Part shown: positions 1 to 64,000 of the stretch, piece by piece
Numbering within the stretch: position 1 is the first letter of the stretch
Layout: each line of letters starts with the position of its first letter
Origin: Bacteroidaceae bacterium
GTDB lineage: Bacteria > Bacteroidota > Bacteroidia > Bacteroidales > Bacteroidaceae
NCBI GenBank assembly: GCA_017524545.1
Contig: JAFXVN010000022.1
Coordinates: 25,473-89,472 of the forward strand
Length of the DNA stretch: 64,000 nucleotides
Reading direction: 5' to 3'
Program-made: the position numbers and the translations under genes
Notes under the pieces: model-generated
Seen by the model: the letters and a program-made list of their open reading frames with translations, nothing else
What the model was told of the DNA's origin: nothing
Databases searched by the model: none

Positions 1-527
1 TAGTTGGCCTCGGAGTGTCCCTGATTGCCTACCTGAGTGACAATCTCGGGGTGGCGGTTTGCCATCTCAATGAGGATTTCGCCCTCCTGGAAGGTGCGGA
101 TGAGGGGTTTCTCGCAATAGACGTGCTTGCCGTGCTTCATGGCTGCCATGCAGACAAAGAAGTGCGTGTGGTCGGGCACGCTGACGGCAACAGCATCGAA
201 GTGGTCGCTGTACTCGTCGAAAAGCTTGCGGAAGTCGGTGTAGCGCTTGGCGTTGGGGTACATGCTCAATGCCTTCTGGCACTGCTTGCCCTGCAGGTCA
301 ACGTCGCAAAGCGCAACGACCTCCACCAGACCAGTCTTGGCGAATTCGTCGATATTCTGCTGACCACGGTTGCCGATGCCGATATAGGCAATCCTTACTT
401 TCTCATTCTTGGGTTCTGGAGCGGGCTGCGCCTTCTTCTTATTGCCAGCCAGCAACTCGCCGGGAGCCAAAGCCATACCTGCCGTGGCAAGCCCCATTCC
501 TTTCAAAAAACTTCTTCTCGTTGACAT
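1..527 (-). CDS. Gfo/Idh/MocA family oxidoreductase, N-terminal part
   Basis: This is the first 175 residues of an NAD(P)-dependent sugar dehydrogenase-like protein; the rest lies left of the window. The N terminus MSTRRSFLKG followed by a hydrophobic run is a Tat-type export signal, so it probably acts outside the cytoplasm. A Rossmann nucleotide-binding motif (VRIAYIGIGNRGQ, about residues 44-56) and the family EKP motif (CEKPL, about residue 140) are visible, followed by VGNQGHS, which is common in exported Bacteroidetes members. Some exported relatives are GH109-type NAD-dependent glycosidases, but the substrate cannot be told from this fragment. The start is fixed by the ATG at 527, just before the Tat motif and 25 bases downstream of a promoter element. 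Confidence 0.9.
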   Translation of the reverse strand, partial: MSTRRSFLKGMGLATAGMALAPGELLAGNKKKAQPAPEPKNEKVRIAYIGIGNRGQQNIDEFAKTGLVEVVALCDVDLQGKQCQKALSMYPNAKRYTDFRKLFDEYSDHFDAVAVSVPDHTHFFVCMAAMKHGKHVYCEKPLIRTFQEGEILIEMANRHPEIVTQVGNQGHSEAN

Positions 528-551
528 AATAATATTATTAAAATTCGTTTG

Positions 552-559
552 CAAAGATA
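552..559 (-). promoter_or_regulatory. Bacteroidetes -7 element TATCTTTG
   Basis: The minus strand reads TATCTTTG, a match to the Bacteroidetes TAnnTTTG -7 consensus, 25 bases before the ATG of the oxidoreductase gene. The -33 element was not assigned. Confidence 0.7.
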
Positions 560-670
560 GCAAAAATAATCATAACGGCAAAGGAATGCAAGTTAAAAAG
601 TGTGCAACGCGGCATATTTTCTTTCAGAAGCTAATAATAGTTCGTGTAATTCGCGGTTAAATATACATAA

Positions 671-702
671 GAGGGCATGTCTGTTTATTTAGACACGCCC
701 TC
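671..702 (-). terminator. Hairpin downstream of the small acidic protein gene
   Basis: Arms gagggcatgtct (671-682) and agacacgccctc (691-702) pair almost perfectly around an A+T loop. The hairpin lies just past the stop of the small gene at 729-893 and before the next promoter, so it probably ends that transcript. The T-run is weak. Confidence 0.6.
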
Positions 703-728
703 TTTGTCTGTATGACTGGTATGTGAAC

Positions 729-893
729 TTACCAGTCTATGTCCCAGTCAGCGTCGCTTTCGCCACCGCCCTGTTCCTTAACGTACTCTTCGTCGCCAGA
801 TTCGTCCTGCTCCAAGCGAAGGCTCATTGCCATCATGGCCTCCATTTCGGCCACGTCCACCTGCAAGGTGGGTGCTATATATGTATTTTTCAT
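729..893 (-). CDS. Small acidic protein, MKxxYIxP family (copy A)
   Basis: A 54-residue reading frame starting MKNTYIAPTLQVDVAEMEAM and ending in an Asp/Trp-rich tail (DADWDIDW). It shares its plan with two other frames here (5493-5654 and 47990-48166): MK, two residues, Tyr, hydrophobic, one residue, Pro; then a hydrophobic/methionine segment; then a very acidic C terminus. There is no signal peptide or membrane segment. It lies 65 bases downstream of the sialidase gene on the same strand and is followed by a hairpin, so it is probably the last gene of that transcript. Similar small frames are common in Prevotella and are of unknown function; copy-to-copy conservation is the main evidence that it is real. 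Confidence 0.7.
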   Translation of the reverse strand: MKNTYIAPTLQVDVAEMEAMMAMSLRLEQDESGDEEYVKEQGGGESDADWDIDW

Positions 894-898
894 CACAA

Positions 899-957
899 TA
901 ATTTACTATTTGACGATTTACGATTTACTATTTATTTACGATTTGGCAATTGAGCAA
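899..957. repeat. A+T-rich iterated intergenic repeat (ttacgattta type)
   Basis: Short units such as tttactattt, gacgatttac and atttacgatt are iterated between the sialidase gene and the small protein gene. Closely similar tracts occur at 6930-6985, 8812-8838 and 13772-13823, always in short gaps between minus-strand genes. Confidence 0.7.
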
Positions 958-958
958 T

Positions 959-3900
959 TCACTTGACCGCAACCTTCTTGCCATTCACGATGTTGATACC
1001 CTTCTGTACCTTACTCATGCGCTGACCAGCGAGGTTATAGATGATAGCCCCCTCTTCCGTCTCCCCGAGGGGAGAGACAATGCCAGTTGCATCATCGAAG
1101 ATGACATTGAAAGCCTTGATGCCTGCGCCTGCAGGTGTCTCGATGTGGCTGCGGAAGCCAGTCACGTTCGTGCCATTGTACAGCTTGAACGTCGGGCCGC
1201 TCTGCAAGGTATAGATATTTGCTGCGATGCTTGTCCTTGCCACGGTTGCCACGCTGCCCACGAGGTCGCTCGTGTAGTCGGCATCATTGCTGGCAATGGT
1301 GAAGTTGTATGTGCCTGCTTCAGCTTCAACAAGTACGCCTGTCCCTGCCTTCACTGCCTCTACTTCGTCGAAGTGGATTGTGGCACCTGATGGATTCTCC
1401 AGATTCTTCGTGGCACTGTAAACCTTCACGTCCTCAGGTGTTGTCAGAGCAACGGGGCTGTAGAAGGTGGCCAGGCCGAGGCTCTTGACGGTGACAGGCA
1501 CAGAGGTGACATCCTCGACGGTCCAGACATAGCCCTGGTCGTTGTTGTAGCCGCTGCCACGGTCGATGGTGCCGTTGCTGTCTCTATGATAGGTGTAGCG
1601 GCTGTTCGTCTGGATGGTATATTTGCCGTCGTAGTAGCTGTTAGGCTCGATGGCTGCCTTGTAGCTGGTGCCCACGGGAGCCAGACCCTTGGCGTTGCCG
1701 TCGAGGTACTGGCCTGTCGTGTAGGACACTAGTCCGTCGGTGCTGTAGTACCAGAGCGTGGATGCTGCGTCGCCTGTTGCCACCTTAACTTCACCTTCGA
1801 CGACAGCCAGATAGGCTTCGGACTGCGTGCTCTTGAAGCGGTAGAAATGGCCGGGACGCGGACTCTTCACTGCTTCAGCTTCTGCCTGTGCCTTGTCGAA
1901 GTAGTACTGGTTCAAGGTGATGTCCTTGATGTCGTGTGCCTTCTGATAAACGAGGCAGTAGCCTGTCGGGTGCTTGGTCTCGTCCTTCGCACACTCCTCG
2001 AAGAGGATGTCCATCGTGCCGTCGCCATTGCCAAGGAGAATGGAGTATGCTCCCCAGTTGTGCGTCACGTTCATGCCCTGCGTCCAGCTTGCACCGCCAG
2101 CGGTAGAGAAGTCGGCTGTGGTGAAGCCTGTTGCCTTAGGCAGAGCGATGAAGTAGTACTGAATCTCGCGACGCTGGGGGCTGCTGGTCATGGGAGCTGT
2201 CTCGACGATGACTGTGTTCTTCTCGCCGTAAGCATCGTAGGCTTCCACCATCTCCACGTCACCGTTGCAGGACGTGGCAACAGCATTGTTCCACTGGTTG
2301 GTGGGTCCCCACTGGCCTGTAGCCGTGTCGAAGTCGCTATAGTTGAACACATTCACATAGCGAGAGGTGTTGCCTTTGCCGACAAGCAGAAGGTCGCCGT
2401 CGGGAAGTTCCACAACATGTGCCTCGTCGCCATTGTTGGCAATCTGGCCGCCAAGCACTTTCCATGTGGCACCGAAGTCGTCGGAATAGACCACCACGTC
2501 GCCGCCGTTCACGTCAACAGCATTGTAGATACGGTTGTACTGGGCACCTTCTGCCTTGCGGACAGACTGGATAATCCGGCCACTGGTGAAGAAGGAACGC
2601 ACGATGCCGCTGCTGCCGTCGGCTGCACGGATACCGGCATCCACGAATGCCTGCATGAGGGCTGGCTGGATGTATTCGTAGTTGCCCCATGTCTCGCCGC
2701 CGTCGGTAGAGCGCCAAGCAACACATCCTTGCTGCTGCTGGCTGACGTCGGGGTTATAGACAGAGTTTGTCCAGCGGGCATTACCTCCGCAGCAAACCAT
2801 CAGGACGTCGTTGCCGGAGTTGCCGGGCGTATTGTCTGCCACAGCTGCAGGGTCGCCGAAGCTCCACTCGATGACGTTCTCTGTGTTCACACCCCAGTTG
2901 CCCTGTGCCACACGGATGGCAGGACTCCAGGTCTCGCCGCCGTCGTCACTGTAGCGACGCTCGATGCTCGTCGGGCCAATGCCCACATCGGTGTTGCCGG
3001 GACGGTAGTCGGCAAAGGCTATGATGCGACCGCTCTTTGTGCGGATGATGGCAGGCAGACGATAAGCTTCGGTCATGTCTTCGTTGTAGTCGTACCAGAG
3101 GTTCAGTCCGTTGCCTGTAGAAGCGGTGTAGTTAGCCACAAGGGTAGCGCCGTCGGCCACTGAGGTAAGTTCGCCGGCCTCAATGCTTGTACCATAGTCC
3201 GTGTCGCCAATCGTGAAGCCCGTGAAGTCGTAGCCGCGATAGCTCGTTGCAATGGCGGTGAAAGTCATGTCAAGGTATTGCAGTCCCGTCTCTTGGGTGT
3301 CGGCATAGAGATACTTGTTGAAGGTAGAGCCGTCGTTCAGCACCATCGTAATCTTGCCGGCACGTGTGTTCTCTGCTTCAGTTGCGCCAGTCACGTTGAC
3401 GGCAACATTGATGGTCTTCGTATTGAGCAGGACTTCGATGGTTGCAATGACATTGGTGGCGTCGAAGTCAGCTGCGGCGATGATGGCACAGGAGTTGCCT
3501 TCGTCAATTGTTGACCAAGAGTCGAATATCGCACCTGTGGTCTGGCCTGACGTTGCATTCAGAGTCTTGCCATTGCCTTGAATCTTGAACATGCCGTTTG
3601 CCACTTTGGTCATGGTGATGGCAACGGGGATGTTGCCCAAAGTTGTACCGTCGCAGGAGACGAACTTCTCATCAGCCACGCTCCAAAGGTAGTACTTGCC
3701 TTCGTGCGAAACGATGGCGAAGTTGTTCACTTCGTAGCTGTTATTCTTTACCGTATTGGCCAGGCTGCCGTCAACAGTGGTATAGGTGCCACGCGGACAC
3801 TTGATGGTGTAAGCTTTGCTGTTGCTCAACTCACTGAGAGCTTCCACAAGGCCTTCCTTCTTGTTGATGTTAACCTTGATGGTGACGTTTGCATCAGCAA

Positions 3901-5080
3901 TAGTGCCTTCGGTCGTGATGTCGTAGACAAAGGTGCTGTAGTCGCTGGTGAAGTTCGCAGGGATGTTGATGCCGCTGTTAGGCATGACGGTCTCTGTATG
4001 GGTAAGGCCAGTAGCCACGCCGTTGACGTACTGTTCGTATGTCACATCAATGGTGACGGAGGGAACCTCGACGGTCGTCTCATAGACATACCAGACGTTG
4101 TTGCCGCTGGTGCCGCTTACTGTGCCGCTGCCCCAGAAGGCGAGGCCATAGCCTGCACCGTTGTTATCGACGATGCTGCCGCTGGTGCTGTTCAGGTTCC
4201 AGCCGAAGTAGCTGCCGCTGCCGCCGTTGCTGTTATAGAAGGCGTATGTGCCGGCACTGCCCTTGGAGGCTGTAGTCTTCAGGCCACTGTCAATCCAGAC
4301 GCCATTGGCAAACTGAATGTTGTACAAACCTTCGCCAGCACTGAAGAAGCGGACGAGATAGGCAGCATTGTTCTTCGCATTTGTCTCGCTGAGGGAAGCG
4401 GCGGTGACAGTTGCTGGTGCACGCTTCACGGTGTTGCCTGCACCTGCGTCGTACATGGGAGACTCGCCATTACGCACCTGAGTCACGATGTACCACTTGG
4501 TGTTGTCTGCCACATCGGTAACGGCACTGATGCTCGACACCTTTTCCCCTACGGTGAGGAAGGCGTCGTCGGCAATGACTGGCTTCCACTGGGCGAACTC
4601 AGGGTCTTCGGTCAGCGTGATGGTGAACGAAGAGATGGCAATGCCGCTGTTGGGTGTACTCTGGTTAAACGAAGTACTGGAAGTAGAAAGTCCCGAAACG
4701 GAGAGCGTCGTGGTGCCGCTTGTTGCGAATGAAACAGCAGAGCCACCCTCGGCAGGTGTCAGCGTCTGGGCACCGCTCTGGGCTGTGCCTGTAATGGTGT
4801 AACCTGTAATCACATAGCCAGCCTGTGCCGTCAGGGTGTAGGTGCAGCCCGAAGCACCGGAATAGATGTAGCCGGTAGAGGTGGCGATGTTGTTCACACC
4901 CACGGAGAGCGTCACTTGCGGGTCTGTCGCAGTGGACACCCACTTACTTGCCCAAGTGCCTGTGCCGTTGGTAACCGTGTAAGAGCCAGTGCTCGTGCTG
5001 TAGGTCACTGTGTATTCCGTAGCCCATGCGCCAATTGCACAAAGCAGAGCGAAAAGGATTAAGGTTAGTTTTTTTCTCAT
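959..5080 (-). CDS. Exo-alpha-sialidase (GH33-type), multidomain secreted protein
   Basis: A 1373-residue secreted protein. It should cleave terminal sialic acids from host glycans. A signal peptide (MRKKLTLILFALLCAIGAWA) begins at 5080; an upstream in-frame extension to 5296 runs through intergenic repeats and a promoter and is rejected. Residues 20-650 are Thr/Ser-rich beta-type regions of unknown binding function. The catalytic beta-propeller starts near residue 660 with YRLPAIIR (673-680), the sialidase RIP-type motif. Asp boxes lie at about 710-718 (YSDDGGETW), 791-798 (STDGGETW) and 866-873 (SDDFGATW). The C terminus (about 1345-1373, IYNLAGQRMSKVQKG...NGKKVAVK) is the Prevotella sorting-tail type, suggesting type IX secretion or surface anchoring. 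The exact glycosidase specificity is inferred. Confidence 0.88.
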   Translation of the reverse strand: MRKKLTLILFALLCAIGAWATEYTVTYSTSTGSYTVTNGTGTWASKWVSTATDPQVTLSVGVNNIATSTGYIYSGASGCTYTLTAQAGYVITGYTITGTAQSGAQTLTPAEGGSAVSFATSGTTTLSVSGLSTSSTSFNQSTPNSGIAISSFTITLTEDPEFAQWKPVIADDAFLTVGEKVSSISAVTDVADNTKWYIVTQVRNGESPMYDAGAGNTVKRAPATVTAASLSETNAKNNAAYLVRFFSAGEGLYNIQFANGVWIDSGLKTTASKGSAGTYAFYNSNGGSGSYFGWNLNSTSGSIVDNNGAGYGLAFWGSGTVSGTSGNNVWYVYETTVEVPSVTIDVTYEQYVNGVATGLTHTETVMPNSGINIPANFTSDYSTFVYDITTEGTIADANVTIKVNINKKEGLVEALSELSNSKAYTIKCPRGTYTTVDGSLANTVKNNSYEVNNFAIVSHEGKYYLWSVADEKFVSCDGTTLGNIPVAITMTKVANGMFKIQGNGKTLNATSGQTTGAIFDSWSTIDEGNSCAIIAAADFDATNVIATIEVLLNTKTINVAVNVTGATEAENTRAGKITMVLNDGSTFNKYLYADTQETGLQYLDMTFTAIATSYRGYDFTGFTIGDTDYGTSIEAGELTSVADGATLVANYTASTGNGLNLWYDYNEDMTEAYRLPAIIRTKSGRIIAFADYRPGNTDVGIGPTSIERRYSDDGGETWSPAIRVAQGNWGVNTENVIEWSFGDPAAVADNTPGNSGNDVLMVCCGGNARWTNSVYNPDVSQQQQGCVAWRSTDGGETWGNYEYIQPALMQAFVDAGIRAADGSSGIVRSFFTSGRIIQSVRKAEGAQYNRIYNAVDVNGGDVVVYSDDFGATWKVLGGQIANNGDEAHVVELPDGDLLLVGKGNTSRYVNVFNYSDFDTATGQWGPTNQWNNAVATSCNGDVEMVEAYDAYGEKNTVIVETAPMTSSPQRREIQYYFIALPKATGFTTADFSTAGGASWTQGMNVTHNWGAYSILLGNGDGTMDILFEECAKDETKHPTGYCLVYQKAHDIKDITLNQYYFDKAQAEAEAVKSPRPGHFYRFKSTQSEAYLAVVEGEVKVATGDAASTLWYYSTDGLVSYTTGQYLDGNAKGLAPVGTSYKAAIEPNSYYDGKYTIQTNSRYTYHRDSNGTIDRGSGYNNDQGYVWTVEDVTSVPVTVKSLGLATFYSPVALTTPEDVKVYSATKNLENPSGATIHFDEVEAVKAGTGVLVEAEAGTYNFTIASNDADYTSDLVGSVATVARTSIAANIYTLQSGPTFKLYNGTNVTGFRSHIETPAGAGIKAFNVIFDDATGIVSPLGETEEGAIIYNLAGQRMSKVQKGINIVNGKKVAVK

Positions 5081-5166
5081 GTTAATTAGGTAAAAGTTAT
5101 GAAAATGATGATAATTATCAACTCCACGAATGCGCAAGACAGAGTGCACCCTTCTCAATGCGTGCG

Positions 5167-5174
5167 CAAAGGTA
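5167..5174 (-). promoter_or_regulatory. Bacteroidetes -7 element TACCTTTG for the sialidase gene
   Basis: The minus strand reads TACCTTTG about 87 bases upstream of the signal-peptide ATG at 5080. It supports the shorter start, because the longer frame would begin upstream of the promoter. Confidence 0.7.
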
Positions 5175-5275
5175 AGGTTTTTTTCTGAAACTTGCAAGGA
5201 ATCAGGCGAAAACAATCCCTTAACAGGAAAGAGGCGCAAGCGGCATAGGCTGAGGCTGAAGCTGGGGTGAAAAAT

Positions 5276-5339
5276 TTGTTTCGGCAGCGGAAACACTTTG
5301 TTTCACGGGCGAAACAAAGTGTTTCAACGTGCGAAACAA
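5276..5339. repeat. Nested GAAACA palindrome
   Basis: Perfect 15-base arms gaaacactttgtttc (5290-5304) and gaaacaaagtgtttc (5311-5325) sit around a 6-base loop. They are enclosed by a second pair, ttgtttcg (5276-5283) and cgaaacaa (5332-5339). A variant array of the same motif occurs at 55031-55107. Confidence 0.85.
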
Positions 5340-5375
5340 CATGGCGGGCTGAGGCACATTTGCCATTATACAACA

Positions 5376-5452
5376 AACGGATTTCACGGATTAAACGGGT
5401 TTAGTGGTGTTGAAACCAGCTAATAAATTCCGTTTAATCCGTGAAATCCGTT
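5376..5452. repeat. Perfect 23-base inverted repeat, REP-like
   Basis: Left arm 5376-5398 (starts aacggatttcacgg) is the exact reverse complement of right arm 5430-5452, with a 31-base loop. It lies between the small gene at 5493-5654 and the sialidase promoter and could act as a transcript end. The arm resembles the CACGGATTAAACGG-type extragenic repeats common in Bacteroidetes. Confidence 0.8.
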
Positions 5453-5492
5453 GTCGTTAATGAAGACACAAGCTCACGGGACACAGAGGGCA

Positions 5493-5654
5493 TTACTCCT
5501 CGTCGTTCCAGATGCCCCAGTCGTCGTCTTCCTTGGTCAGTGCCTGGCTGCCATCAACTTCTGTTTTACTATTGATTGCCAAGCTCTCTGCCAACATCTG
5601 AGCTGCTTGCGTCTCTTCCACCTGCATTGCAGGAATCATGTATGACCTTTTCAT
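5493..5654 (-). CDS. Small acidic protein, MKxxYIxP family (copy B)
   Basis: A 53-residue frame starting MKRSYMIPAMQVEETQAAQM and ending EDDDWGIWNDEE. It has the same plan as copies A (729-893) and C (47990-48166): a conserved MKxxYxxP start, a Gln/Met-rich middle and an acidic Trp-containing tail. It has its own promoter element (5736-5743) and is bounded downstream by a perfect inverted repeat, so it appears to be monocistronic. No signal peptide or domain is recognised and the function is unknown. Confidence 0.7.
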   Translation of the reverse strand: MKRSYMIPAMQVEETQAAQMLAESLAINSKTEVDGSQALTKEDDDWGIWNDEE

Positions 5655-5735
5655 TATAACTTGTATTTATTGTTTTATTTAATTACTTTTGACGGTTTAT
5701 GTGTCGGGCGCTTGTCTTTGCACCCTTTGCGGTTG

Positions 5736-5743
5736 CAAAGGTA
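5736..5743 (-). promoter_or_regulatory. Bacteroidetes -7 element TACCTTTG for small protein B
   Basis: TACCTTTG on the minus strand, about 82 bases upstream of the ATG at 5654 and downstream of trpS. Confidence 0.65.
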
Positions 5744-5839
5744 CGCTTTTTTCGAGAAACTTGCAAATAATCAGGCAACTATTTCACACGACACTTCACC
5801 CCACGCGCATACGCGCGCTAATATATATATAAGGTAGTC

Positions 5840-6928
<1,089 letters not shown>

Positions 6929-6929
6929 T

Positions 6930-7004
6930 TACTATTTAACTATTTACGATTTACTATTTATTTACAATTTAACTATTTTGCTATTTGGTTCCCCCTAAAG
7001 GGGG
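6930..7004. repeat. A+T-rich iterated repeat followed by a ccccctaaaggggg palindrome
   Basis: The gap between mutL and trpS holds tandem variants of tttactattta and atttacaattt (6930-6985). A short perfect palindrome ccccctaaaggggg (6991-7004) touches the mutL stop codon. The first part matches the tracts at 899-957 and 13772-13823. Confidence 0.7.
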
Positions 7005-8804
7005 TTAGGGGGTCCTAAACATCTTATCTATTTGCTCCTGCTGGAGGATGGTGAGAATGGTCTTGCCGTCGGGCGAGAGATTCTGTATCTCGCACTGGAA
7101 AAGGTCGCCGATGAGGGTTTCCATCTGCACAGGGGTGAGCACCTCGCCCACCTCGATGGCATTGCTGCGTGCCAACACAAGCGCCAAGCGATGGTGCAGG
7201 GCATCGGCATGACCACCGTCCTGCTGCTTGACGGATTCGACCATCTGCTGGACGACAGCCACAGGATTGTTCTGCCCCGAAGGTGTACCCACGATGGAGA
7301 AGCTGCTGCCACCAAGTGGGGTGATGTCGAAGCCAAGGCTCCGCACATCGTCGAGGATGCCGGTGAGGAGGGCCGCATCGGAGGGCGGGAGTTCGAGCAG
7401 CTCGGGGAAGAGGAGTCCCTGCGCAGCGGCACTATGCTCCTGCATCTGCTTCATGTAGCGTTCGTAAAGGATGCGGATGTGGGCACGACGCTGGTCAACC
7501 ATCATCAAGCCCGACTGCACAGCGGTGAGGATGTACTGGCCTTTGTACTGGAAGTGCTGGGTGCTGATTTCATTCTCTTCTGAAAAAAGAGAAGGGGCAG
7601 GAGGCGAGGGACAAGGCGTTCCTTGCTCCTTACCCCCTGCCCCTTCGAAGAGCTTCTCCCACTGGCGCATGGGCTTACGGGTCTCGCTATGGCTGCTGAA
7701 AGGATTGAAACTGGTGTCGTACTGCACCCGGGGTGCCTTGATGCCTGTCAGACCACCCGCTTGAAAAGCTGGGATGTCGGGGCGATCCTCTACATCGAAA
7801 TCGATGGTAGGCACAGCATTGAACTTGCCCAAAGCATCGCGCACAGCAGCCACGATGATGCTCCAAATCTCCTGTTCGTTCTCGAACTTAATCTCTGTCT
7901 TCGTGGGGTGTATGTTGACATCGATGTTGGCAGGCTCCACCTGGAAGAAAATGAAATAAGGCACTTGGTCGCCCTCGGGGATGAGGTGGTTGAAAGCCTC
8001 CATCACAGCATAGTGGAAGCGCGGATGGCGCATGAAGCGACCGTTGACGAAGAGATACTGCGAAGCGCCCTTCTTGCGTGCCGCCTCGGGCTTGCCCACG
8101 AAACCGCTCACCTGCACCAACGAGGTCTCCACCTGCACCGGCAAGAGCTGTTCGCCAAGCCGTTTGCCGAAAATGCCTACGATGCGCTGCATAGGACTGC
8201 CCGCAGGCAACTGCATCAGGCGGTTGCCATTGCTCGAAAGCGTAAAGGTTACAGACGGATTGACCAACGCAATGCGCTCGAAGTCCTGTATGATGTTGTT
8301 CAGCTCCGTTTGGTTCGACTTGAGGAACTTCCTGCGTGCCGGCACGTTGAAGAAAAGATTGCTGACCTCGAAATTGGCTCCGACGGGACAGGAGCAAACC
8401 TCCTGCGAGATGACGTGCGACCCTTCGAGATACAGCTGCACACCCACGTCCTGCTCTGCCGTGCGCGTCGTGAGCTTCACCTGTGCCACGGCAGCAATAG
8501 AGGCAAGCGCCTCTCCACGAAAGCCCATCGTGCGGAGCTTGAAGAGGTCTTCTGCCTTTGCAATCTTGGATGTTGCATGACGCTCGAACGCCATGCGGGC
8601 ATCCGTCTCGCTCATTCCCTTGCCATCGTCGATGACCTGTATGGACGTCCTTCCTGCATCCTGCACCAGCACATCGATGGTCGAAGCACCGGCATCGACG
8701 GCATTCTCCATCAGCTCCTTGATGACGGATGCCGGACGCTGCACGACCTCGCCAGCTGCTATCTGGTTGGCGACCGAATCGGGAAGGAGGTGAATGATGT
8801 CCAT
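7005..8804 (-). CDS. mutL: DNA mismatch repair protein MutL
   Basis: A 599-residue GHKL ATPase that links MutS mismatch recognition to downstream repair. The N-terminal ATPase motifs are intact: ENAVDAG (33-39), DDGKGM (59-64) and RTMGFRGEAL (91-100). A variable linker carries a G+C-rich inserted palindrome (7592-7645; about residues 387-404, EGAGGKEQGTPCPSPPAP). In the C-terminal domain the usual endonuclease motif DQHAxxE is replaced by DQRRAHIRILYE (437-448). The distal CPHGRP-type motif is replaced by LSPDGKTIL (576-584). Metal-dependent nicking is therefore doubtful. The gene lies between a small membrane protein gene and trpS. Confidence 0.95.
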   Translation of the reverse strand: MDIIHLLPDSVANQIAAGEVVQRPASVIKELMENAVDAGASTIDVLVQDAGRTSIQVIDDGKGMSETDARMAFERHATSKIAKAEDLFKLRTMGFRGEALASIAAVAQVKLTTRTAEQDVGVQLYLEGSHVISQEVCSCPVGANFEVSNLFFNVPARRKFLKSNQTELNNIIQDFERIALVNPSVTFTLSSNGNRLMQLPAGSPMQRIVGIFGKRLGEQLLPVQVETSLVQVSGFVGKPEAARKKGASQYLFVNGRFMRHPRFHYAVMEAFNHLIPEGDQVPYFIFFQVEPANIDVNIHPTKTEIKFENEQEIWSIIVAAVRDALGKFNAVPTIDFDVEDRPDIPAFQAGGLTGIKAPRVQYDTSFNPFSSHSETRKPMRQWEKLFEGAGGKEQGTPCPSPPAPSLFSEENEISTQHFQYKGQYILTAVQSGLMMVDQRRAHIRILYERYMKQMQEHSAAAQGLLFPELLELPPSDAALLTGILDDVRSLGFDITPLGGSSFSIVGTPSGQNNPVAVVQQMVESVKQQDGGHADALHHRLALVLARSNAIEVGEVLTPVQMETLIGDLFQCEIQNLSPDGKTILTILQQEQIDKMFRTP

Positions 8805-8838
8805 GTATGTGATTTACATTTTGACGATTTACAATTTA

Positions 8839-9132
8839 TTATCTCATCCCAGTCAAGAGGAAGCGCCAAATGACAATGAGGGCGAAGATAAGGGCGATGA
8901 TGACGGGCCAGCCAAGCTTCGAACCGCCCTCCTTGTGCTTCTGGGCACGAGGAGTATAGTTGATGAACGTGCCACGGAACTTGTCTGTATCGTATGGCAC
9001 ATCGCTGGCAGGTGTATCGCCTTGCTCGCGCTTCACATCCTCGACCAACTTCTGTATGCGGTCGCGGGACTCATCGGTATAGATGCTTACGCGGCGGAAG
9101 CTGCGTGGCTTCCTGGTGGAGAAGAGTTTCAT
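8839..9132 (-). CDS. Small C-terminally anchored membrane protein
   Basis: A 97-residue protein with a basic, polar N-terminal part (MKLFSTRKPRSFRRVSIYTD) and one hydrophobic segment near the end (about residues 74-93), which suggests a tail-anchored inner-membrane protein. Its start overlaps the stop of the OstA-like gene by 4 bases, so the two are probably translationally coupled. I do not recognise a named family. The place between OstA-like and mutL looks like a Bacteroidetes-conserved arrangement, but no function can be read from the sequence. Confidence 0.8.
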   Translation of the reverse strand: MKLFSTRKPRSFRRVSIYTDESRDRIQKLVEDVKREQGDTPASDVPYDTDKFRGTFINYTPRAQKHKEGGSKLGWPVIIALIFALIVIWRFLLTGMR

Positions 9133-10931
9133 GGCTTTTCTTCGATGGGGTTAATGGGGTTAATTGGCTCGGAATTATCAGAGTTTTCAGAGGACTCTGA
9201 CTGGTCAGACCTGTCTGACTTGTCGGACACGTCGGACTCGTCTGATTGGTCTGACTTGTCTGAAGAGTCTTTTATCCCTCGTTTCTTCCTTATGTCGCTG
9301 AGTTTCTGCTTGGGTGCCGTGTGGCGCACGCTCTCCTTGAGTTCCGAACCTGCTTTCTTGGGACGCCACTCGAAGAGGTCGAACCTGTCGCGGGGCCTGA
9401 TATAGTCGAACCACGCGAAGTTTTGCAGGAAGTACATGTCCTCGGGTATGAGCGGTATGGGGTACATGGTGCCTGTGGCGGCAGGCATCCAGATGTGGTC
9501 CACCTTTCTCTCCTTCAGGAACATCTTGAGGAAGGAGGTCTCGGTGTGATTCAACTCAACCATGATGCTGTCTTCGTCGAAGGGATAGTATTTGACGAAG
9601 ACATTGCCTTCGGAAGTGGAGAGCCATACCTCGCCATTCTTGAAATAGGTATGCATCACATGTCCCGAGACCTGATTGTAGTGGATGCTGTCAAGCTGTT
9701 CCACCGAGAGCGCCTGACGCAGCACCTGTATGCTGTCGATGGTGCTGTCGTTGAAGAAAATCTGTATCTCTTCGCCCAACTGCTGCTGCCCTCCCTGCCA
9801 AATGATGGGGTCGCGATACATGATGAGGATGCTGTCGCGGGTGTCGTAAATCATCGAGTCGCAGACAGCCTGCACATCTTTGCGGAAAGCACGCATGTGA
9901 TAGTAGGCATGCATGATGCGGTAGGTGGAGTCCGTGTCGATGTTGTAGGTGAAAACCTTGAACGTGTCGGCATGGGCATACATCGTGTCCTGCTGACTGT
10001 AGTCGATGGCCACGGCACTGTCTGTCGCCATGACGTAGCCCGTGATGTCCTCGTAGTAGCAATACTCGCCGGTGAGCATGTTCTTGTTCACTGCGTCGGT
10101 ATAGACGACGTTGCCAAAAGCTTCGGCGATGGCGACACTGTCGTTCCACACCACACTGTCGCCGACAAGACGCTTGCCGTTGTTGGTCAGGATGCTACGG
10201 TCCAACAGGTGCGAGTGCTTGGCCTGCGTGTCATAGTAGCCAAGCTCGGAATAGATGTGGTTCTCGCCATGTTCGATGTTGGAGGGGCCGACGATATGGG
10301 CGATGGCTGTCTCGGTGTTGTAGTGAAGGGTGTCGGAAAGGAGCACCGTCTCGGGCTTGGCAGGAGGAGCCGGATTGACCAAGCGGACGTTGTAGTTGAA
10401 AACTGCCTCGTGTCTGGCAGGGCTGTATTCGCCCCAGTCGCTGGTCAACTCATTGTCGTGGTCGAGAACCCGTCCGCCTTCGAAGTAATAGCCGAGGTCG
10501 TAGAGGCGGTCGTAGTCGAGACTGTCGGAATAGATGGTCATCGTGCCATGCACAAGCACCACATCATAACGGGCGCGTGCCAACTGGTCGAGTCCGTTGT
10601 AATAGAGCACGTCACTGTTCAAAGTAAGCGTGTCGCCCTGGTTCATACGCACATTGCCGAAGGCATCGAAGGAATTGGTCGCCTCATAGTAAAGGGCACT
10701 GTCGCAGTCCAAGAGCACACCGTCGTGGCTGAACTTCACATTGCCCACCAGAATTTGTGCGGTGCGGTGCAAGCGTTCGTCGAAGAAAAGACGGTCGGCA
10801 TGCAACAGATGCACCTTGCTGTCGGAAGGCTGACGCTTCTCGGCAGTTTCGCGAACCGGTGTCACCGCCAACAGCAGGCAGATGCATAAGAACAGGGATG
10901 CGAAAAAGGAATATAGGCGCTGACCTTTCAC
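9129..10931 (-). CDS. OstA/LptA-like envelope protein
   Basis: A 600-residue exported protein with an N-terminal hydrophobic signal segment (about residues 8-27). Residues from about 40 on show the OstA/LptA beta-jellyroll pattern: LLHADRLFFDE, then repeated phrases on NVKFSHDGVLLDCDSALYY and FGNVRMNQGDTLTLNSDVL. LptA-type proteins bridge lipopolysaccharide across the periplasm. The long form is typical of Bacteroidetes and could combine LptA-like and further strands. The last 55 residues are an unusual low-complexity SD(K/Q/E) repeat encoded by near-identical codons. The start overlaps the SurA-like gene by 4 bases, consistent with an envelope-assembly operon. Confidence 0.85.
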   Translation of the reverse strand: MKGQRLYSFFASLFLCICLLLAVTPVRETAEKRQPSDSKVHLLHADRLFFDERLHRTAQILVGNVKFSHDGVLLDCDSALYYEATNSFDAFGNVRMNQGDTLTLNSDVLYYNGLDQLARARYDVVLVHGTMTIYSDSLDYDRLYDLGYYFEGGRVLDHDNELTSDWGEYSPARHEAVFNYNVRLVNPAPPAKPETVLLSDTLHYNTETAIAHIVGPSNIEHGENHIYSELGYYDTQAKHSHLLDRSILTNNGKRLVGDSVVWNDSVAIAEAFGNVVYTDAVNKNMLTGEYCYYEDITGYVMATDSAVAIDYSQQDTMYAHADTFKVFTYNIDTDSTYRIMHAYYHMRAFRKDVQAVCDSMIYDTRDSILIMYRDPIIWQGGQQQLGEEIQIFFNDSTIDSIQVLRQALSVEQLDSIHYNQVSGHVMHTYFKNGEVWLSTSEGNVFVKYYPFDEDSIMVELNHTETSFLKMFLKERKVDHIWMPAATGTMYPIPLIPEDMYFLQNFAWFDYIRPRDRFDLFEWRPKKAGSELKESVRHTAPKQKLSDIRKKRGIKDSSDKSDQSDESDVSDKSDRSDQSESSENSDNSEPINPINPIEEKP

Positions 10932-12280
10932 TTTATCCAGCCCTCATATTGGAACTCGCAATCCCTCCAGTCGGGGTTGATGCGAATATAGGTACTTTTC
11001 TGCTTCTCCTTTATCCACTTCAGGATAGCCTCTTCTCCTTTTTTCGCTTGCACGACCTCCTTCATCACCTGGAAGTCCTCTGTTATGCTGGCGCGATGCG
11101 TCAGGGTGCGGCTCTTGAGGCGTGCGATGGCACAGACTTTCTTGCCCTTCATGTTAATCATCGTGAAGGGTTTAGAGATTTCCCCCACTTTAAGGGTATC
11201 GACCACGCGGGCCAGTTCGGGAGAGAATGCTGAAAGCTCGCTCATCTCGAAGCGTGTGGTGGTCTCGCCCGTCTCCTTGATATTGGACAGGATGCCACGG
11301 TTGTTGCGCGTGTCCTTGTCGTCCGAAGCATAGCGCACGGCATCCTCGAAAGGAATCTTCTCGCTAAGGATGTCCTGAGTAATGGAATCGAGAATGACCA
11401 GGGTGCTGTCTATGTCGGCCTGAGCCACCTCGGGACGCTTCAGGATGTGACGGCACTTCATCTTGTCGCCGCGCTTGTCGATGAGCTGTATGATGTGATA
11501 GCCGAACTCGCTCTGCGCTATCTTGCTCACTCTTTTTGTGTCGGTCAAACCGAATGCCACATTGGCAAACCCAGGGTCAAGCTCGCCCTTGCCCATGTAG
11601 GGCATCTCGCCACCCTGACGGGCAGAGCCGGGATCCTCGCTGTAAAGGCGTGCCAAGTTGGCAAAAGATATTTCACCGCTGTTGACGCGCTCGGCATATT
11701 CGCGCAGCAAACTCTTGATGCGGTCTATCTCCGACTGCGGGATGCGCGGCTGCCGCACAAGCAGCTGCACTTCCACCTGAGTGGGAATGAGCGGCAGGCT
11801 GTCCTCGGGCATGTCTTTAAAATAGCGGCGCACTTCGGCAGGTGTCACCTTGACATCCTGCGTCAACTGCTCACGCATACGGCGTGCCGTCAGTTCATTC
11901 TTATACTGGTCGAAGATTTCCTCACGTATCTGCGGCATCGGGAGCTTCATGTACTCCTCGAGCTTCTCCTTGGAACCCGCCGTCATAATTCTCTCGTTGA
12001 TGTCCTGCTCCACCCACTGATTGACATCAGCATCGGTGACGCTGATACTGTCGATGGCTGCCTGATGCAGGAAGAGCTTTTGTATGGCAAGACGTTCGGG
12101 AATGACGCAGTATGGGTTGCCCTTGATTTGCGACCCATATTCCTGCCGATACTTCTCAACATCTGAGCGCAGAATGGCCTCGTCGCCCACAATCCACACC
12201 ACTTCGTCGATAACATTCTTCTGCGCCATAGAGAGCAGGCAGCAGAACAACGCTAAGAAACAGAGGGAATAATGTTTCAT
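10928..12280 (-). CDS. SurA-like periplasmic chaperone / peptidyl-prolyl isomerase
   Basis: A 450-residue protein with a signal peptide ending near residue 19 (FCCLLSMAQ). The segment after it (VIDEVVWIVGDEAILRSDVE) matches the SurA N-terminal chaperone helix. A parvulin (PpiC) domain lies at about residues 175-280 (VQLLVRQPRIPQS, then LYSEDPGSARQGGEMPYMGKG, then FGYHIIQLIDKRG). SurA-type proteins escort unfolded outer-membrane barrels through the periplasm. A second, weaker parvulin-like region follows (CRHILKRPEV). The gene sits between another PpiC protein and the OstA-like protein, with a 4-base overlap to the latter. Confidence 0.9.
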   Translation of the reverse strand: MKHYSLCFLALFCCLLSMAQKNVIDEVVWIVGDEAILRSDVEKYRQEYGSQIKGNPYCVIPERLAIQKLFLHQAAIDSISVTDADVNQWVEQDINERIMTAGSKEKLEEYMKLPMPQIREEIFDQYKNELTARRMREQLTQDVKVTPAEVRRYFKDMPEDSLPLIPTQVEVQLLVRQPRIPQSEIDRIKSLLREYAERVNSGEISFANLARLYSEDPGSARQGGEMPYMGKGELDPGFANVAFGLTDTKRVSKIAQSEFGYHIIQLIDKRGDKMKCRHILKRPEVAQADIDSTLVILDSITQDILSEKIPFEDAVRYASDDKDTRNNRGILSNIKETGETTTRFEMSELSAFSPELARVVDTLKVGEISKPFTMINMKGKKVCAIARLKSRTLTHRASITEDFQVMKEVVQAKKGEEAILKWIKEKQKSTYIRINPDWRDCEFQYEGWIK

Positions 12281-12289
12281 CTTTCCTTG

Positions 12290-12353
12290 GTTTCTATATT
12301 TCTATGGTTTCTATGGCCACTATAGCTTCTATAGTCTCTATAGTTTCTATAGT
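12290..12353. repeat. Iterated tttctatag repeat
   Basis: The 72-base gap between the two isomerase genes is almost entirely made of 9-10 base units (tttctatatt, tctatggttt, cttctatagt, ctctatagtt). It resembles the tttctgtggtttctatg arm of the repeat at 31250-31275. Confidence 0.75.
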
Positions 12354-13771
12354 CAATGATTATTCACTGTCTCCAGCACCTTCTCGTCAATCTCGACGGT
12401 GTAGCGCTTGCGCAGTTCTGCCACGAACTCGTCTTCCTTGAAGCGCTGGTAGTCGCTGACCACCTGATTGCTGACATCGGTCCATTGGGCGGGACCTTTC
12501 TTGAGCACCTTGCCGAAGACACCGACATTCGGGAAGTTCTTGACTGGCTTGAGTTCGGCCTCCTTCACCTTAAAGGCGAGCTTGTCAACATTGGCGTTGT
12601 CGCCCTTCTTGAAGACGCGACGCTCCACGCGCACCATGATGCTGTCCTTGTTGAAGGTCTCGCGGATGACGCCCATCCACTTGTCCTGCGGCAGCTTCTT
12701 GACAAGCTTCTGCACGGCCTTGACATCGTCTGCATTCTTGCAGTAATAGACCATACCGCTATAATGCGGCTCGCTCCAGGCGTATTGCTTCTTGTTTTGC
12801 TTAAAGTATCTCTCAAGAGCCAGCGTGTCCTTGGCAGCCGGTTCCCACACCTTAGTGTTACACTCTTCAAAGAGAAGCAGTCCGTCGTGGTACTCCTGCA
12901 CCAGATACTTCAGCTCGTTGTCCTTGGCACAAAACTCTTCGGTCTTCTCGTCGAGAATCTGTTCTATGGTCTTCTCATTCTGGCCTGCGATGGAGTCGAG
13001 CACTTGCTGGGCAAGATGATTCTCAATGCCTTGACCATCGAGGTACTTCATTATCTTATCGTGCAACTCCTCGTAGGTCTCAAGGTCTTTCTTGCCTATG
13101 AGCTTGACGATGTCATAGCCGAAAGGCATCAGGAAAGGCTCGCTTATCTGATCCACCTCGAGGGAGTAAGCAACGTCCTCAAACTCCTTCACCACCTGAT
13201 TGGGTCCTATCCAGGGCAACATGCCGCCACGGGCGGCAGACCCAGGGTCTTGCGACACCTGTTTTGCAAGCTCGGCAAAGTCTGCACCGTCCTTCAGTGC
13301 CTGATAGACAGAGTCTATCCTCACCTTGGCTGCGGCACGCTGTTCCTCGGTAGCATCCTGCGTCAAATGAATCAGGATATGTGCCGGCTGCAAGAGCTGC
13401 TTGCCTTCGAGACGGGCAATCATGCCATCGTAGTAGGCACGACATTCCTTCTCCTTGGCTCCTTCCGGGACGAGAAGCGGACGTATCTGCTGGTCGCGGT
13501 ACTGGCGGAACTCCTTCTGATAGCTCGAAAGCGTGTCGAGATGGTCATCGAGAGCGGCAAGCACCTTGAGCTTGTAGTTCACAAAAAGCTCGGTGTATTC
13601 CTCAACATTCTTTTTGTCGATGACACCTTCGGAATTGTTCTTGTTGTAGTTGTATTCAAACTCACTGCGAGTGACGGGTGCGCCGTTGATGCGCATCACA
13701 ATGGGGTCTTCCTGTGCGGCAGCGGTCAGAGCGATGGCTGCCAAGGCTAAACTAACAAATAATTTCTTCAT
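12353..13771 (-). CDS. PpiC-type peptidyl-prolyl isomerase, exported
   Basis: A 472-residue exported protein with a clear signal peptide (MKKLFVSLALAAIALTAAAQ). Next comes an N-terminal SurA/trigger-like helical part (IVMRINGAPVTRSEFEYNYN). A parvulin domain lies at about residues 125-235 (LQPAHILIHL, then SQDPGSAARGGMLPWIG, then FGYDIVKLIGKK). A C-terminal half of about 230 residues follows that resembles a decayed second isomerase plus extension. It probably folds outer-membrane proteins together with the SurA-like neighbour. The ATG at 13771 begins the signal peptide. Confidence 0.9.
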   Translation of the reverse strand: MKKLFVSLALAAIALTAAAQEDPIVMRINGAPVTRSEFEYNYNKNNSEGVIDKKNVEEYTELFVNYKLKVLAALDDHLDTLSSYQKEFRQYRDQQIRPLLVPEGAKEKECRAYYDGMIARLEGKQLLQPAHILIHLTQDATEEQRAAAKVRIDSVYQALKDGADFAELAKQVSQDPGSAARGGMLPWIGPNQVVKEFEDVAYSLEVDQISEPFLMPFGYDIVKLIGKKDLETYEELHDKIMKYLDGQGIENHLAQQVLDSIAGQNEKTIEQILDEKTEEFCAKDNELKYLVQEYHDGLLLFEECNTKVWEPAAKDTLALERYFKQNKKQYAWSEPHYSGMVYYCKNADDVKAVQKLVKKLPQDKWMGVIRETFNKDSIMVRVERRVFKKGDNANVDKLAFKVKEAELKPVKNFPNVGVFGKVLKKGPAQWTDVSNQVVSDYQRFKEDEFVAELRKRYTVEIDEKVLETVNNH

Positions 13772-13823
13772 TTACTATTTAACAATTTACTATTTACAAT
13801 TTATTTACGATTTGACTATTTCT
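13772..13823. repeat. A+T-rich iterated repeat (tttactattta type)
   Basis: Tandem variants of tttactattta and tttacaattta occupy the upstream side of the PpiC gene, as at 899-957 and 6930-6985. After it comes ctcccctctcctcggagat, a member of the G+C-rich palindromic repeat type. Confidence 0.7.
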
Positions 13824-13858
13824 CCCCTCTCCTCGGAGATGGGTTGGGGGTGAGGCTT

Positions 13859-15472
<1,614 letters not shown>

Positions 15473-15486
15473 TCACTTCTTTTTAG

Positions 15487-15494
15487 TACCTTTG
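15487..15494 (+). promoter_or_regulatory. Bacteroidetes -7 element TACCTTTG for the polyferredoxin gene
   Basis: TACCTTTG, 37 bases upstream of the ATG at 15531. Together with 15361-15368 it makes a divergent promoter region of about 190 bases. Confidence 0.75.
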
Positions 15495-15530
15495 CCCCCC
15501 AACGATGCCACACAATAATAAATTATAGGT

Positions 15531-17081
15531 ATGCTAAAGAAAATCCGTTTGACACTTGCCATCATCTTCTGGGTGCTCATCACCTGGCTACTGGTCGATT
15601 TCACCGGCACAGCACACGCCTACTTGGGATGGATGGCAAAAATCCAGTTTGTGCCTGCTTTGCTGGCACTCAACGTGGGAGCACTGCTCTTCGTGGTGAC
15701 GCTGACCCTGCTGATGGGACGCATCTACTGCTCCGTCATCTGCCCCCTGGGCGTGATGCAGGATGCTATCGCGTGGTTCAGACGCAAAAAGAACAAGTAC
15801 AGTTATTCGCCTGCAAAGAACACACTTCGCTACACGATGCTCGTGCTGGCCTGCGCTGCCCTGGCACTCAACGTGGCTTGGCTGGGCGGTCTCATCTTCC
15901 CCTACAGCACTTACGGGCGCATCGTCTCGACCTGCGTGGCTCCGCTCTACAAGCTTGCCAACAACGGACTGGCAGCCATTGCTGAGCACTACGGCAGCTA
16001 TGCCTTCTACGAGGTGGATGTGTGGCTCAAGAGCGTCTCGGCACTCGTCGTGGCCTTGCTGACTTGGTGCATCATCGCTGTGCTGGCTTGGCGAGGCGGA
16101 CGTACTTGGTGCAACACCATCTGCCCCGTCGGCACCCTGCTCGGCCTTATCAGCAAGAAATCGCTGCACGGGCCGGTCTTCGACCTGAAGAAGTGCAACA
16201 GCTGCGGTCTTTGCGCCAGGAACTGTAAGGCGGCCTGCATAAACGTGAAGGAACACGACATCGACATGAGCCGCTGCGTGATGTGTGGCAACTGCATGGA
16301 GAAATGTCGTCAAGATGCCATGCACTTTGGCAACAGAAGCATTACACCCTCGCCGTTCACCCCTCCTTTGGAGGGGACGGGGGAGGCCGGAGTTTCACGC
16401 CGTTCTGCGCTTACCACTGTGGCATTGTTGGCCGGCACAGCCATCGCCAAGGCGCAGGCCAAGGTTGAGCCAAAGACCACCGACGGCGGCTTTGCCGACA
16501 TCATCAAGAAGGAGAAGCCAAAGCGCGAAAAACTCATCACGCCTCCAGGCTCTCTCTCCATCCGCAACCTGCGCACCCACTGCACGGCGTGCCAGCTCTG
16601 CATCGATGCCTGCCCCAACAATGTCCTGCGCCCCAGCAGCAGCCTCGACCGCTTCATGCAGCCAGAGGTGAGCTTCGAGCGCGGCTACTGCCGTCCCGAA
16701 TGCACACGTTGTTCCGAGGTTTGCCCGACATCAGCCATACAGCCCGTCACCGTCGAACAAAGGACAGCCATACAGGTGGGACACGCCGTCTGGACGCGCG
16801 ACCTCTGCGTTCCCGTCAAAGACGGCAAGCCCTGCGGACTCTGCGCCCGCAAGTGTCCGGCACAGGCCATACAGATGGTGCCGCTGCAGGCTGGCGTGCA
16901 CCAGGACGGCTGGCGCTGGAAGGATGCCGACGGACAAGAGATTCCGCGCGAGAAGGTACTGCTCATCCCTGTTGTCAACGAGGAGAAGTGCATCGGCTGC
17001 GGTGCCTGCGAAAACCTCTGCCCGTCAAGCCCCATCAGTGCCATCCATGTGGAAGGTCACGAAGTGCATAGGGAGATATAA
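15531..17081 (+). CDS. NapH/NapG-like membrane polyferredoxin fusion
   Basis: A 516-residue electron-transfer protein. The N-terminal half has about four membrane segments and two CxxxCP motifs (YCSVICPLG, WCNTICPVG), as in NapH/CcoG-type quinol-side ferredoxins. Two 4Fe-4S motifs follow (CNSCGLCARNC, CVMCGNCMEKC). After a proline-rich linker encoded by a palindromic repeat (16360-16376) comes a Tat-like start SRRSALTTVALLAGTAIAKA. Four more Cys clusters follow (CTACQLCIDAC, CRPECTRCSEVC, CGLCARKC, CIGCGACENLC), resembling NapG/MauM. It thus looks like NapH and NapG fused in one chain. No nitrate reductase gene is nearby. The next gene, a ferredoxin-tailed aldo/keto reductase 27 bases downstream, is the likely partner. 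Confidence 0.85.
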   Translation: MLKKIRLTLAIIFWVLITWLLVDFTGTAHAYLGWMAKIQFVPALLALNVGALLFVVTLTLLMGRIYCSVICPLGVMQDAIAWFRRKKNKYSYSPAKNTLRYTMLVLACAALALNVAWLGGLIFPYSTYGRIVSTCVAPLYKLANNGLAAIAEHYGSYAFYEVDVWLKSVSALVVALLTWCIIAVLAWRGGRTWCNTICPVGTLLGLISKKSLHGPVFDLKKCNSCGLCARNCKAACINVKEHDIDMSRCVMCGNCMEKCRQDAMHFGNRSITPSPFTPPLEGTGEAGVSRRSALTTVALLAGTAIAKAQAKVEPKTTDGGFADIIKKEKPKREKLITPPGSLSIRNLRTHCTACQLCIDACPNNVLRPSSSLDRFMQPEVSFERGYCRPECTRCSEVCPTSAIQPVTVEQRTAIQVGHAVWTRDLCVPVKDGKPCGLCARKCPAQAIQMVPLQAGVHQDGWRWKDADGQEIPREKVLLIPVVNEEKCIGCGACENLCPSSPISAIHVEGHEVHREI

Positions 17082-17108
17082 TCCACTAACCTCTAACCAC
17101 CAAAAACT

Positions 17109-18500
17109 ATGAAAGATATAACAAGGCGAGACTTCCTTAAAGTCTCAGGCACAACGGCAGCCACGGCAGCGCTGGCATCATGCGGCGTACAAGGCGACAA
17201 TACAGACGGCAAAGTGGATTACATGGGACACCACGAAGGCCCCGTTCCCACCGACAAAATGACCTACCGCATCAACCCCAAGCAGGGTGACAAAGTCAGC
17301 ATCCTCGGCTACGGCTGGATGCGACTGCCCAACACGAAGGATGCCGATGGCAAGGACGTGATTGACCAAGAACAGGTGAACCGCCTTTGCAAGTACGCCC
17401 TCGACCACGGCGTGAACTACTTCGACACATCGCCTGCCTATTGTCGCGGCAAGAGCGAGGAGTCGCTGGGCATCGCCCTCGAAGCCAGCGGCTATCCGCG
17501 CGACAAGTACTTCATCGCCACCAAGCTCTCGAACTTCTCGCCCTCGCAGTACAGCTTCGAGGAAGGCAAGGCAATGTTCGAGCGCAGCCTCCAGTTCCTG
17601 AAGACAGACTACATCGACTACCTGCTGCTGCACAGCATCGGCGGCGGAGGCATGGGACCCGTCCATCAGCGTTACCTCGATAATGGACTGCTTGACTGGC
17701 TCATGGAGCAAAGAGAGGCAGGACGCATCCGCAACCTCGGCTTCTCCTTCCACGGCGACGTGGCTGTCTATGACTGGGCTTTGGCACACCACGACCAGTA
17801 CCATTGGGACTTCGTGCAGATACAGGCAAACTATGTGGACTGGGAGAACGAGCAGGACAAGGGACGCTCCGGCAAGTACCTCTACGAGGAACTGGTGAAG
17901 AGGGACATCCCCGTCGTCATCATGGAACCATTGCTCGGCGGACGTCTCTCCAAAGTGCCAGACCATGTGGTGGCGCACTTCAAGCAGCGCAAGCCGGAAG
18001 ACAGCGTGGCCTCCTGGGCATTCCGCTACATCGGCTCGAAGCCTGCTGTGCTCACCGTGCTGAGCGGCATGACCTACATGGAGCATTTAGAGGACAACTT
18101 GCGCACCTACTCTCCCCTCGAACCGCTCACCGAAGAGGAACAGGAATGGCTCGAGGAAGAGACGGCAACGCTCATCAAGAGCTATCCCACGATTGACTGC
18201 AACGACTGCAAGTACTGTATGCCCTGCCCGTATGGTCTCGACATTCCGGGCATCTTCGTACATTATAATAAATGTGTCAACACGGGCAACGTGCCCGAGA
18301 GCCAGCAGGCAGAGAACTACCAGAAGGCTCGCCGCGCCTTTCTCGTCGGCTACGACCGCAGCGTGCCCAAACTCCGCCAAGCCGACCATTGCGTAGGCTG
18401 CCGCGAGTGTGTTCCCCACTGCCCCCAGCAACTCGACATTCCTCGCGAACTCCAGCGCGTCGATAACTTCGTCGAAAAGCTCAAGCAAGGCACCCTATAA
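17109..18500 (+). CDS. Tat-exported aldo/keto reductase with C-terminal 4Fe-4S domain
   Basis: A 463-residue oxidoreductase. The N terminus has a Tat motif (TRRDFLKVSG) and a lipobox-like ALASC, so it is probably exported and perhaps lipid-anchored. The aldo/keto reductase barrel shows the catalytic residues in order: Asp and Tyr in FDTSPAYCRGKSEE, Lys in YFIATKLS, His in YLLLHSIGG. The C terminus carries Cys motifs CNDCKYCMPC and CVGCRECVPHC, fitting 4Fe-4S clusters. It follows the NapH/NapG-like protein by 27 bases and probably exchanges electrons with it. The substrate is unknown. A hairpin at 18571-18606 follows. Confidence 0.9.
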   Translation: MKDITRRDFLKVSGTTAATAALASCGVQGDNTDGKVDYMGHHEGPVPTDKMTYRINPKQGDKVSILGYGWMRLPNTKDADGKDVIDQEQVNRLCKYALDHGVNYFDTSPAYCRGKSEESLGIALEASGYPRDKYFIATKLSNFSPSQYSFEEGKAMFERSLQFLKTDYIDYLLLHSIGGGGMGPVHQRYLDNGLLDWLMEQREAGRIRNLGFSFHGDVAVYDWALAHHDQYHWDFVQIQANYVDWENEQDKGRSGKYLYEELVKRDIPVVIMEPLLGGRLSKVPDHVVAHFKQRKPEDSVASWAFRYIGSKPAVLTVLSGMTYMEHLEDNLRTYSPLEPLTEEEQEWLEEETATLIKSYPTIDCNDCKYCMPCPYGLDIPGIFVHYNKCVNTGNVPESQQAENYQKARRAFLVGYDRSVPKLRQADHCVGCRECVPHCPQQLDIPRELQRVDNFVEKLKQGTL

Positions 18501-18504
18501 AGCC

Positions 18505-18551
18505 CACTAAGCCTATTAAACCCATTAAGCCCATTAAGCCCATTAACCCCA
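18505..18551. repeat. Tandem cccattaag repeat
   Basis: Units cccactaagc, ctattaaa, cccattaagc, cccattaagc and cccattaacc follow each other between the reductase stop and the hairpin. The array does not code in a plausible frame. Confidence 0.75.
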
Positions 18552-18570
18552 AAGGCTTATAGCAACGAAA

Positions 18571-18606
18571 AAAGGCCCCCTTCCCAATCGCGGGAAGGGG
18601 GCCTTT
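18571..18606. terminator. Bidirectional terminator between convergent genes
   Basis: Perfect 15-base arms aaaggcccccttccc (18571-18585) and gggaagggggccttt (18592-18606) flank a 6-base loop. Read on the minus strand the stem is followed by six T, ideal for the GH92 gene ending at 18617. Read on the plus strand it follows the reductase gene. Confidence 0.85.
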
Positions 18607-18616
18607 GTATTGCCTT

Positions 18617-20857
18617 TTATTTCTTTTCGCTCATTGTAAAGTCTAATGTGCCGCCCTCTATGAGCTGGCGATGCGTGAGCTTCCAGTCGGTTATCTTCTG
18701 GCCGTTGAGCTTCACGCCTTTGACGTAGATGGCTTTGTCCGACTTGCGCGGCGCATTGATGGTCAGGTCTTTGCCACTCGGCATGTGCAGCACAGCACGA
18801 CGGAACAGCGGCGTGCCGATGACGTACTCTGCCGAGCCTGCATTAAAGGGATAGAAGCCAAGTGCGGAGAAGATGTACCAGGCCGACATCTGACCGCAAT
18901 CGTCATTGCCTGCATAGCCGCAGGGCGTGGCGTTGTAGAACGTGCTGCGCACCTGTTCCACAAGTTCCTGCGTGCGCCACGGCTGACCGGCAAAATTGTA
19001 GAGATAGACGGTGTGGTGGCTGGGTTCGTTGCCGTGGGCATACTGTCCGATGAAGCCGCTGGCATTGCCGTTCACCTCGCCGCTCGTCTCGGTCAGGGTG
19101 AAGTTCTCATTGAGCTTCTGGATGAAGGGCTTCACGCCGCCGAAGAGGTCGATGAGTCCCTGCGGGTTCTGCGGCACGAACCACATGTACTGCCAGGCGT
19201 TGCCTTCCACAAAGCAGGGATTCTCGTAGCTCAGCGGGTCGAAAGGCTCTATCCAATTGCCCTTGTCGTCCTTCGGCTGGAAGAAGCCTGTGGCGGGGTT
19301 GAAGAGGTTGCGATAGTATTCGCTGCGCTTGAGGAAACGCTCGTAGTCAGCCTGCTTGCCGAGCTTCTTGGCCACAGCTGCCACGCACCAGTCATCGAAG
19401 GCTTGCTCCATCGTGATGCTGACGCTGACATTCTGCTTGTTCTGAGGCATGTAGCCGTACTGCTCCCACACCTCAAAAGGACTGTTGGGATGCGTCCGTG
19501 TGCTGCTCTCCACCATAGCTTTGTAAGCCTTCTCGACATCAAGCCCGGGCAACTCAGAAAGGATGGCATCGGCCACAACGGGAATGGCATGGTTGCCTAT
19601 CATGCAGTAGTTGTCCTGTCCCCAAAGGTCCCAGATAGGCAGATAGCCGTATGTCTCGTGGTGCAAGACCATATCCCTGACGAACTGCACGGCAATCTTC
19701 GGATAGAGGAGCGTGTAGAGGGGATGGGCGGCACGGAAGGTGTCCCAGAGGCTGAAGGTGCTGTGATAGCTCTGACCTGCGGGCATCTGCTTGATTTCAA
19801 AGTTGGTGTCCATGTAGCGGCCATCCACATCGCTGATGGTGTTGGGCTGCATCAGAACATGATAGAGGCCGGTGTAGAAGATGGTTTTCTGGTCGTCGGT
19901 ACCCTCAATGTCGATGGTGGAGAGTTCCTTTTCCCAAGCATCGTGGGCGGCTTTGGTATAGAAGTTGAAGTCCCACGACTGCGCCTCTGCCTTCATATTC
20001 CCCCGTGCGCCATCATTATCGACGGCAGAGATGGCAACCTTTACCATCACCTCCTTGCCCTTGGATGGGTCGAAAGAGAGAGCGGCACGCAGCGTACGGC
20101 CATTGATAACATCGCTCCCACCGGCATTGCGTCCGCCGTCCATCAGGATACGGCTTGCTATCGGGCGCGAGAACTCGGCACGGAAATAGACCTTGCGAAG
20201 CTTTGCCCAGCCCGTCACGACACGGAAGCCTTCGATGGTCTTGTCGTCGATTACCCTTATCTGGCTCTGGATGATTTGATAGGCGCGACGGCCTGTGTAG
20301 TAGGCATCGCCACGAAAAGTCATGCGGTCGAGGTCGAGGATGACGGTCTGCTCCTTGCCTTCAGGGAAGGTGTACTTGTGGATGCCGGCATGAACCGTTG
20401 CCGAAAGCTCGACGTTGATGTCTTCGCCACCAAGCAGATTGACCATGTAATAACCTGGCTCTGCCTTCTCCTGGGCGTGCTTGAAGGGCAAAGCAAAAAT
20501 GCCTTTCTTCAGCAGTTCGGGCGTAACATGCTTCGTGGTAGGCATCAGGGAGATGTCGATGAGGTCGGTGCAGCCCGTGCCGCTGAGGTGCGTGTGGGTA
20601 AAGCCAAAGATGCTGTCCTTGTTGAAGTCATAGCCGCAGCAAGGGTCCCAGGTGACATACTGTTCGGTCTCGGGACAGAGCTGCACCATACCCTGCGGCA
20701 TCGTGGGACCGGGGAAGGTGCTGCCGCTCAAAGCTCCCGTGTCGTCGGTCTGCGTGCCGATAAAGGGATTGACATACTTCGTATAATCGGCCGCTACACT
20801 GCTCAGGACTGTGCAGGCAACCAAACACATGAGCACAATTCGTTTTGTGTAATACAT
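18617..20857 (-). CDS. GH92 family alpha-mannosidase, exported
   Basis: A 746-residue calcium-dependent exo-alpha-mannosidase of the GH92 type, which trims mannose from N-glycans or yeast mannan. A signal peptide (LMCLVACTVLSSVAA) precedes the family start YTKYVNPFIGT. Family blocks are present: HTHLSGTGCTDLIDISLMP, SLWDTFRAAHPLY, FIGQYAHGNEPSHH and GNDDCGQMSAWY, the last containing the acidic catalytic/metal region. The length is normal. It has a promoter-like element at 20883-20890 and a strong hairpin downstream, so it is probably monocistronic. With the sialidase in this window it points to host glycan degradation. Confidence 0.95.
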   Translation of the reverse strand: MYYTKRIVLMCLVACTVLSSVAADYTKYVNPFIGTQTDDTGALSGSTFPGPTMPQGMVQLCPETEQYVTWDPCCGYDFNKDSIFGFTHTHLSGTGCTDLIDISLMPTTKHVTPELLKKGIFALPFKHAQEKAEPGYYMVNLLGGEDINVELSATVHAGIHKYTFPEGKEQTVILDLDRMTFRGDAYYTGRRAYQIIQSQIRVIDDKTIEGFRVVTGWAKLRKVYFRAEFSRPIASRILMDGGRNAGGSDVINGRTLRAALSFDPSKGKEVMVKVAISAVDNDGARGNMKAEAQSWDFNFYTKAAHDAWEKELSTIDIEGTDDQKTIFYTGLYHVLMQPNTISDVDGRYMDTNFEIKQMPAGQSYHSTFSLWDTFRAAHPLYTLLYPKIAVQFVRDMVLHHETYGYLPIWDLWGQDNYCMIGNHAIPVVADAILSELPGLDVEKAYKAMVESSTRTHPNSPFEVWEQYGYMPQNKQNVSVSITMEQAFDDWCVAAVAKKLGKQADYERFLKRSEYYRNLFNPATGFFQPKDDKGNWIEPFDPLSYENPCFVEGNAWQYMWFVPQNPQGLIDLFGGVKPFIQKLNENFTLTETSGEVNGNASGFIGQYAHGNEPSHHTVYLYNFAGQPWRTQELVEQVRSTFYNATPCGYAGNDDCGQMSAWYIFSALGFYPFNAGSAEYVIGTPLFRRAVLHMPSGKDLTINAPRKSDKAIYVKGVKLNGQKITDWKLTHRQLIEGGTLDFTMSEKK

Positions 20858-20882
20858 AATTAAAACATGTTAATGGTTTGTG

Positions 20883-20890
20883 CAAAGTTC
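20883..20890 (-). promoter_or_regulatory. Imperfect -7 element GAACTTTG for the GH92 gene
   Basis: The minus strand reads GAACTTTG 26 bases upstream of the ATG at 20857. It keeps the TTTG core of TAnnTTTG but has G instead of the first T. Confidence 0.45.
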
Positions 20891-20922
20891 GGTATTTCTT
20901 TTGTCATTTACAAAAAAAACAA

Positions 20923-20930
20923 TACTTTTG
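20923..20930 (+). promoter_or_regulatory. Bacteroidetes -7 element TACTTTTG
   Basis: TACTTTTG fits TAnnTTTG and lies 24 bases upstream of the ATG at 20954, divergent from the GH92 gene. Confidence 0.6.
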
Positions 20931-20953
20931 TGGCGGAAAAGACAAGGAAACGT

Positions 20954-21370
20954 ATGAAACCTGTATCTATCTTATTACTTACTGTCCTGTCCCTTCAGAC
21001 ATTCTCTGTTACGGCGGATGATACCGTGACCGTTGACACTTTGCGGCAAGTGGAGGTGCTTGCCGACTCGATGCTGCGTGTCAATGAAACCATTCGCCAG
21101 ACGCTCGAAAGGGAAAGGGCTGCGCGTATCGGCACGCTTTCCGTGAGCGATGTCATTGGTTCCAAAGCGTTGGACAAGATTCTGCATCCCTTCGCTGTCA
21201 AGGACCGCAAACGCGAGAAGAAACATGCCCGCGACCGCAAGATATTGGAGGAATACGAAGAGATGAGCCGTGTCAAAACCTTTGAGGAGCTTCTCGACGA
21301 AGCCATCCGTCAGCAAGCCATCGAAGACGGCAAAGAGCCGCCCACCCGCTCCGGCAAAAAACAAGAATAG
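20954..21370 (+). CDS. Small exported charged protein of unknown function
   Basis: A 138-residue protein with a signal peptide (MKPVSILLLTVLSLQTFSVTA). The mature part is highly charged and mostly helical (DRKREKKHARDRKILEEYEEMSR), with a mildly basic C terminus ending RSGKKQE. The ATG at 20954 was chosen because it starts the signal peptide 24 bases after a promoter element; the longer frame from 20867 crosses that promoter. No family is recognised. A perfect inverted repeat follows at 21405-21442. Confidence 0.75.
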   Translation: MKPVSILLLTVLSLQTFSVTADDTVTVDTLRQVEVLADSMLRVNETIRQTLERERAARIGTLSVSDVIGSKALDKILHPFAVKDRKREKKHARDRKILEEYEEMSRVKTFEELLDEAIRQQAIEDGKEPPTRSGKKQE

Positions 21371-21404
21371 CTTCATTGGCCAACTAAGCGTGCCTAATTG
21401 GTCA

Positions 21405-21442
21405 ACGAGGCACGCCTAATTGACCCACGAGGCGTGCCTCGT
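21405..21442 (+). terminator. Perfect 12-base hairpin
   Basis: Arms acgaggcacgcc (21405-21416) and ggcgtgcctcgt (21431-21442) are perfectly complementary and are followed by ttgtcact. A partial third copy (gcgtgcctaattgg) precedes them, so this is also a small repeat cluster. Confidence 0.6.
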
Positions 21443-21471
21443 TTGTCACTTAAGAATATGAACTTTGAATT

Positions 21472-22275
21472 TTGAATTTATTAAATTTGAATTTACACAA
21501 GCTTTCCCCCGCCATCCTCACATTGTTGGTTTTCCTGCTGGCTCAGGGAGTGGGCGTACCTTTGCTGCTGATTACCGGGACGACGTCTGTCGCACTTTTT
21601 TCGCTTGTCTTGATGGGGATAAACATCCTTGCAGTGCTTGCCTGCTACTTCCTGCTGCACAACATTCGCTTTACATCGGCCTTTGACATCTCGTCCGTCA
21701 GGTGGTGGCCTGGTATGCTTGCCATCGCCAGCTGTATCTTTGGTGCCTCGAGCATCGCCATTCTGACCGAAAAAGTGGAACTTCCACAGGCAATGCAGGA
21801 GATGTCGCTGGCAATGTCGAACGACTTCTGCGGTTTGCTTGCCATCGTTCTCATCGGCCCCGTCACGGAGGAACTGCTCTTCCGCGAAGCCATTGCGGGC
21901 GAAATGCTGCGTCGGGGCGCCAGTCCGTGGGCAGCAATCATCGTCTCAGCCCTGGCTTTCGGCACAATACACCTCAACCTCGCACAAGGCATCTATGCCT
22001 TTCCTATTGGCATCCTGCTCGGCATCATCTACTACAAGACGGGAGGCATTGTCCTGACCTCCCTGTTCCACATCCTCAACAACGGCATCAATGCCGCCCT
22101 ACTCCACATCGTAGGCGAGGACATCGCGGACATGTCATATAAAGAATGGTTCGGAGGTGCCGGCATTGCCTACACATTCATGGTGCTCTTCGCCGCACTT
22201 TGCATTTTGCTGATAAAGCTCTTTTGGAGCCACTACCAACCCTGCAAAGAAACGACAAAAAGCAGCTCTCCGTGA
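21472..22275 (+). CDS. CPBP family intramembrane metalloprotease
   Basis: A protein of about 267 residues with six to eight membrane segments. It carries the CPBP (CAAX/Abi) motifs: EELLFREA (Glu133-Glu134, Arg138), FGTIHLNL with His167, and FHILNN with His200. Such proteases cut within membranes, and some bacterial members process or resist bacteriocins. The start is uncertain. The only ATG just upstream (21458) runs into a stop after four more codons, and the frame opens with TTG at 21472 (or TTG at 21487), inside an A+T repeat of the gaattttgaattta type. The first in-frame ATG would delete a membrane segment. Confidence 0.85.
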   Translation: MNLLNLNLHKLSPAILTLLVFLLAQGVGVPLLLITGTTSVALFSLVLMGINILAVLACYFLLHNIRFTSAFDISSVRWWPGMLAIASCIFGASSIAILTEKVELPQAMQEMSLAMSNDFCGLLAIVLIGPVTEELLFREAIAGEMLRRGASPWAAIIVSALAFGTIHLNLAQGIYAFPIGILLGIIYYKTGGIVLTSLFHILNNGINAALLHIVGEDIADMSYKEWFGGAGIAYTFMVLFAALCILLIKLFWSHYQPCKETTKSSSP

Positions 22276-22380
22276 CAAAAGGCGCACTTGATGCAGGTTA
22301 ATTTTTCAAAACACAAGCCATATTTTGTTAATTTACCTTAAACGGCGTACTGCACTTGACTCTATTTTACTATGTTGTTG

Positions 22381-22388
22381 TAACTTTG
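22381..22388 (+). promoter_or_regulatory. Bacteroidetes promoter TAACTTTG with upstream TTGAC
   Basis: TAACTTTG at 22381-22388 lies 93 bases upstream of the lipoprotein ATG. TTGAC at 22356-22360 is about 20 bases further up, a plausible -33 element. Confidence 0.65.
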
Positions 22389-22481
22389 CACAAGCTTATT
22401 CCCCTCTATGGGGAAATAATGCGCATAAAATATAGGTACTTTACGAAACAAACCAAAATAACATTTATAAAACATCTACAA

Positions 22482-25400
22482 ATGAAAAAGAAACTCATTC
22501 AATTCCTTATGCTGCCGATTGTAGCAGTCAGCATAGGGGCGTTTGTGTCCTGTAAGGATACCAACGAAGACCTCTACAACGAGTTCCGCACAGAGGCCAA
22601 AGTGAAGGAACAGAATGTGAATGACAGACTGGCAGATTTGGAACAACAACTGGAAGACCAAATCGAGGCTTACAAGGCACTTCAGACAGCTCTGTCAACA
22701 ACAGGTTGCCAATGCGGACTTCCTGGCAGTACTACCGACAACAGGTTTACCAAAATTGAAAACGACCTTAACAATCTCCTTTTGTGGCTCGGTATGGGCA
22801 GCAGCAGCGGTAGCGGCGGCGGCGGTGGCGGCAGCAGCACCACTGGCGGCAATATCGGAGGTGCTGTTATTGATGACAGCGGTACAAAGTTGGGAGACTA
22901 CCTTAATATGCTTCTCAACCTTATTAACGGTAATACAAGTGCAATCAATACCAATAGCACTGACATTGCAAATCTCCTTAATCAGCTTAACACTCAAACT
23001 ACCAACCTCAGCAACCTTACCGAAATTGTCAATCAGCAAGGTAGCAACATCAATCTGCTTCTCACCAACCAGGCAACTGCAGATGAACTGCTTCAGCAAA
23101 CAATACAGGATCTGCAAGCTCTGCAAACCCAAGTGAATAACATAAAGCAGTGCGGCTGTGACCTCTCCACAATTTGGACAGCAATAAACACACTTGAAAC
23201 AGGTTTGACACAAGCACAAGCAGATGCAGCCGCAGCCCTTGGGCTTGCTACAACTGCTAATACAAATGCCAACACGGCTCTTGGCACAGCCAACACAGCC
23301 CTCAGCACAGCCAACGGCGCTGCACTGACCGCAGGCGAGGCAAAAACAGCAGCAGATGCAGCAACGCAAATTGCCAACACTGCCACCACTTTGGCACAGG
23401 CAGCAGCAGCAGCAGCAGCCACTGCACAGCAAACAGCTGAAGCAGCCGGCGCAGACGCAGCCACTGCAAAGCAGATTGGAGAAGCAGCACAACAGGCAGC
23501 AACAAATGCTCTCAATGCTGCCAATAGCGCCATCGCCATGGCAACCACGCTCGAGACTCGCGTCGGAGCCAACGAGACAGCCATTGCATCTCTCCAGTCT
23601 AACATTCAGACCATTCAGAGCACACTTACACAATACGGCACGCAAATTGGCGCAAACACAGATGCCATCGCTGCAAACACAACTGCCATCGCTACGAATG
23701 TAGCTAACATCCAGCAGAACACGCAGGACATCCAGAAGAATGCCAATGACATCTTAGCCATACAGACACAAATCTCCACTCTGAGCACCGACGTAGCAAA
23801 TGCACTTCAGAAGGCTATTGATGCCGAGGCAGCGGCAAATGCCAATGCTCTGGCTATCCAGAACCTCCAGACTACTGTGGCTACCAACCAGGCTGCCATC
23901 ACAGCTCTTCAGACAACCACTCAGACACTGGAGACAAACGTCAGCAACCTCACCACTCAGGTAAATACCAACACGACAGATATTGCCAACCTGACAACCA
24001 GCGTCACCAACCTCAGCTCAACCGTGACCACCCTCAACACAACCGTAACCGATTTGCAGACCACGGTTAGCAATCACACGACCCAGCTGTCAACCATGGC
24101 AGCTCAGCTTTCCCAGATTGAAGCCGATTGCGCTGCCAACCTCGCTACAGCAAAGGCATACGCTGATGCACAGATTGCAGCTGCAAAGACAGAAATCATC
24201 AATCAGGTGACACAGATGCTTCTGAACTACTACACCAAGGCAGAAGTTGACGCCCTGCTCGCCAACCAGGACATCAAGATTGACGGCAACACCCTCAGAA
24301 TTGGCAATCTTGAAACCGACCTCTCCACTCTCACCTCCACTGTCAATGGTCACACAACAAGCATCAACAGCATCAACGATCAGATTGCATACATAATGCA
24401 GCACCTCTGCAACTGCACGCCTGTTGACCTCACCGAAATCCTGAATCGCCTTACCGCTGCAGAAGGCGGCATCAGCACCAACGCATCCGCAATCAGCACC
24501 AACGCTACTGCAATCCAGGAAATTAAGGATCAGATTGCCAATGTCATCAACAAGAACATTGATGATTTGACCGCCGCCCTTGCCACCACAGACGGCAAGG
24601 TGGATGCCCTGCAGCTGGTTATCGACAACCTTCAATATGTCACCCCAGAGCAGTTGGACAACATCGTGAATGTAATCGTTGCCAAGGCAAAGGCCGACTC
24701 TACCCTCTTTGCACAGACCGACGAGGAACTCAAGAAGCGCATAGGTGAAATCAGCGACTCCGTGAAGACCGCATTCACCGACATTGTGAACCTGACCACT
24801 CTCTACAACACCCTCGAAAGCACGACGGTTAAGAAAGCCGACTACGAAGCCGACAAGACAGCCATCCTGGGCAGAATCAGCACCAACGAGACCAACATCG
24901 GCGAACTCCAGGCAGCTGTTAGCAACATCAACGATTCGATTACAGCTCTGCGGAACGACCTCACTGAACTGAAGACCCGCATGGATGCCGCCGAGCAGTA
25001 TCTCGCTCAGGTTTTGAACGACATTCAGGACATCAAGTCTGACGTTGCTGCAATTCAGGACTACCTCGCCAAGCAGGTAACAAGCATCAAGGTTCAGGGT
25101 ACGATGAATCCCTGGTTCGGCAGATTCAGTATGCCAGCCAATGTATCGACCAACCTCCTCCTTGCATTCTACGGTCTGCCCGAGGACAATGTTGAGTTCC
25201 CGACTTCAAGTACAAGTAATTATGTACGCGAGAGAGAAGCACTCACCGAGAAGGATATGGAGATGCTCAGCGGTCTGTCAGTTAAGAAGTTCCGCGCCAA
25301 TGTGCCCATCATGTACGAGGACGGCTATGCTGGCAAGATTTATATGACCATCAACCCCAACACGGCAGACGTTTCCGGCTTGCAGCCGAAGATTGTCAAC

Positions 25401-27350
25401 ACGCTGGACGAGGAATCATACATCACCCTCGAAGGCGTACAGCCCAGCACCGACAAGCTGGAGTTCGGTTGGACCCGTGCCGACCAGAGCAGCAATGGCT
25501 TCTACGAGGCAAAAGCCGTTGTTAAGCCCATCGACGTGCAGAAGATTGATGCACCCGCATTCAACACACCTGCCATCAAGGATGCCATGGCAAACGTCAA
25601 GGCAGCCATCACAGACATCGCCAAGTCAAGCTCTACAAATGGCCAGGGTGCAAGACTGGAGCAGATTGCAAGCGACATCAACACAGTTGTTCAGGGTCTG
25701 AGATTCGAACAGAGCGGTCTGAAGGTATCTTACACATCTAAGGAAAAGGATGAAAATGGCAACCAAGTAGAAAAGGAGCACGCCGTACATTCCGAGTACA
25801 ACCTGGCAGCAACAGCCTTCCAGCCACTCTCTCTGGCCACCGCCAAAGACTTCAACTATCAGACAGTTCCTGGCTACGAGCAGGTTAACAATTTGCTCGA
25901 CAGGATTTCCAACACTCTCAAGGACAAGATTAACACCTTCTTCAAGGACTTCAGCAACAACGGTTTGATTAATAAGCTGGCTAACTTTAAGATTGACAGC
26001 ATTAAGGTTCCCGAGATTACCGACGACCTGCTTGCCAAGTTCGAGCTACACATGGATACCGTCTTCATCATGGGCGGCCTCGAATACCACTTCGAGATGC
26101 CGGTTACTGTACCAGTGAAGTTTGAAAAGGATCTGGAGATTCCCGTTGTTATCAACGACATTGAAGTTAATGTTCCTGTACACATTGATGATAGTGTAGC
26201 AGTTGACCTGTCTAATGTTTCAATCACAACCCCAACCATTGTGGTAACAGGTACTGCAAGCGGTCATCCCACCGGTGTAACGGACAGCGATGGCAAACCA
26301 GTAACTGTACTTGTTATTCCTGTTTTGGATAACCAAGGTCTGCCCGTTAAAGATCAATATGTCTATATTCCCATAGAGAACTTCAATGTATCTGTCGAGA
26401 TAGAAGCAAGCAACACCGGGGAAGGCGGTAATGCAGGCCAACTGATTTACCTCGACGGCGAACCTGTTGCACATGTTGTCATCGACGATACTATCTCAAC
26501 AACGGTTGACATCGACACAAAGGTTAAATACCACCTTGTCATTGAAGAAAATGTCACGGTAAATATAAGCAAGTACATCCAGCTTGGTTATGTAGATTAT
26601 CTGCGTGATCCTAACGAACAGGACGGCTATGCCAAGGACGAGAACGGCAACCTCATTCCTCTGATGGACGAGAATGGCAATCCCATCCCTGGCGACAAGA
26701 GAGGCTTTATCCTGAGGTTCAACTACGACATGCGCGATGCAGCCCAAGAACTTTGGGGTATGGCAGCAGATGCTCTGGATGACATCAACGGTGGTCTGCT
26801 GGCAAATGTCCAGGATCTCATCAATGAAGTCAACAAGACGCTGAAGCAGATTAACAACTACGACGATAAGATTAACGGCACCATCAGTGACTTCACAGAG
26901 AAGATTAAGAATTATCTCGACAAGATCAACACCGCAGCCGTTAGGATTATCAACTCCACCAACCAGCGCTTCCAGCCCTTCATGGTGGCAAGTACCAGCA
27001 AGGGTATGAAGAGACTGAGCGGTAGTAAGCACTATCCCACCGTGCTGACCTCCGACGTAACACTTTATCCCACATCTCAGACAATGGAGCTGTTTGTTCC
27101 TCTTGCCAGGAAGCACGTTGCAGTGACCAATGTCTTCAAGGGCACAGAAAGTGCACAGAAGGGCAACTCAGACTGTGTTGCAAGACTGAGGGCAGCCAAT
27201 ACCGGCCAGTTCAACACCGTACTGGATGGCAACGTGCGCAAGCTCGATATTAGCGCCTTCGTTCCCGGCTATGTTTATGAGGTTGCTTACTCTGCTCTCG
27301 ACTTCCACGGTAAGATGGCAACTCGCAAGTACTACATCACCGTACAGTAA
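22482..27350 (+). CDS. Giant coiled-coil surface lipoprotein
   Basis: A 1622-residue lipoprotein. The signal ends in a lipobox FVSC with Cys24, so it should be lipid-anchored and probably surface exposed. Residues 28-72 are a coiled coil; 105-127 are a Gly/Ser linker. Residues about 140-870 form a long Ala/Thr/Asn/Gln-rich stalk of repeated 7- to 11-residue phrases (NTTDIANLTTSV, NETAIASLQSNI), like phage fibres or trimeric adhesin stalks. Three CxC pairs punctuate it at 76-78, 224-226 and 643-645. The part after residue 875 is beta-rich, with further helical pairs near 1460-1550, and has no recognised domain. It is followed 34 bases later by an OmpA-family gene and probably shares its transcript. 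Binding partner unknown. Confidence 0.88.
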   Translation: MKKKLIQFLMLPIVAVSIGAFVSCKDTNEDLYNEFRTEAKVKEQNVNDRLADLEQQLEDQIEAYKALQTALSTTGCQCGLPGSTTDNRFTKIENDLNNLLLWLGMGSSSGSGGGGGGSSTTGGNIGGAVIDDSGTKLGDYLNMLLNLINGNTSAINTNSTDIANLLNQLNTQTTNLSNLTEIVNQQGSNINLLLTNQATADELLQQTIQDLQALQTQVNNIKQCGCDLSTIWTAINTLETGLTQAQADAAAALGLATTANTNANTALGTANTALSTANGAALTAGEAKTAADAATQIANTATTLAQAAAAAAATAQQTAEAAGADAATAKQIGEAAQQAATNALNAANSAIAMATTLETRVGANETAIASLQSNIQTIQSTLTQYGTQIGANTDAIAANTTAIATNVANIQQNTQDIQKNANDILAIQTQISTLSTDVANALQKAIDAEAAANANALAIQNLQTTVATNQAAITALQTTTQTLETNVSNLTTQVNTNTTDIANLTTSVTNLSSTVTTLNTTVTDLQTTVSNHTTQLSTMAAQLSQIEADCAANLATAKAYADAQIAAAKTEIINQVTQMLLNYYTKAEVDALLANQDIKIDGNTLRIGNLETDLSTLTSTVNGHTTSINSINDQIAYIMQHLCNCTPVDLTEILNRLTAAEGGISTNASAISTNATAIQEIKDQIANVINKNIDDLTAALATTDGKVDALQLVIDNLQYVTPEQLDNIVNVIVAKAKADSTLFAQTDEELKKRIGEISDSVKTAFTDIVNLTTLYNTLESTTVKKADYEADKTAILGRISTNETNIGELQAAVSNINDSITALRNDLTELKTRMDAAEQYLAQVLNDIQDIKSDVAAIQDYLAKQVTSIKVQGTMNPWFGRFSMPANVSTNLLLAFYGLPEDNVEFPTSSTSNYVREREALTEKDMEMLSGLSVKKFRANVPIMYEDGYAGKIYMTINPNTADVSGLQPKIVNTLDEESYITLEGVQPSTDKLEFGWTRADQSSNGFYEAKAVVKPIDVQKIDAPAFNTPAIKDAMANVKAAITDIAKSSSTNGQGARLEQIASDINTVVQGLRFEQSGLKVSYTSKEKDENGNQVEKEHAVHSEYNLAATAFQPLSLATAKDFNYQTVPGYEQVNNLLDRISNTLKDKINTFFKDFSNNGLINKLANFKIDSIKVPEITDDLLAKFELHMDTVFIMGGLEYHFEMPVTVPVKFEKDLEIPVVINDIEVNVPVHIDDSVAVDLSNVSITTPTIVVTGTASGHPTGVTDSDGKPVTVLVIPVLDNQGLPVKDQYVYIPIENFNVSVEIEASNTGEGGNAGQLIYLDGEPVAHVVIDDTISTTVDIDTKVKYHLVIEENVTVNISKYIQLGYVDYLRDPNEQDGYAKDENGNLIPLMDENGNPIPGDKRGFILRFNYDMRDAAQELWGMAADALDDINGGLLANVQDLINEVNKTLKQINNYDDKINGTISDFTEKIKNYLDKINTAAVRIINSTNQRFQPFMVASTSKGMKRLSGSKHYPTVLTSDVTLYPTSQTMELFVPLARKHVAVTNVFKGTESAQKGNSDCVARLRAANTGQFNTVLDGNVRKLDISAFVPGYVYEVAYSALDFHGKMATRKYYITVQ

Positions 27351-27384
27351 ACCCACTTTTTGAACTATAAAGAAAGACACGAAT

Positions 27385-28527
27385 ATGAAATTCAAAAAGA
27401 TAATAATGTCAGCAATGCTGCTTGCCGGATGCCTCACCGCATCCGCGCAGCAGCAAGCTGCAACCAAGGAGGCATTCAATCCTCATTGGTTCGTCCAGGC
27501 TCAGATGGGCGGACAATACACTCTGGGCGAAGTTTCTTTCGGTGACCTGCTTTCTGGCAACGCTCAGGTTGCTGCTGGCTACAAGTTCTCTCGCGTTTGG
27601 GCTCTGCGCCTTGCCATCGGCGGATGGCAGAGCAAGGGTGGTTCCGACCTCAGCTTCATGACAACGGAGAATCTTGGTGTCGAGACATGGAAATACAACT
27701 ACATTGCACCCACGCTCGACGTCACCTGTAACCTCACCAACTGGATTCTTGGCTACAACCCGAAGCGCATCGCCGATGCAGGCATCCTTGCAGGTGTCGG
27801 TGCCAACATCGGTTGGAACAACAAAGAGGCCGCAGCCCTGCAACAGAGGGTTCAGCCGGGTGCAACACCAGACAAGGCATACTACATGACGCTTCTCTGG
27901 GGCGGCACAAAGGCACGTGTTGTCGGCAAGTTCGGTGCATTCGTTGACTTCCACTTGAGCCGTCGCGTTGACCTCGGCATCGAGCTGAATGCCAACATGC
28001 TCAGCGATAGCTACAACTCCAAGAGTGCAGACAACTGCGACTGGTACTTCAACGCACTGGCAGGCGTCAAGGTCAACATCGGCAAGGTGAGCAAGCAAGT
28101 TCCCGCCGACAACAATACTGTCATCGTAGAGAAGATTGTTGAGAAGCCCGTCGAGAAGGTTGTTGAGAAGATTGTTTACAAGGAGCCTGAAGCACCGAAG
28201 CGCGAACCTCTGCGCCGCGACATCTTCTTCCGCATTCGCGGATCAAAGATCAGCCAGAGTGAAATGCTTAAGGTACAGGACATTGCCGAATACCTCAAGA
28301 AGTATCCCGAAGCAAAGGTTTCCATCACAGGTTATGCCGACAAGGGTACAGGCAATCCAAAGATAAATATTGGCTATGCACGTAAGCGTGCACAAAGCGT
28401 CGCAGACACCTTAATCAACAAGTTCGGCATCGCCAGCAGCCGCATCACTGTTGACAGCAAGGGCGACACCGTACAACCTTACGAGCAGAACGACCTGAAC
28501 CGTGTCAGCATCTGCATTGCCGAGTAA
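27385..28527 (+). CDS. OmpA-family outer-membrane protein
   Basis: A 380-residue protein. The signal peptide (MLLAGCLTASAQ) is followed by a predicted eight-stranded barrel (about residues 30-235) and a Val/Glu/Lys/Pro linker (VIVEKIVEKPVEKVVEKIVY, 246-265). The C-terminal OmpA peptidoglycan-binding domain spans 275-380, with VSITGYADKGTGNPKINIGYARKRAQ as its core. It should tie the outer membrane to the cell wall. Directly downstream of the stalk lipoprotein, it may provide its membrane platform. A palindrome at 28558-28596 closes the pair. Confidence 0.92.
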   Translation: MKFKKIIMSAMLLAGCLTASAQQQAATKEAFNPHWFVQAQMGGQYTLGEVSFGDLLSGNAQVAAGYKFSRVWALRLAIGGWQSKGGSDLSFMTTENLGVETWKYNYIAPTLDVTCNLTNWILGYNPKRIADAGILAGVGANIGWNNKEAAALQQRVQPGATPDKAYYMTLLWGGTKARVVGKFGAFVDFHLSRRVDLGIELNANMLSDSYNSKSADNCDWYFNALAGVKVNIGKVSKQVPADNNTVIVEKIVEKPVEKVVEKIVYKEPEAPKREPLRRDIFFRIRGSKISQSEMLKVQDIAEYLKKYPEAKVSITGYADKGTGNPKINIGYARKRAQSVADTLINKFGIASSRITVDSKGDTVQPYEQNDLNRVSICIAE

Positions 28528-28557
28528 CTATTGAAAACACAAATTATTTATATCACT

Positions 28558-28596
28558 TCCCCCCGTCATTTTGCCAGCAGCGTAGTGACGGGGGGA
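28558..28596 (+). terminator. Hairpin after the OmpA-family gene
   Basis: Arms tccccccgtca (28558-28568) and tgacgggggga (28586-28596) are perfectly complementary. No T-run follows, so it may be a processing or pausing hairpin rather than a full terminator. Confidence 0.55.
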
Positions 28597-28609
28597 TGAA
28601 TTATCATTT

Positions 28610-29812
28610 ATGAAAAGAACATATTCATTCCTGCTTTTGGCAGCAATTGGCACAGCCAGCACTTTTGCACAGACCGGCTCTGGATTCATCGGCAACGGCT
28701 ATTACCGCATCAAGAACTACAAGACCGATCGCTATATCTATGTGACAGACAACAGGGATCACTACGACAAAAGCCGCGACAAAGAGGACTTCCAAGCCAT
28801 ACAGCTTTGGAAGGATATTGATCGGGCCATTCCAAGCCCCGCCAGCGTCATCTATATTGAACTGATAAGCGGCAATAACAACAGTGGCACATTCGACCTC
28901 AAGGCCCAGGGAACAGGCGTACATTCGCTCACCGGCTACTACGTGGGTGTAGTAAGACTGCGCAACAAGACATACGAAGTGTCTGCCTCGGCCAGTGGCG
29001 TGACGAAATACCTTAATGACAAGGAACAAAGCTCCCGTGCTCAAGGAAAAATGGGAACATGGACGGAAGGCGATACCAGCTATCGCCAATGGGTTGTCGA
29101 TAAGATAACGACCGACCATGCCACCAACTATGTTGGTATCAAACCAACTATCCAGATAGACGGCACCTACTACAAGCCTTTCTATGCGAGCTTCCCCTTC
29201 AGGGCAGCGTCTGCAAACATGCACATCTACTATATTGAAACCATCAAGAGCAAAAAATATGCAATGGCGAAAGAAATAGTGGGTGACGTGCCGGCAGCAA
29301 CACCTGTCCTCATCGAATGCGCATCCGCCTCTCCATCCGAAAACCGCATCGAGCTTCTCACATCAACTTCCGCAACAGTCTCGGGAAACAAGTTGGGCGG
29401 CACATTCTTCTGCAACCCCGACCGTCCTCAAGCATCACCAGATGCCTATACTGTGTTCAACGCATCCACAATGCGTGTGTTCTCCGTTGTTGACGGCGAG
29501 CTTGTCCTGACCAACGACGGAACCGGGCGGGTCGAAAGGGTAACGGCGATTGACTGGTCCACCTTCGAGGACATAGACCTTGACTGCATACCAGCCAACA
29601 CCAGCTACATGAAAGCCGACTCCCAAACAGCCGAGATTCTTACCGTGGTGCTCCCTGGCATGGGTGTCAACGACATCATCAAGGATAGCACCCCTGGAGT
29701 TGAAGGAGTCTATAGCATCAGCGGCGCACGTCTTCGTGCAACCAACGACGTGGAAGGTCTGCCAGCAGGCATGTACATAGTCGGCGGAAAGAAGGTAGCG
29801 GTTAATAATTGA
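28610..29812 (+). CDS. Secreted protein with Prevotella-type C-terminal tail
   Basis: A 400-residue protein with a signal peptide (FLLLAAIGTASTFAQ). Residues 25-230 include GNGYYRIKNYKTDRYIYVTD, which resembles a ricin-type/lectin-like beta-trefoil opening phrase; this is only suggestive. The C terminus VEGVYSISGARLR...GLPAGMYIVGGKKVAV matches the type IX-like sorting tail of the sialidase and the giant modular protein. It lies in the surface-protein cluster after the OmpA gene. The function is unknown; ligand binding at the cell surface is a reasonable guess. Confidence 0.8.
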   Translation: MKRTYSFLLLAAIGTASTFAQTGSGFIGNGYYRIKNYKTDRYIYVTDNRDHYDKSRDKEDFQAIQLWKDIDRAIPSPASVIYIELISGNNNSGTFDLKAQGTGVHSLTGYYVGVVRLRNKTYEVSASASGVTKYLNDKEQSSRAQGKMGTWTEGDTSYRQWVVDKITTDHATNYVGIKPTIQIDGTYYKPFYASFPFRAASANMHIYYIETIKSKKYAMAKEIVGDVPAATPVLIECASASPSENRIELLTSTSATVSGNKLGGTFFCNPDRPQASPDAYTVFNASTMRVFSVVDGELVLTNDGTGRVERVTAIDWSTFEDIDLDCIPANTSYMKADSQTAEILTVVLPGMGVNDIIKDSTPGVEGVYSISGARLRATNDVEGLPAGMYIVGGKKVAVNN

Positions 29813-29853
29813 TAATTGACAATTGATAATTGGCAATAAGAAAGGCGAAAGAA

Positions 29854-31062
29854 ATGAGGAAGTTTGGTATTTTGGTTTTGATGCTGGCGTTAGCGGCAGC
29901 AGTGCAGGCTCAGGAGAAGAAGTCGCTGGGCTCGTTGATGGCAAGGAACAACATCCTGAACCACGTAGACGTGGGTGTCGGTGTCGGCACCACGGGCATC
30001 AGCATCGACGTGGCAGTACCCGTCACCGACTATGTCCGCATCCGCACAGGCTACAACTTCATGCCACGCTTCAACATCCATACCGACTTTCCCATTGAAA
30101 CGCGCGGCGGCAGCGTGAGCAAACTGATCAACAGGGTCGGTGACCTTCCGAAGGAATTGCAAAGCCGCTACGGAATTGATATTAACAGCGAGGGATTCGA
30201 GGAGTACAAAAACCTGTACGACAAGTTCAGCAATATAGAAGCGAAAGACCACGTGACGATGGGACTCAAACCAAACCTGAATCAATTCAAGTTCCTGGTG
30301 GATATCATGCCCTTCAAGCGGAACAGACACTGGAGCCTTACGGCAGGTTTCTTTATCGGCTCTTCTGCTGTTGGCGAAGCATGGAATCTGGAGAAAGAAC
30401 AGCCTCTGTTGGAAGCGGTCAACACCTACAACCGCATTTATCCCGATTATGCAAGACATGGCATAAAGGGTAATTTTCTAAGAGATTATGGTGATATAAC
30501 CACAGACCCGTTCTTTAGATATGGTGTTGCGGGTTTCCCCCTTGGTAAATTCAGCGACGGGGATATTGCCATGATGATTCCCAACGATGATGCCACCGTG
30601 CATGCCGAGATGGAAATGAGTTCGTTCCGTCCATACGTTGGCCTCGGTTACAACACTCACCTGTCGCGCAACAAGAGATGGAAGCTGAACGTCGATGCCG
30701 GTGTGCTGTTTATCTGCAATAAGCCCAAAGTCTATGTGGATAACGTATATAAGTTCGATGCAAGCCCATTGAAAGGGCATTTGGACGAGGACGGCTTTTT
30801 CGTTTATGAGAGCGGCATAGGTACCTATGTGTATGAGGAAGATTATTCCAAACCCGAGTACTACGGCGACATCGTGCGTTACCACTGGAACGAAGAGACG
30901 GAATCTGAGGAGTACATTTATTGCGGGAAATTGCAGCATCATGTCGATTTGGTTAACGACCTGCACGACATTCCCGGCAAGGTGGGCGACCTGGTGGACT
31001 TCGTGTCCAAGCTCAAGGTCTATCCCAACTTGACGGTGACGTTTTCATACCGATTGTACTAA
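29854..31062 (+). CDS. Outer-membrane beta-barrel protein, unknown function
   Basis: A 402-residue protein with a signal peptide (MRKFGILVLMLALAAAVQAQ). Alternating strands (VGVGTTGISIDVAVPVTDYVRIRTGYNF, given in part) and a terminal aromatic strand ending TFSYRLY are typical of outer-membrane barrels. The ATG at 29854 was preferred to an upstream TTG because it begins the signal peptide. The upstream gap (29813-29853) is made of attgataattg repeats. Its stop overlaps that of a convergent small gene by 2 bases. No named family is recognised. Confidence 0.8.
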   Translation: MRKFGILVLMLALAAAVQAQEKKSLGSLMARNNILNHVDVGVGVGTTGISIDVAVPVTDYVRIRTGYNFMPRFNIHTDFPIETRGGSVSKLINRVGDLPKELQSRYGIDINSEGFEEYKNLYDKFSNIEAKDHVTMGLKPNLNQFKFLVDIMPFKRNRHWSLTAGFFIGSSAVGEAWNLEKEQPLLEAVNTYNRIYPDYARHGIKGNFLRDYGDITTDPFFRYGVAGFPLGKFSDGDIAMMIPNDDATVHAEMEMSSFRPYVGLGYNTHLSRNKRWKLNVDAGVLFICNKPKVYVDNVYKFDASPLKGHLDEDGFFVYESGIGTYVYEEDYSKPEYYGDIVRYHWNEETESEEYIYCGKLQHHVDLVNDLHDIPGKVGDLVDFVSKLKVYPNLTVTFSYRLY

Positions 31063-31154
31063 AAGCAAGAGGTGGTGGTCAGTGCGGTAAGGAAAGCGGT
31101 GAGCGCGGCTACTATCATCTTCGCCACAAGCTCTACGATTTTATTCTTCTTCAT
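31059..31154 (-). CDS. Smalltalk-like small hydrophobic protein
   Basis: A 31-residue frame, MKKNKIVELV then a hydrophobic stretch (AKMIVAALTAFLTALTTTSC) and a final Phe. It fits the Bacteroidetes smalltalk proteins: about 32 residues, a lysine-rich start, an Ala/Leu/Ile helix, and an ending near Ser-Cys-Met or similar. Those genes typically sit next to HU-related DNA-binding protein genes, as here, with the TIGR01201-type gene 133 bases upstream on the same strand. Its stop codon overlaps the end of the convergent barrel protein gene. The function of the family is not established. Confidence 0.7.
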   Translation of the reverse strand: MKKNKIVELVAKMIVAALTAFLTALTTTSCF

Positions 31155-31202
31155 TGCAATCTGATTTTAATCACACAAAACATTATCTTATTTCCATACA
31201 GA

Positions 31203-31275
31203 AATCACGGAAACCACAGAAACAATCTTCATGCATGACCGGCGAAGACTTTCTGTGGTTTCTATGTTTTCTATG
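31203..31275. repeat. Imperfect inverted repeat, caccacagaaa type
   Basis: Perfect core arms aaaccacagaaa (31211-31222) and tttctgtggttt (31250-31261) extend imperfectly outward (gaaatcacgg on the left, ctatgttttctatgtg on the right). It lies between the smalltalk-like gene and the HU-related gene. Confidence 0.7.
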
Positions 31276-31287
31276 TGAGCTCGCGCA

Positions 31288-31749
31288 CTATTCCATTCCC
31301 TGGATGGTCTCCTGGTTCTTTATCTCCTTGTTGGCCTCAGCCTGAGATGCTCGGGTAGGCACAAGCTGGAAGGTGGCATCGTTGCGGAGGTTGTTGAAGT
31401 TCTTGCCGGGCATCCAGCGCACTTTGACAGCAAGGATGTTGGTTGCGTTGAAGTCTTCGGCGAGGACAGCACCCTTGGTCTCTAACTCGGGATAGAAGCC
31501 GCCAAGCTCTCCCAAGATGACTTTGTTGCCGGCAAGCATCTGCTCGCGGAGGCAATCAACGGCCTTGACCAGAATGGCAGCCACGTCCCCACGGTCGTAG
31601 GCGCATCCGTGGTCAGTAATGTGCTTGGCGAACTGGCTGAGGTCGAGGACCTCACGCACCTGCGATACGCCGTATGCCTTGGTTTCGAGGATATCAGACT
31701 TCTTGGTGCCGGGCTTGGTGCCCATGATTGCGATACTGTAGTTAATCAT
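31288..31749 (-). CDS. HU-related (TIGR01201-type) DNA-binding protein
   Basis: A 153-residue protein of the long HU-like family found in Bacteroidetes. It begins INYSIAIMGTKPGTKKSDILETKAYG, followed by an HU-type fold with long N- and C-terminal arms. The central segment KVILGELGGFYPELETKGA corresponds to the HU arm that has VGFGTF in the ordinary HU nearby. It probably binds DNA as a dimer and helps organise the nucleoid. It is followed by the smalltalk-like gene, the usual arrangement. The tail (QAEANKEIKNQETIQGME) is polar. Confidence 0.85.
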   Translation of the reverse strand: MINYSIAIMGTKPGTKKSDILETKAYGVSQVREVLDLSQFAKHITDHGCAYDRGDVAAILVKAVDCLREQMLAGNKVILGELGGFYPELETKGAVLAEDFNATNILAVKVRWMPGKNFNNLRNDATFQLVPTRASQAEANKEIKNQETIQGME

Positions 31750-31982
31750 AATAATAAAAGGTTAAAGGGTTAAAATGTTAAAGGGTTTTCAGAAGCGCTT
31801 CTGTCTATATATACAGCCTAACCCTTCATTCGTTAACCTCTGCACCAAACTTTTTTATGATTCATCCAAGTTTCGCTTGTCAAGCTTGAAAGGCTTCCTA
31901 CCATACCGTGACAGCATATACCTTATTTATATTAACGCGCACGCATACAACGCGCGCGTGCGTGGAGGACAGACAAGAAAAA
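31750..31982. other. Intergenic region between the two HU-type genes
   Basis: It holds gttaaagggttaaaatgttaaagggt repeats near 31758-31785, a palindrome gaagcgcttc (31793-31802) and alternating purine-pyrimidine tracts (cgcgcacgcatacaacgcgcgcgtgcgtgg, in part, 31935-31964). I see no convincing gene. The plus-strand 86-codon frame through it has no start signal and lacks protein-like composition. Confidence 0.6.
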
Positions 31983-32008
31983 GCCCCTCTCCTGTTGGGG
32001 AAAGGGGC
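31983..32008 (-). terminator. Terminator of the HU gene
   Basis: Arms gcccctctcc (31983-31992) and ggggaaaggggc (31997-32008) form a stem which on the minus strand is followed by TTTTTCTTG. It lies 24 bases past the HU stop codon. Confidence 0.8.
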
Positions 32009-32031
32009 ATAAGAAAAAAAGTGGTATCCTT

Positions 32032-32295
32032 TTAGAATGTCAGCTCTGCGCCGGCCTTGAACTTAACCACCTTCTTAGCGGGGATAGTGATAGCCGCCTT
32101 TGTTGCGGGGTTAATGCCTTTGCGCTCGCCACGCTCTGCTACAGAGAACGTACCAAAGCCTACCAAAGATACCTTGTCATTTGCCTTCACAGCTGCGGTG
32201 ATGGCATCCAGAGTTGCTTCCAATGCTTTCTTTGCATCTACTTTGCTCATGCCAGCGCCCTCGGCGATCTTGGCAACCAATTCAGTCTTGTTCAT
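32032..32295 (-). CDS. hup: HU family DNA-binding protein
   Basis: An 87-residue histone-like protein that bends DNA as a dimer. The whole family pattern is present: MNKTELVAKIAEGAGMSK, the helix KKALEATLDAI, VSLVGFGTFSVAERGERKG and the arm INPATKAAITIPAKKVVKFKAG. The length is normal. A TATATTTG element lies upstream and a strong terminator downstream, so it is monocistronic. Confidence 0.96.
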   Translation of the reverse strand: MNKTELVAKIAEGAGMSKVDAKKALEATLDAITAAVKANDKVSLVGFGTFSVAERGERKGINPATKAAITIPAKKVVKFKAGAELTF

Positions 32296-32362
32296 AATAA
32301 TAATACTAAGTTGTTTGTAATTAAGTTGTTTGAAAATGCCTTCTTATTTCATAAATCCACGA

Positions 32363-32370
32363 CAAATATA
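32363..32370 (-). promoter_or_regulatory. Bacteroidetes -7 element TATATTTG for HU
   Basis: TATATTTG on the minus strand, 68 bases upstream of the HU ATG at 32295. It fits TAnnTTTG. Confidence 0.55.
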
Positions 32371-32475
32371 GGCAAACTTGCCCGAACGACAAAGCATTTG
32401 CGCGAAAAAATGCAATAATTCGCTAAAAAACCTTATATAAAGGGCAATTCTGCACAATTCTACGTCTATTTTTCG

Positions 32476-32483
32476 TACCTTTG
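32476..32483 (+). promoter_or_regulatory. Bacteroidetes -7 element TACCTTTG for the rhomboid gene
   Basis: TACCTTTG lies 33 bases upstream of the ATG at 32516, after a T-rich run. Confidence 0.75.
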
Positions 32484-32515
32484 CACGCGGAAACATAACA
32501 TTTTGCCCAAACTCG

Positions 32516-33448
32516 ATGAACACAATACCTCCCATCACAAAAAACCTGCTCATCATCAACGTGCTGTGCTTCTTCGCCAGCCTTGCTTTTGCATCACACC
32601 ACGTGGATTTCGACGAGCTGTTCGGTCTGCACTTCATCCTTGCCAGCCATTTCCGTCCCTGGCAGTTCTTCACCTATATGTTCATGCACGCCAGCTGGCA
32701 GCACCTCTTCTTCAACATGTTCGCCGTGTGGATGTTCGGCCGCATCATGGAGCAGACGATGGGGCAGAGCCGCTTTCTCTTCTACTACCTCACCTGCGGC
32801 CTTGGCGCAGGCGTGGCACAGGAGCTGGTGCAACTGGCCGAATACTGGTACTACGGCTTTGGCAGCTACGACCAGGTGGCGTTCAGTGATGGCCTCATAC
32901 CAATGGCCGACTATCTGAACCGCTGGAACACGGTCGGAGCTTCAGGCGCCGTCTATGGCATCCTGCTTTCCTTCGGCATGACCTTTCCCGAGGAGCGCAT
33001 GTTCATCTTCCCCCTGCCCGTACCCATCAAGGCGAAGTACTTCGTCATGGGCTATGCCGTCATTGAGCTTCTCTCCGCCCTCTCGCAAAAGGGCGACGGT
33101 ATAGCACATATAGCACACTTAGGCGGTATGCTTGTCGGTCTGCTACTTCTCCTCTATTGGCGTGGCGGAGGCGGCGGTGGTAGGCGTGGCGGGTACAGCC
33201 ATTACAATTGGGGCGGCAGCAACTCGTGGACAGGCTTCCGCCGTTGGTTCTCCTCCTTATTCAAGAAGAAGGAGCCGCACATCAATGTCACCTACGGCGG
33301 ACGCTACGGACAGGAAGCCGCCTACCGGCAGCAAAAGAAGGAGCAGGAGGAGGAACTCAACCGCATCCTGGACAAGGTGAAGAAAAACGGCTACGACGGC
33401 CTCACACCAGAAGAGAAACGGCGACTCTTCGACATCACCAGGAAGTGA
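32516..33448 (+). CDS. Rhomboid family intramembrane serine protease
   Basis: A 310-residue protein with about six membrane segments in residues 10-215. Rhomboid motifs are visible: HASWQHLFFNMFAVWMFG on the second segment, the catalytic serine in GASGAVYG (Ser143), and the catalytic His in HIAHLGG (His201). It should cut transmembrane substrates within the inner membrane. The cytoplasmic tail (216-310) is Gly-rich and then highly charged (RQQKKEQEEELNRILDKVKK), ending in a short motif (YDGLTPEEKRRLFD) common to Bacteroidetes rhomboids. It is followed closely by an endonuclease-family gene. Confidence 0.93.
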   Translation: MNTIPPITKNLLIINVLCFFASLAFASHHVDFDELFGLHFILASHFRPWQFFTYMFMHASWQHLFFNMFAVWMFGRIMEQTMGQSRFLFYYLTCGLGAGVAQELVQLAEYWYYGFGSYDQVAFSDGLIPMADYLNRWNTVGASGAVYGILLSFGMTFPEERMFIFPLPVPIKAKYFVMGYAVIELLSALSQKGDGIAHIAHLGGMLVGLLLLLYWRGGGGGGRRGGYSHYNWGGSNSWTGFRRWFSSLFKKKEPHINVTYGGRYGQEAAYRQQKKEQEEELNRILDKVKKNGYDGLTPEEKRRLFDITRK

Positions 33449-33449
33449 A

Positions 33450-33569
33450 AGCCCCCTCCCCAACCCTCCCCCGAGGAGGAGGGAGAAATGTTTCTCTTGC
33501 AAATGAGCAAAACACAATCTCGTTCAAATAAAAAAGCCTCCCTCCTCGGGGGGAGGTTGGAGGGGGGCT
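33450..33569. repeat. Long imperfect inverted repeat of CCCTCCCC/GGGGAGGG type
   Basis: The left arm (33450-33484, agccccctccccaaccctcc...) and right arm (33536-33569, ending ggttggaggggggct) are near-perfect reverse complements of about 34 bases around a 51-base spacer. The right arm would be translated as part of the next gene if that gene starts at 33488 or 33503. Confidence 0.8.
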
Positions 33570-34621
33570 GCTTGAAGCGCATATCGGTCAGCCTGTTTCT
33601 TGGTGCCAATCTCTGCACAATATTGCTGCTGTGGCTGTGCGTGGCACTGACCTATGTATCGCCCAGCCTCTTTCCGCGCCTGTCGCTCTTGACGCTGGCA
33701 TTCCCCATCTTCCTCTGCGTCGATATCCTCTTCTTCGTGTTCTGGCTGCTCTTCTATGCGCGGATGGCATGGGTGCCACTCGCTGGAGCGCTCCTTGTGG
33801 GCGGCTACATCTTCGACTACTGCCCCCTACACTTCGGAAGCGACAGCAATGAGTCCGCCGACAGCACCCTCACCATCATCTCCTACAATGTTGGCCAAAT
33901 GAAGGGCGAAGATTTGCAGGCCGAGCTGCTTGCCTTTCTCCGGAAGACCGATGCCGACATCGTATGCCTGCAGGAACTCAACGACCGTTTCCTCCCCGAC
34001 CATCACAAATGGCTCGACTCCACCTCCTACCGTTTCGTGCAAAGCCACACCGTAGCCATCGTCTCGCGTCTGCCTTTCCTCAGCGACACCCTGTATATCG
34101 GCTACCCCACACGCAGCAACTACAGCACCGCCTGCTGGGTGGACTGGCACGGCGACAGCCTGCTCATCATCAACAATCACTTGGAGAGCAACCACCTGAG
34201 TACGGAGGAAAAAGACGAGTACGCCAGTGCCATCACCGACCCACACCGCCAGACCATCAAGCACAGTTCGCGCCTGCTCATGGACAAGCTAAGTGAAGCC
34301 GCCGCTTACCGAGGGACGCAGACCGACAGCGTCTGTGCCTTCATCGACCGCTATGCCAACTATGATGCCATCGTCTGCGGCGACCTCAACGAGACACCCG
34401 TCTCCTACACCTACCAGCGATTTGCCGACCGCCTCTGCTCCGCCTACCGTCAGGCAGGCCACGGGCCAGGCTTTACCTTCACCCGCCGCTCCTTCCCCGT
34501 GCGCATCGACCACCTCTTTTTTTCAAAGGAATGGACATGCACCTCATGTCGCATAGACCGCACCGTTTCGGCCTCAGACCATTACCCTGTCATCGTCCGT
34601 TTGCGCAAAAAAGTACGTTAA
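33488..34621 (+). CDS. Endonuclease/exonuclease/phosphatase family membrane protein
   Basis: A protein of up to 377 residues. Three hydrophobic segments occupy about residues 32-115. The C-terminal domain has the family catalytic residues: ISYNVGQ, CLQELND, INNHLES, GDLNETP and the closing SDHYPVIV. Members include metal-dependent nucleases and phosphodiesterases; the membrane-anchored Bacteroidetes type has unknown substrate. The start is uncertain. ATG at 33488 or 33503 puts a repeat-encoded phrase (SLLGGRLEGGCLK) at the N terminus. An in-frame TTG at 33572, just after the repeat, would give a cleaner start directly before the first membrane segment. Confidence 0.88.
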   Translation: MFLLQMSKTQSRSNKKASLLGGRLEGGCLKRISVSLFLGANLCTILLLWLCVALTYVSPSLFPRLSLLTLAFPIFLCVDILFFVFWLLFYARMAWVPLAGALLVGGYIFDYCPLHFGSDSNESADSTLTIISYNVGQMKGEDLQAELLAFLRKTDADIVCLQELNDRFLPDHHKWLDSTSYRFVQSHTVAIVSRLPFLSDTLYIGYPTRSNYSTACWVDWHGDSLLIINNHLESNHLSTEEKDEYASAITDPHRQTIKHSSRLLMDKLSEAAAYRGTQTDSVCAFIDRYANYDAIVCGDLNETPVSYTYQRFADRLCSAYRQAGHGPGFTFTRRSFPVRIDHLFFSKEWTCTSCRIDRTVSASDHYPVIVRLRKKVR

Positions 34622-34677
34622 TCTATCTTTTTTGCATAAAAAATCTCCCTTTTGCTCTTTGTTTAAGGAAAAAGATG

Positions 34678-34685
34678 TATCTTTG
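34678..34685 (+). promoter_or_regulatory. Bacteroidetes -7 element TATCTTTG for secDF
   Basis: TATCTTTG lies 78 bases upstream of the secDF ATG, with TTTG at 34651-34654 as a possible -33 element. Confidence 0.7.
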
Positions 34686-34762
34686 CACGCATTTTGACAT
34701 TTGAAAGAAATAAAATAAGGAAACAAATAAATAACATTAAATAATTCAATTAACAATTAACA

Positions 34763-37700
34763 ATGCAAAACAAAGGATTTGTAAAGGTTTTCGCCGTTCT
34801 GCTGACCCTGGTGTGCATCTTCTATCTGAGTTTCTCCGTTGTGACCAATCACTTCGAGAGCAAGGCTGAAGCTATCGCACAGACCGAAGGACAGGCTGCT
34901 GCCGACCGCTATTTGGACTCTCTGCTCAACAACAAGGTCTATTGCAACGTTTGGACGCTGAAAGAGTGCCGTGAGATGGGCATTGGCTTGGGCTTGGACT
35001 TGAAGGGCGGTATGAACGTCATTCTGGAAGTCAGCGTGCCGGATGTTATCAAGGCATTGGCCGACCACAAAGAGGAGACCGACGAGAACTTCCGCAAGGC
35101 CGTCGAACAGGCGACCAAAGAGGCTGCTGGCAGCCAAAACGACTTTATTACCTTATTCGTCAAGGACTACAAGGCATTGGAGCCCAACAAGGCTCTTGCC
35201 GAACTGTTTGCTACACAGCAGCTCCGCGACAAGGTGACAACCAAGAGCACCGACAAGGAGGTGGAGAGTGTGCTCCGCGCCGAGGTAAAGAGTGCCATCG
35301 ACAACTCTTACAATGTGCTCCGCACCCGTATCGACCGCTTCGGTGTCGTACAGCCCAACATCCAGGCCCTCGAAGGTCAGGAAGGCCGCATCATGGTCGA
35401 GATGCCCGGTGTGAAGGAACCCGAGCGCGTGCGTAAACTCTTGCAGGGTAGCGCAAACCTGGAGTTCTGGGAGACCTACAATACACAGGAGATTGTTCCC
35501 TTCCTCGTCAACCTCGACACCAAGCTTGCCGCCGCACTGAGCGGTATCAAGGACGAGGCTGCCGCCGACACCACAGAGGCTGCCGCAGCTCAGACCGACG
35601 AGCTTGTTGAAGCTCCCGCCGACACAGCCAAAGCCGCTACTGACCTGGCTGCCGCCGTTGCCGAGAAGAGCGACGACGCATCTACTGCTGTCTCTGCCGC
35701 CGACATTGAGAAGGCACACAAGCAGCACCCCCTGTTGAGCCGCTTGCAGCTGGCCCAGGGTGCATACGGCTGCGTGGTTGGCTTTGCCAGCAAACGCGAC
35801 ATGGCCGACATCGACGAGCTTCTTGCTTCTCCCGAAGCCAAAGAAGTTCTGCCCTCTGACCTCCGCCTCAAGTGGGGTGTGAAGGGCATGGGCGAAGGCG
35901 CCGGTGCCAACATCTATGAGCTGTATGCCATCAAGGTGACAGAACGCAACGGCCGTGCTCCCTTGGAGGGCGACGTTGTGACCGATGCCAGCGACACCTA
36001 CGACCAGCGCGGTATGCCTTGCGTCAGCATGAAGATGAACGTCGATGGCGCACGCCGCTGGGCAGCCCTCACAAAGGCCAACCTGAAGCGCAGCGTTGCT
36101 ATCGTGCTTGATGATAATGTATATAGTGCTCCCACCGTGCAGAGTGAGATTACCGGCGGTAGCTCCGAGATTACCGGCCACTTCACTGCCGAAGACACCC
36201 GCGACCTTGCCAACGTGCTGAAGTCTGGTAAGATGCCCGCTCCCGCCAAAATCGTGAGCGAAGAAATCGTAGGTCCGTCTCTCGGTGCCGAGTCCATCCG
36301 TCAGGGTATCTGGAGTTGCGTTATCGCCTTCGTCATCCTCATGGTCTATATGATTACGATGTACGGCACCATCCCCGGCATGGTCGCCAACTGCGCCCTC
36401 ATCCTCAACCTCTTCTTCACCATCGGTGTCCTGACCAGCTTCCAGGCAGCCCTGACCATGAGCGGTATCGCAGGTATGGTGCTGTCGCTTGGTATGGCAG
36501 TGGATGCCAACGTGCTCATCTACGAGCGCACGAAGGAAGAGATGAAGGCAGGCAAGAAGGTTCGCGAGGCTCTTGCAGCTGGTTACAGCAACGCCTTCAG
36601 CGCCATCTTCGACTCTAACTTGACATCTGTCATCACAGCCATCATCCTCTACTACTTCGGTACAGGTCCAATCCGTGGCTTTGCCACCACGTTGCTCATC
36701 GGTATCTGTGTCAGCTTCTTCACCGCAGTGTTCCTGACCCGCGTTGTCTATACGCAGGTCATGGAGAAGGACAAGTGGCTCGGCCTCACCTTCCGCACCG
36801 CCATCGGCGACAAGATTTCCTTCCAGAACCCCACGTACAAGTTCATGAGTGCCTACAAGAAGAGCTTCACCATTTTCGGCATTTTTGCAGTCATCAGCGT
36901 TGCCTTCATGCTGACACGTGGCTTCAGCAAGAGCATCGACTTCACCGGCGGCCGCAACTTCGTGGTGCTGTTCGAGAACGAGGTGCAGCCTGAGACCGTT
37001 CGCGGTCTGCTCGCCGAGGCATTCCCCGAGAGCAACACCAGTGCCATCGCACTGGGTACCGAGGGCAAGACCATCCGTATCTCCACCAACTACCGCATCG
37101 AAGAGGACGGCATTGAGGTTGACAGCGAAATCGAAGAGAAGCTGTTCAACACCCTCAAGGACGGCAACCTGTTGGCAGGCGACCTCACCCTTGAGAACTT
37201 CATCAACCGCGACGAACGCGCCGGCGGCTCCATCATCAGCAGCCAGAAGGTAGGTCCTTCTGTAGCAGAGGACATCACCTACGGTGCCATCTTGAGTGTC
37301 ATCTTTGCATTCATCGCCATCTTCGTCTATATCCTCATCCGTTTCCGCAACGTATCATTCTCTGTTGGTGCCATTGCCGCTCTGATTGTGGATACCATCC
37401 TCATCCTGGGTATGTACAGTATCTGCTGGGGCTGGATGCCATTCTCCCTTGAGATTGACCAGACGTTCATCGGTGCCGTGCTGACCGCTATCGGTTACTC
37501 CATCAACGACAAGGTGGTGGTATTCGACCGTATCCGCGAGTTCCTGCACCTGCACCCGAAACGCGACAAGCAGGAGTTGTTCAACACCTCGCTGAACAGC
37601 ACCCTGAACCGTACCATCAACACCTCTGTCTCTACGTTCATCGTACTGGCAGTTATCTTCTGCCTCGGCGGTGCCAGCATCCGCAGCTTCGCCTTCGCCA

Positions 37701-37810
37701 TGATTCTGGGTGTTGTATTCGGCACGCTGTCTTCTATCTTCGTGGCAGCTCCCACAGCTTACCTGATTAGGAAGAAGACCATCGTGGAGGACGTTCCCGA
37801 GAAGAAGTAA
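34763..37810 (+). CDS. secDF: Protein translocase subunit SecDF (fused)
   Basis: A 1015-residue fusion of SecD and SecF that uses proton motive force to help the Sec channel release exported proteins. There are twelve predicted membrane segments in two sets of six. The SecD half has GLGLDLKGGMNVILEV and RTRIDRFGVVQPNIQ; the SecF half has SIDFTGGRNFVVLFEN and GYSINDKVVVFDRIRE. The P1 region carries an Ala/Asp/Thr/Glu-rich insert (about residues 255-320, DEAAADTTEAAAAQ...). The fused arrangement and length are normal for Bacteroidetes. A strong terminator follows. Confidence 0.96.
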   Translation: MQNKGFVKVFAVLLTLVCIFYLSFSVVTNHFESKAEAIAQTEGQAAADRYLDSLLNNKVYCNVWTLKECREMGIGLGLDLKGGMNVILEVSVPDVIKALADHKEETDENFRKAVEQATKEAAGSQNDFITLFVKDYKALEPNKALAELFATQQLRDKVTTKSTDKEVESVLRAEVKSAIDNSYNVLRTRIDRFGVVQPNIQALEGQEGRIMVEMPGVKEPERVRKLLQGSANLEFWETYNTQEIVPFLVNLDTKLAAALSGIKDEAAADTTEAAAAQTDELVEAPADTAKAATDLAAAVAEKSDDASTAVSAADIEKAHKQHPLLSRLQLAQGAYGCVVGFASKRDMADIDELLASPEAKEVLPSDLRLKWGVKGMGEGAGANIYELYAIKVTERNGRAPLEGDVVTDASDTYDQRGMPCVSMKMNVDGARRWAALTKANLKRSVAIVLDDNVYSAPTVQSEITGGSSEITGHFTAEDTRDLANVLKSGKMPAPAKIVSEEIVGPSLGAESIRQGIWSCVIAFVILMVYMITMYGTIPGMVANCALILNLFFTIGVLTSFQAALTMSGIAGMVLSLGMAVDANVLIYERTKEEMKAGKKVREALAAGYSNAFSAIFDSNLTSVITAIILYYFGTGPIRGFATTLLIGICVSFFTAVFLTRVVYTQVMEKDKWLGLTFRTAIGDKISFQNPTYKFMSAYKKSFTIFGIFAVISVAFMLTRGFSKSIDFTGGRNFVVLFENEVQPETVRGLLAEAFPESNTSAIALGTEGKTIRISTNYRIEEDGIEVDSEIEEKLFNTLKDGNLLAGDLTLENFINRDERAGGSIISSQKVGPSVAEDITYGAILSVIFAFIAIFVYILIRFRNVSFSVGAIAALIVDTILILGMYSICWGWMPFSLEIDQTFIGAVLTAIGYSINDKVVVFDRIREFLHLHPKRDKQELFNTSLNSTLNRTINTSVSTFIVLAVIFCLGGASIRSFAFAMILGVVFGTLSSIFVAAPTAYLIRKKTIVEDVPEKK

Positions 37811-37845
37811 GAAGCACAGAAATACTTTTTTACCTTTTTATAATG

Positions 37846-37884
37846 AGAGCCGCAGCACTGCCAGTCAGCGCTGCGGCTCTTTTT
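37846..37884 (+). terminator. Rho-independent terminator of secDF
   Basis: Arms agagccgcagc (37846-37856) and gctgcggctct (37870-37880) are perfectly complementary and are followed by ttttt, 36 bases after the secDF stop. Confidence 0.9.
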
Positions 37885-37972
37885 GCCTGTCACCTTGAAC
37901 TTCACTTGACACAAAACTTGCAGTTTTAACAAATAATTATGCACTTTATGCTGTTGTTTGTGTAATTTTATG

Positions 37973-37980
37973 TATCTTTG
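37973..37980 (+). promoter_or_regulatory. Bacteroidetes -7 element TATCTTTG
   Basis: TATCTTTG lies 64 bases upstream of the ATG at 38044, with TTTG at 37957-37960 upstream. It rules out the longer frame that would begin at 37978. Confidence 0.7.
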
Positions 37981-38043
37981 CGCGATTTTGCGTGTGTATG
38001 CAACATCCTCAAAACCGGAAACAAACTCAAAAACAAAAAGACA

Positions 38044-39738
38044 ATGAACAATTTCAAACTCGCTGCGCTTGCACTGGCTCTTCTGCTCTGCCTGCCAATG
38101 GGCGCGCAAAACATCAAACTGAAAGGCATCGGCCACGACAACCGCTACGACGACGGCGACCAGATGAAATCGACTTATGTGGGCTGGAACTCCGAACTGG
38201 GGAAGACCATCTTTATCGTCGATAACGGCATCTACAAGATGGACTGGAACGGGACGTCGCTCTCTACGCCGGAAAAAGAACCCGCAGTTGTTGCCTCCGA
38301 AGTGCGGGCTGACAACGACAAACAAATCTGGGCCACAAACTTCAACCTGATGTACGGCAACAGCGGAGCCGCATACGTTAACGGCAAACTCATGACAGTG
38401 ATGTCTCGCGACGAGCAATCGACCACCGACGACGAACTCTTTGCCGTACGCATTTGGGACGCCGCCACGGGCGAGCTCCTCTCGTCGGAAATCAAGCCGA
38501 AGAGCGCCACTCTGGAGAGCGCAGGCATGTGCTACAACCCCAAGGACGGGAAGGTCTATGGACTTTTCTACATGACGGGTCAAAGCCTGCCCGATGAAAT
38601 CACCTCCGACCCCGACTACTTCGAGGACCAGGATGCCGACATGACCGATGGCGACGCGGGCTACTGCCTCTGCACCCTCGATGTGACAACCATGAAAGTC
38701 ACGCCCATCACCCCCGGACTCTACTACTATAACTTCGTCACCTTCGCCATCAACAGCGAGGGACGTGCCTTTGCCTTGACCAGCGGCGGCGCAAACGGCA
38801 CCATCGACGAAGAGGGCAAGATGCGCAACATAGATGGCGAGCTGACAGGCGCACAGCTTTGGGAGTTCGACCTCACGACAGGTCTTCTGAAGACCAAGGC
38901 CGTGGAGAAATTCGATGATGGCGGCGAGGCATACACCGACCAGGAGCCTCTCGTACCCGCCACAGGCTACTGCTCGCAATACCGCCGCCAAGCCGCCTGC
39001 TTCGCAGCAAGCAACCCCGACAAGATGTATTGGGTGGGTTACTACAACAGCGGAAAGGGTGTCAACGACTGGGGTTCGTGGAGTTCGCTCTCCGACAAGG
39101 AATGGCGCACCAACGGCAAGTACGACACCGCCCTCTACGAGATTGATGTCAACACAGGCCAGACAACACGTCTCGCCAAGATAGACAACCGCTGGATATT
39201 CTCTGCCCTCTGGATTGATGGCGACGACGCGAGCGACGGCAGCGACATCGACCTGAACGACAAGGAGACTGCCAACGATGCCTATATCGCCCTCTCAACA
39301 GCCGACAACGGCAGCATCTGGCAGAAAGTGGAGAAAGGGCAGCAATATACCTACTATCTGGAACCTGCCATTGGCTGGCAAGTACACAGCGTGACGTTCA
39401 ACAACCAGGACATTACCGACCAGCTTACAGAGACAGGCACCATTACCACGCCAGTTATCAGCACCGAACGCTCCACGCTCTTCGTCACCTTCGAACTGAT
39501 CGACCCCGATGAGATAAACAGCCCGAAGCAGTCGGCAAGCGAGGTGAGGATTCTCGGCAAAAAAGGCGGCATCAGCGTTCAGAACGCCAAGGTCGGCGAC
39601 ATGCTTCACGTCTATTCCTCCGACGGCCGTCTGCTTCAGTCGCAGAAACTCGTATCTGACAAGGCCGACATCAACCTCGACAGCAAAAACCTCTACATCA
39701 TCAAGGTAGCAGACAAAGTGCTGAAGGTGCGCATATAA
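38044..39738 (+). CDS. Secreted repeat protein with type IX-like C-terminal tail
   Basis: A 564-residue exported protein with a signal peptide (FKLAALALALLLCLPMGAQ). The middle has phrases reminiscent of beta-propeller blades (VYGLFYMTGQ, MCYNPKDGKVYG, YCLCTLDVTTMKV, LYEIDVNTGQTTRLAKI), suggesting a propeller-like fold. About residues 455-490 (YTYYLEPAIGWQVHSVTFN) look Ig-like. The end, VGDMLHVYSSDGRLLQSQK...NLYIIKVADKVLKVRI, fits a type A sorting domain of the type IX secretion pathway. It lies 33 bases before the giant modular protein gene, probably in one operon. The role is unknown. Confidence 0.8.
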   Translation: MNNFKLAALALALLLCLPMGAQNIKLKGIGHDNRYDDGDQMKSTYVGWNSELGKTIFIVDNGIYKMDWNGTSLSTPEKEPAVVASEVRADNDKQIWATNFNLMYGNSGAAYVNGKLMTVMSRDEQSTTDDELFAVRIWDAATGELLSSEIKPKSATLESAGMCYNPKDGKVYGLFYMTGQSLPDEITSDPDYFEDQDADMTDGDAGYCLCTLDVTTMKVTPITPGLYYYNFVTFAINSEGRAFALTSGGANGTIDEEGKMRNIDGELTGAQLWEFDLTTGLLKTKAVEKFDDGGEAYTDQEPLVPATGYCSQYRRQAACFAASNPDKMYWVGYYNSGKGVNDWGSWSSLSDKEWRTNGKYDTALYEIDVNTGQTTRLAKIDNRWIFSALWIDGDDASDGSDIDLNDKETANDAYIALSTADNGSIWQKVEKGQQYTYYLEPAIGWQVHSVTFNNQDITDQLTETGTITTPVISTERSTLFVTFELIDPDEINSPKQSASEVRILGKKGGISVQNAKVGDMLHVYSSDGRLLQSQKLVSDKADINLDSKNLYIIKVADKVLKVRI

Positions 39739-39771
39739 TTATATATAATGTATAACCAAACAATTAACAAT

Positions 39772-42700
39772 ATGAGAAAACTTACATTTTTATTTGCCGC
39801 ATTGCTCTCCCTATCGTGGGGGACAATGAAGGCGCAGGAGAGTCTGACCATCTATGGAGATGCAGACTACTCCAGCGATTATGTTCCATTTGATGGATAT
39901 GATGCTGACGCTGCTCAGCACGACCAATTGATTTTCCCTTCTGCGCAGCTAACATCTTTAGAAGGGAAAATAATTAAATCGATGACGTTTTATTACAAGA
40001 AAAACGAAACATCCGGAACAAATGTTGGTAACTGGATTGTATCGCTAGGATCAACTACAGCAACAACACTCACAGCACTTGACACAACAACACCTCTTAC
40101 TCAGGTGTTTTCTGGTGCGATTACCCCAGATACAGATGCCAAGACTATTACCATTACTTTTGATGAAGATTACGTTTATGATGGTGGTAATCTGTTGGTA
40201 GATTTTAATCATCCACAAGCTTCAGGCTATAAGAAGTTCACATTTTGGTGTGTATACGTTACTCCCGCACCTGCCTATTCAAAAGGAGCCACTCGCACAT
40301 ATCTTCCTAAGACAACATTCACATACGAGGATAATGGCACATCTGAAGGCCCTGCCCTTGTCGTTAAGGAAGGCTCTACCAAGTTGACTTCTCCTTATGC
40401 TTACAGCTTCGGTCTGACAACCGCAGGTACAACCAAGACCTTCACATTGAGCAATCCCGGTGCAGAAGCCACACCTATTAGTGTGTCTGCTACAGGCGGC
40501 TTTGGCGCTTCTTTCTCTGACAATGCAACATCGATTCCTGCTGGTGGCGAAGTCACACTTACCATCACCATGCCTGAGGCTACTGCAAATGGCACAGTAA
40601 CTGTCTCTTCCACAGCTGACGGCATTGATGATTTCGTCTTCAATGTCAGCGGCACTATTCGCGATGAGAGCAAGATGTGGGTGAACTTCGCAGAAGGTCT
40701 GCCCGAAGGCTGGACGAATAGCGGGAACTGGACAATTAGCACTACTGGTGCTGATGGCGAGACTTCCGGAGCAGGCTATGCCTATAACACATCCTATGAA
40801 AGTAACAAGCTCATGTACTCTCCTTTGTTGACTTTTGCCGAAGGTGAAAAGCTCTATTTGATGATAAAGGGACATGGTGCAACGGCAAGTTGGAACAAAC
40901 TGAACATCCAGTATTCCGCAGATGGAACGAACTGGACAAATGCCAAAGTGCTTGAAAGCATCACCAACACTTGGCAGAGCCTTGAGGTATCCGAGATTCC
41001 TGCCGGCAACTGGTACATCGGTTTCTATGGCAGCTATGTGTATTTCACCGACATCTATGGCGGTACAGAGTCCACAGCTCCCGTTATTGCTCTTTCTCAG
41101 ACAAGCTATGACTTTGGTCTGATTGCCGAGAACACAACCAGCGAAGCTGTTACCATTACCAATACAGGCAAGTCTGCTTTGACTGGCTTGAACATCATTT
41201 CGAGCAACCCGAACTTCACCGTCAACTACGAGGCTACAGAGATTGCTGCTAATGGCGGTACAGCTACGTTTACTGTGACAATGGCTCCTAACGCTACAGG
41301 TGCACAGAGCGCAACCATCACCATCAAGAGCGACAACGCCGACGACCTGACATTCACCGCAACAGGTGCGGTGGCTAAGGAAGGTACAGCAACGGCTGTA
41401 TTTAATGATGCCACCCTCGCAGGATGGACAAAGGCTGGCAACACCAGCTTCAATAGCGATGAAACTGCTGCCTACTTCTATTACAGCACTAACACGTTGA
41501 CCTCTCCGAAGGTAAGTATCGCCTCCGATGACTTCCTTGCTATCAATGCGAAGATAGCTTCCGGCTATGGTTACGTCACCGTTCAGGGTTCTGCAGACGG
41601 CACTTCTTGGACTGACATCAAGAAGCTCGACAGCAGCGTGCTGAACCAGACAGACTACACCACCGCTATCGTCAGCGGCATCTCCACCGACTACAAGTAC
41701 CTGCGTCTCAACGGTTACTATTGCTATGTGAAGCAGGTGGCTGGCCTGAACTACGCTCCTGTCCTCACTGTTACACAGGGTACAGGTGCTGTCTCCTCTC
41801 CTGCTGCCTACGCTTTTGGCGAGGTGGGTGCAAACCAGACCGTGACCTACAACTTCACCAATACAGGTGCAGGCACAATCAACATCACCAATGTAGCGAG
41901 CGACAACGAGGTATTCACTACCAACTGGACAGAAGCAGTGGTAGCTGACAACTACGACCTCATCATCACTGTCAACTACGACGCAGCCAAGGCTGGCGAG
42001 CAGAACGGCACAGTGACTGTCACCACCACAGAGGGTGAGTTTGTCATCAACCTGACCAGCACTTTCCTTGCTGCCAACGCTCCCAAGTTTGCACTCTTCA
42101 TTGGCGAGGCAGAGCAGACCACAGGTGCTGACCTTGGCTTCGGCATCATCACAGAGGCTGCCACCAAGGAGTTCATCATCAAGAACGACGGCACAGGCGC
42201 ACTCAACGTCACTGGCATTGCCCTTCCCGATGCAGCCTATACTACCGACCTTGAGGCAGCTCCTTCTACAGAGAGTCCTCTGGTCATTGCCGCTGGCACA
42301 AGCAAGACCATCAATGTGACACTTGCCGCTACAGCCAAGGCTATCAAGACGGGCAACATCGTTATCTCTGCCGATGGCTTCGAGGACTTCAGTTTCGTTG
42401 CTGATGCATACGTACTGGCAGGCACAGAGGTTATTGACTTCAACACTGCCATCCCAAGCACATGGGAGAACGAAAGCAATGGTTGGTCTATCTTCAATAA
42501 CGAGGCTGCCAAGTGTACTGGCAAGAAGAACCTGACAACGTCAAAGCTCTCCTTTACAGACGAAGACTTCTTCATTTTCAAGGTAAAGGCTAGCGATAGC
42601 GGCAGCGGCGACTATGTCACCGTTGAGGGTTCTGCCGATAATGGTGCCACATGGACAGCATTCGAGAAGAAGACCTATTCATATTCTGGTGACTTCGGAG

Positions 42701-45700
42701 CCAACACGGGTGATTACTCTACCATTGTTGTCTCTGGCATCTCTTCATCAGTCAACAAGATTCGTTTCAATGGCTATTATGTACTCATTGACGAGATTGC
42801 AGGTCTGACCTATGACGCCAACGATCCTAAGATGGGCATTTATTCCGATGCAGACTGCACAGTTGCAGCTACAACGAGCGTAGCTAAGGACTTTGGCTTC
42901 GTCACAGAGGACGCTACAGAGACCTATTATATAAAGAATGATGGCACGGGCACATTGGCACTTGACCAGGAAGAGATGCCTGCTGGCTTCTCTGCTGTAC
43001 TCGGCGAGAGCGAGCTTGCAGCAGGCGAGAGCACCACACTGACCATCACCTTCGGACAGATTTCTGGTGGTTATCGCGGTGGCAACATCGTGGTTAATGG
43101 TAGCGATGGCGGCACATTCACCGTTGCAGTGAGCGGCGTTATGGTTGACGAGGACAAGCTTAACCTCGACTTCGCCACTGCCGACATTCCTTCCACTTGG
43201 ACGGCTGGCAGCTGGGCAAAGAAGGATGGTGGTTATGTTGAAGCTGGCTATACCAGCACAACGATGGAGACAAACGTCCTGACAGCTGTTGCTGGTGAGA
43301 CACTTGTTGTTGTTGCCAAGAACACAAGCACTTATAGCACCTATAAATTTGGCGTGAAATATAAGAAGGCCGATGCAGAAGAGTGGTCTGACCTCATCGC
43401 TGCAGCCAACTTGGGTACTGAATGGAAGACGCTGACTGCCACGATTGAAGAAGCAGGCGACTACCAGCTCCAATTCACAGGCAACTATGCCCAGATTAAG
43501 CACATCTATGGCTTGACTGAACCGACCGAACCCGTTATGGTTGTTTACGACGGCGAGGCAAAAGCAGCTACCACATACAACTTTGGCAACGTAGCCAATG
43601 ATGCGGATGCTACCCACACCTTCACTGTGAAGAACGAGGGTAAGGCCGTTCTTGCTGGCCTGACTGCAACACTCAGCGGCGACCAAGCTTTCCACTATGA
43701 TGTAACTATCAGTGGCTTGACCGATGGCGGTGTTGCTGCCAATGGCGAGGCTACCATCACAGTTACCCAGAAGAAGGACAACCTTGGCTCTCACGCTGCA
43801 ACGCTGACCATCAGCTCCACCAGCGAGAGCATTGCTGACTTTGTCATTGAACTGAGCGGCGTTACCCGCGACGCATCGAAGATGTATGTTGACTTCGCAG
43901 ATGGTAATATGCCTACAGGTTGGACGGTTGGTACAAGTTGGACTGTCACATCTGGCTATGCACAGCAGACCAGCTACAGCACAGCATCCGCTCTCGTAAC
44001 CACTCCGCTCACTGTTGCAGAGGGCGAGACTTTGAGCTTCGAAGCAGCACGCTATAGCAGCTACTCTGCAGCACAGTTGAAGGTTCGCTACACCACCGAT
44101 GGCGGTATCACTTGGAGCGAATATGTTGACTATGCTGCACAGATTACATCGGGCAGCTTCGTGACGCTCACTCTGACCGACGTTCCCGCAGGAACAGCCA
44201 TCGTTGAGTTCTATGGCCGTTATGTGAAGCTTGACAACATCTCCGGCTTCGTTCCCACCACTGCTCCTGTATTTGCTCTGACCGAAGGCACCACAGCAGT
44301 TGCCAATGGCAGCACAAAGGAATTTGGTAATCTGACGGAAGCTGGTGTGGCTACCTACACCCTGACCAACAATGGTACTGCCGACATGGTAACGACCGTT
44401 GCAACGACTGGTGTGGCTACCGCAGCCATCTCTGGCGAAGGCGAAGGCATTACCATCGCAGATAACACCGTGACTTTGGCAGCAGGTAAGAGCGCAACCA
44501 TCACCCTGACGCTTCCCTACGAAGCTCCCTTCGGCGAGAAGACAGGTGCAATGACACTCACCTCCGAGGGTTGGGTAGGCGACTTCTCCGTGAACTACAC
44601 GGCAACCACTATCGACCCGACTGCACTCTTCGTTGACTTCTCCAGCAATGCGAAGCCCGCAGGCTGGTACAACAGCGGTTTCTCCTTCACCAGTGGTGCT
44701 GCCACTATCAACAGCAACACAGAGGCAACCCTCATCACCGAGAAGCTGACCGTAAGCGGCACCGACGATGTGCTGAGCTACGATGCAGTTGCGTCCTCTT
44801 CTTGGGCAAGTAACTACGCAAGTCTTGTTGTCAGCTACTCTACCGACCGCCAGAACTGGATTCCTGTGGAGACACAACCCACGCTGAGCACAACTGCCGC
44901 AACCTTCAATGTAAGTGGTTTGGATGCTGGTGAGTACTACCTCCAGTTCAAGGGCAAGTATGTGACTGTTGACAACATCAGCGGCTGGCACAAGGTAACA
45001 GGTATCGAACACGACCTCTTCTTCGTCAGCATCGACGTTCCCGAAGGCGAATACGTTCCTGGTTCTGAATATACAGCTACCGTCAAGGTTGTGAACCTGC
45101 GTGCAGCGTCTGAGACCGTAGCCGCCGAACTCTTCGTCAAGAACGAAAAGGCTGCTGAGCTCACCGAACAGGTTGTTGCCCTCGACGAAACCAAGACCTT
45201 TACCCTTACAGCTATCGTGCCTGAGGAAGGCAAGCACCTTGCCTACGTGAAGGTTTACAATAACGACGTTACCATCGAGACCGAACCTGTGACCTTCACT
45301 TCCGCTCACAACCGCACCCTCGAAATCACTGGCTTTGCACGCACCAGCGACGAGACTGTTGATGCCGATGCAAACAACGAGTTCACCTCTACGTTCAACG
45401 TGACGGTGAAGAACAACGGTACTCTTGCCCAGGATGCTGAAAATGTAAGTGTCAGCATCACTGATGCCGATGGCAACGTGATTGGTGAGAATGCTACCGC
45501 ATGGACGCTTGCCAACAGCCAGACCGTGTTCATCAATCCAGGCGCATACACCACCGACGGTGCTGTGCTGGCCATCTGGCGCTGGAACACTGATGTTGAC
45601 GGTGAATGGGCTCTATTCACGAAGATTAACGACGAGCTCTATAGTGTAGAGCGCAACGGCAAGACCAACTTCTGCATTGTACGTCTGAAGAAGGAAGGCG

Positions 45701-47988
45701 ACGAAGGCTACAGCAGTGAGAATGGCGGTCTGAACTGGACCAACTGCTATAACCAGTCAACCAATATGAAGAATACCGACGGTAACTTCTTCAGCTTCAA
45801 GAGCTGGGGTGACGTGAACGGTGAGGGTCACCAGTGGTTCAATTTCGGAACTATGGCCAACTTGCCTATTGGTGCAAGCACCACAATGTCTGTCAGCCTT
45901 ACTACTTCTGCTCTCGAGGGTGGTGTGCTCACCTTCAAGGCTAAGGAGAATGTGTCTAACACCGTTTCTACAGCTTCTGCTACTGTCACTGTGAACGCTG
46001 CTGCTCCTAAGTTCGAGTTGGCTCTTGGTACAACTGCAATCAAGGATGGTGACGCTGTGGCTTACGGCATCGTGAAGGCTGCTACAACCAAGACCTTCAC
46101 CATCTCGAACACAGGTAACAAGCTGATGGAGGCTCCCAGCATCTCTGTTCCTGAGGGCTTCGAGTATGAAAAAGTTGCTGCCAACGGCGCTGATGCCGAC
46201 TGGATACTCTATTTCTACAGACAAAACACAGACCTCAACGCAGACCAGGGGACATTCAAGACTACTGCTACCGATGGTGAGTTCATCATTGAGAATGTAA
46301 ATGTACCTTTCGAGGGTGTCAACTTCGCTATTCACAATAATGGTTGGAGCACACAGTATGGCTACAGCGACGAGGGTGGACATCTGAATACGATTGCAAC
46401 TGCAACCAAACTGGCTACTGCAACAGAAGCCTCTGGTTGGATGACAATTCCCGCAGGTAACTATGACTTCGTATGGAATGCTAACGACCTGACCCTTCTG
46501 GCCAAGCCTGCCGGTTCTATCCTGGCTGGTGAGACTGCCGATGTGAACGTGACGCTGAAGGCCGAGCAGGGCAAGGTGAGCGGTAATCTGGTATTTACCT
46601 ATAAGGTGGATGCTACTACCAATAACACCTTCAACGTGGCTCTGAGCGGACGCTCTGTCTCTGCCGACACTTGGGCAGTGGACTTCGAGGATGGCAACAT
46701 TCCTGCCGATTGGGACAACAGTAACAACTGGACTGTTGGTGAATCAGAAGGTAATCATTATGCAACGCTCACAGGCTGGAATGCAAAGAGCATTATGACT
46801 CCGCGTCTGGCTGCAGAAGCTAATGAAGAGCTGACCTTCGATGTGCTGTATGTTGGAAGCAGCTTCACCTACGCTTATTCTACAGACAAGACTAACTGGA
46901 GCGATGAAGTATCAGTAAGTGCTACAGGCGAACAGACTTTCGTTGCTCCTGCTGCAGGCAACTACTACTTGCGCTTTACCACTCGCAATGGTCGCCTTGA
47001 TAACCTTGTCGGCTTCAGGGCTAATCCTCTTGAGCACGACACAGAGATTGCCGCTTCAAGCGTTCCTGCCACAGGCAAACAGTACAACGTCTATACCGCT
47101 ACTGTGACACTGAAGGAAAGTGTCGGCAAGGCAGAAGAAGTTACAGCCTGTCTCTACGTTGGTGGCGAGGTTAAGGCTACCGAGACTCTGGCTATCACAG
47201 CCAATGGCTCTACTACTGTCACCCTGACATGGGAACCGCAGGTTGTTATCAGCGAAGCTGTAGAGGCATACGTTGCCGTTACAGGCACAGGCATTGACCT
47301 TGCTACCGAGCCTATCAGCCTGACTATCGCCGAGGTTTATACCCTTGACGAAGAGACCTCTGCATCAACCGTTGATGCAGTTAGCAACGAGACCGTTCTG
47401 CTGAAGCGCAAGTTTGCTGCAGGTTGGAACACCGTTTGTCTGCCGTTCGCTATCAACGACGTTGAAGCGTTCTTCGGCACAGGTGCCAAGGCATACGACT
47501 TCACTGCTTATAATACTACAAATGGCGAGCTTAACTTCTCCACCGTTAGCACGCTCTCAGCAAGCTATCCTTACGTTGTCTATGTGCCGGAAGCAATCAC
47601 CGAACCTATGAAGTTGCAGAACATCACCATAAGCAGCTACAACGACTATGGTTACTATCGCACTTCCAATGGCGTCAAGTTCCAAGGCACATACGCTCCC
47701 GTCGCTGCTGGCGAATGGGGTGCAAGCGGTGTTGTCTATGGTCTGACCACCGACGGTCACATCCGCAAGGCTGGTGCCAATGCCAGCATCAAGGGCTTCC
47801 GCGCTTACTTCGACATTCCTGCAGGTACTGAGATTAAGGCTATCAGCTTCGATGACATCGAAGATGCTATCAGCCTCATCCAGACCGACGCAGAGGAGAA
47901 TGATGCCATCTACAATGTAGCTGGTCAGCGCGTCCAGAAGATGCAAAAGGGTATCAACATTATTAACGGCAAAAAGATTTTGAAGTAA
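39772..47988 (+). CDS. Giant modular surface protein with choice-of-anchor-type repeats
   Basis: A 2738-residue exported protein with a signal peptide (MRKLTFLFAALLSLSWGTMKAQ). About eight tandem modules of 190-240 residues pair an Ig-like anchor-D-type domain (FGNLTEAGVATYTLTNNG-like openings) with a jelly-roll anchor-J/MAM-like domain (VDFADGNMPTGWTVG, ending YVKLDNISGF). Inserted in the last third are segments unlike the rest: VLAIWRWNTDVDGEWALF...NWTNCYNQ, and AIHNNGWSTQYGYSDEGG...IPAGNYDFVWNANDLTLLAK, the latter reminiscent of SusE/SusF-type starch-binding domains. The C terminus (AIYNVAGQRVQKMQKGINI...GKKILK) is the Prevotella sorting tail. It probably acts as a surface adhesin or glycan-binding protein. 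Codon use is uniform. Confidence 0.88.
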   Translation: MRKLTFLFAALLSLSWGTMKAQESLTIYGDADYSSDYVPFDGYDADAAQHDQLIFPSAQLTSLEGKIIKSMTFYYKKNETSGTNVGNWIVSLGSTTATTLTALDTTTPLTQVFSGAITPDTDAKTITITFDEDYVYDGGNLLVDFNHPQASGYKKFTFWCVYVTPAPAYSKGATRTYLPKTTFTYEDNGTSEGPALVVKEGSTKLTSPYAYSFGLTTAGTTKTFTLSNPGAEATPISVSATGGFGASFSDNATSIPAGGEVTLTITMPEATANGTVTVSSTADGIDDFVFNVSGTIRDESKMWVNFAEGLPEGWTNSGNWTISTTGADGETSGAGYAYNTSYESNKLMYSPLLTFAEGEKLYLMIKGHGATASWNKLNIQYSADGTNWTNAKVLESITNTWQSLEVSEIPAGNWYIGFYGSYVYFTDIYGGTESTAPVIALSQTSYDFGLIAENTTSEAVTITNTGKSALTGLNIISSNPNFTVNYEATEIAANGGTATFTVTMAPNATGAQSATITIKSDNADDLTFTATGAVAKEGTATAVFNDATLAGWTKAGNTSFNSDETAAYFYYSTNTLTSPKVSIASDDFLAINAKIASGYGYVTVQGSADGTSWTDIKKLDSSVLNQTDYTTAIVSGISTDYKYLRLNGYYCYVKQVAGLNYAPVLTVTQGTGAVSSPAAYAFGEVGANQTVTYNFTNTGAGTINITNVASDNEVFTTNWTEAVVADNYDLIITVNYDAAKAGEQNGTVTVTTTEGEFVINLTSTFLAANAPKFALFIGEAEQTTGADLGFGIITEAATKEFIIKNDGTGALNVTGIALPDAAYTTDLEAAPSTESPLVIAAGTSKTINVTLAATAKAIKTGNIVISADGFEDFSFVADAYVLAGTEVIDFNTAIPSTWENESNGWSIFNNEAAKCTGKKNLTTSKLSFTDEDFFIFKVKASDSGSGDYVTVEGSADNGATWTAFEKKTYSYSGDFGANTGDYSTIVVSGISSSVNKIRFNGYYVLIDEIAGLTYDANDPKMGIYSDADCTVAATTSVAKDFGFVTEDATETYYIKNDGTGTLALDQEEMPAGFSAVLGESELAAGESTTLTITFGQISGGYRGGNIVVNGSDGGTFTVAVSGVMVDEDKLNLDFATADIPSTWTAGSWAKKDGGYVEAGYTSTTMETNVLTAVAGETLVVVAKNTSTYSTYKFGVKYKKADAEEWSDLIAAANLGTEWKTLTATIEEAGDYQLQFTGNYAQIKHIYGLTEPTEPVMVVYDGEAKAATTYNFGNVANDADATHTFTVKNEGKAVLAGLTATLSGDQAFHYDVTISGLTDGGVAANGEATITVTQKKDNLGSHAATLTISSTSESIADFVIELSGVTRDASKMYVDFADGNMPTGWTVGTSWTVTSGYAQQTSYSTASALVTTPLTVAEGETLSFEAARYSSYSAAQLKVRYTTDGGITWSEYVDYAAQITSGSFVTLTLTDVPAGTAIVEFYGRYVKLDNISGFVPTTAPVFALTEGTTAVANGSTKEFGNLTEAGVATYTLTNNGTADMVTTVATTGVATAAISGEGEGITIADNTVTLAAGKSATITLTLPYEAPFGEKTGAMTLTSEGWVGDFSVNYTATTIDPTALFVDFSSNAKPAGWYNSGFSFTSGAATINSNTEATLITEKLTVSGTDDVLSYDAVASSSWASNYASLVVSYSTDRQNWIPVETQPTLSTTAATFNVSGLDAGEYYLQFKGKYVTVDNISGWHKVTGIEHDLFFVSIDVPEGEYVPGSEYTATVKVVNLRAASETVAAELFVKNEKAAELTEQVVALDETKTFTLTAIVPEEGKHLAYVKVYNNDVTIETEPVTFTSAHNRTLEITGFARTSDETVDADANNEFTSTFNVTVKNNGTLAQDAENVSVSITDADGNVIGENATAWTLANSQTVFINPGAYTTDGAVLAIWRWNTDVDGEWALFTKINDELYSVERNGKTNFCIVRLKKEGDEGYSSENGGLNWTNCYNQSTNMKNTDGNFFSFKSWGDVNGEGHQWFNFGTMANLPIGASTTMSVSLTTSALEGGVLTFKAKENVSNTVSTASATVTVNAAAPKFELALGTTAIKDGDAVAYGIVKAATTKTFTISNTGNKLMEAPSISVPEGFEYEKVAANGADADWILYFYRQNTDLNADQGTFKTTATDGEFIIENVNVPFEGVNFAIHNNGWSTQYGYSDEGGHLNTIATATKLATATEASGWMTIPAGNYDFVWNANDLTLLAKPAGSILAGETADVNVTLKAEQGKVSGNLVFTYKVDATTNNTFNVALSGRSVSADTWAVDFEDGNIPADWDNSNNWTVGESEGNHYATLTGWNAKSIMTPRLAAEANEELTFDVLYVGSSFTYAYSTDKTNWSDEVSVSATGEQTFVAPAAGNYYLRFTTRNGRLDNLVGFRANPLEHDTEIAASSVPATGKQYNVYTATVTLKESVGKAEEVTACLYVGGEVKATETLAITANGSTTVTLTWEPQVVISEAVEAYVAVTGTGIDLATEPISLTIAEVYTLDEETSASTVDAVSNETVLLKRKFAAGWNTVCLPFAINDVEAFFGTGAKAYDFTAYNTTNGELNFSTVSTLSASYPYVVYVPEAITEPMKLQNITISSYNDYGYYRTSNGVKFQGTYAPVAAGEWGASGVVYGLTTDGHIRKAGANASIKGFRAYFDIPAGTEIKAISFDDIEDAISLIQTDAEENDAIYNVAGQRVQKMQKGINIINGKKILK

Positions 47989-47989
47989 T

Positions 47990-48166
47990 ATGAAAAAGAC
48001 ATATATTCAACCTCAGACCATAGTTGAGCTGGCACAGTGCGAGATGCTGATTGCCGCAAGCCTGCTTAATATAGACAACGGTGACTCCCAAAGCGTCACG
48101 GTCACAGACGACGAGTACGACGGAGAGTTCTCCGTCAAGGAATACTCCTTCGGCGACGACTTCTAA
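47990..48166 (+). CDS. Small acidic protein, MKxxYIxP family (copy C)
   Basis: A 58-residue frame starting MKKTYIQPQTIVELAQCEML and ending VKEYSFGDDF. It begins one base after the stop codon of the giant surface protein gene, so it is surely cotranscribed, and a strong terminator follows. It shares the start motif, hydrophobic middle and acidic tail with copies A (729-893) and B (5493-5654). The ORF is short but the repeated pattern, tight spacing and terminator make it credible. The function is unknown. Confidence 0.78.
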   Translation: MKKTYIQPQTIVELAQCEMLIAASLLNIDNGDSQSVTVTDDEYDGEFSVKEYSFGDDF

Positions 48167-48190
48167 ATGACGTACCGAAGACTACAAACG

Positions 48191-48236
48191 ACAATCCCGC
48201 GCCACTCACTAAGAGTAACGCGGGATTGTTTTTTCT
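48191..48236 (+). terminator. Rho-independent terminator
   Basis: Arms acaatcccgcg (48191-48201) and cgcgggattgt (48219-48229) are perfectly complementary and followed by a T-rich run. It ends the transcript of the giant surface protein and small protein C. Confidence 0.9.
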
Positions 48237-48309
48237 TTTCTTAACACGAAATGAAGAAAGAAGAGAGATTTCTTTCAACCTTCAACTTCCAACTTTCAAC
48301 TTTATTTCG

Positions 48310-48317
48310 TACCTTTG
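48310..48317 (+). promoter_or_regulatory. Bacteroidetes -7 element TACCTTTG for the type II R-M genes
   Basis: TACCTTTG lies 18 bases upstream of the methyltransferase ATG at 48336. An in-frame TTG at 48315 overlaps it and is rejected as a start. A caacttccaactttcaac-type repeat precedes it. Confidence 0.75.
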
Positions 48318-48335
48318 CAGCCAAAGAAGAGGCGA

Positions 48336-49517
48336 ATGACAAGACAGCTGACACATATTGATTGCTTTGCAGGGCCAGGAGGCATCTGTACGGGTTTGCA
48401 TGCGGCGGGTTTGAAAACATTGGTCGCCATCGAATACATCAAGAGCTGCTGCGATACATATAAAGCGAATCATCCCGATGTACATATGATTCATTCCGAC
48501 ATTCGCCTGGTGACGGAAGAACAAGTTTTGCCACACATCCCTAAAGAGGGTGTGGACTTGGTAACGTCGGGAATGCCTTGCGAGACTTTTTCAACAGCAG
48601 GCAACACATCGCGCTCATTTTACGACGATCGCCAATTCCTGTTTCGAGAAGGGATTCGCATAGCGAAAATATGCAAAGCGAAAATGATTTTGTTTGAAAA
48701 CGTGCCAGCTATTACGTCGAAGAAAGCTGCGAAGGACTCCAACCAGCTTATTGTCGATGTGCTAAAAAAGGAACTGAAAGAAGCTGGCTACGGTAATTTC
48801 TTGGAAGTTGTGTTAGATTCTACCAACTTCGGTGTACCCCAGAGACGTAACAGATTCTTTATTCTTGCCTGTCGTTACGCTGACTGGTGGTTGCAGGCTC
48901 CTGAGCGTTATTGCCGTCACATCGGGGTGGGTGACGCTCTGGCTGGACTGCCCAATGTAATTGCCAACAGTGGCATTGAAGGAAAGGAATACACCGACGA
49001 TCATTCGCCATACGAAAAGCTGATGCGAGACGATGTTTTTTGGAAACGTGAAAACTTGTCCAAAGCAACAATTACTAATCACATGCCAATGAAGCATCGC
49101 GAGTGTACATTGAAGCGTTTTTCCCTGTTAATGCCTGGCGAAAGTCTTAAGACCCTGTTCGACCGATATGGTGGTGAGGAACGTGAGAAGTTGCAGGCAG
49201 AAAGGATTCTGCCAAAAAAGATGTTCATCAAACGCAATTATCGGCTGAAGGAAAGTGAACCGTCACCAACGGTGACGAGTCATTGCCTTGACGAATTTGT
49301 GCACCCAAAATATGATCGTGCGCTGACTGTCCGCGAATGTGCCCGTCTGCAGTCTTTTCCTGATTCCTACGACTTCGTAGGCGGTCCTTATATTGTACCA
49401 CACATTGACCGAACGGTGCAAGATAAATACGAACAAATAGGAGATGCTGTTCCACCATTGCTGGCATACGCATGGGGTGAGCAAATCAACAGACTTTTTG
49501 AAATCAACGAGAAATGA
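48336..49517 (+). CDS. DNA (cytosine-5-)-methyltransferase of a type II R-M system
   Basis: A 393-residue m5C methyltransferase. Motif I DCFAGPGG (9-16) binds S-adenosylmethionine; motif IV GMPCETFSTAG has the catalytic Cys82; motif VI is ENVPAI (121-126); motif VIII is QRRNRFF. Motifs IX/X appear as LTVRECARLQSFPDSY and QIGDAVPPLLAYAWGEQI near the end. The target sequence cannot be read. It protects host DNA from the restriction enzyme encoded by the next gene, whose ATG overlaps its stop codon by 4 bases. The ATG at 48336 follows an AAGAAGAGG ribosome-binding site. Confidence 0.95.
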   Translation: MTRQLTHIDCFAGPGGICTGLHAAGLKTLVAIEYIKSCCDTYKANHPDVHMIHSDIRLVTEEQVLPHIPKEGVDLVTSGMPCETFSTAGNTSRSFYDDRQFLFREGIRIAKICKAKMILFENVPAITSKKAAKDSNQLIVDVLKKELKEAGYGNFLEVVLDSTNFGVPQRRNRFFILACRYADWWLQAPERYCRHIGVGDALAGLPNVIANSGIEGKEYTDDHSPYEKLMRDDVFWKRENLSKATITNHMPMKHRECTLKRFSLLMPGESLKTLFDRYGGEEREKLQAERILPKKMFIKRNYRLKESEPSPTVTSHCLDEFVHPKYDRALTVRECARLQSFPDSYDFVGGPYIVPHIDRTVQDKYEQIGDAVPPLLAYAWGEQINRLFEINEK

Positions 49518-50377
49518 AAGAGACCTGTTACAAGTTTTGCCTAAACGCATATAAGAACGAGTATTCCCGAAGCCTGCGAGCATTGACAAAAGAACACAAT
49601 GGGCAGGATGTGCCAAAAAGCAAGATGGATGATTTCGATCGAGAGGCACAGAAATCGGCCATCCGCATTGCAATCACAAAAGCATTGAAGGAGTTTCCCG
49701 ATGAGCCTGTTGCGGAACTATGGAATGCTATATACCGGGCACATCTGTTCCGAAAGTCAGGCATTTCCAATCTCGATACTATCAATAAAGTTATCAGTGC
49801 CGACCAAAGCTGGAAGAAGTCGAGCGGTCATGCTTTCGAGGAAATGGTGAAGGAACTGGCCTCGCTTGCCATGCACGGTACCGGCATAGAAGTCATCTTA
49901 CAACGTGACTTGAACACGCTGATTAAGGCCAACGAACTGGCCAACGAACCACGCGACATTAGCTGGTTGCGCGAACAAATCAAGGCAAACATCTTCGACC
50001 TTTATTGTATCCTGAACATCAACGGCAAGAAGTATTGCTATGGTTGCATACAAGCCAAGACCAGTATCCGCGACCGCGTAACACGCGACAGGGAACCGTC
50101 TATCCACGCTATGCAGTCATTCTTCTGGAGCGTCGTGTTCGTGCTCGACGGAGACTTCCTACGTCTGCCAAAGTTTGTTAGTATGATAAATGGCGGCTCT
50201 GAGGAGTTCCGTGAGAATGGTTGGCACGGCATGTATGTGCTCTCCGTTAAGAAACAGCGTGACCGCATATATCCTCTATTAATGGACTTCAACATCTTCA
50301 AGTCACATGCTTTGCAAGCTGCTGAGCATTGGCAGAAACGCCGCCAATGGTTCGACAGAAACTGGAAAGCAGAATAA
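49514..50377 (+). CDS. Type II restriction endonuclease (possibly BsaWI-like)
   Basis: A 287-residue protein translationally coupled (4-base overlap) to an m5C methyltransferase, the normal place for a restriction enzyme. A PD-(D/E)XK-type core is plausible: Glu109/Glu110 in SSGHAFEEMVKEL, Asp162 in IFDLYCIL, and Gln180-Ala-Lys182 in CIQAKTSIRDRVTRDRE. The KTS.RDR continuation is seen in several type II enzymes, including the BsaWI group as far as I recall, hence the tentative name. If right, the site would be a CCGG-core sequence. The type II enzyme call is firm from context; the subfamily is not. Confidence 0.8.
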   Translation: MKETCYKFCLNAYKNEYSRSLRALTKEHNGQDVPKSKMDDFDREAQKSAIRIAITKALKEFPDEPVAELWNAIYRAHLFRKSGISNLDTINKVISADQSWKKSSGHAFEEMVKELASLAMHGTGIEVILQRDLNTLIKANELANEPRDISWLREQIKANIFDLYCILNINGKKYCYGCIQAKTSIRDRVTRDREPSIHAMQSFFWSVVFVLDGDFLRLPKFVSMINGGSEEFRENGWHGMYVLSVKKQRDRIYPLLMDFNIFKSHALQAAEHWQKRRQWFDRNWKAE

Positions 50378-50393
50378 CCAATGCTTAATTCTA

Positions 50394-50401
50394 TATCTTT
50401 G
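50394..50401 (+). promoter_or_regulatory. Bacteroidetes -7 element TATCTTTG for the serine acetyltransferase gene
   Basis: TATCTTTG lies 29 bases upstream of the ATG at 50431 and just after the restriction enzyme gene. Confidence 0.65.
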
Positions 50402-50430
50402 TTCATTTATACGTTGAATAATATATTGCC

Positions 50431-51384
50431 ATGAGTCCAAATGAGCTCAATGAACTGCTGAAGCAGACGGTGGGGCACCTTACGGAACCCGACGAGATGT
50501 ATGGCCTTTTCTATGAAATGGTTGACGGAGACCCGCTTCCTTCCGGACCGGCATTGGCAGAGACAATAGACCTTTGCCGAGCCATCCTGTTCCCAGGCTT
50601 CTATGGAAAGTCCACGTTGAACAGCAAGACACTTCCCTATCACATAGGCGTCTGCCTGGATCGCCTCAGTCACCTGCTCACGCAGCAAGTCATGGCAGGG
50701 CTTTGTTTCCAAAGAGGCAAGGAGCAAGAGGCGAGCAGCAAGGAGCAGAAGATAAGGTGCGAACTAACAGAGAAGGCACAAAACATTGTGGCGGAGTTTG
50801 TGAAGCGCCTGCCGGAACTGCGCCGCGTCCTTGCCACGGATGTTGAGGCAGCCTACAACGGCGACCCGGCTGCTGAGTCCTACGGCGAGATTATCAGCTG
50901 CTATCCTGTCATCAAAGCCATCAGCAGCTACCGAATAGCCCACGAGCTTCTGGTGCTTGGCGTGCCACTCATCCCCCGCATCATCACAGAGATGGCGCAC
51001 AGCGAGACAGGCATCGACATCCATCCGGAGGCAAAGATAGGCCACCATTTCACCATTGACCACGGCACAGGCGTCGTCATCGGTGCCACCTGCATCATCG
51101 GCAACTATGTTAAGCTCTATCAAGGTGTCACGCTCGGAGCAAAGAGCTTCCCTTTAGACGAGAACGGCAACCCCATCAAGGGCATTCCGCGCCATCCCAT
51201 CCTCGAGGACAACGTCATCATCTACAGTAACGCCACCGTGCTTGGCCGCATCACACTGGCCAAAGGCACTGTCGTCGGCGGCAACGTATGGGTGACTGAG
51301 AGCACAGAGCCAGGCGAACAGCTGTTGCAGGCCAAGAAGCGCAAGAGCCATGTGGTTCGCCCCGAAGACTGGGGAGGGCTGTGA
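50431..51384 (+). CDS. cysE: Serine O-acetyltransferase
   Basis: A 317-residue enzyme that makes O-acetylserine from serine and acetyl-CoA for cysteine synthesis. The C-terminal left-handed beta-helix hexapeptide repeats are clear: IDIHPEAKIGHHFTIDHGTG, VVIGATCIIGNYVKLYQGV, then HPILEDNVIIYSNATVLG. The catalytic His of the HxTGxVIG-type segment (DHGTGVVIG) is present. An N-terminal helical half includes a repeat-derived insertion, RGKEQEASSKEQKIRC (about residues 92-107). It has its own promoter. Confidence 0.93.
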   Translation: MSPNELNELLKQTVGHLTEPDEMYGLFYEMVDGDPLPSGPALAETIDLCRAILFPGFYGKSTLNSKTLPYHIGVCLDRLSHLLTQQVMAGLCFQRGKEQEASSKEQKIRCELTEKAQNIVAEFVKRLPELRRVLATDVEAAYNGDPAAESYGEIISCYPVIKAISSYRIAHELLVLGVPLIPRIITEMAHSETGIDIHPEAKIGHHFTIDHGTGVVIGATCIIGNYVKLYQGVTLGAKSFPLDENGNPIKGIPRHPILEDNVIIYSNATVLGRITLAKGTVVGGNVWVTESTEPGEQLLQAKKRKSHVVRPEDWGGL

Positions 51385-51390
51385 TTGTTC

Positions 51391-51441
51391 ATAGTTCATA
51401 GTTAAGAATTAAGAGTTAAGAGTTAAGAATTAAGAGTTCAT
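51391..51441. repeat. Tandem gttaagaattaag repeat
   Basis: Units agttcatagttaagaatt, aagagttaag, agttaagaatt and aagagttcata fill the gap between the acetyltransferase stop and the next ATG. Confidence 0.75.
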
Positions 51442-51443
51442 AA

Positions 51444-52958
51444 ATGGAAAATGATAGATGGAACACTCCCGCAAGCAAGCAGGGAGAAGAGTTTGAAATG
51501 ATTGCCAAGACCTTTCAGGGCTTGGAGACAGTGCTGGCAACGGAGCTTATCGAGCTTGGTGCCAACAACATACAAATAGGCAGACGAATGGTGTCGTTCA
51601 CGGGCGACAAAGAGCTGCTCTACCGTGCCAACTTCCAGTTGCGTACGGCCATCCGCATCCTCATGCCCATCAAGCACTTCCGCGCCACCAGCGCCGACGA
51701 GGTGTATGATGCTGTGCAGGAGATTGACTGGACCAACTACCTGACCAACGAAACGACGTTTGCCGTCGATAGCGTGGTGTTCAGCACAGAGTTCCGCCAC
51801 TCGAAGTTCGTCGCCTACAAAGTGAAGGATGCCATCGTTGACCAGATGCGCGAGAAGACTGGCGAACGCCCCAACATCCAGATAACCAACCCCGACCTGC
51901 AGCTGCACATCCACATTGCAGAGTACGACTGCACCCTCTCCCTCGACACCAGCGGCGAGAGCCTGCACCGTCGCGGCTACAGGCAGGAGACCGTGGAAGC
52001 TCCGCTGAACGAGGTGCTTGCCGCAGGCATCATCATGCTCACCGGCTGGAAAGGCGAATGCGACCTCATCGACCCCATGTGCGGCAGCGGCACCATCGCC
52101 ATCGAAGCCGCCCTTATTGCCCGAGGCATTGCCCCCGGCGTCTATCGCAAGGAGTATGCCTTCGAGAAGTGGCCCGACTTCGACCAGGAGCTCTTCGATG
52201 CCATCTATGAGGATGACTCCCGCGAGCACGACTTCGACCACCACATCTACGGCTACGACATCAATCGCAACGCCGTCGCCATCGCCACGACCAACGTCAA
52301 GGCGGCTGGCCTGAGCAAGGAAATCACCATTGCTCAAAAGGACTTCGCCGACTTCAAGCAGCCCGCAGAGAAAGCCATCATCATCACCAACCCGCCCTAC
52401 GGCGAACGCATCTCCGCCCCCGACCTTTTGGGTCTCTACAAGATGATAGGCTCGAGGTTCAAGCACGAATTCACGGGCGGCACAGCATGGGTGCTCAGCT
52501 ACCGCGAGGAGTGCTTCGACCAAATAGGTCTCAAACCGTCGCTCCGCACACCGCTCTTCAATGGCAGCCTCGAATGTGAGCTGCGCAAGTACCAGATGTT
52601 CAGCGGAAAGTTCAACGACATGCGTGCCGAAGGCGGCGACATCAAGACCGCCCAAGAGCGCCGCATGATGGCAGACCACAAGCGCTTCAAGCAGCATCGC
52701 GACTTCAAGGAAAAGCTCGAAGACAACCCGCACGACCGTTTCAAGCGGAAAGAAGACCGCGAGGACATCAGACGCAGCGACCGCAAAGACTTCCGAAGAG
52801 AGAATCGCGAGGAAGAACGTCGGGACTTCAAGCGAGGCAACGACAGGAAAACCTTCAAGCGAGGTGATGACAGGAAGGACTTCAAGCGAAGCAACCGCGA
52901 AGAGGGCAGACGCGACTTCAAGCGAGACAGCGGGAAGCCCTATTCAAGAAAGAGATAA
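51444..52958 (+). CDS. THUMP-domain rRNA methyltransferase (RlmL/TrmN-like) with charged tail
   Basis: A 504-residue S-adenosylmethionine-dependent RNA methyltransferase. A THUMP RNA-binding domain occupies about residues 12-165. The Rossmann catalytic domain has LIDPMCGSGTIAIEAA (about 211-226) and the N6/N2-methylase motif IITNPPYGERI (about 312-322). It resembles RlmL, which makes m2G2445 in 23S rRNA. The C-terminal 100 residues are a hydrophilic tail of repeats (RKDFRRENREEERRDFKRGN, FKRGDDRKDFKRSN), which probably bind RNA and are not part of the E. coli enzyme's plan. The start follows the tandem repeat directly. Confidence 0.92.
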   Translation: MENDRWNTPASKQGEEFEMIAKTFQGLETVLATELIELGANNIQIGRRMVSFTGDKELLYRANFQLRTAIRILMPIKHFRATSADEVYDAVQEIDWTNYLTNETTFAVDSVVFSTEFRHSKFVAYKVKDAIVDQMREKTGERPNIQITNPDLQLHIHIAEYDCTLSLDTSGESLHRRGYRQETVEAPLNEVLAAGIIMLTGWKGECDLIDPMCGSGTIAIEAALIARGIAPGVYRKEYAFEKWPDFDQELFDAIYEDDSREHDFDHHIYGYDINRNAVAIATTNVKAAGLSKEITIAQKDFADFKQPAEKAIIITNPPYGERISAPDLLGLYKMIGSRFKHEFTGGTAWVLSYREECFDQIGLKPSLRTPLFNGSLECELRKYQMFSGKFNDMRAEGGDIKTAQERRMMADHKRFKQHRDFKEKLEDNPHDRFKRKEDREDIRRSDRKDFRRENREEERRDFKRGNDRKTFKRGDDRKDFKRSNREEGRRDFKRDSGKPYSRKR

Positions 52959-52990
52959 TCGTCTTCACGTCACAAACAAACTTCAACCAA

Positions 52991-54991
52991 ATGAAAACCA
53001 TAATCCTTCCTCTCCTTATGTTCATACAGGCAGGTTCACTCATGGCTCAGAAGCTCTTCACACTCGAAGAGCTCAACTTCGGCGGAAAGAACGCTGCACA
53101 GTTCTACCCCGAGCGGTGGACGCTGCGCTGGGACGGCGACCGCCTCATCGATGCCGACCAGAAGCCTGCCATCGTCATAGACCGCACCACAGGAAAAGCT
53201 GTTGAAGGCGAAACCCTCGACCTTGATGCAGACAAGCGCAAGCAACACGAAGGCGAACTGGAATACTGCAAAGCCTCTGGAGCAGTGGCCTTCCTGAAGG
53301 ACAATAACCTTTGGGTTGCAACGGCTGACGGAACGGAGCATAAGCTTTCGAGCGACGGCTCACGCGAAATAGTCTATGGGCAAAGCGTACACCGCGACGA
53401 GTTCGGCATCCGCAAGGGAACCTTCTGGAGTCCCGACGGGCAGCAGCTCGCCTTCTACCGCATGGATCAAAGCATGGTGGCGGACTATCCGCAGGTTAAC
53501 ACCTTCGAGCGCGAGGCGACCCATACCCCCGACAAATACCCTATGGCAGGCATGACCTCGCACAAGGTTACCATCGGCATCTTCTCGCTGCAGACGAAGC
53601 AGACCGTCTGGCTCGACCTTGGCGACCCAACCGACCGCTACTTCACCAACATTGCCTGGGCACCCGACGGAGGGACGCTCTATCTTTATGAAGTCAACCG
53701 CGACCAGAACCACACGACGCTCGATGCCTACGACACAGCCACTGGCAAAAAGCTGAAGACGCTCCGCGAGGAACGCTCGGACAAGTACGTCGAGCCCCTC
53801 CACCCCATCACATTCCTGCCCTGGGACGAGACAAAGTTCATCTATTGGAGCTGGAAGGATGGCTACAAGCACCTCTACCTCATGGACACAGAGGGCCGCG
53901 AACTCGGTCAGCTGACCAGCGGCAAGTGGGTGGTTAAGGAGCTTGTCGGCTTCTGCCCCGCCACGAAGAGCGCAATCATCATCACAAAGGAGGCAGGCGA
54001 CCTGCAACGCAACATCTACCGCCTCGACCTCAAGACCAAGAAGCGCACGCTGCTTGACAACGGACGCGGCTGCCACTCTGCAAAGCTCTCTGCCGACGGG
54101 CGTTACCTCATCGACACTTGGCAGGAGCCGACGCTGCCGCGTGCCTGCGCCGTGACCGACACGAAGACTGGCAAGCAGACCATGCTCCGCACGGCCAAAG
54201 ACCCGTGGGAAGGCTGGTACCAGCCCATCTTCGAGCAAGGTACCGTCCTCGCCGCAGATGGCCAGACGACGCTCTACTGGCGCATGGTCAAGCCGATGGA
54301 CTTCGACCCATCGAAGAAATACCCGACCGTCATCTATGTCTATGGCGGCCCGCACGCTCACAACGTGGAAGCCTCATGGCACTGGGGCTCACGCTCTTGG
54401 GAGACCTACATGGCACAGAAGGGCTACATCCTCTTCATCCTCGACAACCGTGGAAGCGAAGACCGAGGCAGGGACTTCGAGCAAGCCACCTTCCGCCACC
54501 TTGGGCAGGAGGAGATGAAAGACCAGATGCAGGGCGTGGAGTATCTGCGTTCGCTGCCATACGTGGATAGCAACCGACTCGGCGTACACGGCTGGAGCTT
54601 CGGCGGCTTTATGACCACATCGCTGATGCTCAACTACCCCGACGTCTTCAAGGTGGGCGTGGCAGGCGGCCCGGTCATCGACTGGAAGTGGTATGAGGTG
54701 ATGTACGGCGAGCGCTACATGGACACGCCGCAGCAGAATCCCGAGGGCTACGAGCAGACGAGCTGCATCAACAAGGCCAAGAACCTGAAGGGCAAGCTGC
54801 AAATCATCATCGGAATGAACGACCCGACGTGCGTTCCCCAGCACTCCCTGCAGTTCCTCAACGCCTGTGCCGAGGCAGGCACCCAGCCCGACTTCTTCGT
54901 CTATCCCGGCGAAGGCCACAACATGGCAGGGCATAAGAGCGTCCACCTGCACGAGCGCATCACGCAGTACTTTGAGGATTACCTGAAATAG
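52991..54991 (+). CDS. S9 family (dipeptidyl peptidase IV-like) exported peptidase
   Basis: A 666-residue secreted serine peptidase. The signal peptide (ILPLLMFIQAGSLMAQ) is followed by a beta-propeller domain (about residues 30-400, e.g. SPDGQQLAFYRMDQSMVADY) and an alpha/beta-hydrolase domain. The catalytic serine is in VHGWSFGGFMTTS, the aspartate in IIGMNDPTCVP and the histidine in PGEGHNMAGHK. DPP IV-type enzymes remove dipeptides after proline and support growth on peptides, fitting a proteolytic gut or oral Bacteroidales. The propeller is a little short for the family. Confidence 0.93.
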   Translation: MKTIILPLLMFIQAGSLMAQKLFTLEELNFGGKNAAQFYPERWTLRWDGDRLIDADQKPAIVIDRTTGKAVEGETLDLDADKRKQHEGELEYCKASGAVAFLKDNNLWVATADGTEHKLSSDGSREIVYGQSVHRDEFGIRKGTFWSPDGQQLAFYRMDQSMVADYPQVNTFEREATHTPDKYPMAGMTSHKVTIGIFSLQTKQTVWLDLGDPTDRYFTNIAWAPDGGTLYLYEVNRDQNHTTLDAYDTATGKKLKTLREERSDKYVEPLHPITFLPWDETKFIYWSWKDGYKHLYLMDTEGRELGQLTSGKWVVKELVGFCPATKSAIIITKEAGDLQRNIYRLDLKTKKRTLLDNGRGCHSAKLSADGRYLIDTWQEPTLPRACAVTDTKTGKQTMLRTAKDPWEGWYQPIFEQGTVLAADGQTTLYWRMVKPMDFDPSKKYPTVIYVYGGPHAHNVEASWHWGSRSWETYMAQKGYILFILDNRGSEDRGRDFEQATFRHLGQEEMKDQMQGVEYLRSLPYVDSNRLGVHGWSFGGFMTTSLMLNYPDVFKVGVAGGPVIDWKWYEVMYGERYMDTPQQNPEGYEQTSCINKAKNLKGKLQIIIGMNDPTCVPQHSLQFLNACAEAGTQPDFFVYPGEGHNMAGHKSVHLHERITQYFEDYLK

Positions 54992-55030
54992 GAATCCTCC
55001 CAAAAGCAATTTCAAGCTCCAACTCGACTC

Positions 55031-55107
55031 GCCGAAACAGTTTGTTTCGCGTGTGGAAACAGTTTGTTTCGCCCGAGAAACAAGGTGTTTCGGCACGCGA
55101 AACAACT
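55031..55107. repeat. GAAACA palindrome array
   Basis: Units gccgaaacagtttgtttcgc, gtggaaacagtttgtttcgc, gagaaacaaggtgtttcggc and gcgaaacaac follow each other. The outermost arms gccgaaaca (55031-55039) and tgtttcggc (55086-55094) pair. The motif is shared with 5276-5339. Confidence 0.8.
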
Positions 55108-55224
55108 TTTTGCAGCGTGTCTTCCTCCGCATCGTGGCAGCACGAAAATAGTAATCAGGCAAAAGACATGAGGCATTAAAGCATTAAATTGTTAAAGAGT
55201 GAACGCTATTCCAAATTTATTTCG

Positions 55225-55232
55225 TATCTTTG
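55225..55232 (+). promoter_or_regulatory. Bacteroidetes -7 element TATCTTTG for purD
   Basis: TATCTTTG lies 43 bases upstream of the purD ATG. It is flanked by a perfect inverted repeat gttaaagagt (55192-55201) / actctttaac (55244-55253), which could be a regulatory site or a repeat remnant. Confidence 0.7.
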
Positions 55233-55275
55233 CGGCATAAATAACTCTTTAACATTTTAACGCTTTAACTCGTAT

Positions 55276-56580
55276 ATGAAGATTCTGTTATTAGGCAGTG
55301 GCGGGCGAGAGCACGCACTGGCATGGAAGATTGCACAGAGTGACAAATGTGAGAAGCTCTACATTGCTCCAGGCAATGCGGGGACTGCATTGGTAGGCGA
55401 AAACGTCAACATAAAGGCCGACGACTTCGACAACATCAAGATGTTTGTGTTGCGGAACCGCGTACAGATGGTGGTGGTCGGCCCCGAAGACCCATTGGTG
55501 AAAGGCATCTACGACTACTTCCTGAACGATGCCGAGCTGAAAGACATCCCTGTCATCGGTCCGAGCAAGAAGGGAGCCGTGCTGGAAGGCAGCAAGGACT
55601 TCGCCAAGGGCTTCATGCAAAGGCACGGCATCCCCACGGCTGCCTACCGCACCTTCACGGCAGCCACCTTGGAGGAAGGCTTCTCCTTCCTCAAATCCCT
55701 CCGCCCCCCCTACGTCCTCAAGGCCGACGGCCTCTGCGCAGGCAAGGGCGTGCTCATCCTGCCCACGCTGGAGGAAGCGGAGCAAACCCTCAGGGATATG
55801 CTGGGAGCTGCCTCCCCCTCCGAAGGGAGTCCCAGGGAGTCTCCCATGTTCGGAGACGCCAGCAGCCGCGTGGTCATCGAGGAGTTTCTGGACGGCATCG
55901 AGTGCAGCGTCTTCGTCCTTACCGACGGCAACAGCTACAAGATACTTCCCGAGGCAAAAGACTATAAGCGCATCGGCGAGGGCGACACCGGCCTCAACAC
56001 AGGCGGCATGGGCAGCGTCAGCCCCGTCCCCTTTGCCACGAAAGAATGGATGCAGAAGGTGGAGAAGCGCATCATCCGCCCCACGGTGGAAGGTCTCAAG
56101 GCTGAGGGCATCGACTACAAGGGCTTCATCTTCTTCGGCCTCATCAACGTGGATGGCGAGCCGAAGGTCATCGAGTATAACGTCCGCATGGGCGACCCCG
56201 AGACAGAAACCGTCATGCTGCGCCTGAAGAGCGACCTCGTCGATCTCTTCGAGGGCGTTGCCACCGGCACCCTTGCCGAACGGGAAGTCGTCTTCGACGA
56301 ACGTGCAGCCGTCTGCGTCATGCTGGTCAGCGGCGGCTATCCCCGCGCCTACGAAAAGGGTTTCCCCATCACAGGACTTGAAGATGTCTGGGGAAGCATC
56401 GTCTTCCACGCCGGCACTGCCATGAAGGACGGTGATTTGGTGACGGCCGGCGGTCGCGTCATGGCCGTCAGCAGCTACGGGAAGGACAAGGAGGATGCCT
56501 TGCAAAAGAGCTTTGCCAATGCCAAACTGATACAGTTCCACGGCAAGAACTTCCGCAGGGACATAGGGAAAGACCTATAA
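55276..56580 (+). CDS. purD: Phosphoribosylamine-glycine ligase
   Basis: A 434-residue ATP-grasp enzyme of purine synthesis that joins glycine to phosphoribosylamine. Family blocks are intact: [15 protein letters not shown] at the start, [51 protein letters not shown] and [12 protein letters not shown]. An unusual stretch, [20 protein letters not shown] (about residues 178-197), replaces the usual short KFG loop and is encoded by palindromic repeat-like DNA (55810-55860). The following gene starts immediately after its stop codon. Confidence 0.96.
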
Positions 56581-57564
56581 GTGAAACGGAACCGGTTCCA
56601 GAACAAAGTGGCGGGGAGTGAGCTGACACTTCCTGTATGTGAAGCAATGGCAGTCGCTCTATGGTGGCTGCCAGAGCGTGCTTTCTCCCTGCGCAGCGTG
56701 CTGGGGCTGGTGCTTTGCCTGCTGACGACCTACATCATCATGGAGACCAACGCGCAGCAGCACATCATCCGCATCCGCACCCGCATGATGTCGTGCGTCT
56801 GGCTTGTGCTGTCGATATGCCTGCCCTTCATGCACCCCTTGGGAAAGCCGCTCTGCGCCGCAGCCTTCCTCTGCGCCGCCTACATGCTGCTCTTCCGTTG
56901 CTACCAGCGGCATCGTCCCCAGGCATACGTCTTCCATGCTTTCCTCATGCTCGGCATAGGAAGCTTCTTTGCACCTGTCATGCTGCCGATGGCGGCACTT
57001 TTCTTCCTCTACCTCGTCGTGTTCCTGCGCTCCCTGACAGCGAAAGCTTTTTGGGCAGGCATACTCGGCCTCGTCGCTCCGTACTGGTGCTATGCGGTGT
57101 GGCTGTTCTTAGGGGCATGGGGCATGGAGCAAGGGGCAGCAGGATTCCTTTGGGAAGGCTTGGAAGTCCCTGACTATTCTCTTGCCGCTTTCCCCTTTCC
57201 CCTTGCCCCAGACTTGACAGATAGTCAGATGGTCAAGCTGTCGAATGTCGCTGTCATTGTCCTGCTCGCAACGGTCAGCATCATCCACTACCTCCGCACC
57301 AACTACGACGACAAGATACGTGTGCGCATGATACTATATATATATGTCGTGCAGACTCTGGTGCTGATGGCATTCCTGTTGCTCCAACCCGCACAATACG
57401 AGACCACCATGGCATTGCTCATCTGCAGTGCCAGTCCGCTCATAGCCCACTTCTTCGCCCTCAGCAGTAGCATACTGAGCAACCTGTTCTTTGTCCTGTC
57501 ACTGCTACTCACGGCAGCATTGGCAACTCTGAATCTATGGACGACATCATTCAGTATCTTTTAG
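56581..57564 (+). CDS. Polytopic membrane protein of unknown function
   Basis: A protein of up to 327 residues with about eight hydrophobic segments (e.g. SVLGLVLCLLTTYIIM, VMLPMAALFFLYLVVFL, VAVIVLLATVSII, LILFVLSLLLTA-like end). It abuts purD with no gap, starting with GTG at 56581; an ATG at 56647 is an alternative. The loop at about residues 180-210 (GAWGMEQGAAGF...FPFPLAPDL) is encoded by a G+C-rich inverted repeat. It overlaps the next gene by 28 bases. No named family is recognised, though similar proteins next to purD are known in Bacteroidetes. Confidence 0.8.
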   Translation: MKRNRFQNKVAGSELTLPVCEAMAVALWWLPERAFSLRSVLGLVLCLLTTYIIMETNAQQHIIRIRTRMMSCVWLVLSICLPFMHPLGKPLCAAAFLCAAYMLLFRCYQRHRPQAYVFHAFLMLGIGSFFAPVMLPMAALFFLYLVVFLRSLTAKAFWAGILGLVAPYWCYAVWLFLGAWGMEQGAAGFLWEGLEVPDYSLAAFPFPLAPDLTDSQMVKLSNVAVIVLLATVSIIHYLRTNYDDKIRVRMILYIYVVQTLVLMAFLLLQPAQYETTMALLICSASPLIAHFFALSSSILSNLFFVLSLLLTAALATLNLWTTSFSIF

Positions 57565-57989
57565 CCTACGGCTACACGGGTATGGGCGTGGCTGCTTTCG
57601 TGGCAGGCAGTGTGTTCCCCTTCAGCAGTGAAACCCTTCTGGCTGGCTTGCAGCTGGCCGGCCTGCAGCCCTGGCCGCTCTTTGTCAGTGCCACCATAGG
57701 CAATGTGCTTGGCAGCATGTTCAACTACTGGATAGGCACCTTCGGCCGCTTAGAGTGGATAGAGCACTACCTGCACGTCAAGCGCGAGAAGATAGAGCAC
57801 ACCCAGCGATGGCTGCAGGGGCGCGGCGCCTGGATGGGCTTTTTCTGCTTCCTGCCCATCTTGGGCAGCGCCCTGAGCGTCACACTCGGGTACATGCGTG
57901 CCAACCCCTGGCTTTCCTTCCTAAGCATTTTCCTGGGCAAAGCACTCCGCTACGCCATCCTCATCTGGGCCATCAACCTGATGAATTAA
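57537..57989 (+). CDS. YqaA/DedA-like small membrane protein
   Basis: A 150-residue protein with four hydrophobic segments and the SNARE-associated/VTT-domain pattern: a GS-FPFSSETLLAGL loop near the start, GNVLGSMFNYWIGTFG, and RWLQGRGAWMGFFCFLPILG near the middle. DedA-type proteins are linked to lipid flipping and membrane homeostasis. It overlaps the preceding membrane protein gene by 28 bases, so the two are coupled. It ends 11 bases before the convergent regulator gene. Confidence 0.88.
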   Translation: MDDIIQYLLAYGYTGMGVAAFVAGSVFPFSSETLLAGLQLAGLQPWPLFVSATIGNVLGSMFNYWIGTFGRLEWIEHYLHVKREKIEHTQRWLQGRGAWMGFFCFLPILGSALSVTLGYMRANPWLSFLSIFLGKALRYAILIWAINLMN

Positions 57990-58000
57990 GAAAGACCACG

Positions 58001-58969
58001 TCACGATGACTGTGAGGTAGCGTCTAAGCACCTCATGTCTATCAGGTTGCCAGCAATGGCATAAATGGTGAGACCCGCGAGAGAATGGATTTGCAGCTTG
58101 CGGGAGATGTTCCGTCTGTGCGTCATAACTGTGTTGACCGAGATGAACAGCCTGTTGGCAATCTCCTTGTTCGACATGCCCTGCACGAGGCAGACAATAA
58201 TCTCCTTCTCGCGTTCTGAGATAGACTCCTTTGCCTCTGCATTCTTTATCATGCTGGAAATGCGGGCCGACACATCGTCGTTCTTCGCCCTCTGCTCCAA
58301 GATGCGGATGGCTGGGACAAACAGCACCTCCTCAACATTGCTGTGATTCAGGAGCCATTCCTCGTTGTTGTAGATGTCGTAGAGCGTTGCCGTCAGCTGG
58401 TTGTTGGCAAGCCCGTTGTGGGGCAAGTACTTGATGATGATGTTCTTCAGCTCCTGAAACTTGCCAGTCGTGTCGCTGTGGTGCTTTGAGAAAATCTCCA
58501 CATTGTAACCCGATGTCTGCTCTCCCCTCAGCAGCGCCTCGACGTAAGGGAAGAGCGTCTTCTCCTCATACTTCATGTGCAGGTGGATGTCGTGGGCATA
58601 TTCATCATAAAGGCGCAGGATGAGTGCGGCAAGCCCATCCCCCTTGCAGAGGGACTTCTCGAGTTTGGCGCGTATGGAAGGCAGCTGGAAATCAAGGAAA
58701 AAGCGATGGGAAGCCTGCAGATAGCCAAGCAACGTCTTCACGGATATTTTCTCGTCGGTCTCCTTTGGCGTATATCCGTTGATGAGGAAATTGACGACGG
58801 TAAGGAACGTATAGCAGTCCACGTCCTGCTCGCGGCAGACTTCATCGACGGTCTTGTCTCCAAATCCCAGCCGGATGCCGAACGCGCTCAGCCCCTGAAG
58901 CATACTGTAGTTGTCGCTGATGAGGTCAATCATCTTATCCTCGGCCTCGTATAGTTTCATGCGTTTCAT
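58001..58969 (-). CDS. RIC/hemerythrin-LuxR fusion transcription factor
   Basis: A 322-residue regulator. Residues 28-65 resemble the ScdA/YtfE N-terminal domain (FGDKTVDEVCREQDVDCYTFL; Cys45, Cys52). Residues 80-230 fit a diiron hemerythrin-like bundle, with His88, HDIHLHMKYEEKTLFP (His126, His129, His131, Glu135), KHHSDTTG (His163/164) and NHSNVEEVLFVPA (His209, Glu213). Residues 248-310 are a LuxR-type helix-turn-helix (SEREKEIIVCLVQGMSNKEI, then ISVNTVMTHRRNISRKL). YtfE/RIC proteins repair or sense iron centres under nitric oxide or oxidative stress, so this is probably a redox- or NO-responsive activator. The start at 58969 is set by the promoter just upstream; a longer frame to 59140 is rejected. 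Confidence 0.88.
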   Translation of the reverse strand: MKRMKLYEAEDKMIDLISDNYSMLQGLSAFGIRLGFGDKTVDEVCREQDVDCYTFLTVVNFLINGYTPKETDEKISVKTLLGYLQASHRFFLDFQLPSIRAKLEKSLCKGDGLAALILRLYDEYAHDIHLHMKYEEKTLFPYVEALLRGEQTSGYNVEIFSKHHSDTTGKFQELKNIIIKYLPHNGLANNQLTATLYDIYNNEEWLLNHSNVEEVLFVPAIRILEQRAKNDDVSARISSMIKNAEAKESISEREKEIIVCLVQGMSNKEIANRLFISVNTVMTHRRNISRKLQIHSLAGLTIYAIAGNLIDMRCLDATSQSS

Positions 58970-58993
58970 GGAAGAATAGTTGGTTTTCGCTTG

Positions 58994-59001
58994 CAAAGGT
59001 A
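58994..59001 (-). promoter_or_regulatory. Bacteroidetes -7 element TACCTTTG for the hemerythrin-LuxR gene
   Basis: TACCTTTG on the minus strand lies 25 bases upstream of the ATG at 58969, leaving a very short leader. Confidence 0.75.
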
Positions 59002-59201
59002 CAACTTTTCCTTGGGTAACACAATCCCCAATTGTAGGTAATTCTTCATTCCCCGCTCTTCCTCCTTCATTATTATATGGTATTCCGGCAAAAAACGAGG
59101 GATTCGGCACCGTATAGCGCCTCATCAGAAAGCATGGCAATCCCGTCCACCTATAATCCGCCGCCCCCTATAATACGCCCCCTATAACACAACAAACGGA
59201 A

Positions 59202-59237
59202 AAGCCCCCTGACCTCTCTTTTCGAGGCAGGGGGCTT
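59202..59237 (-). terminator. Terminator of the tRNA-Leu transcript
   Basis: Arms aagccccctg (59202-59211) and cagggggctt (59228-59237), extended by cctc/gagg, form a stem followed on the minus strand by TTTTCC. It lies 11 bases past the tRNA 3' end. Confidence 0.8.
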
Positions 59238-59247
59238 CCTTTGCATG

Positions 59248-59333
59248 TGCCCGGAACGGGAATCGAACCCGTACGGCCATCACTGGCCAAGGGATTTTAA
59301 GTCCCTCGTGTCTACCAATTCCACCATCTGGGC
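59248..59333 (-). tRNA. tRNA-Leu (anticodon UAA)
   Basis: Read on the minus strand it starts GCCCAGATGGTGGAATTGG and ends TTCCGGGCA. The anticodon stem-loop GGGACTTAAAATCCC gives anticodon TAA. A long variable arm (TGGCCAGTGATGGCCG) fits a class II leucine tRNA, and the T-loop GTTCGATTC is normal. CCA is not encoded. The acceptor stem has an A5-C68 mismatch. A promoter element and a terminator bracket it, so it is a single-gene transcript. Confidence 0.96.
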
Positions 59334-59343
59334 ATTTGCGGTG

Positions 59344-59351
59344 CAAAGGTA
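59344..59351 (-). promoter_or_regulatory. Bacteroidetes -7 element TACCTTTG for tRNA-Leu
   Basis: TACCTTTG on the minus strand lies 11 bases upstream of the tRNA 5' end. Confidence 0.75.
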
Positions 59352-59619
59352 CGACTAATAATTCAAAATTCAAAATTCAAAATTATTACTTGTCGCTACC
59401 ATATTTATATTGTCAAGCTAAAAAGTAGCTCGGCGAAGTCCATGTCTCTCCTTGTTTCTTGTTCCTTTGTCACTATGCCGACCTATCATAAGCCTGCCGG
59501 AAGGAACGCGGCGCACCAACAATATCGAGGCTTATTGTAAAATCAGATTATTTCAAACTAATTCTTCATTCGTTTCTCATTTTGAATTTATAAAATTTGA
59601 ATTTTGAATTAAATAGTCG
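59352..59619. other. Intergenic region flanked by inverted A+T repeats
   Basis: The gap between the tRNA promoter and the next promoter is bordered by iterated aattcaaaatt units (59360-59386) and by inverted counterparts ttttgaattt/gaattttgaatt (59580-59610). Between them I see no convincing gene, promoter or RNA fold. Confidence 0.6.
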
Positions 59620-59627
59620 TATCTTTG
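59620..59627 (+). promoter_or_regulatory. Bacteroidetes -7 element TATCTTTG upstream of the structured RNA
   Basis: TATCTTTG lies 6-7 bases before the first paired base of the folded region that begins at 59633, and 311 bases before the Res start codon, implying a very long leader or a separate small RNA. Confidence 0.7.
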
Positions 59628-59632
59628 CAAGC

Positions 59633-59881
59633 GAATGGGCATAGTTTGCTCCAGAAAGGAGCAACAAACCCTCAGTGGAGGCGCCCATCAAAACTTATTG
59701 GTAAATATAGCGTTTGCTGTTTATTCGAATGTTCGAGAAACTTGGCGGTTGACAGAACAAATTGCGGATGGATAGAAAGCGGGCGTTCACGTATAGGCGT
59801 GGACGTTCAGCTCCGTCCTCGCAATTTAGGTTCCGCCAAGTACCTTCGAACATAGGATGTGAGACTTCGTCCACGTTTTTT
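59633..59881 (+). ncRNA. Candidate structured RNA / long regulatory leader
   Basis: Domain 1 is a three-way junction: atgggc (59635-59640) pairs gcccat (59683-59688) and encloses gctcc/ggagc (59648-59652/59658-59662) and ctc-agtg-gag (59671-59680). Domain 2 is a long nested stem: atgttcga/tcgaacat (59729-59736/59846-59853), acttggcgg/ccgccaagt (59740-59748/59833-59841), aaattgc/gcaattt (59759-59765/59821-59827), ggatgga/tccgtcc (59766-59772/59812-59818, one G.U) and cgttcacg/cgtggacg (59784-59791/59798-59805, one G.U). A ggatg/cgtcc hairpin and six T (59876-59881) follow. A second copy ggtacttggcgg (59885-59896) pairs perfectly over 12 bases with 59833-59844, competing with domain 2. No known family was recognised. 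It could be an attenuator for the downstream Res gene or a free small RNA. Confidence 0.6.
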
Positions 59882-59938
59882 GTTGGTACTTGGCGGAACT
59901 ATCGTATCAAAGAGCAACGCATAAACGAATATGCGCTT

Positions 59939-62900
59939 ATGCAAGCTAACAACGACAATCCCGTATTGAACAATCCGTACGAGGAACCGAGGTATTACTA
60001 TGATACCGACATGAACGGTAACATAGACTATCAAAACATTATCAATGGCCGACGTCCGTTTGGCTATGACGTACACATTGTGCCTAAAAAACGCGAAGAC
60101 CGCACCCTCTTCTCGCAAGGCGACTTCGTGTCTGCCGACCCCAATGCCGAGTTCATCAACATCATCCGCAGCGAGGTGAAGGCTTGGCGTGAGGCTGGTT
60201 ATCCCAAGGCTTCTCGCATTACAAAGGAGCTGCTTGACTTCTGGTTCAACAACAAAGAGCGCAAGGCAAACCTCAGCCTGTTCTTCTGCCAGCGTGAAGC
60301 TGTGGAGACGGCCGTCTGGCTGAACGAGATAGCAAAGCGCGACCCCAACACGGGCAACTACATCTTGAATCTCTTGGGCGAGCGACGCCATTCTGTCTCT
60401 GAAGATGATGCCTTCGTCCTGCCTCGAACTGCCTTCAAGATGGCAACAGGAACAGGCAAGACGGTGGTGATGGCTATGCTCATCCTCTACAACTACCTGA
60501 ACAAGCGGGCCAATCCGATGGACACACACTATGCCGACCACTTCCTGCTTTGTGCGCCAGGCATTACCATCCGCGACCGTTTGGGCGTGCTCCAATTGGA
60601 CTTCAGCAAGCGCAGCAACGACTATGAGCGAACCGACTATTACCATCAGCGCAATCTCATCCCCCGTCACTTCGAGAAGGAACTGGGCGGCCTGAACTCC
60701 TCCATCACCATCGTCAACTATCAGCAGTTCCTGCCCAGAACATTCTCCGGCAAGCACGCTTCGCCTTTGGACGGCAAACAGAAATGGAAGGACGGAGAAT
60801 TAGTGACGCAGAAGGACAAGGAGGACTACAGCGTGATGCTGAGCCGCATTTTGGAGAGAGGCGTGAAGGGCAAGCGTATTGTGGTTATCAACGACGAAGC
60901 CCACCATTGCTACCTGCCCCGTCAGGACAAGAACAAGGCATTGAGCGAGGACGAGAAGAACGACCTGAAGCAGGAGAACGAGACGGCTATGGTGTGGTAC
61001 GAAGGCCTGCGGCAGATGAAGCTCTTGGGCTATAAGCTTCAGCACGTCTATGACCTCTCGGCAACACCTTATTATCTGAAAGGCTCTGGCTATCCCGAGT
61101 ACTCGCTCTTCCCCTGGGTGGTGAGCGACTTCGGACTTGTGGATGCCATCGAGAGCGGCCTCGTGAAGATTCCCTACTTGCCTGCCTACGACAACACGCC
61201 CGACCTTGACGAGCCAAAGCTTCGCAACATATACGAGTGCATCAAGGACAAGCTGCCCAAGCGCGGTATGAAAGCACAGAAGAAGAAAGACAAGGAAGAC
61301 CAAGCTGCCGGCGTTGAGTCTGTTGCAGTTTTGTCTCAACAAGCCCCCAACCTCCCCACTCTCCTAAACACAGCCCTCGACCAGTTCGTGGAGGACTACA
61401 GGAACTACGACCGCGGACTGCGCGAAGCTTACGAGGCAATGGGTACGCTCTACACAGCTCCACCCGTGATGATTGTCGTCTGCAACAACACCACCGTCTC
61501 GTATGAAGTCTATCGGGAGATTGCTGGCTATCAGGATGGCGTGAACGAGGATGGCGAACCTCGCTACCGTCAGGGACGCTTCAATATCTTTTCCAACTAT
61601 GATGCGATGGGCTTGCCCAAAAACAAGTTCCCAACCCTGCTCATCGACTCCTCTGCCCTCGACGAGGCTTCAACCCGTATTGATGAAGCCTTCAAGAAAG
61701 CCTATGCCGAAGAGATAGAGGACTTCAAACACGAATATGCCAACCAGCACGGGGCAGGCTCTGCCGACAATCTGACGGATGCCGACATCTTGCGCGAAGT
61801 GGTGAACACGGTCGGCAAGCCCGGCAAGCTGGGGGGCGACATCAAGTGTGTTGTGAGCGTCTCGATGCTGACAGAAGGCTGGGATGCAAACACCGTCACT
61901 CATGTCTGCGGCATCCGCGCCTTCGGCTCTCAGTTGCTTTGCGAACAGGTCGTAGGTCGCGCCTTGCGTCGCCAAAGCTATGAGCTGACTGCCTACGACA
62001 AGCTTGGTCGCGAGATTGACCCTAAGGACATCTACAAATATAATAAGGAGAACGTGACCTATAAGTTCCCGCCTGAATATGCCCGCATCATCGGTGTGCC
62101 GTTCAACACCTTCAAGGGTGGTCAGACGGTAGTGACAAAGCCGCAGAAGCCCAAGGCCATCGTCCGTGCCCTGCCGGAACGACAAGCCACGATGGAGATT
62201 CGCTTCCCCGTGATTACAGGCTACCGCTCGGACAACATCGAAGGGACACTTACCGCCAAGTTCGAGGGTCTGCCCAAGTTCGTGCTCGACTTCAACAAGG
62301 TTCCGACGAAAACCGCCTTGCAAAGTGTCGTGAACGACAAGGAATATCTGTTGAAGACAGACTACATGGAGCTGCGCGACAGTCAGGTCGTCTATTACTT
62401 TGCCCACCTGATGATTCGTGAATACTATACCAGCCGCGAGCACGGCCAGCAGTTCCAAAAGTTTCCCGACATCAAGCATATTGTCGAGACGTGGTACAAC
62501 ACACAGCTGGAAATCCGTGGCGACGACGGCAGTCCGGAACAAAAGCGATTGGTAATGCTTTGGGACTATAAGGCTGTGCTGGCAAACATCATGGAAGGCG
62601 TGCACCAGGCTAACGCTAATCAAGAAACAATCTCTGCCGTCCTCAACTACTACAACCCGGAGGGAAGCACCGTCCATGTGTTCCGCCCAACGAACAGGAC
62701 CGTTTGGCCCACACAAAAGAGCCACATCAACTGTATCGTCTGCGAAGACAACAGTTGGCAGCAGATAGCGGCACAGACACTCGACCGAATGGATTGTGTT
62801 GTGGCTTGGGTTCGCAACCAATATCTTGGCCTGCGCATCCCTTATACCGTTGGCGACGAGAACAAGGAGTATCAGCCCACCTTCATCGTCAGGACAAAAG

Positions 62901-63097
62901 ACGTGAATCTGATTGTGGAATGTGAGGACTTCGACGGCGACAAGTCAGGCAACAAAGAAGCCAAGCGGCACTATCTGAAAGACTACTGGCTGCCCGCCGC
63001 CAACAATCTGAAGTCATACGGGCGATGGGATTTGCTGGAAGTAAGAGATATAGACCAATTAGGAAACCTCATCAACGAAAAAATCAAGCAACTATGA
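59939..63097 (+). CDS. Type III-like restriction subunit (Res), DEAD/DEAH helicase
   Basis: A 1052-residue superfamily 2 helicase of the type III Res kind. Walker A is MATGTGKT (168-175), the DEAH box is INDEAHHC (317-324), and the later motif [10 protein letters not shown]...[14 protein letters not shown] is clear. The C-terminal nuclease region aligns with relatives having PDF...EVKG, but here it reads YQPTFIVR (978-985) and IVECED (992-997), so the metal-binding Asp and catalytic Lys are replaced. Translocation should be intact; cleavage is doubtful. The start at 59939 (MQANNDNPV) was chosen because the frame upstream runs through the structured leader. It overlaps the Mod gene by 4 bases. 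Confidence 0.9.
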
Positions 63098-64000
63098 TAG
63101 ATAAGAATAGACCTGTTTCAAGTATTAAGCACGACAACAAACGTGCTGCCATTCCCGACAGTGCCCATCAGGGCGAAGAGAAGATGGCAATCAGCGGACA
63201 GCCGGAAGTGAGTGAGTATCAGGTGTTCCGCCATGAGTTTCAGCGCGGACGCGACCCAGAGCTCTATTGGCTCGGCAAGTACAAGAACGACGATGAGGAC
63301 AATCCCTCGCGTATGCCAAGCCTGCGGACAGACATCCGCAGTTTGTATAAGCACGAGGATGTCCGACCTGAAGCCATTATTGACAACCTCTACGAACTGC
63401 ACGAACACAAGAGCGAGAGTGCCAAGTTGCAGCTCGACCTCTTTGGCGACTGGTCAGACGGAGAGGAAGATGAGTTGGAACGTCTGGCAGGCTACTACAA
63501 GCATAACGACAACTGGCAGAACCGACTCATCCAAGGTGACAGTCTGTTGGTAATGAACTCCCTGCTGAACCGCGAGGGCATGAAAGGCCAAGTGCAATGC
63601 ATTTACTTCGACCCACCGTATGGTATCAAGTATGGCTCAAACTGGCAGATGAAGCTGAACAATAATAATGTAAAAGATGGTGCGGATGACAATATTTCCG
63701 GTGAGCCCGAAATGATAAAAGCATATAGAGATACATGGGAATTAGGTATTCACAGTTATCTTTCTTATATAAGAGATAGATTAGTGTTAGCTCGTGAGCT
63801 ACTTACAGAGAGCGGATCTTGTTTCATGCAGATAGGTATTGACAATCTCCATCTTGTAAGAAATATTATGGACGAAGTTTTTGGAAGTGAGAATTTCGTT
63901 AGTATAATTACATATAAAACCTCAGTAGGATTAGGAGCGACAACAATGGACAATGTTGCCAATTATCTTATATGGTATGCGAAAGATGTAGAAAATATGA
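63094..64000 (+). CDS. Site-specific adenine DNA-methyltransferase (Mod), partial
   Basis: The first 302 residues of the partner methyltransferase; the gene continues past the window. Its ATG overlaps the Res stop codon (ATGA). The catalytic motif [16 protein letters not shown] (DPPY at 173-176) is typical of beta-class N6-adenine methyltransferases of type III systems, where Mod also sets target recognition. The N-terminal 130 residues are charged and include a [13 protein letters not shown] block. From about 63655 onward the DNA becomes strikingly A+T rich with different codon use, although the frame stays open, suggesting a recombined central region. Confidence 0.9.

Follow-up and report, generated by a model that had tools for sequence, protein, structure and literature searches.

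The 64,000-nucleotide stretch of Bacteroidaceae DNA analysed here (the window) carries near its end two genes of a type III restriction-modification system, encoding a Res subunit and a Mod methyltransferase, the latter truncated by the window end. The initial annotation, made from the letters, had named this system, and the domain matches agree with it (Res, PF04851, 38.4 bits; methyltransferase, PADLOC MTase_III, 241.8 bits). The Res start at 59939 matches the methionine at which the homologous ORFs L082 and L091 begin. The Res frame is also open through the 3' part of the leader described below (59762-59938), with a TTG start at 59762 inside the RNA that yields 1111 aa in the ORF table; thus, the Res protein may be annotated automatically with an N-terminal extension that lies in the RNA. 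A divergent tRNA gene (Rfam RF00005; 59248-59333, minus strand) lies just upstream of the leader, and the restriction-modification operon may occupy a tRNA-linked island.

The leader element occupies positions 59633-59899, and a letter-by-letter check found the listed helices and both alternative pairings present. P1, P1a, P1b, the T run and the start-codon hairpin were read from the sequence, and the other features carry their evidence in the list. The TTTG and TATCTTTG elements are taken by us, from their consensus, to be a Bacteroidetes-type promoter.

59596-59627, plus strand: presumed Bacteroidetes-type promoter, with a -33-like TTTG at 59596-59599 and the -7 element TATCTTTG at 59620-59627
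59635-59701, plus strand: 5' module, a three-way junction of P1, P1a and P1b followed by the linker CUUAUUGG at 59694-59701 (fold z; similar modules in relatives)
59635-59640 with 59683-59688, plus strand: P1
59648-59652 with 59658-59662, plus strand: P1a
59670-59673 with 59678-59681, plus strand: P1b
59703-59722, plus strand: P2 hairpin, AGC GUUU GCU with outer pairs (sequence and alignment A3)
59723-59727 with 59765-59769, plus strand: pseudoknot PK1, five pairs, one of them G.U (strand-swap test)
59730-59736 with 59846-59852, plus strand: P3 (covariation)
59741-59748 with 59833-59840, plus strand: P4, segment 1 with segment 2 (covariation)
59759-59766 with 59820-59827, plus strand: P5, perfect 8 bp (swap test)
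59766-59772 with 59812-59818, plus strand: lower P6, one G.U
59784-59791 (strand A) with 59798-59805 (strand B), plus strand: upper P6, one G.U (swap test of A:B)
59798-59805 (strand B) with 59868-59875 (strand C), plus strand: alternative helix B:C, perfect 8 bp, which excludes upper P6
59855-59859 with 59868-59872, plus strand: weak local hairpin before the T run, five pairs
59876-59881, plus strand: run of six T directly after strand C
59830-59844 (segment 2) with 59885-59899 (segment 3), plus strand: alternative helix of 15 perfect pairs, which excludes P4
59919-59942, plus strand: start-codon hairpin of 6 bp, with the ATG at 59939-59941 in its 3' arm
59939-63097, plus strand: Res subunit of the type III restriction-modification system (PF04851)
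63025-64000, plus strand: type III (Mod) methyltransferase, truncated by the window end (PF01555)

The initial annotation had described a promoter element followed by a three-way junction and a five-helix nested stem with single G.U pairs in two helices. All of this was found: P1 begins at 59635, behind TATCTTTG at 59620-59627, the five helices are P3, P4, P5 and lower and upper P6, and the G.U pairs fall one each in lower and upper P6. Base 59766 is common to P5 and lower P6, so the two helices are not both complete at once. The proposed alternative that joins 59798-59805 to 59868-59875 forms a perfect helix of 8 bp with six T directly after it (59876-59881). The second proposed alternative is real, while its length, given as 12 bases, should be 15 perfect pairs (59830-59844 with 59885-59899). 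The overall description, a structured RNA whose mutually exclusive helices lie around a T run upstream of a type III operon, was borne out. The stretch 59633-59900 folds at -110.4 kcal/mol (z -7.3), and none of 200 dinucleotide-preserving shuffles folded as well; the 5' junction alone gave a fold z of -3.4, equalled by 1 of 200 shuffles.

No Rfam family matched over the element at gathering thresholds. With Rfam 15, the window and 20 diverse homologue loci together gave one tRNA and one rteR match, both outside the element, and a permissive scan of 59600-59960 returned a single match (E 4.4), to a microRNA model on the other strand. A known Rfam RNA was rejected on this ground.

Homologues were collected in stages. 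A DNA search of 61 genomes gave 12 places in 8 genomes, the window counted, and these early relatives had in common, as judged by eye, the promoter element, the 5' junction, the AGC-GUUU-GCU hairpin and helices that differ in sequence and still pair. A covariance model of the 5' part (R1, 10 sequences) matched at least 66 of 139 genus genomes and at least 42 of 301 family genomes (E <= 0.01). A model of the core (R2, 20 sequences) matched at least 139 of 393 order genomes (E <= 0.001) and at least 24 of 296 phylum genomes (E <= 0.01). A third model (R3), built on 31 sequences from the order and phylum matches of R2, matched at least 38 of 296 phylum genomes (E <= 0.001), nine of them outside the class; this is the same 296-genome sample as for R2, so the two counts are not independent. 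These counts are lower bounds, and the large searches scored 7-27 candidates per genome. The source genome itself has 15 model matches at E <= 0.1, and for 14 of these E is no higher than 3e-4. A leader family spread through the phylum, with this many copies in one genome, goes beyond the scale of the initial annotation. Among named public genomes, a degenerate DNA pattern found 45 stretches, all from Bacteroidales, Bacteroidaceae, Prevotellaceae or Prevotella, many of them in ruminant-gut assemblies.

Comparison of the homologues revealed a conserved structure. Alignment A2 was made from 20 sequences with plain MAFFT, and RNAalifold returned 29 pairs on it, 18 of them with two-sided changes. 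The named structure (P3, P4, lower and upper P6) was paired in 96.0% of the cells of A2, versus 80.4% after shuffling and 28-48% after sliding; further pair types, one of five measures, were matched by 74 of 500 shuffles. In A3, where 99 matches are aligned to the model, P3 was paired in 96.6% and P4 in 99.7% of cells, with two-sided changes at 8 of 8 and 7 of 7 pairs, respectively, and 618 two-sided cells were counted versus 149 in shuffles. The covariation expected among homologues is therefore strong, all 15 pairs of P3 and P4 having changed on both sides. Because A3 was fitted to P3 and P4, A2 is the cleaner test. The helix B:C, which is absent from the model, was paired in 91.6% of A3 cells in one register and in at most 67% in the other registers tried. 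In A3, AGC of P2 is conserved in more than 90% of rows and its partner GCU in 70-90% or more, and the helix sequences otherwise vary freely between homologues. These alignments indicate that the structure is conserved and is backed by covariation.

We also used a strand-swap test, in which each strand was scored with its own partner and with partners from other sequences. For this, 7 of the 99 A3 rows were removed (the antisense match L233, and L153, L122, L123, L103, L127 and L097), and the remaining 92 were thinned to 78 non-redundant sequences of less than 80% identity. Pairing with the own partner was stronger for P3 (z -32), P5 (z -29) and P4 (z -26), for both competing helices, B:C (z -13.9) and A:B (z -12.4), and for PK1 (own -7.2 versus swapped -4.1 kcal/mol, z -13.3). 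A weaker preference was found for the local hairpin ahead of the U run (z -6.6), and by eye none was seen before the T run in several homologues from other orders (L256, L261, L267). Controls in the same 78 sequences had no own-partner preference: A:C gave z -1.7, and J2/3 with the P4 3' strand gave z +2.3. Reading P4 as a kissing loop of two small hairpins was rejected, since of the two the 3' hairpin (GGY/RCC) has statistical backing (z 6.9) and the 5' hairpin (GAAA/UUUC) has none (z 0.4). Segment 2 was tested against the 75 nt after the U run, each locus being grouped by the search from which it came: in 52 Bacteroidales-type sequences its own downstream stretch paired at -22.9 versus -14.9 for permuted ones (z -16.9), and in the 25 others z was -4.0.

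The minimum-free-energy fold of the core contained P4 in 51 of the 52 Bacteroidales-type sequences; with 75 nt added, 26 of 52 folds traded P4 for segment 3 and 18 of 52 retained it, and this exchange occurred in 1 of the 25 other sequences, the groups again being set by the search of origin. The swap and refolding results together indicate that PK1 and B:C hold over the class-wide set, while segment 3 is mainly a Bacteroidales addition. When growing 5' prefixes of the window leader were folded, base 59836 left 59745 for 59893 as the transcript end moved from 59892 to 59900; the folding model predicts that segment 2 changes from P4 to segment 3 at a transcript end of about 59900. From the comparative evidence we conclude that two mutually exclusive pairings are evolutionarily kept, namely A:B versus B:C and, in Bacteroidales, P4 versus segment 2 with segment 3.

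The position of the element relative to promoter and gene is also regular. In 62 of 77 homologues the 200 nt upstream of the core contain the motif TAnnTTTG, versus 13 of 74 at 800-1000 nt upstream and 7 of 77 when shuffled. At least five T follow among the 8 nt after strand C in 70 of 78 homologues. A same-strand ORF of at least 60 aa, a permissive criterion, starts within 650 nt at 56 of 59 loci, often 40-80 nt after the U run. By its placement between a promoter motif and a same-strand gene, the element has the position of a putative cis-regulatory leader RNA.

The genes behind the leader copies are diverse. We classified 100 loci: from the R1 genus search the 82 best places, of which two at contig edges were left out, and from outside the genus the 21 best, of which one was left out for the same reason. 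At 68 of the 100, the first gene, or the second after a small ORF, is a restriction-modification or defence gene; for this classification one representative or a few were scanned in each BLAST cluster. These 68 comprise EcoRI-type methylases (25), MmeI-type IIG enzymes (10), PLD-helicases (9), N6/N4 methylases (6), the PADLOC type II methylase group (4), C5 methylases (4), type III Res (3), HsdR-N-like proteins (2) and five single loci (D12, N6_Mtase, MutH-like, N6/N4 and DUF4268/PDC-S11). The remaining loci have secreted, leucine-rich-repeat, lipoprotein, acyltransferase, TPR or unclassified genes, and four have no ORF. Among the 56 proteins behind order- and phylum-level matches, the window's included, the commonest Pfam domains were the TonB plug and CarbopepD_reg_2 (7 each), followed by N6_Mtase (5), MmeI_Mtase and CarboxypepD_reg (4 each), LRR_5, HSDR_N_2 and Response_reg (2 each) and DarT, ResIII, C5 and EcoRI methylases (one each). 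PADLOC returned many methylase models on the proteins behind these matches. The DarT-like ADP-ribosyltransferase domain is found behind the leader copy L213. In the source genome, the type III operon follows the window copy; by eye, the copy on C78 precedes an MmeI-type start and most others precede signal-peptide, lipoprotein or leucine-rich-repeat-like ORFs. An RNA special to type III systems is ruled out by the many cargo types. Thus, the res-gene context foreseen in the initial annotation was found and is one of many, since leaders also precede other restriction-modification and defence genes and secreted-protein, leucine-rich-repeat and TonB-receptor genes.

The association was also examined from the gene side. 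At 30 of 68 listed EcoRI-methylase places, a leader was present at 26 (21 by R2 and 5 by eye), and no R2 match was found at 30 recA control loci. The 21 R2 matches lie directly upstream, 15 at E <= 1.8e-12 and six at 0.0017-0.044; the five found by eye belong to a recognisable longer leader subtype, and four loci, L305 among them, had no leader. R1 and R2 were partly built from loci that were later counted, and L299 and L303 of these 30 are in the R2 alignment. Such a strong association with restriction-modification and defence genes would be expected if the RNA were a partner of the encoded defence proteins, as a guide, antitoxin or scaffold, like the RNA-containing abortive infection systems. 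However, the core precedes unrelated restriction-modification types, and also TonB receptors (7 of 56), leucine-rich-repeat proteins, response regulators and others, and we regard this explanation as very improbable.

Identity was compared separately for the 5' module and the core over 76 loci. Between copies in one genome, the 5' module was on average 0.75 identical even where the cargo differed (30 pairs), a figure that may be inflated because the loci were chosen by R1, which includes the module; it was 0.63-0.64 identical within a genus and 0.54-0.55 between genera, whatever the cargo. In contrast, the core was 0.75 identical between genera with the same cargo versus 0.65 within a genome with different cargo. 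A pair of source-genome loci found by R2, and therefore free of this bias, gives a direct example. L276 and L285 (on C22 and C24) are 89% identical over the 110 nt upstream, and their cores are 60% identical (the median over all core pairs is 62%). Their local alignment stops at the P2 boundary; promoter and 5' module are common to both, and the cores are unrelated. The L285 core resembles the restriction-linked subtype, is a weak match (E 0.08) without a recognisable 3' half, and is possibly a decayed leader. By these sequence comparisons, the 5' module tracks genome and genus, the core tracks cargo, and the module is exchangeable between cores.

Many copies per genome, a 5' module swapped between cores with identity stopping at the P2 boundary, and cores that follow cargo across genera could also be features of a repeated DNA or mobile element (REP- or MITE-like, an attachment site or a phage-borne cassette) with no function as RNA. 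We find this hardly credible, as the compensatory changes fit one strand with G.U allowed, and the copies are placed between promoter motif and gene; on the same grounds, the promoter-gene position and RNA-type compensation, a REP/MITE-type repeat was ruled against. By blastn, which diverged members would escape, the window leader had no match in phages or plasmids, and of two pattern scans over viral contigs one was empty and the other gave a single hit, which is coding-like and has no R2 match. A phage-, plasmid- or virus-borne element was dropped after these searches.

We favour, by a little better than an even chance, a cis-acting leader RNA that would control the following gene as an attenuator-like switch between mutually exclusive folds. 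By comparison among homologues, the pseudoknotted core consists of P2-P3-P4-P5-P6 and PK1, strand B of the innermost hairpin can pair instead with strand C just before the U run, and, in Bacteroidales, segment 3 beyond the U run can take up the 3' half of P4 together with the adjoining strands. If the core keeps B in A:B, C would be free and the polymerase would continue into the operon. Without such a hold by the core, C would pair with B or fold locally before the U run, and transcription would stop early. In read-through transcripts, segment 3 might open the core and thereby reset it or expose the start region. The 5' module would be the likeliest site for a host factor, because it follows genome and genus and not cargo. 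In support of this reading stand the covariation, the kept pairings, the position between promoter and U run, the refolding, the link to genes and the fold z of -7.3.

Several observations count against a simple form of the switch. In the window, the A:B hairpin (-19.1), which forms first, is computed to be stronger than B:C (-16.2). Over the homologues B:C is the stronger in 62 of 78, where the B and C stretches are longer than A, which biases toward B:C. The idea that G.U pairs weaken A:B so that C displaces its strand was dropped, as G.U makes up only 21% of A:B versus 16% of B:C. Furthermore, B:C crosses P3 to P5, so that a pseudoknot or an opened core is required, and the terminator-like local hairpin of the window has only 5 pairs; both count against a simple attenuator. 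B:C might take the part of the terminator hairpin, although it is a long-range helix. The segment 3 pairing hardly applies outside Bacteroidales, which counts against it as a general part. Four members of the secreted-protein subtype in the thinned set have just 3, 4, 4 and 4 T of 8 after C. Because of the stronger A:B, the crossing of P3-P5, the weak hairpin and this U-run-poor subtype, translation control and a released RNA stay live rivals of the attenuator-like switch.

The same core might act mainly on translation or mRNA stability, with lineage-specific outputs, the U run being incidental or of use to some subtypes alone. The low T counts of the secreted-protein subtype would fit, as would a further strand close to its start codon that by eye is complementary to C, and the window start codon lies inside the hairpin 59919-59942, similar hairpins being visible in the alignment near start codons of homologues. 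However, at least five T follow C in the great majority of homologues given above (70/78), and we consider this explanation unlikely, though it deserves attention. Within the attenuator-like switch, the subtype before secreted proteins, poor in its U run, may work at translation. A strand of the complementary kind, UGGNNCUG, is seen near the start codon in the subtype whose P2 reads CGAAGCGUUAUGCUCG (e.g., L109, L277, L278); by eye it seems to covary with C, and it is a possible translation-type output.

Alternatively, a free small RNA could be released at the U run and act in trans on other copies, mRNAs or protein, the gene being reached by read-through. The 15 model matches in the source genome, the promoter motif, the terminator-like end and the strong folding would suit such an RNA. 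We think it improbable, as the same-strand ORF often begins 40-80 nt past the U run, and segment 3, also past the U run, has a pairing conserved in Bacteroidales.

Transcription attenuators and riboswitches are 5' leaders with a folded core, mutually exclusive helices and a U run before the gene, and their output varies with lineage. The leader family resembles them in each of these respects: folded core, competing helices, U run before the gene and lineage-varying output. Unlike the known ones, it has no match in Rfam 15, its helix sequences are free, and it serves restriction-modification, defence and surface genes instead of one pathway. In A3, nothing resembling a ligand pocket stands out among the conserved unpaired bases, and few unpaired positions exceed 90% conservation, which is a weak argument against a riboswitch. 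In the main-text passages of the open-access literature searched, this leader RNA is not described, and as far as these searches reach it is apparently an unnamed class of cis-regulatory leader RNA.

RNA-based control of surface genes in Bacteroidota has precedents. The gene name attached to a colonisation-linked mRNA leader of Bacteroides is reportedly roc. PMC7366714 ties an mRNA leader to colonisation and describes DonS-type antisense RNAs in Bacteroides; the likeness to our family is RNA-based control of surface or colonisation genes, and the DonS-type RNAs differ in being antisense and 78-128 nt long. PINSR, a 188-bp repeat of Prevotella intermedia with 177 and 184 copies in two strains, is likewise a multi-copy intergenic sequence in Prevotella, is restricted to one Prevotella group, and in passages of PMC4755523 is described with neither an RNA structure nor an association with specific genes. 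Candidate structured RNAs computed from human microbiomes include Bacteroidetes motifs (PMC8040213), and the entries quoted are 38-132 bp; the words 'restriction' and 'methyltransferase' are absent from the main text of that paper, and overlap of leader fragments with its supplementary entries is possible. The RNA-controlled defence systems ToxI-ToxN (PMC8040213) and AbiF (PMC12373285) share with the leader a structured RNA tied to a defence gene; unlike them, one leader architecture serves many unrelated protein families, in defence and outside it. In passages of a study of Prevotella intermedia restriction-modification (PMC5608340), the leaders are CRISPR leaders, and it was set aside. A passage of PMC10994844 contained nothing relevant to the leader RNA.

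A wider reading, which we offer tentatively and consider rather unlikely as a whole, is a phylum-wide RNA switch common to restriction-modification or defence operons and surface-receptor genes, in which cargo and core travel together and the host's own promoter and 5' module take the place of the original ones. How acquired restriction-modification genes spare their host is a long-standing question that has been answered mainly with protein regulators. If the wider reading were true, a Bacteroidota cell could use one RNA mechanism to set both the surface targets open to phage and the enzymes that cut phage DNA, and the swapped host promoter and 5' module would plug an acquired restriction system into host control before cutting. 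A large RNA leader family before several restriction-modification types, surface receptors and leucine-rich-repeat proteins in a major gut and rumen phylum bears on the question of host protection, and it is testable at once in laboratory Bacteroidota.

Two further observations concern individual copies. L104 and L124 have the 5' module, P2 and strand C, lack most of the core, and lie before genes for secreted-type proteins. At L263, the rteR small-RNA match (38-120) lies near a leader copy, suggesting that this copy is carried on a conjugative element.
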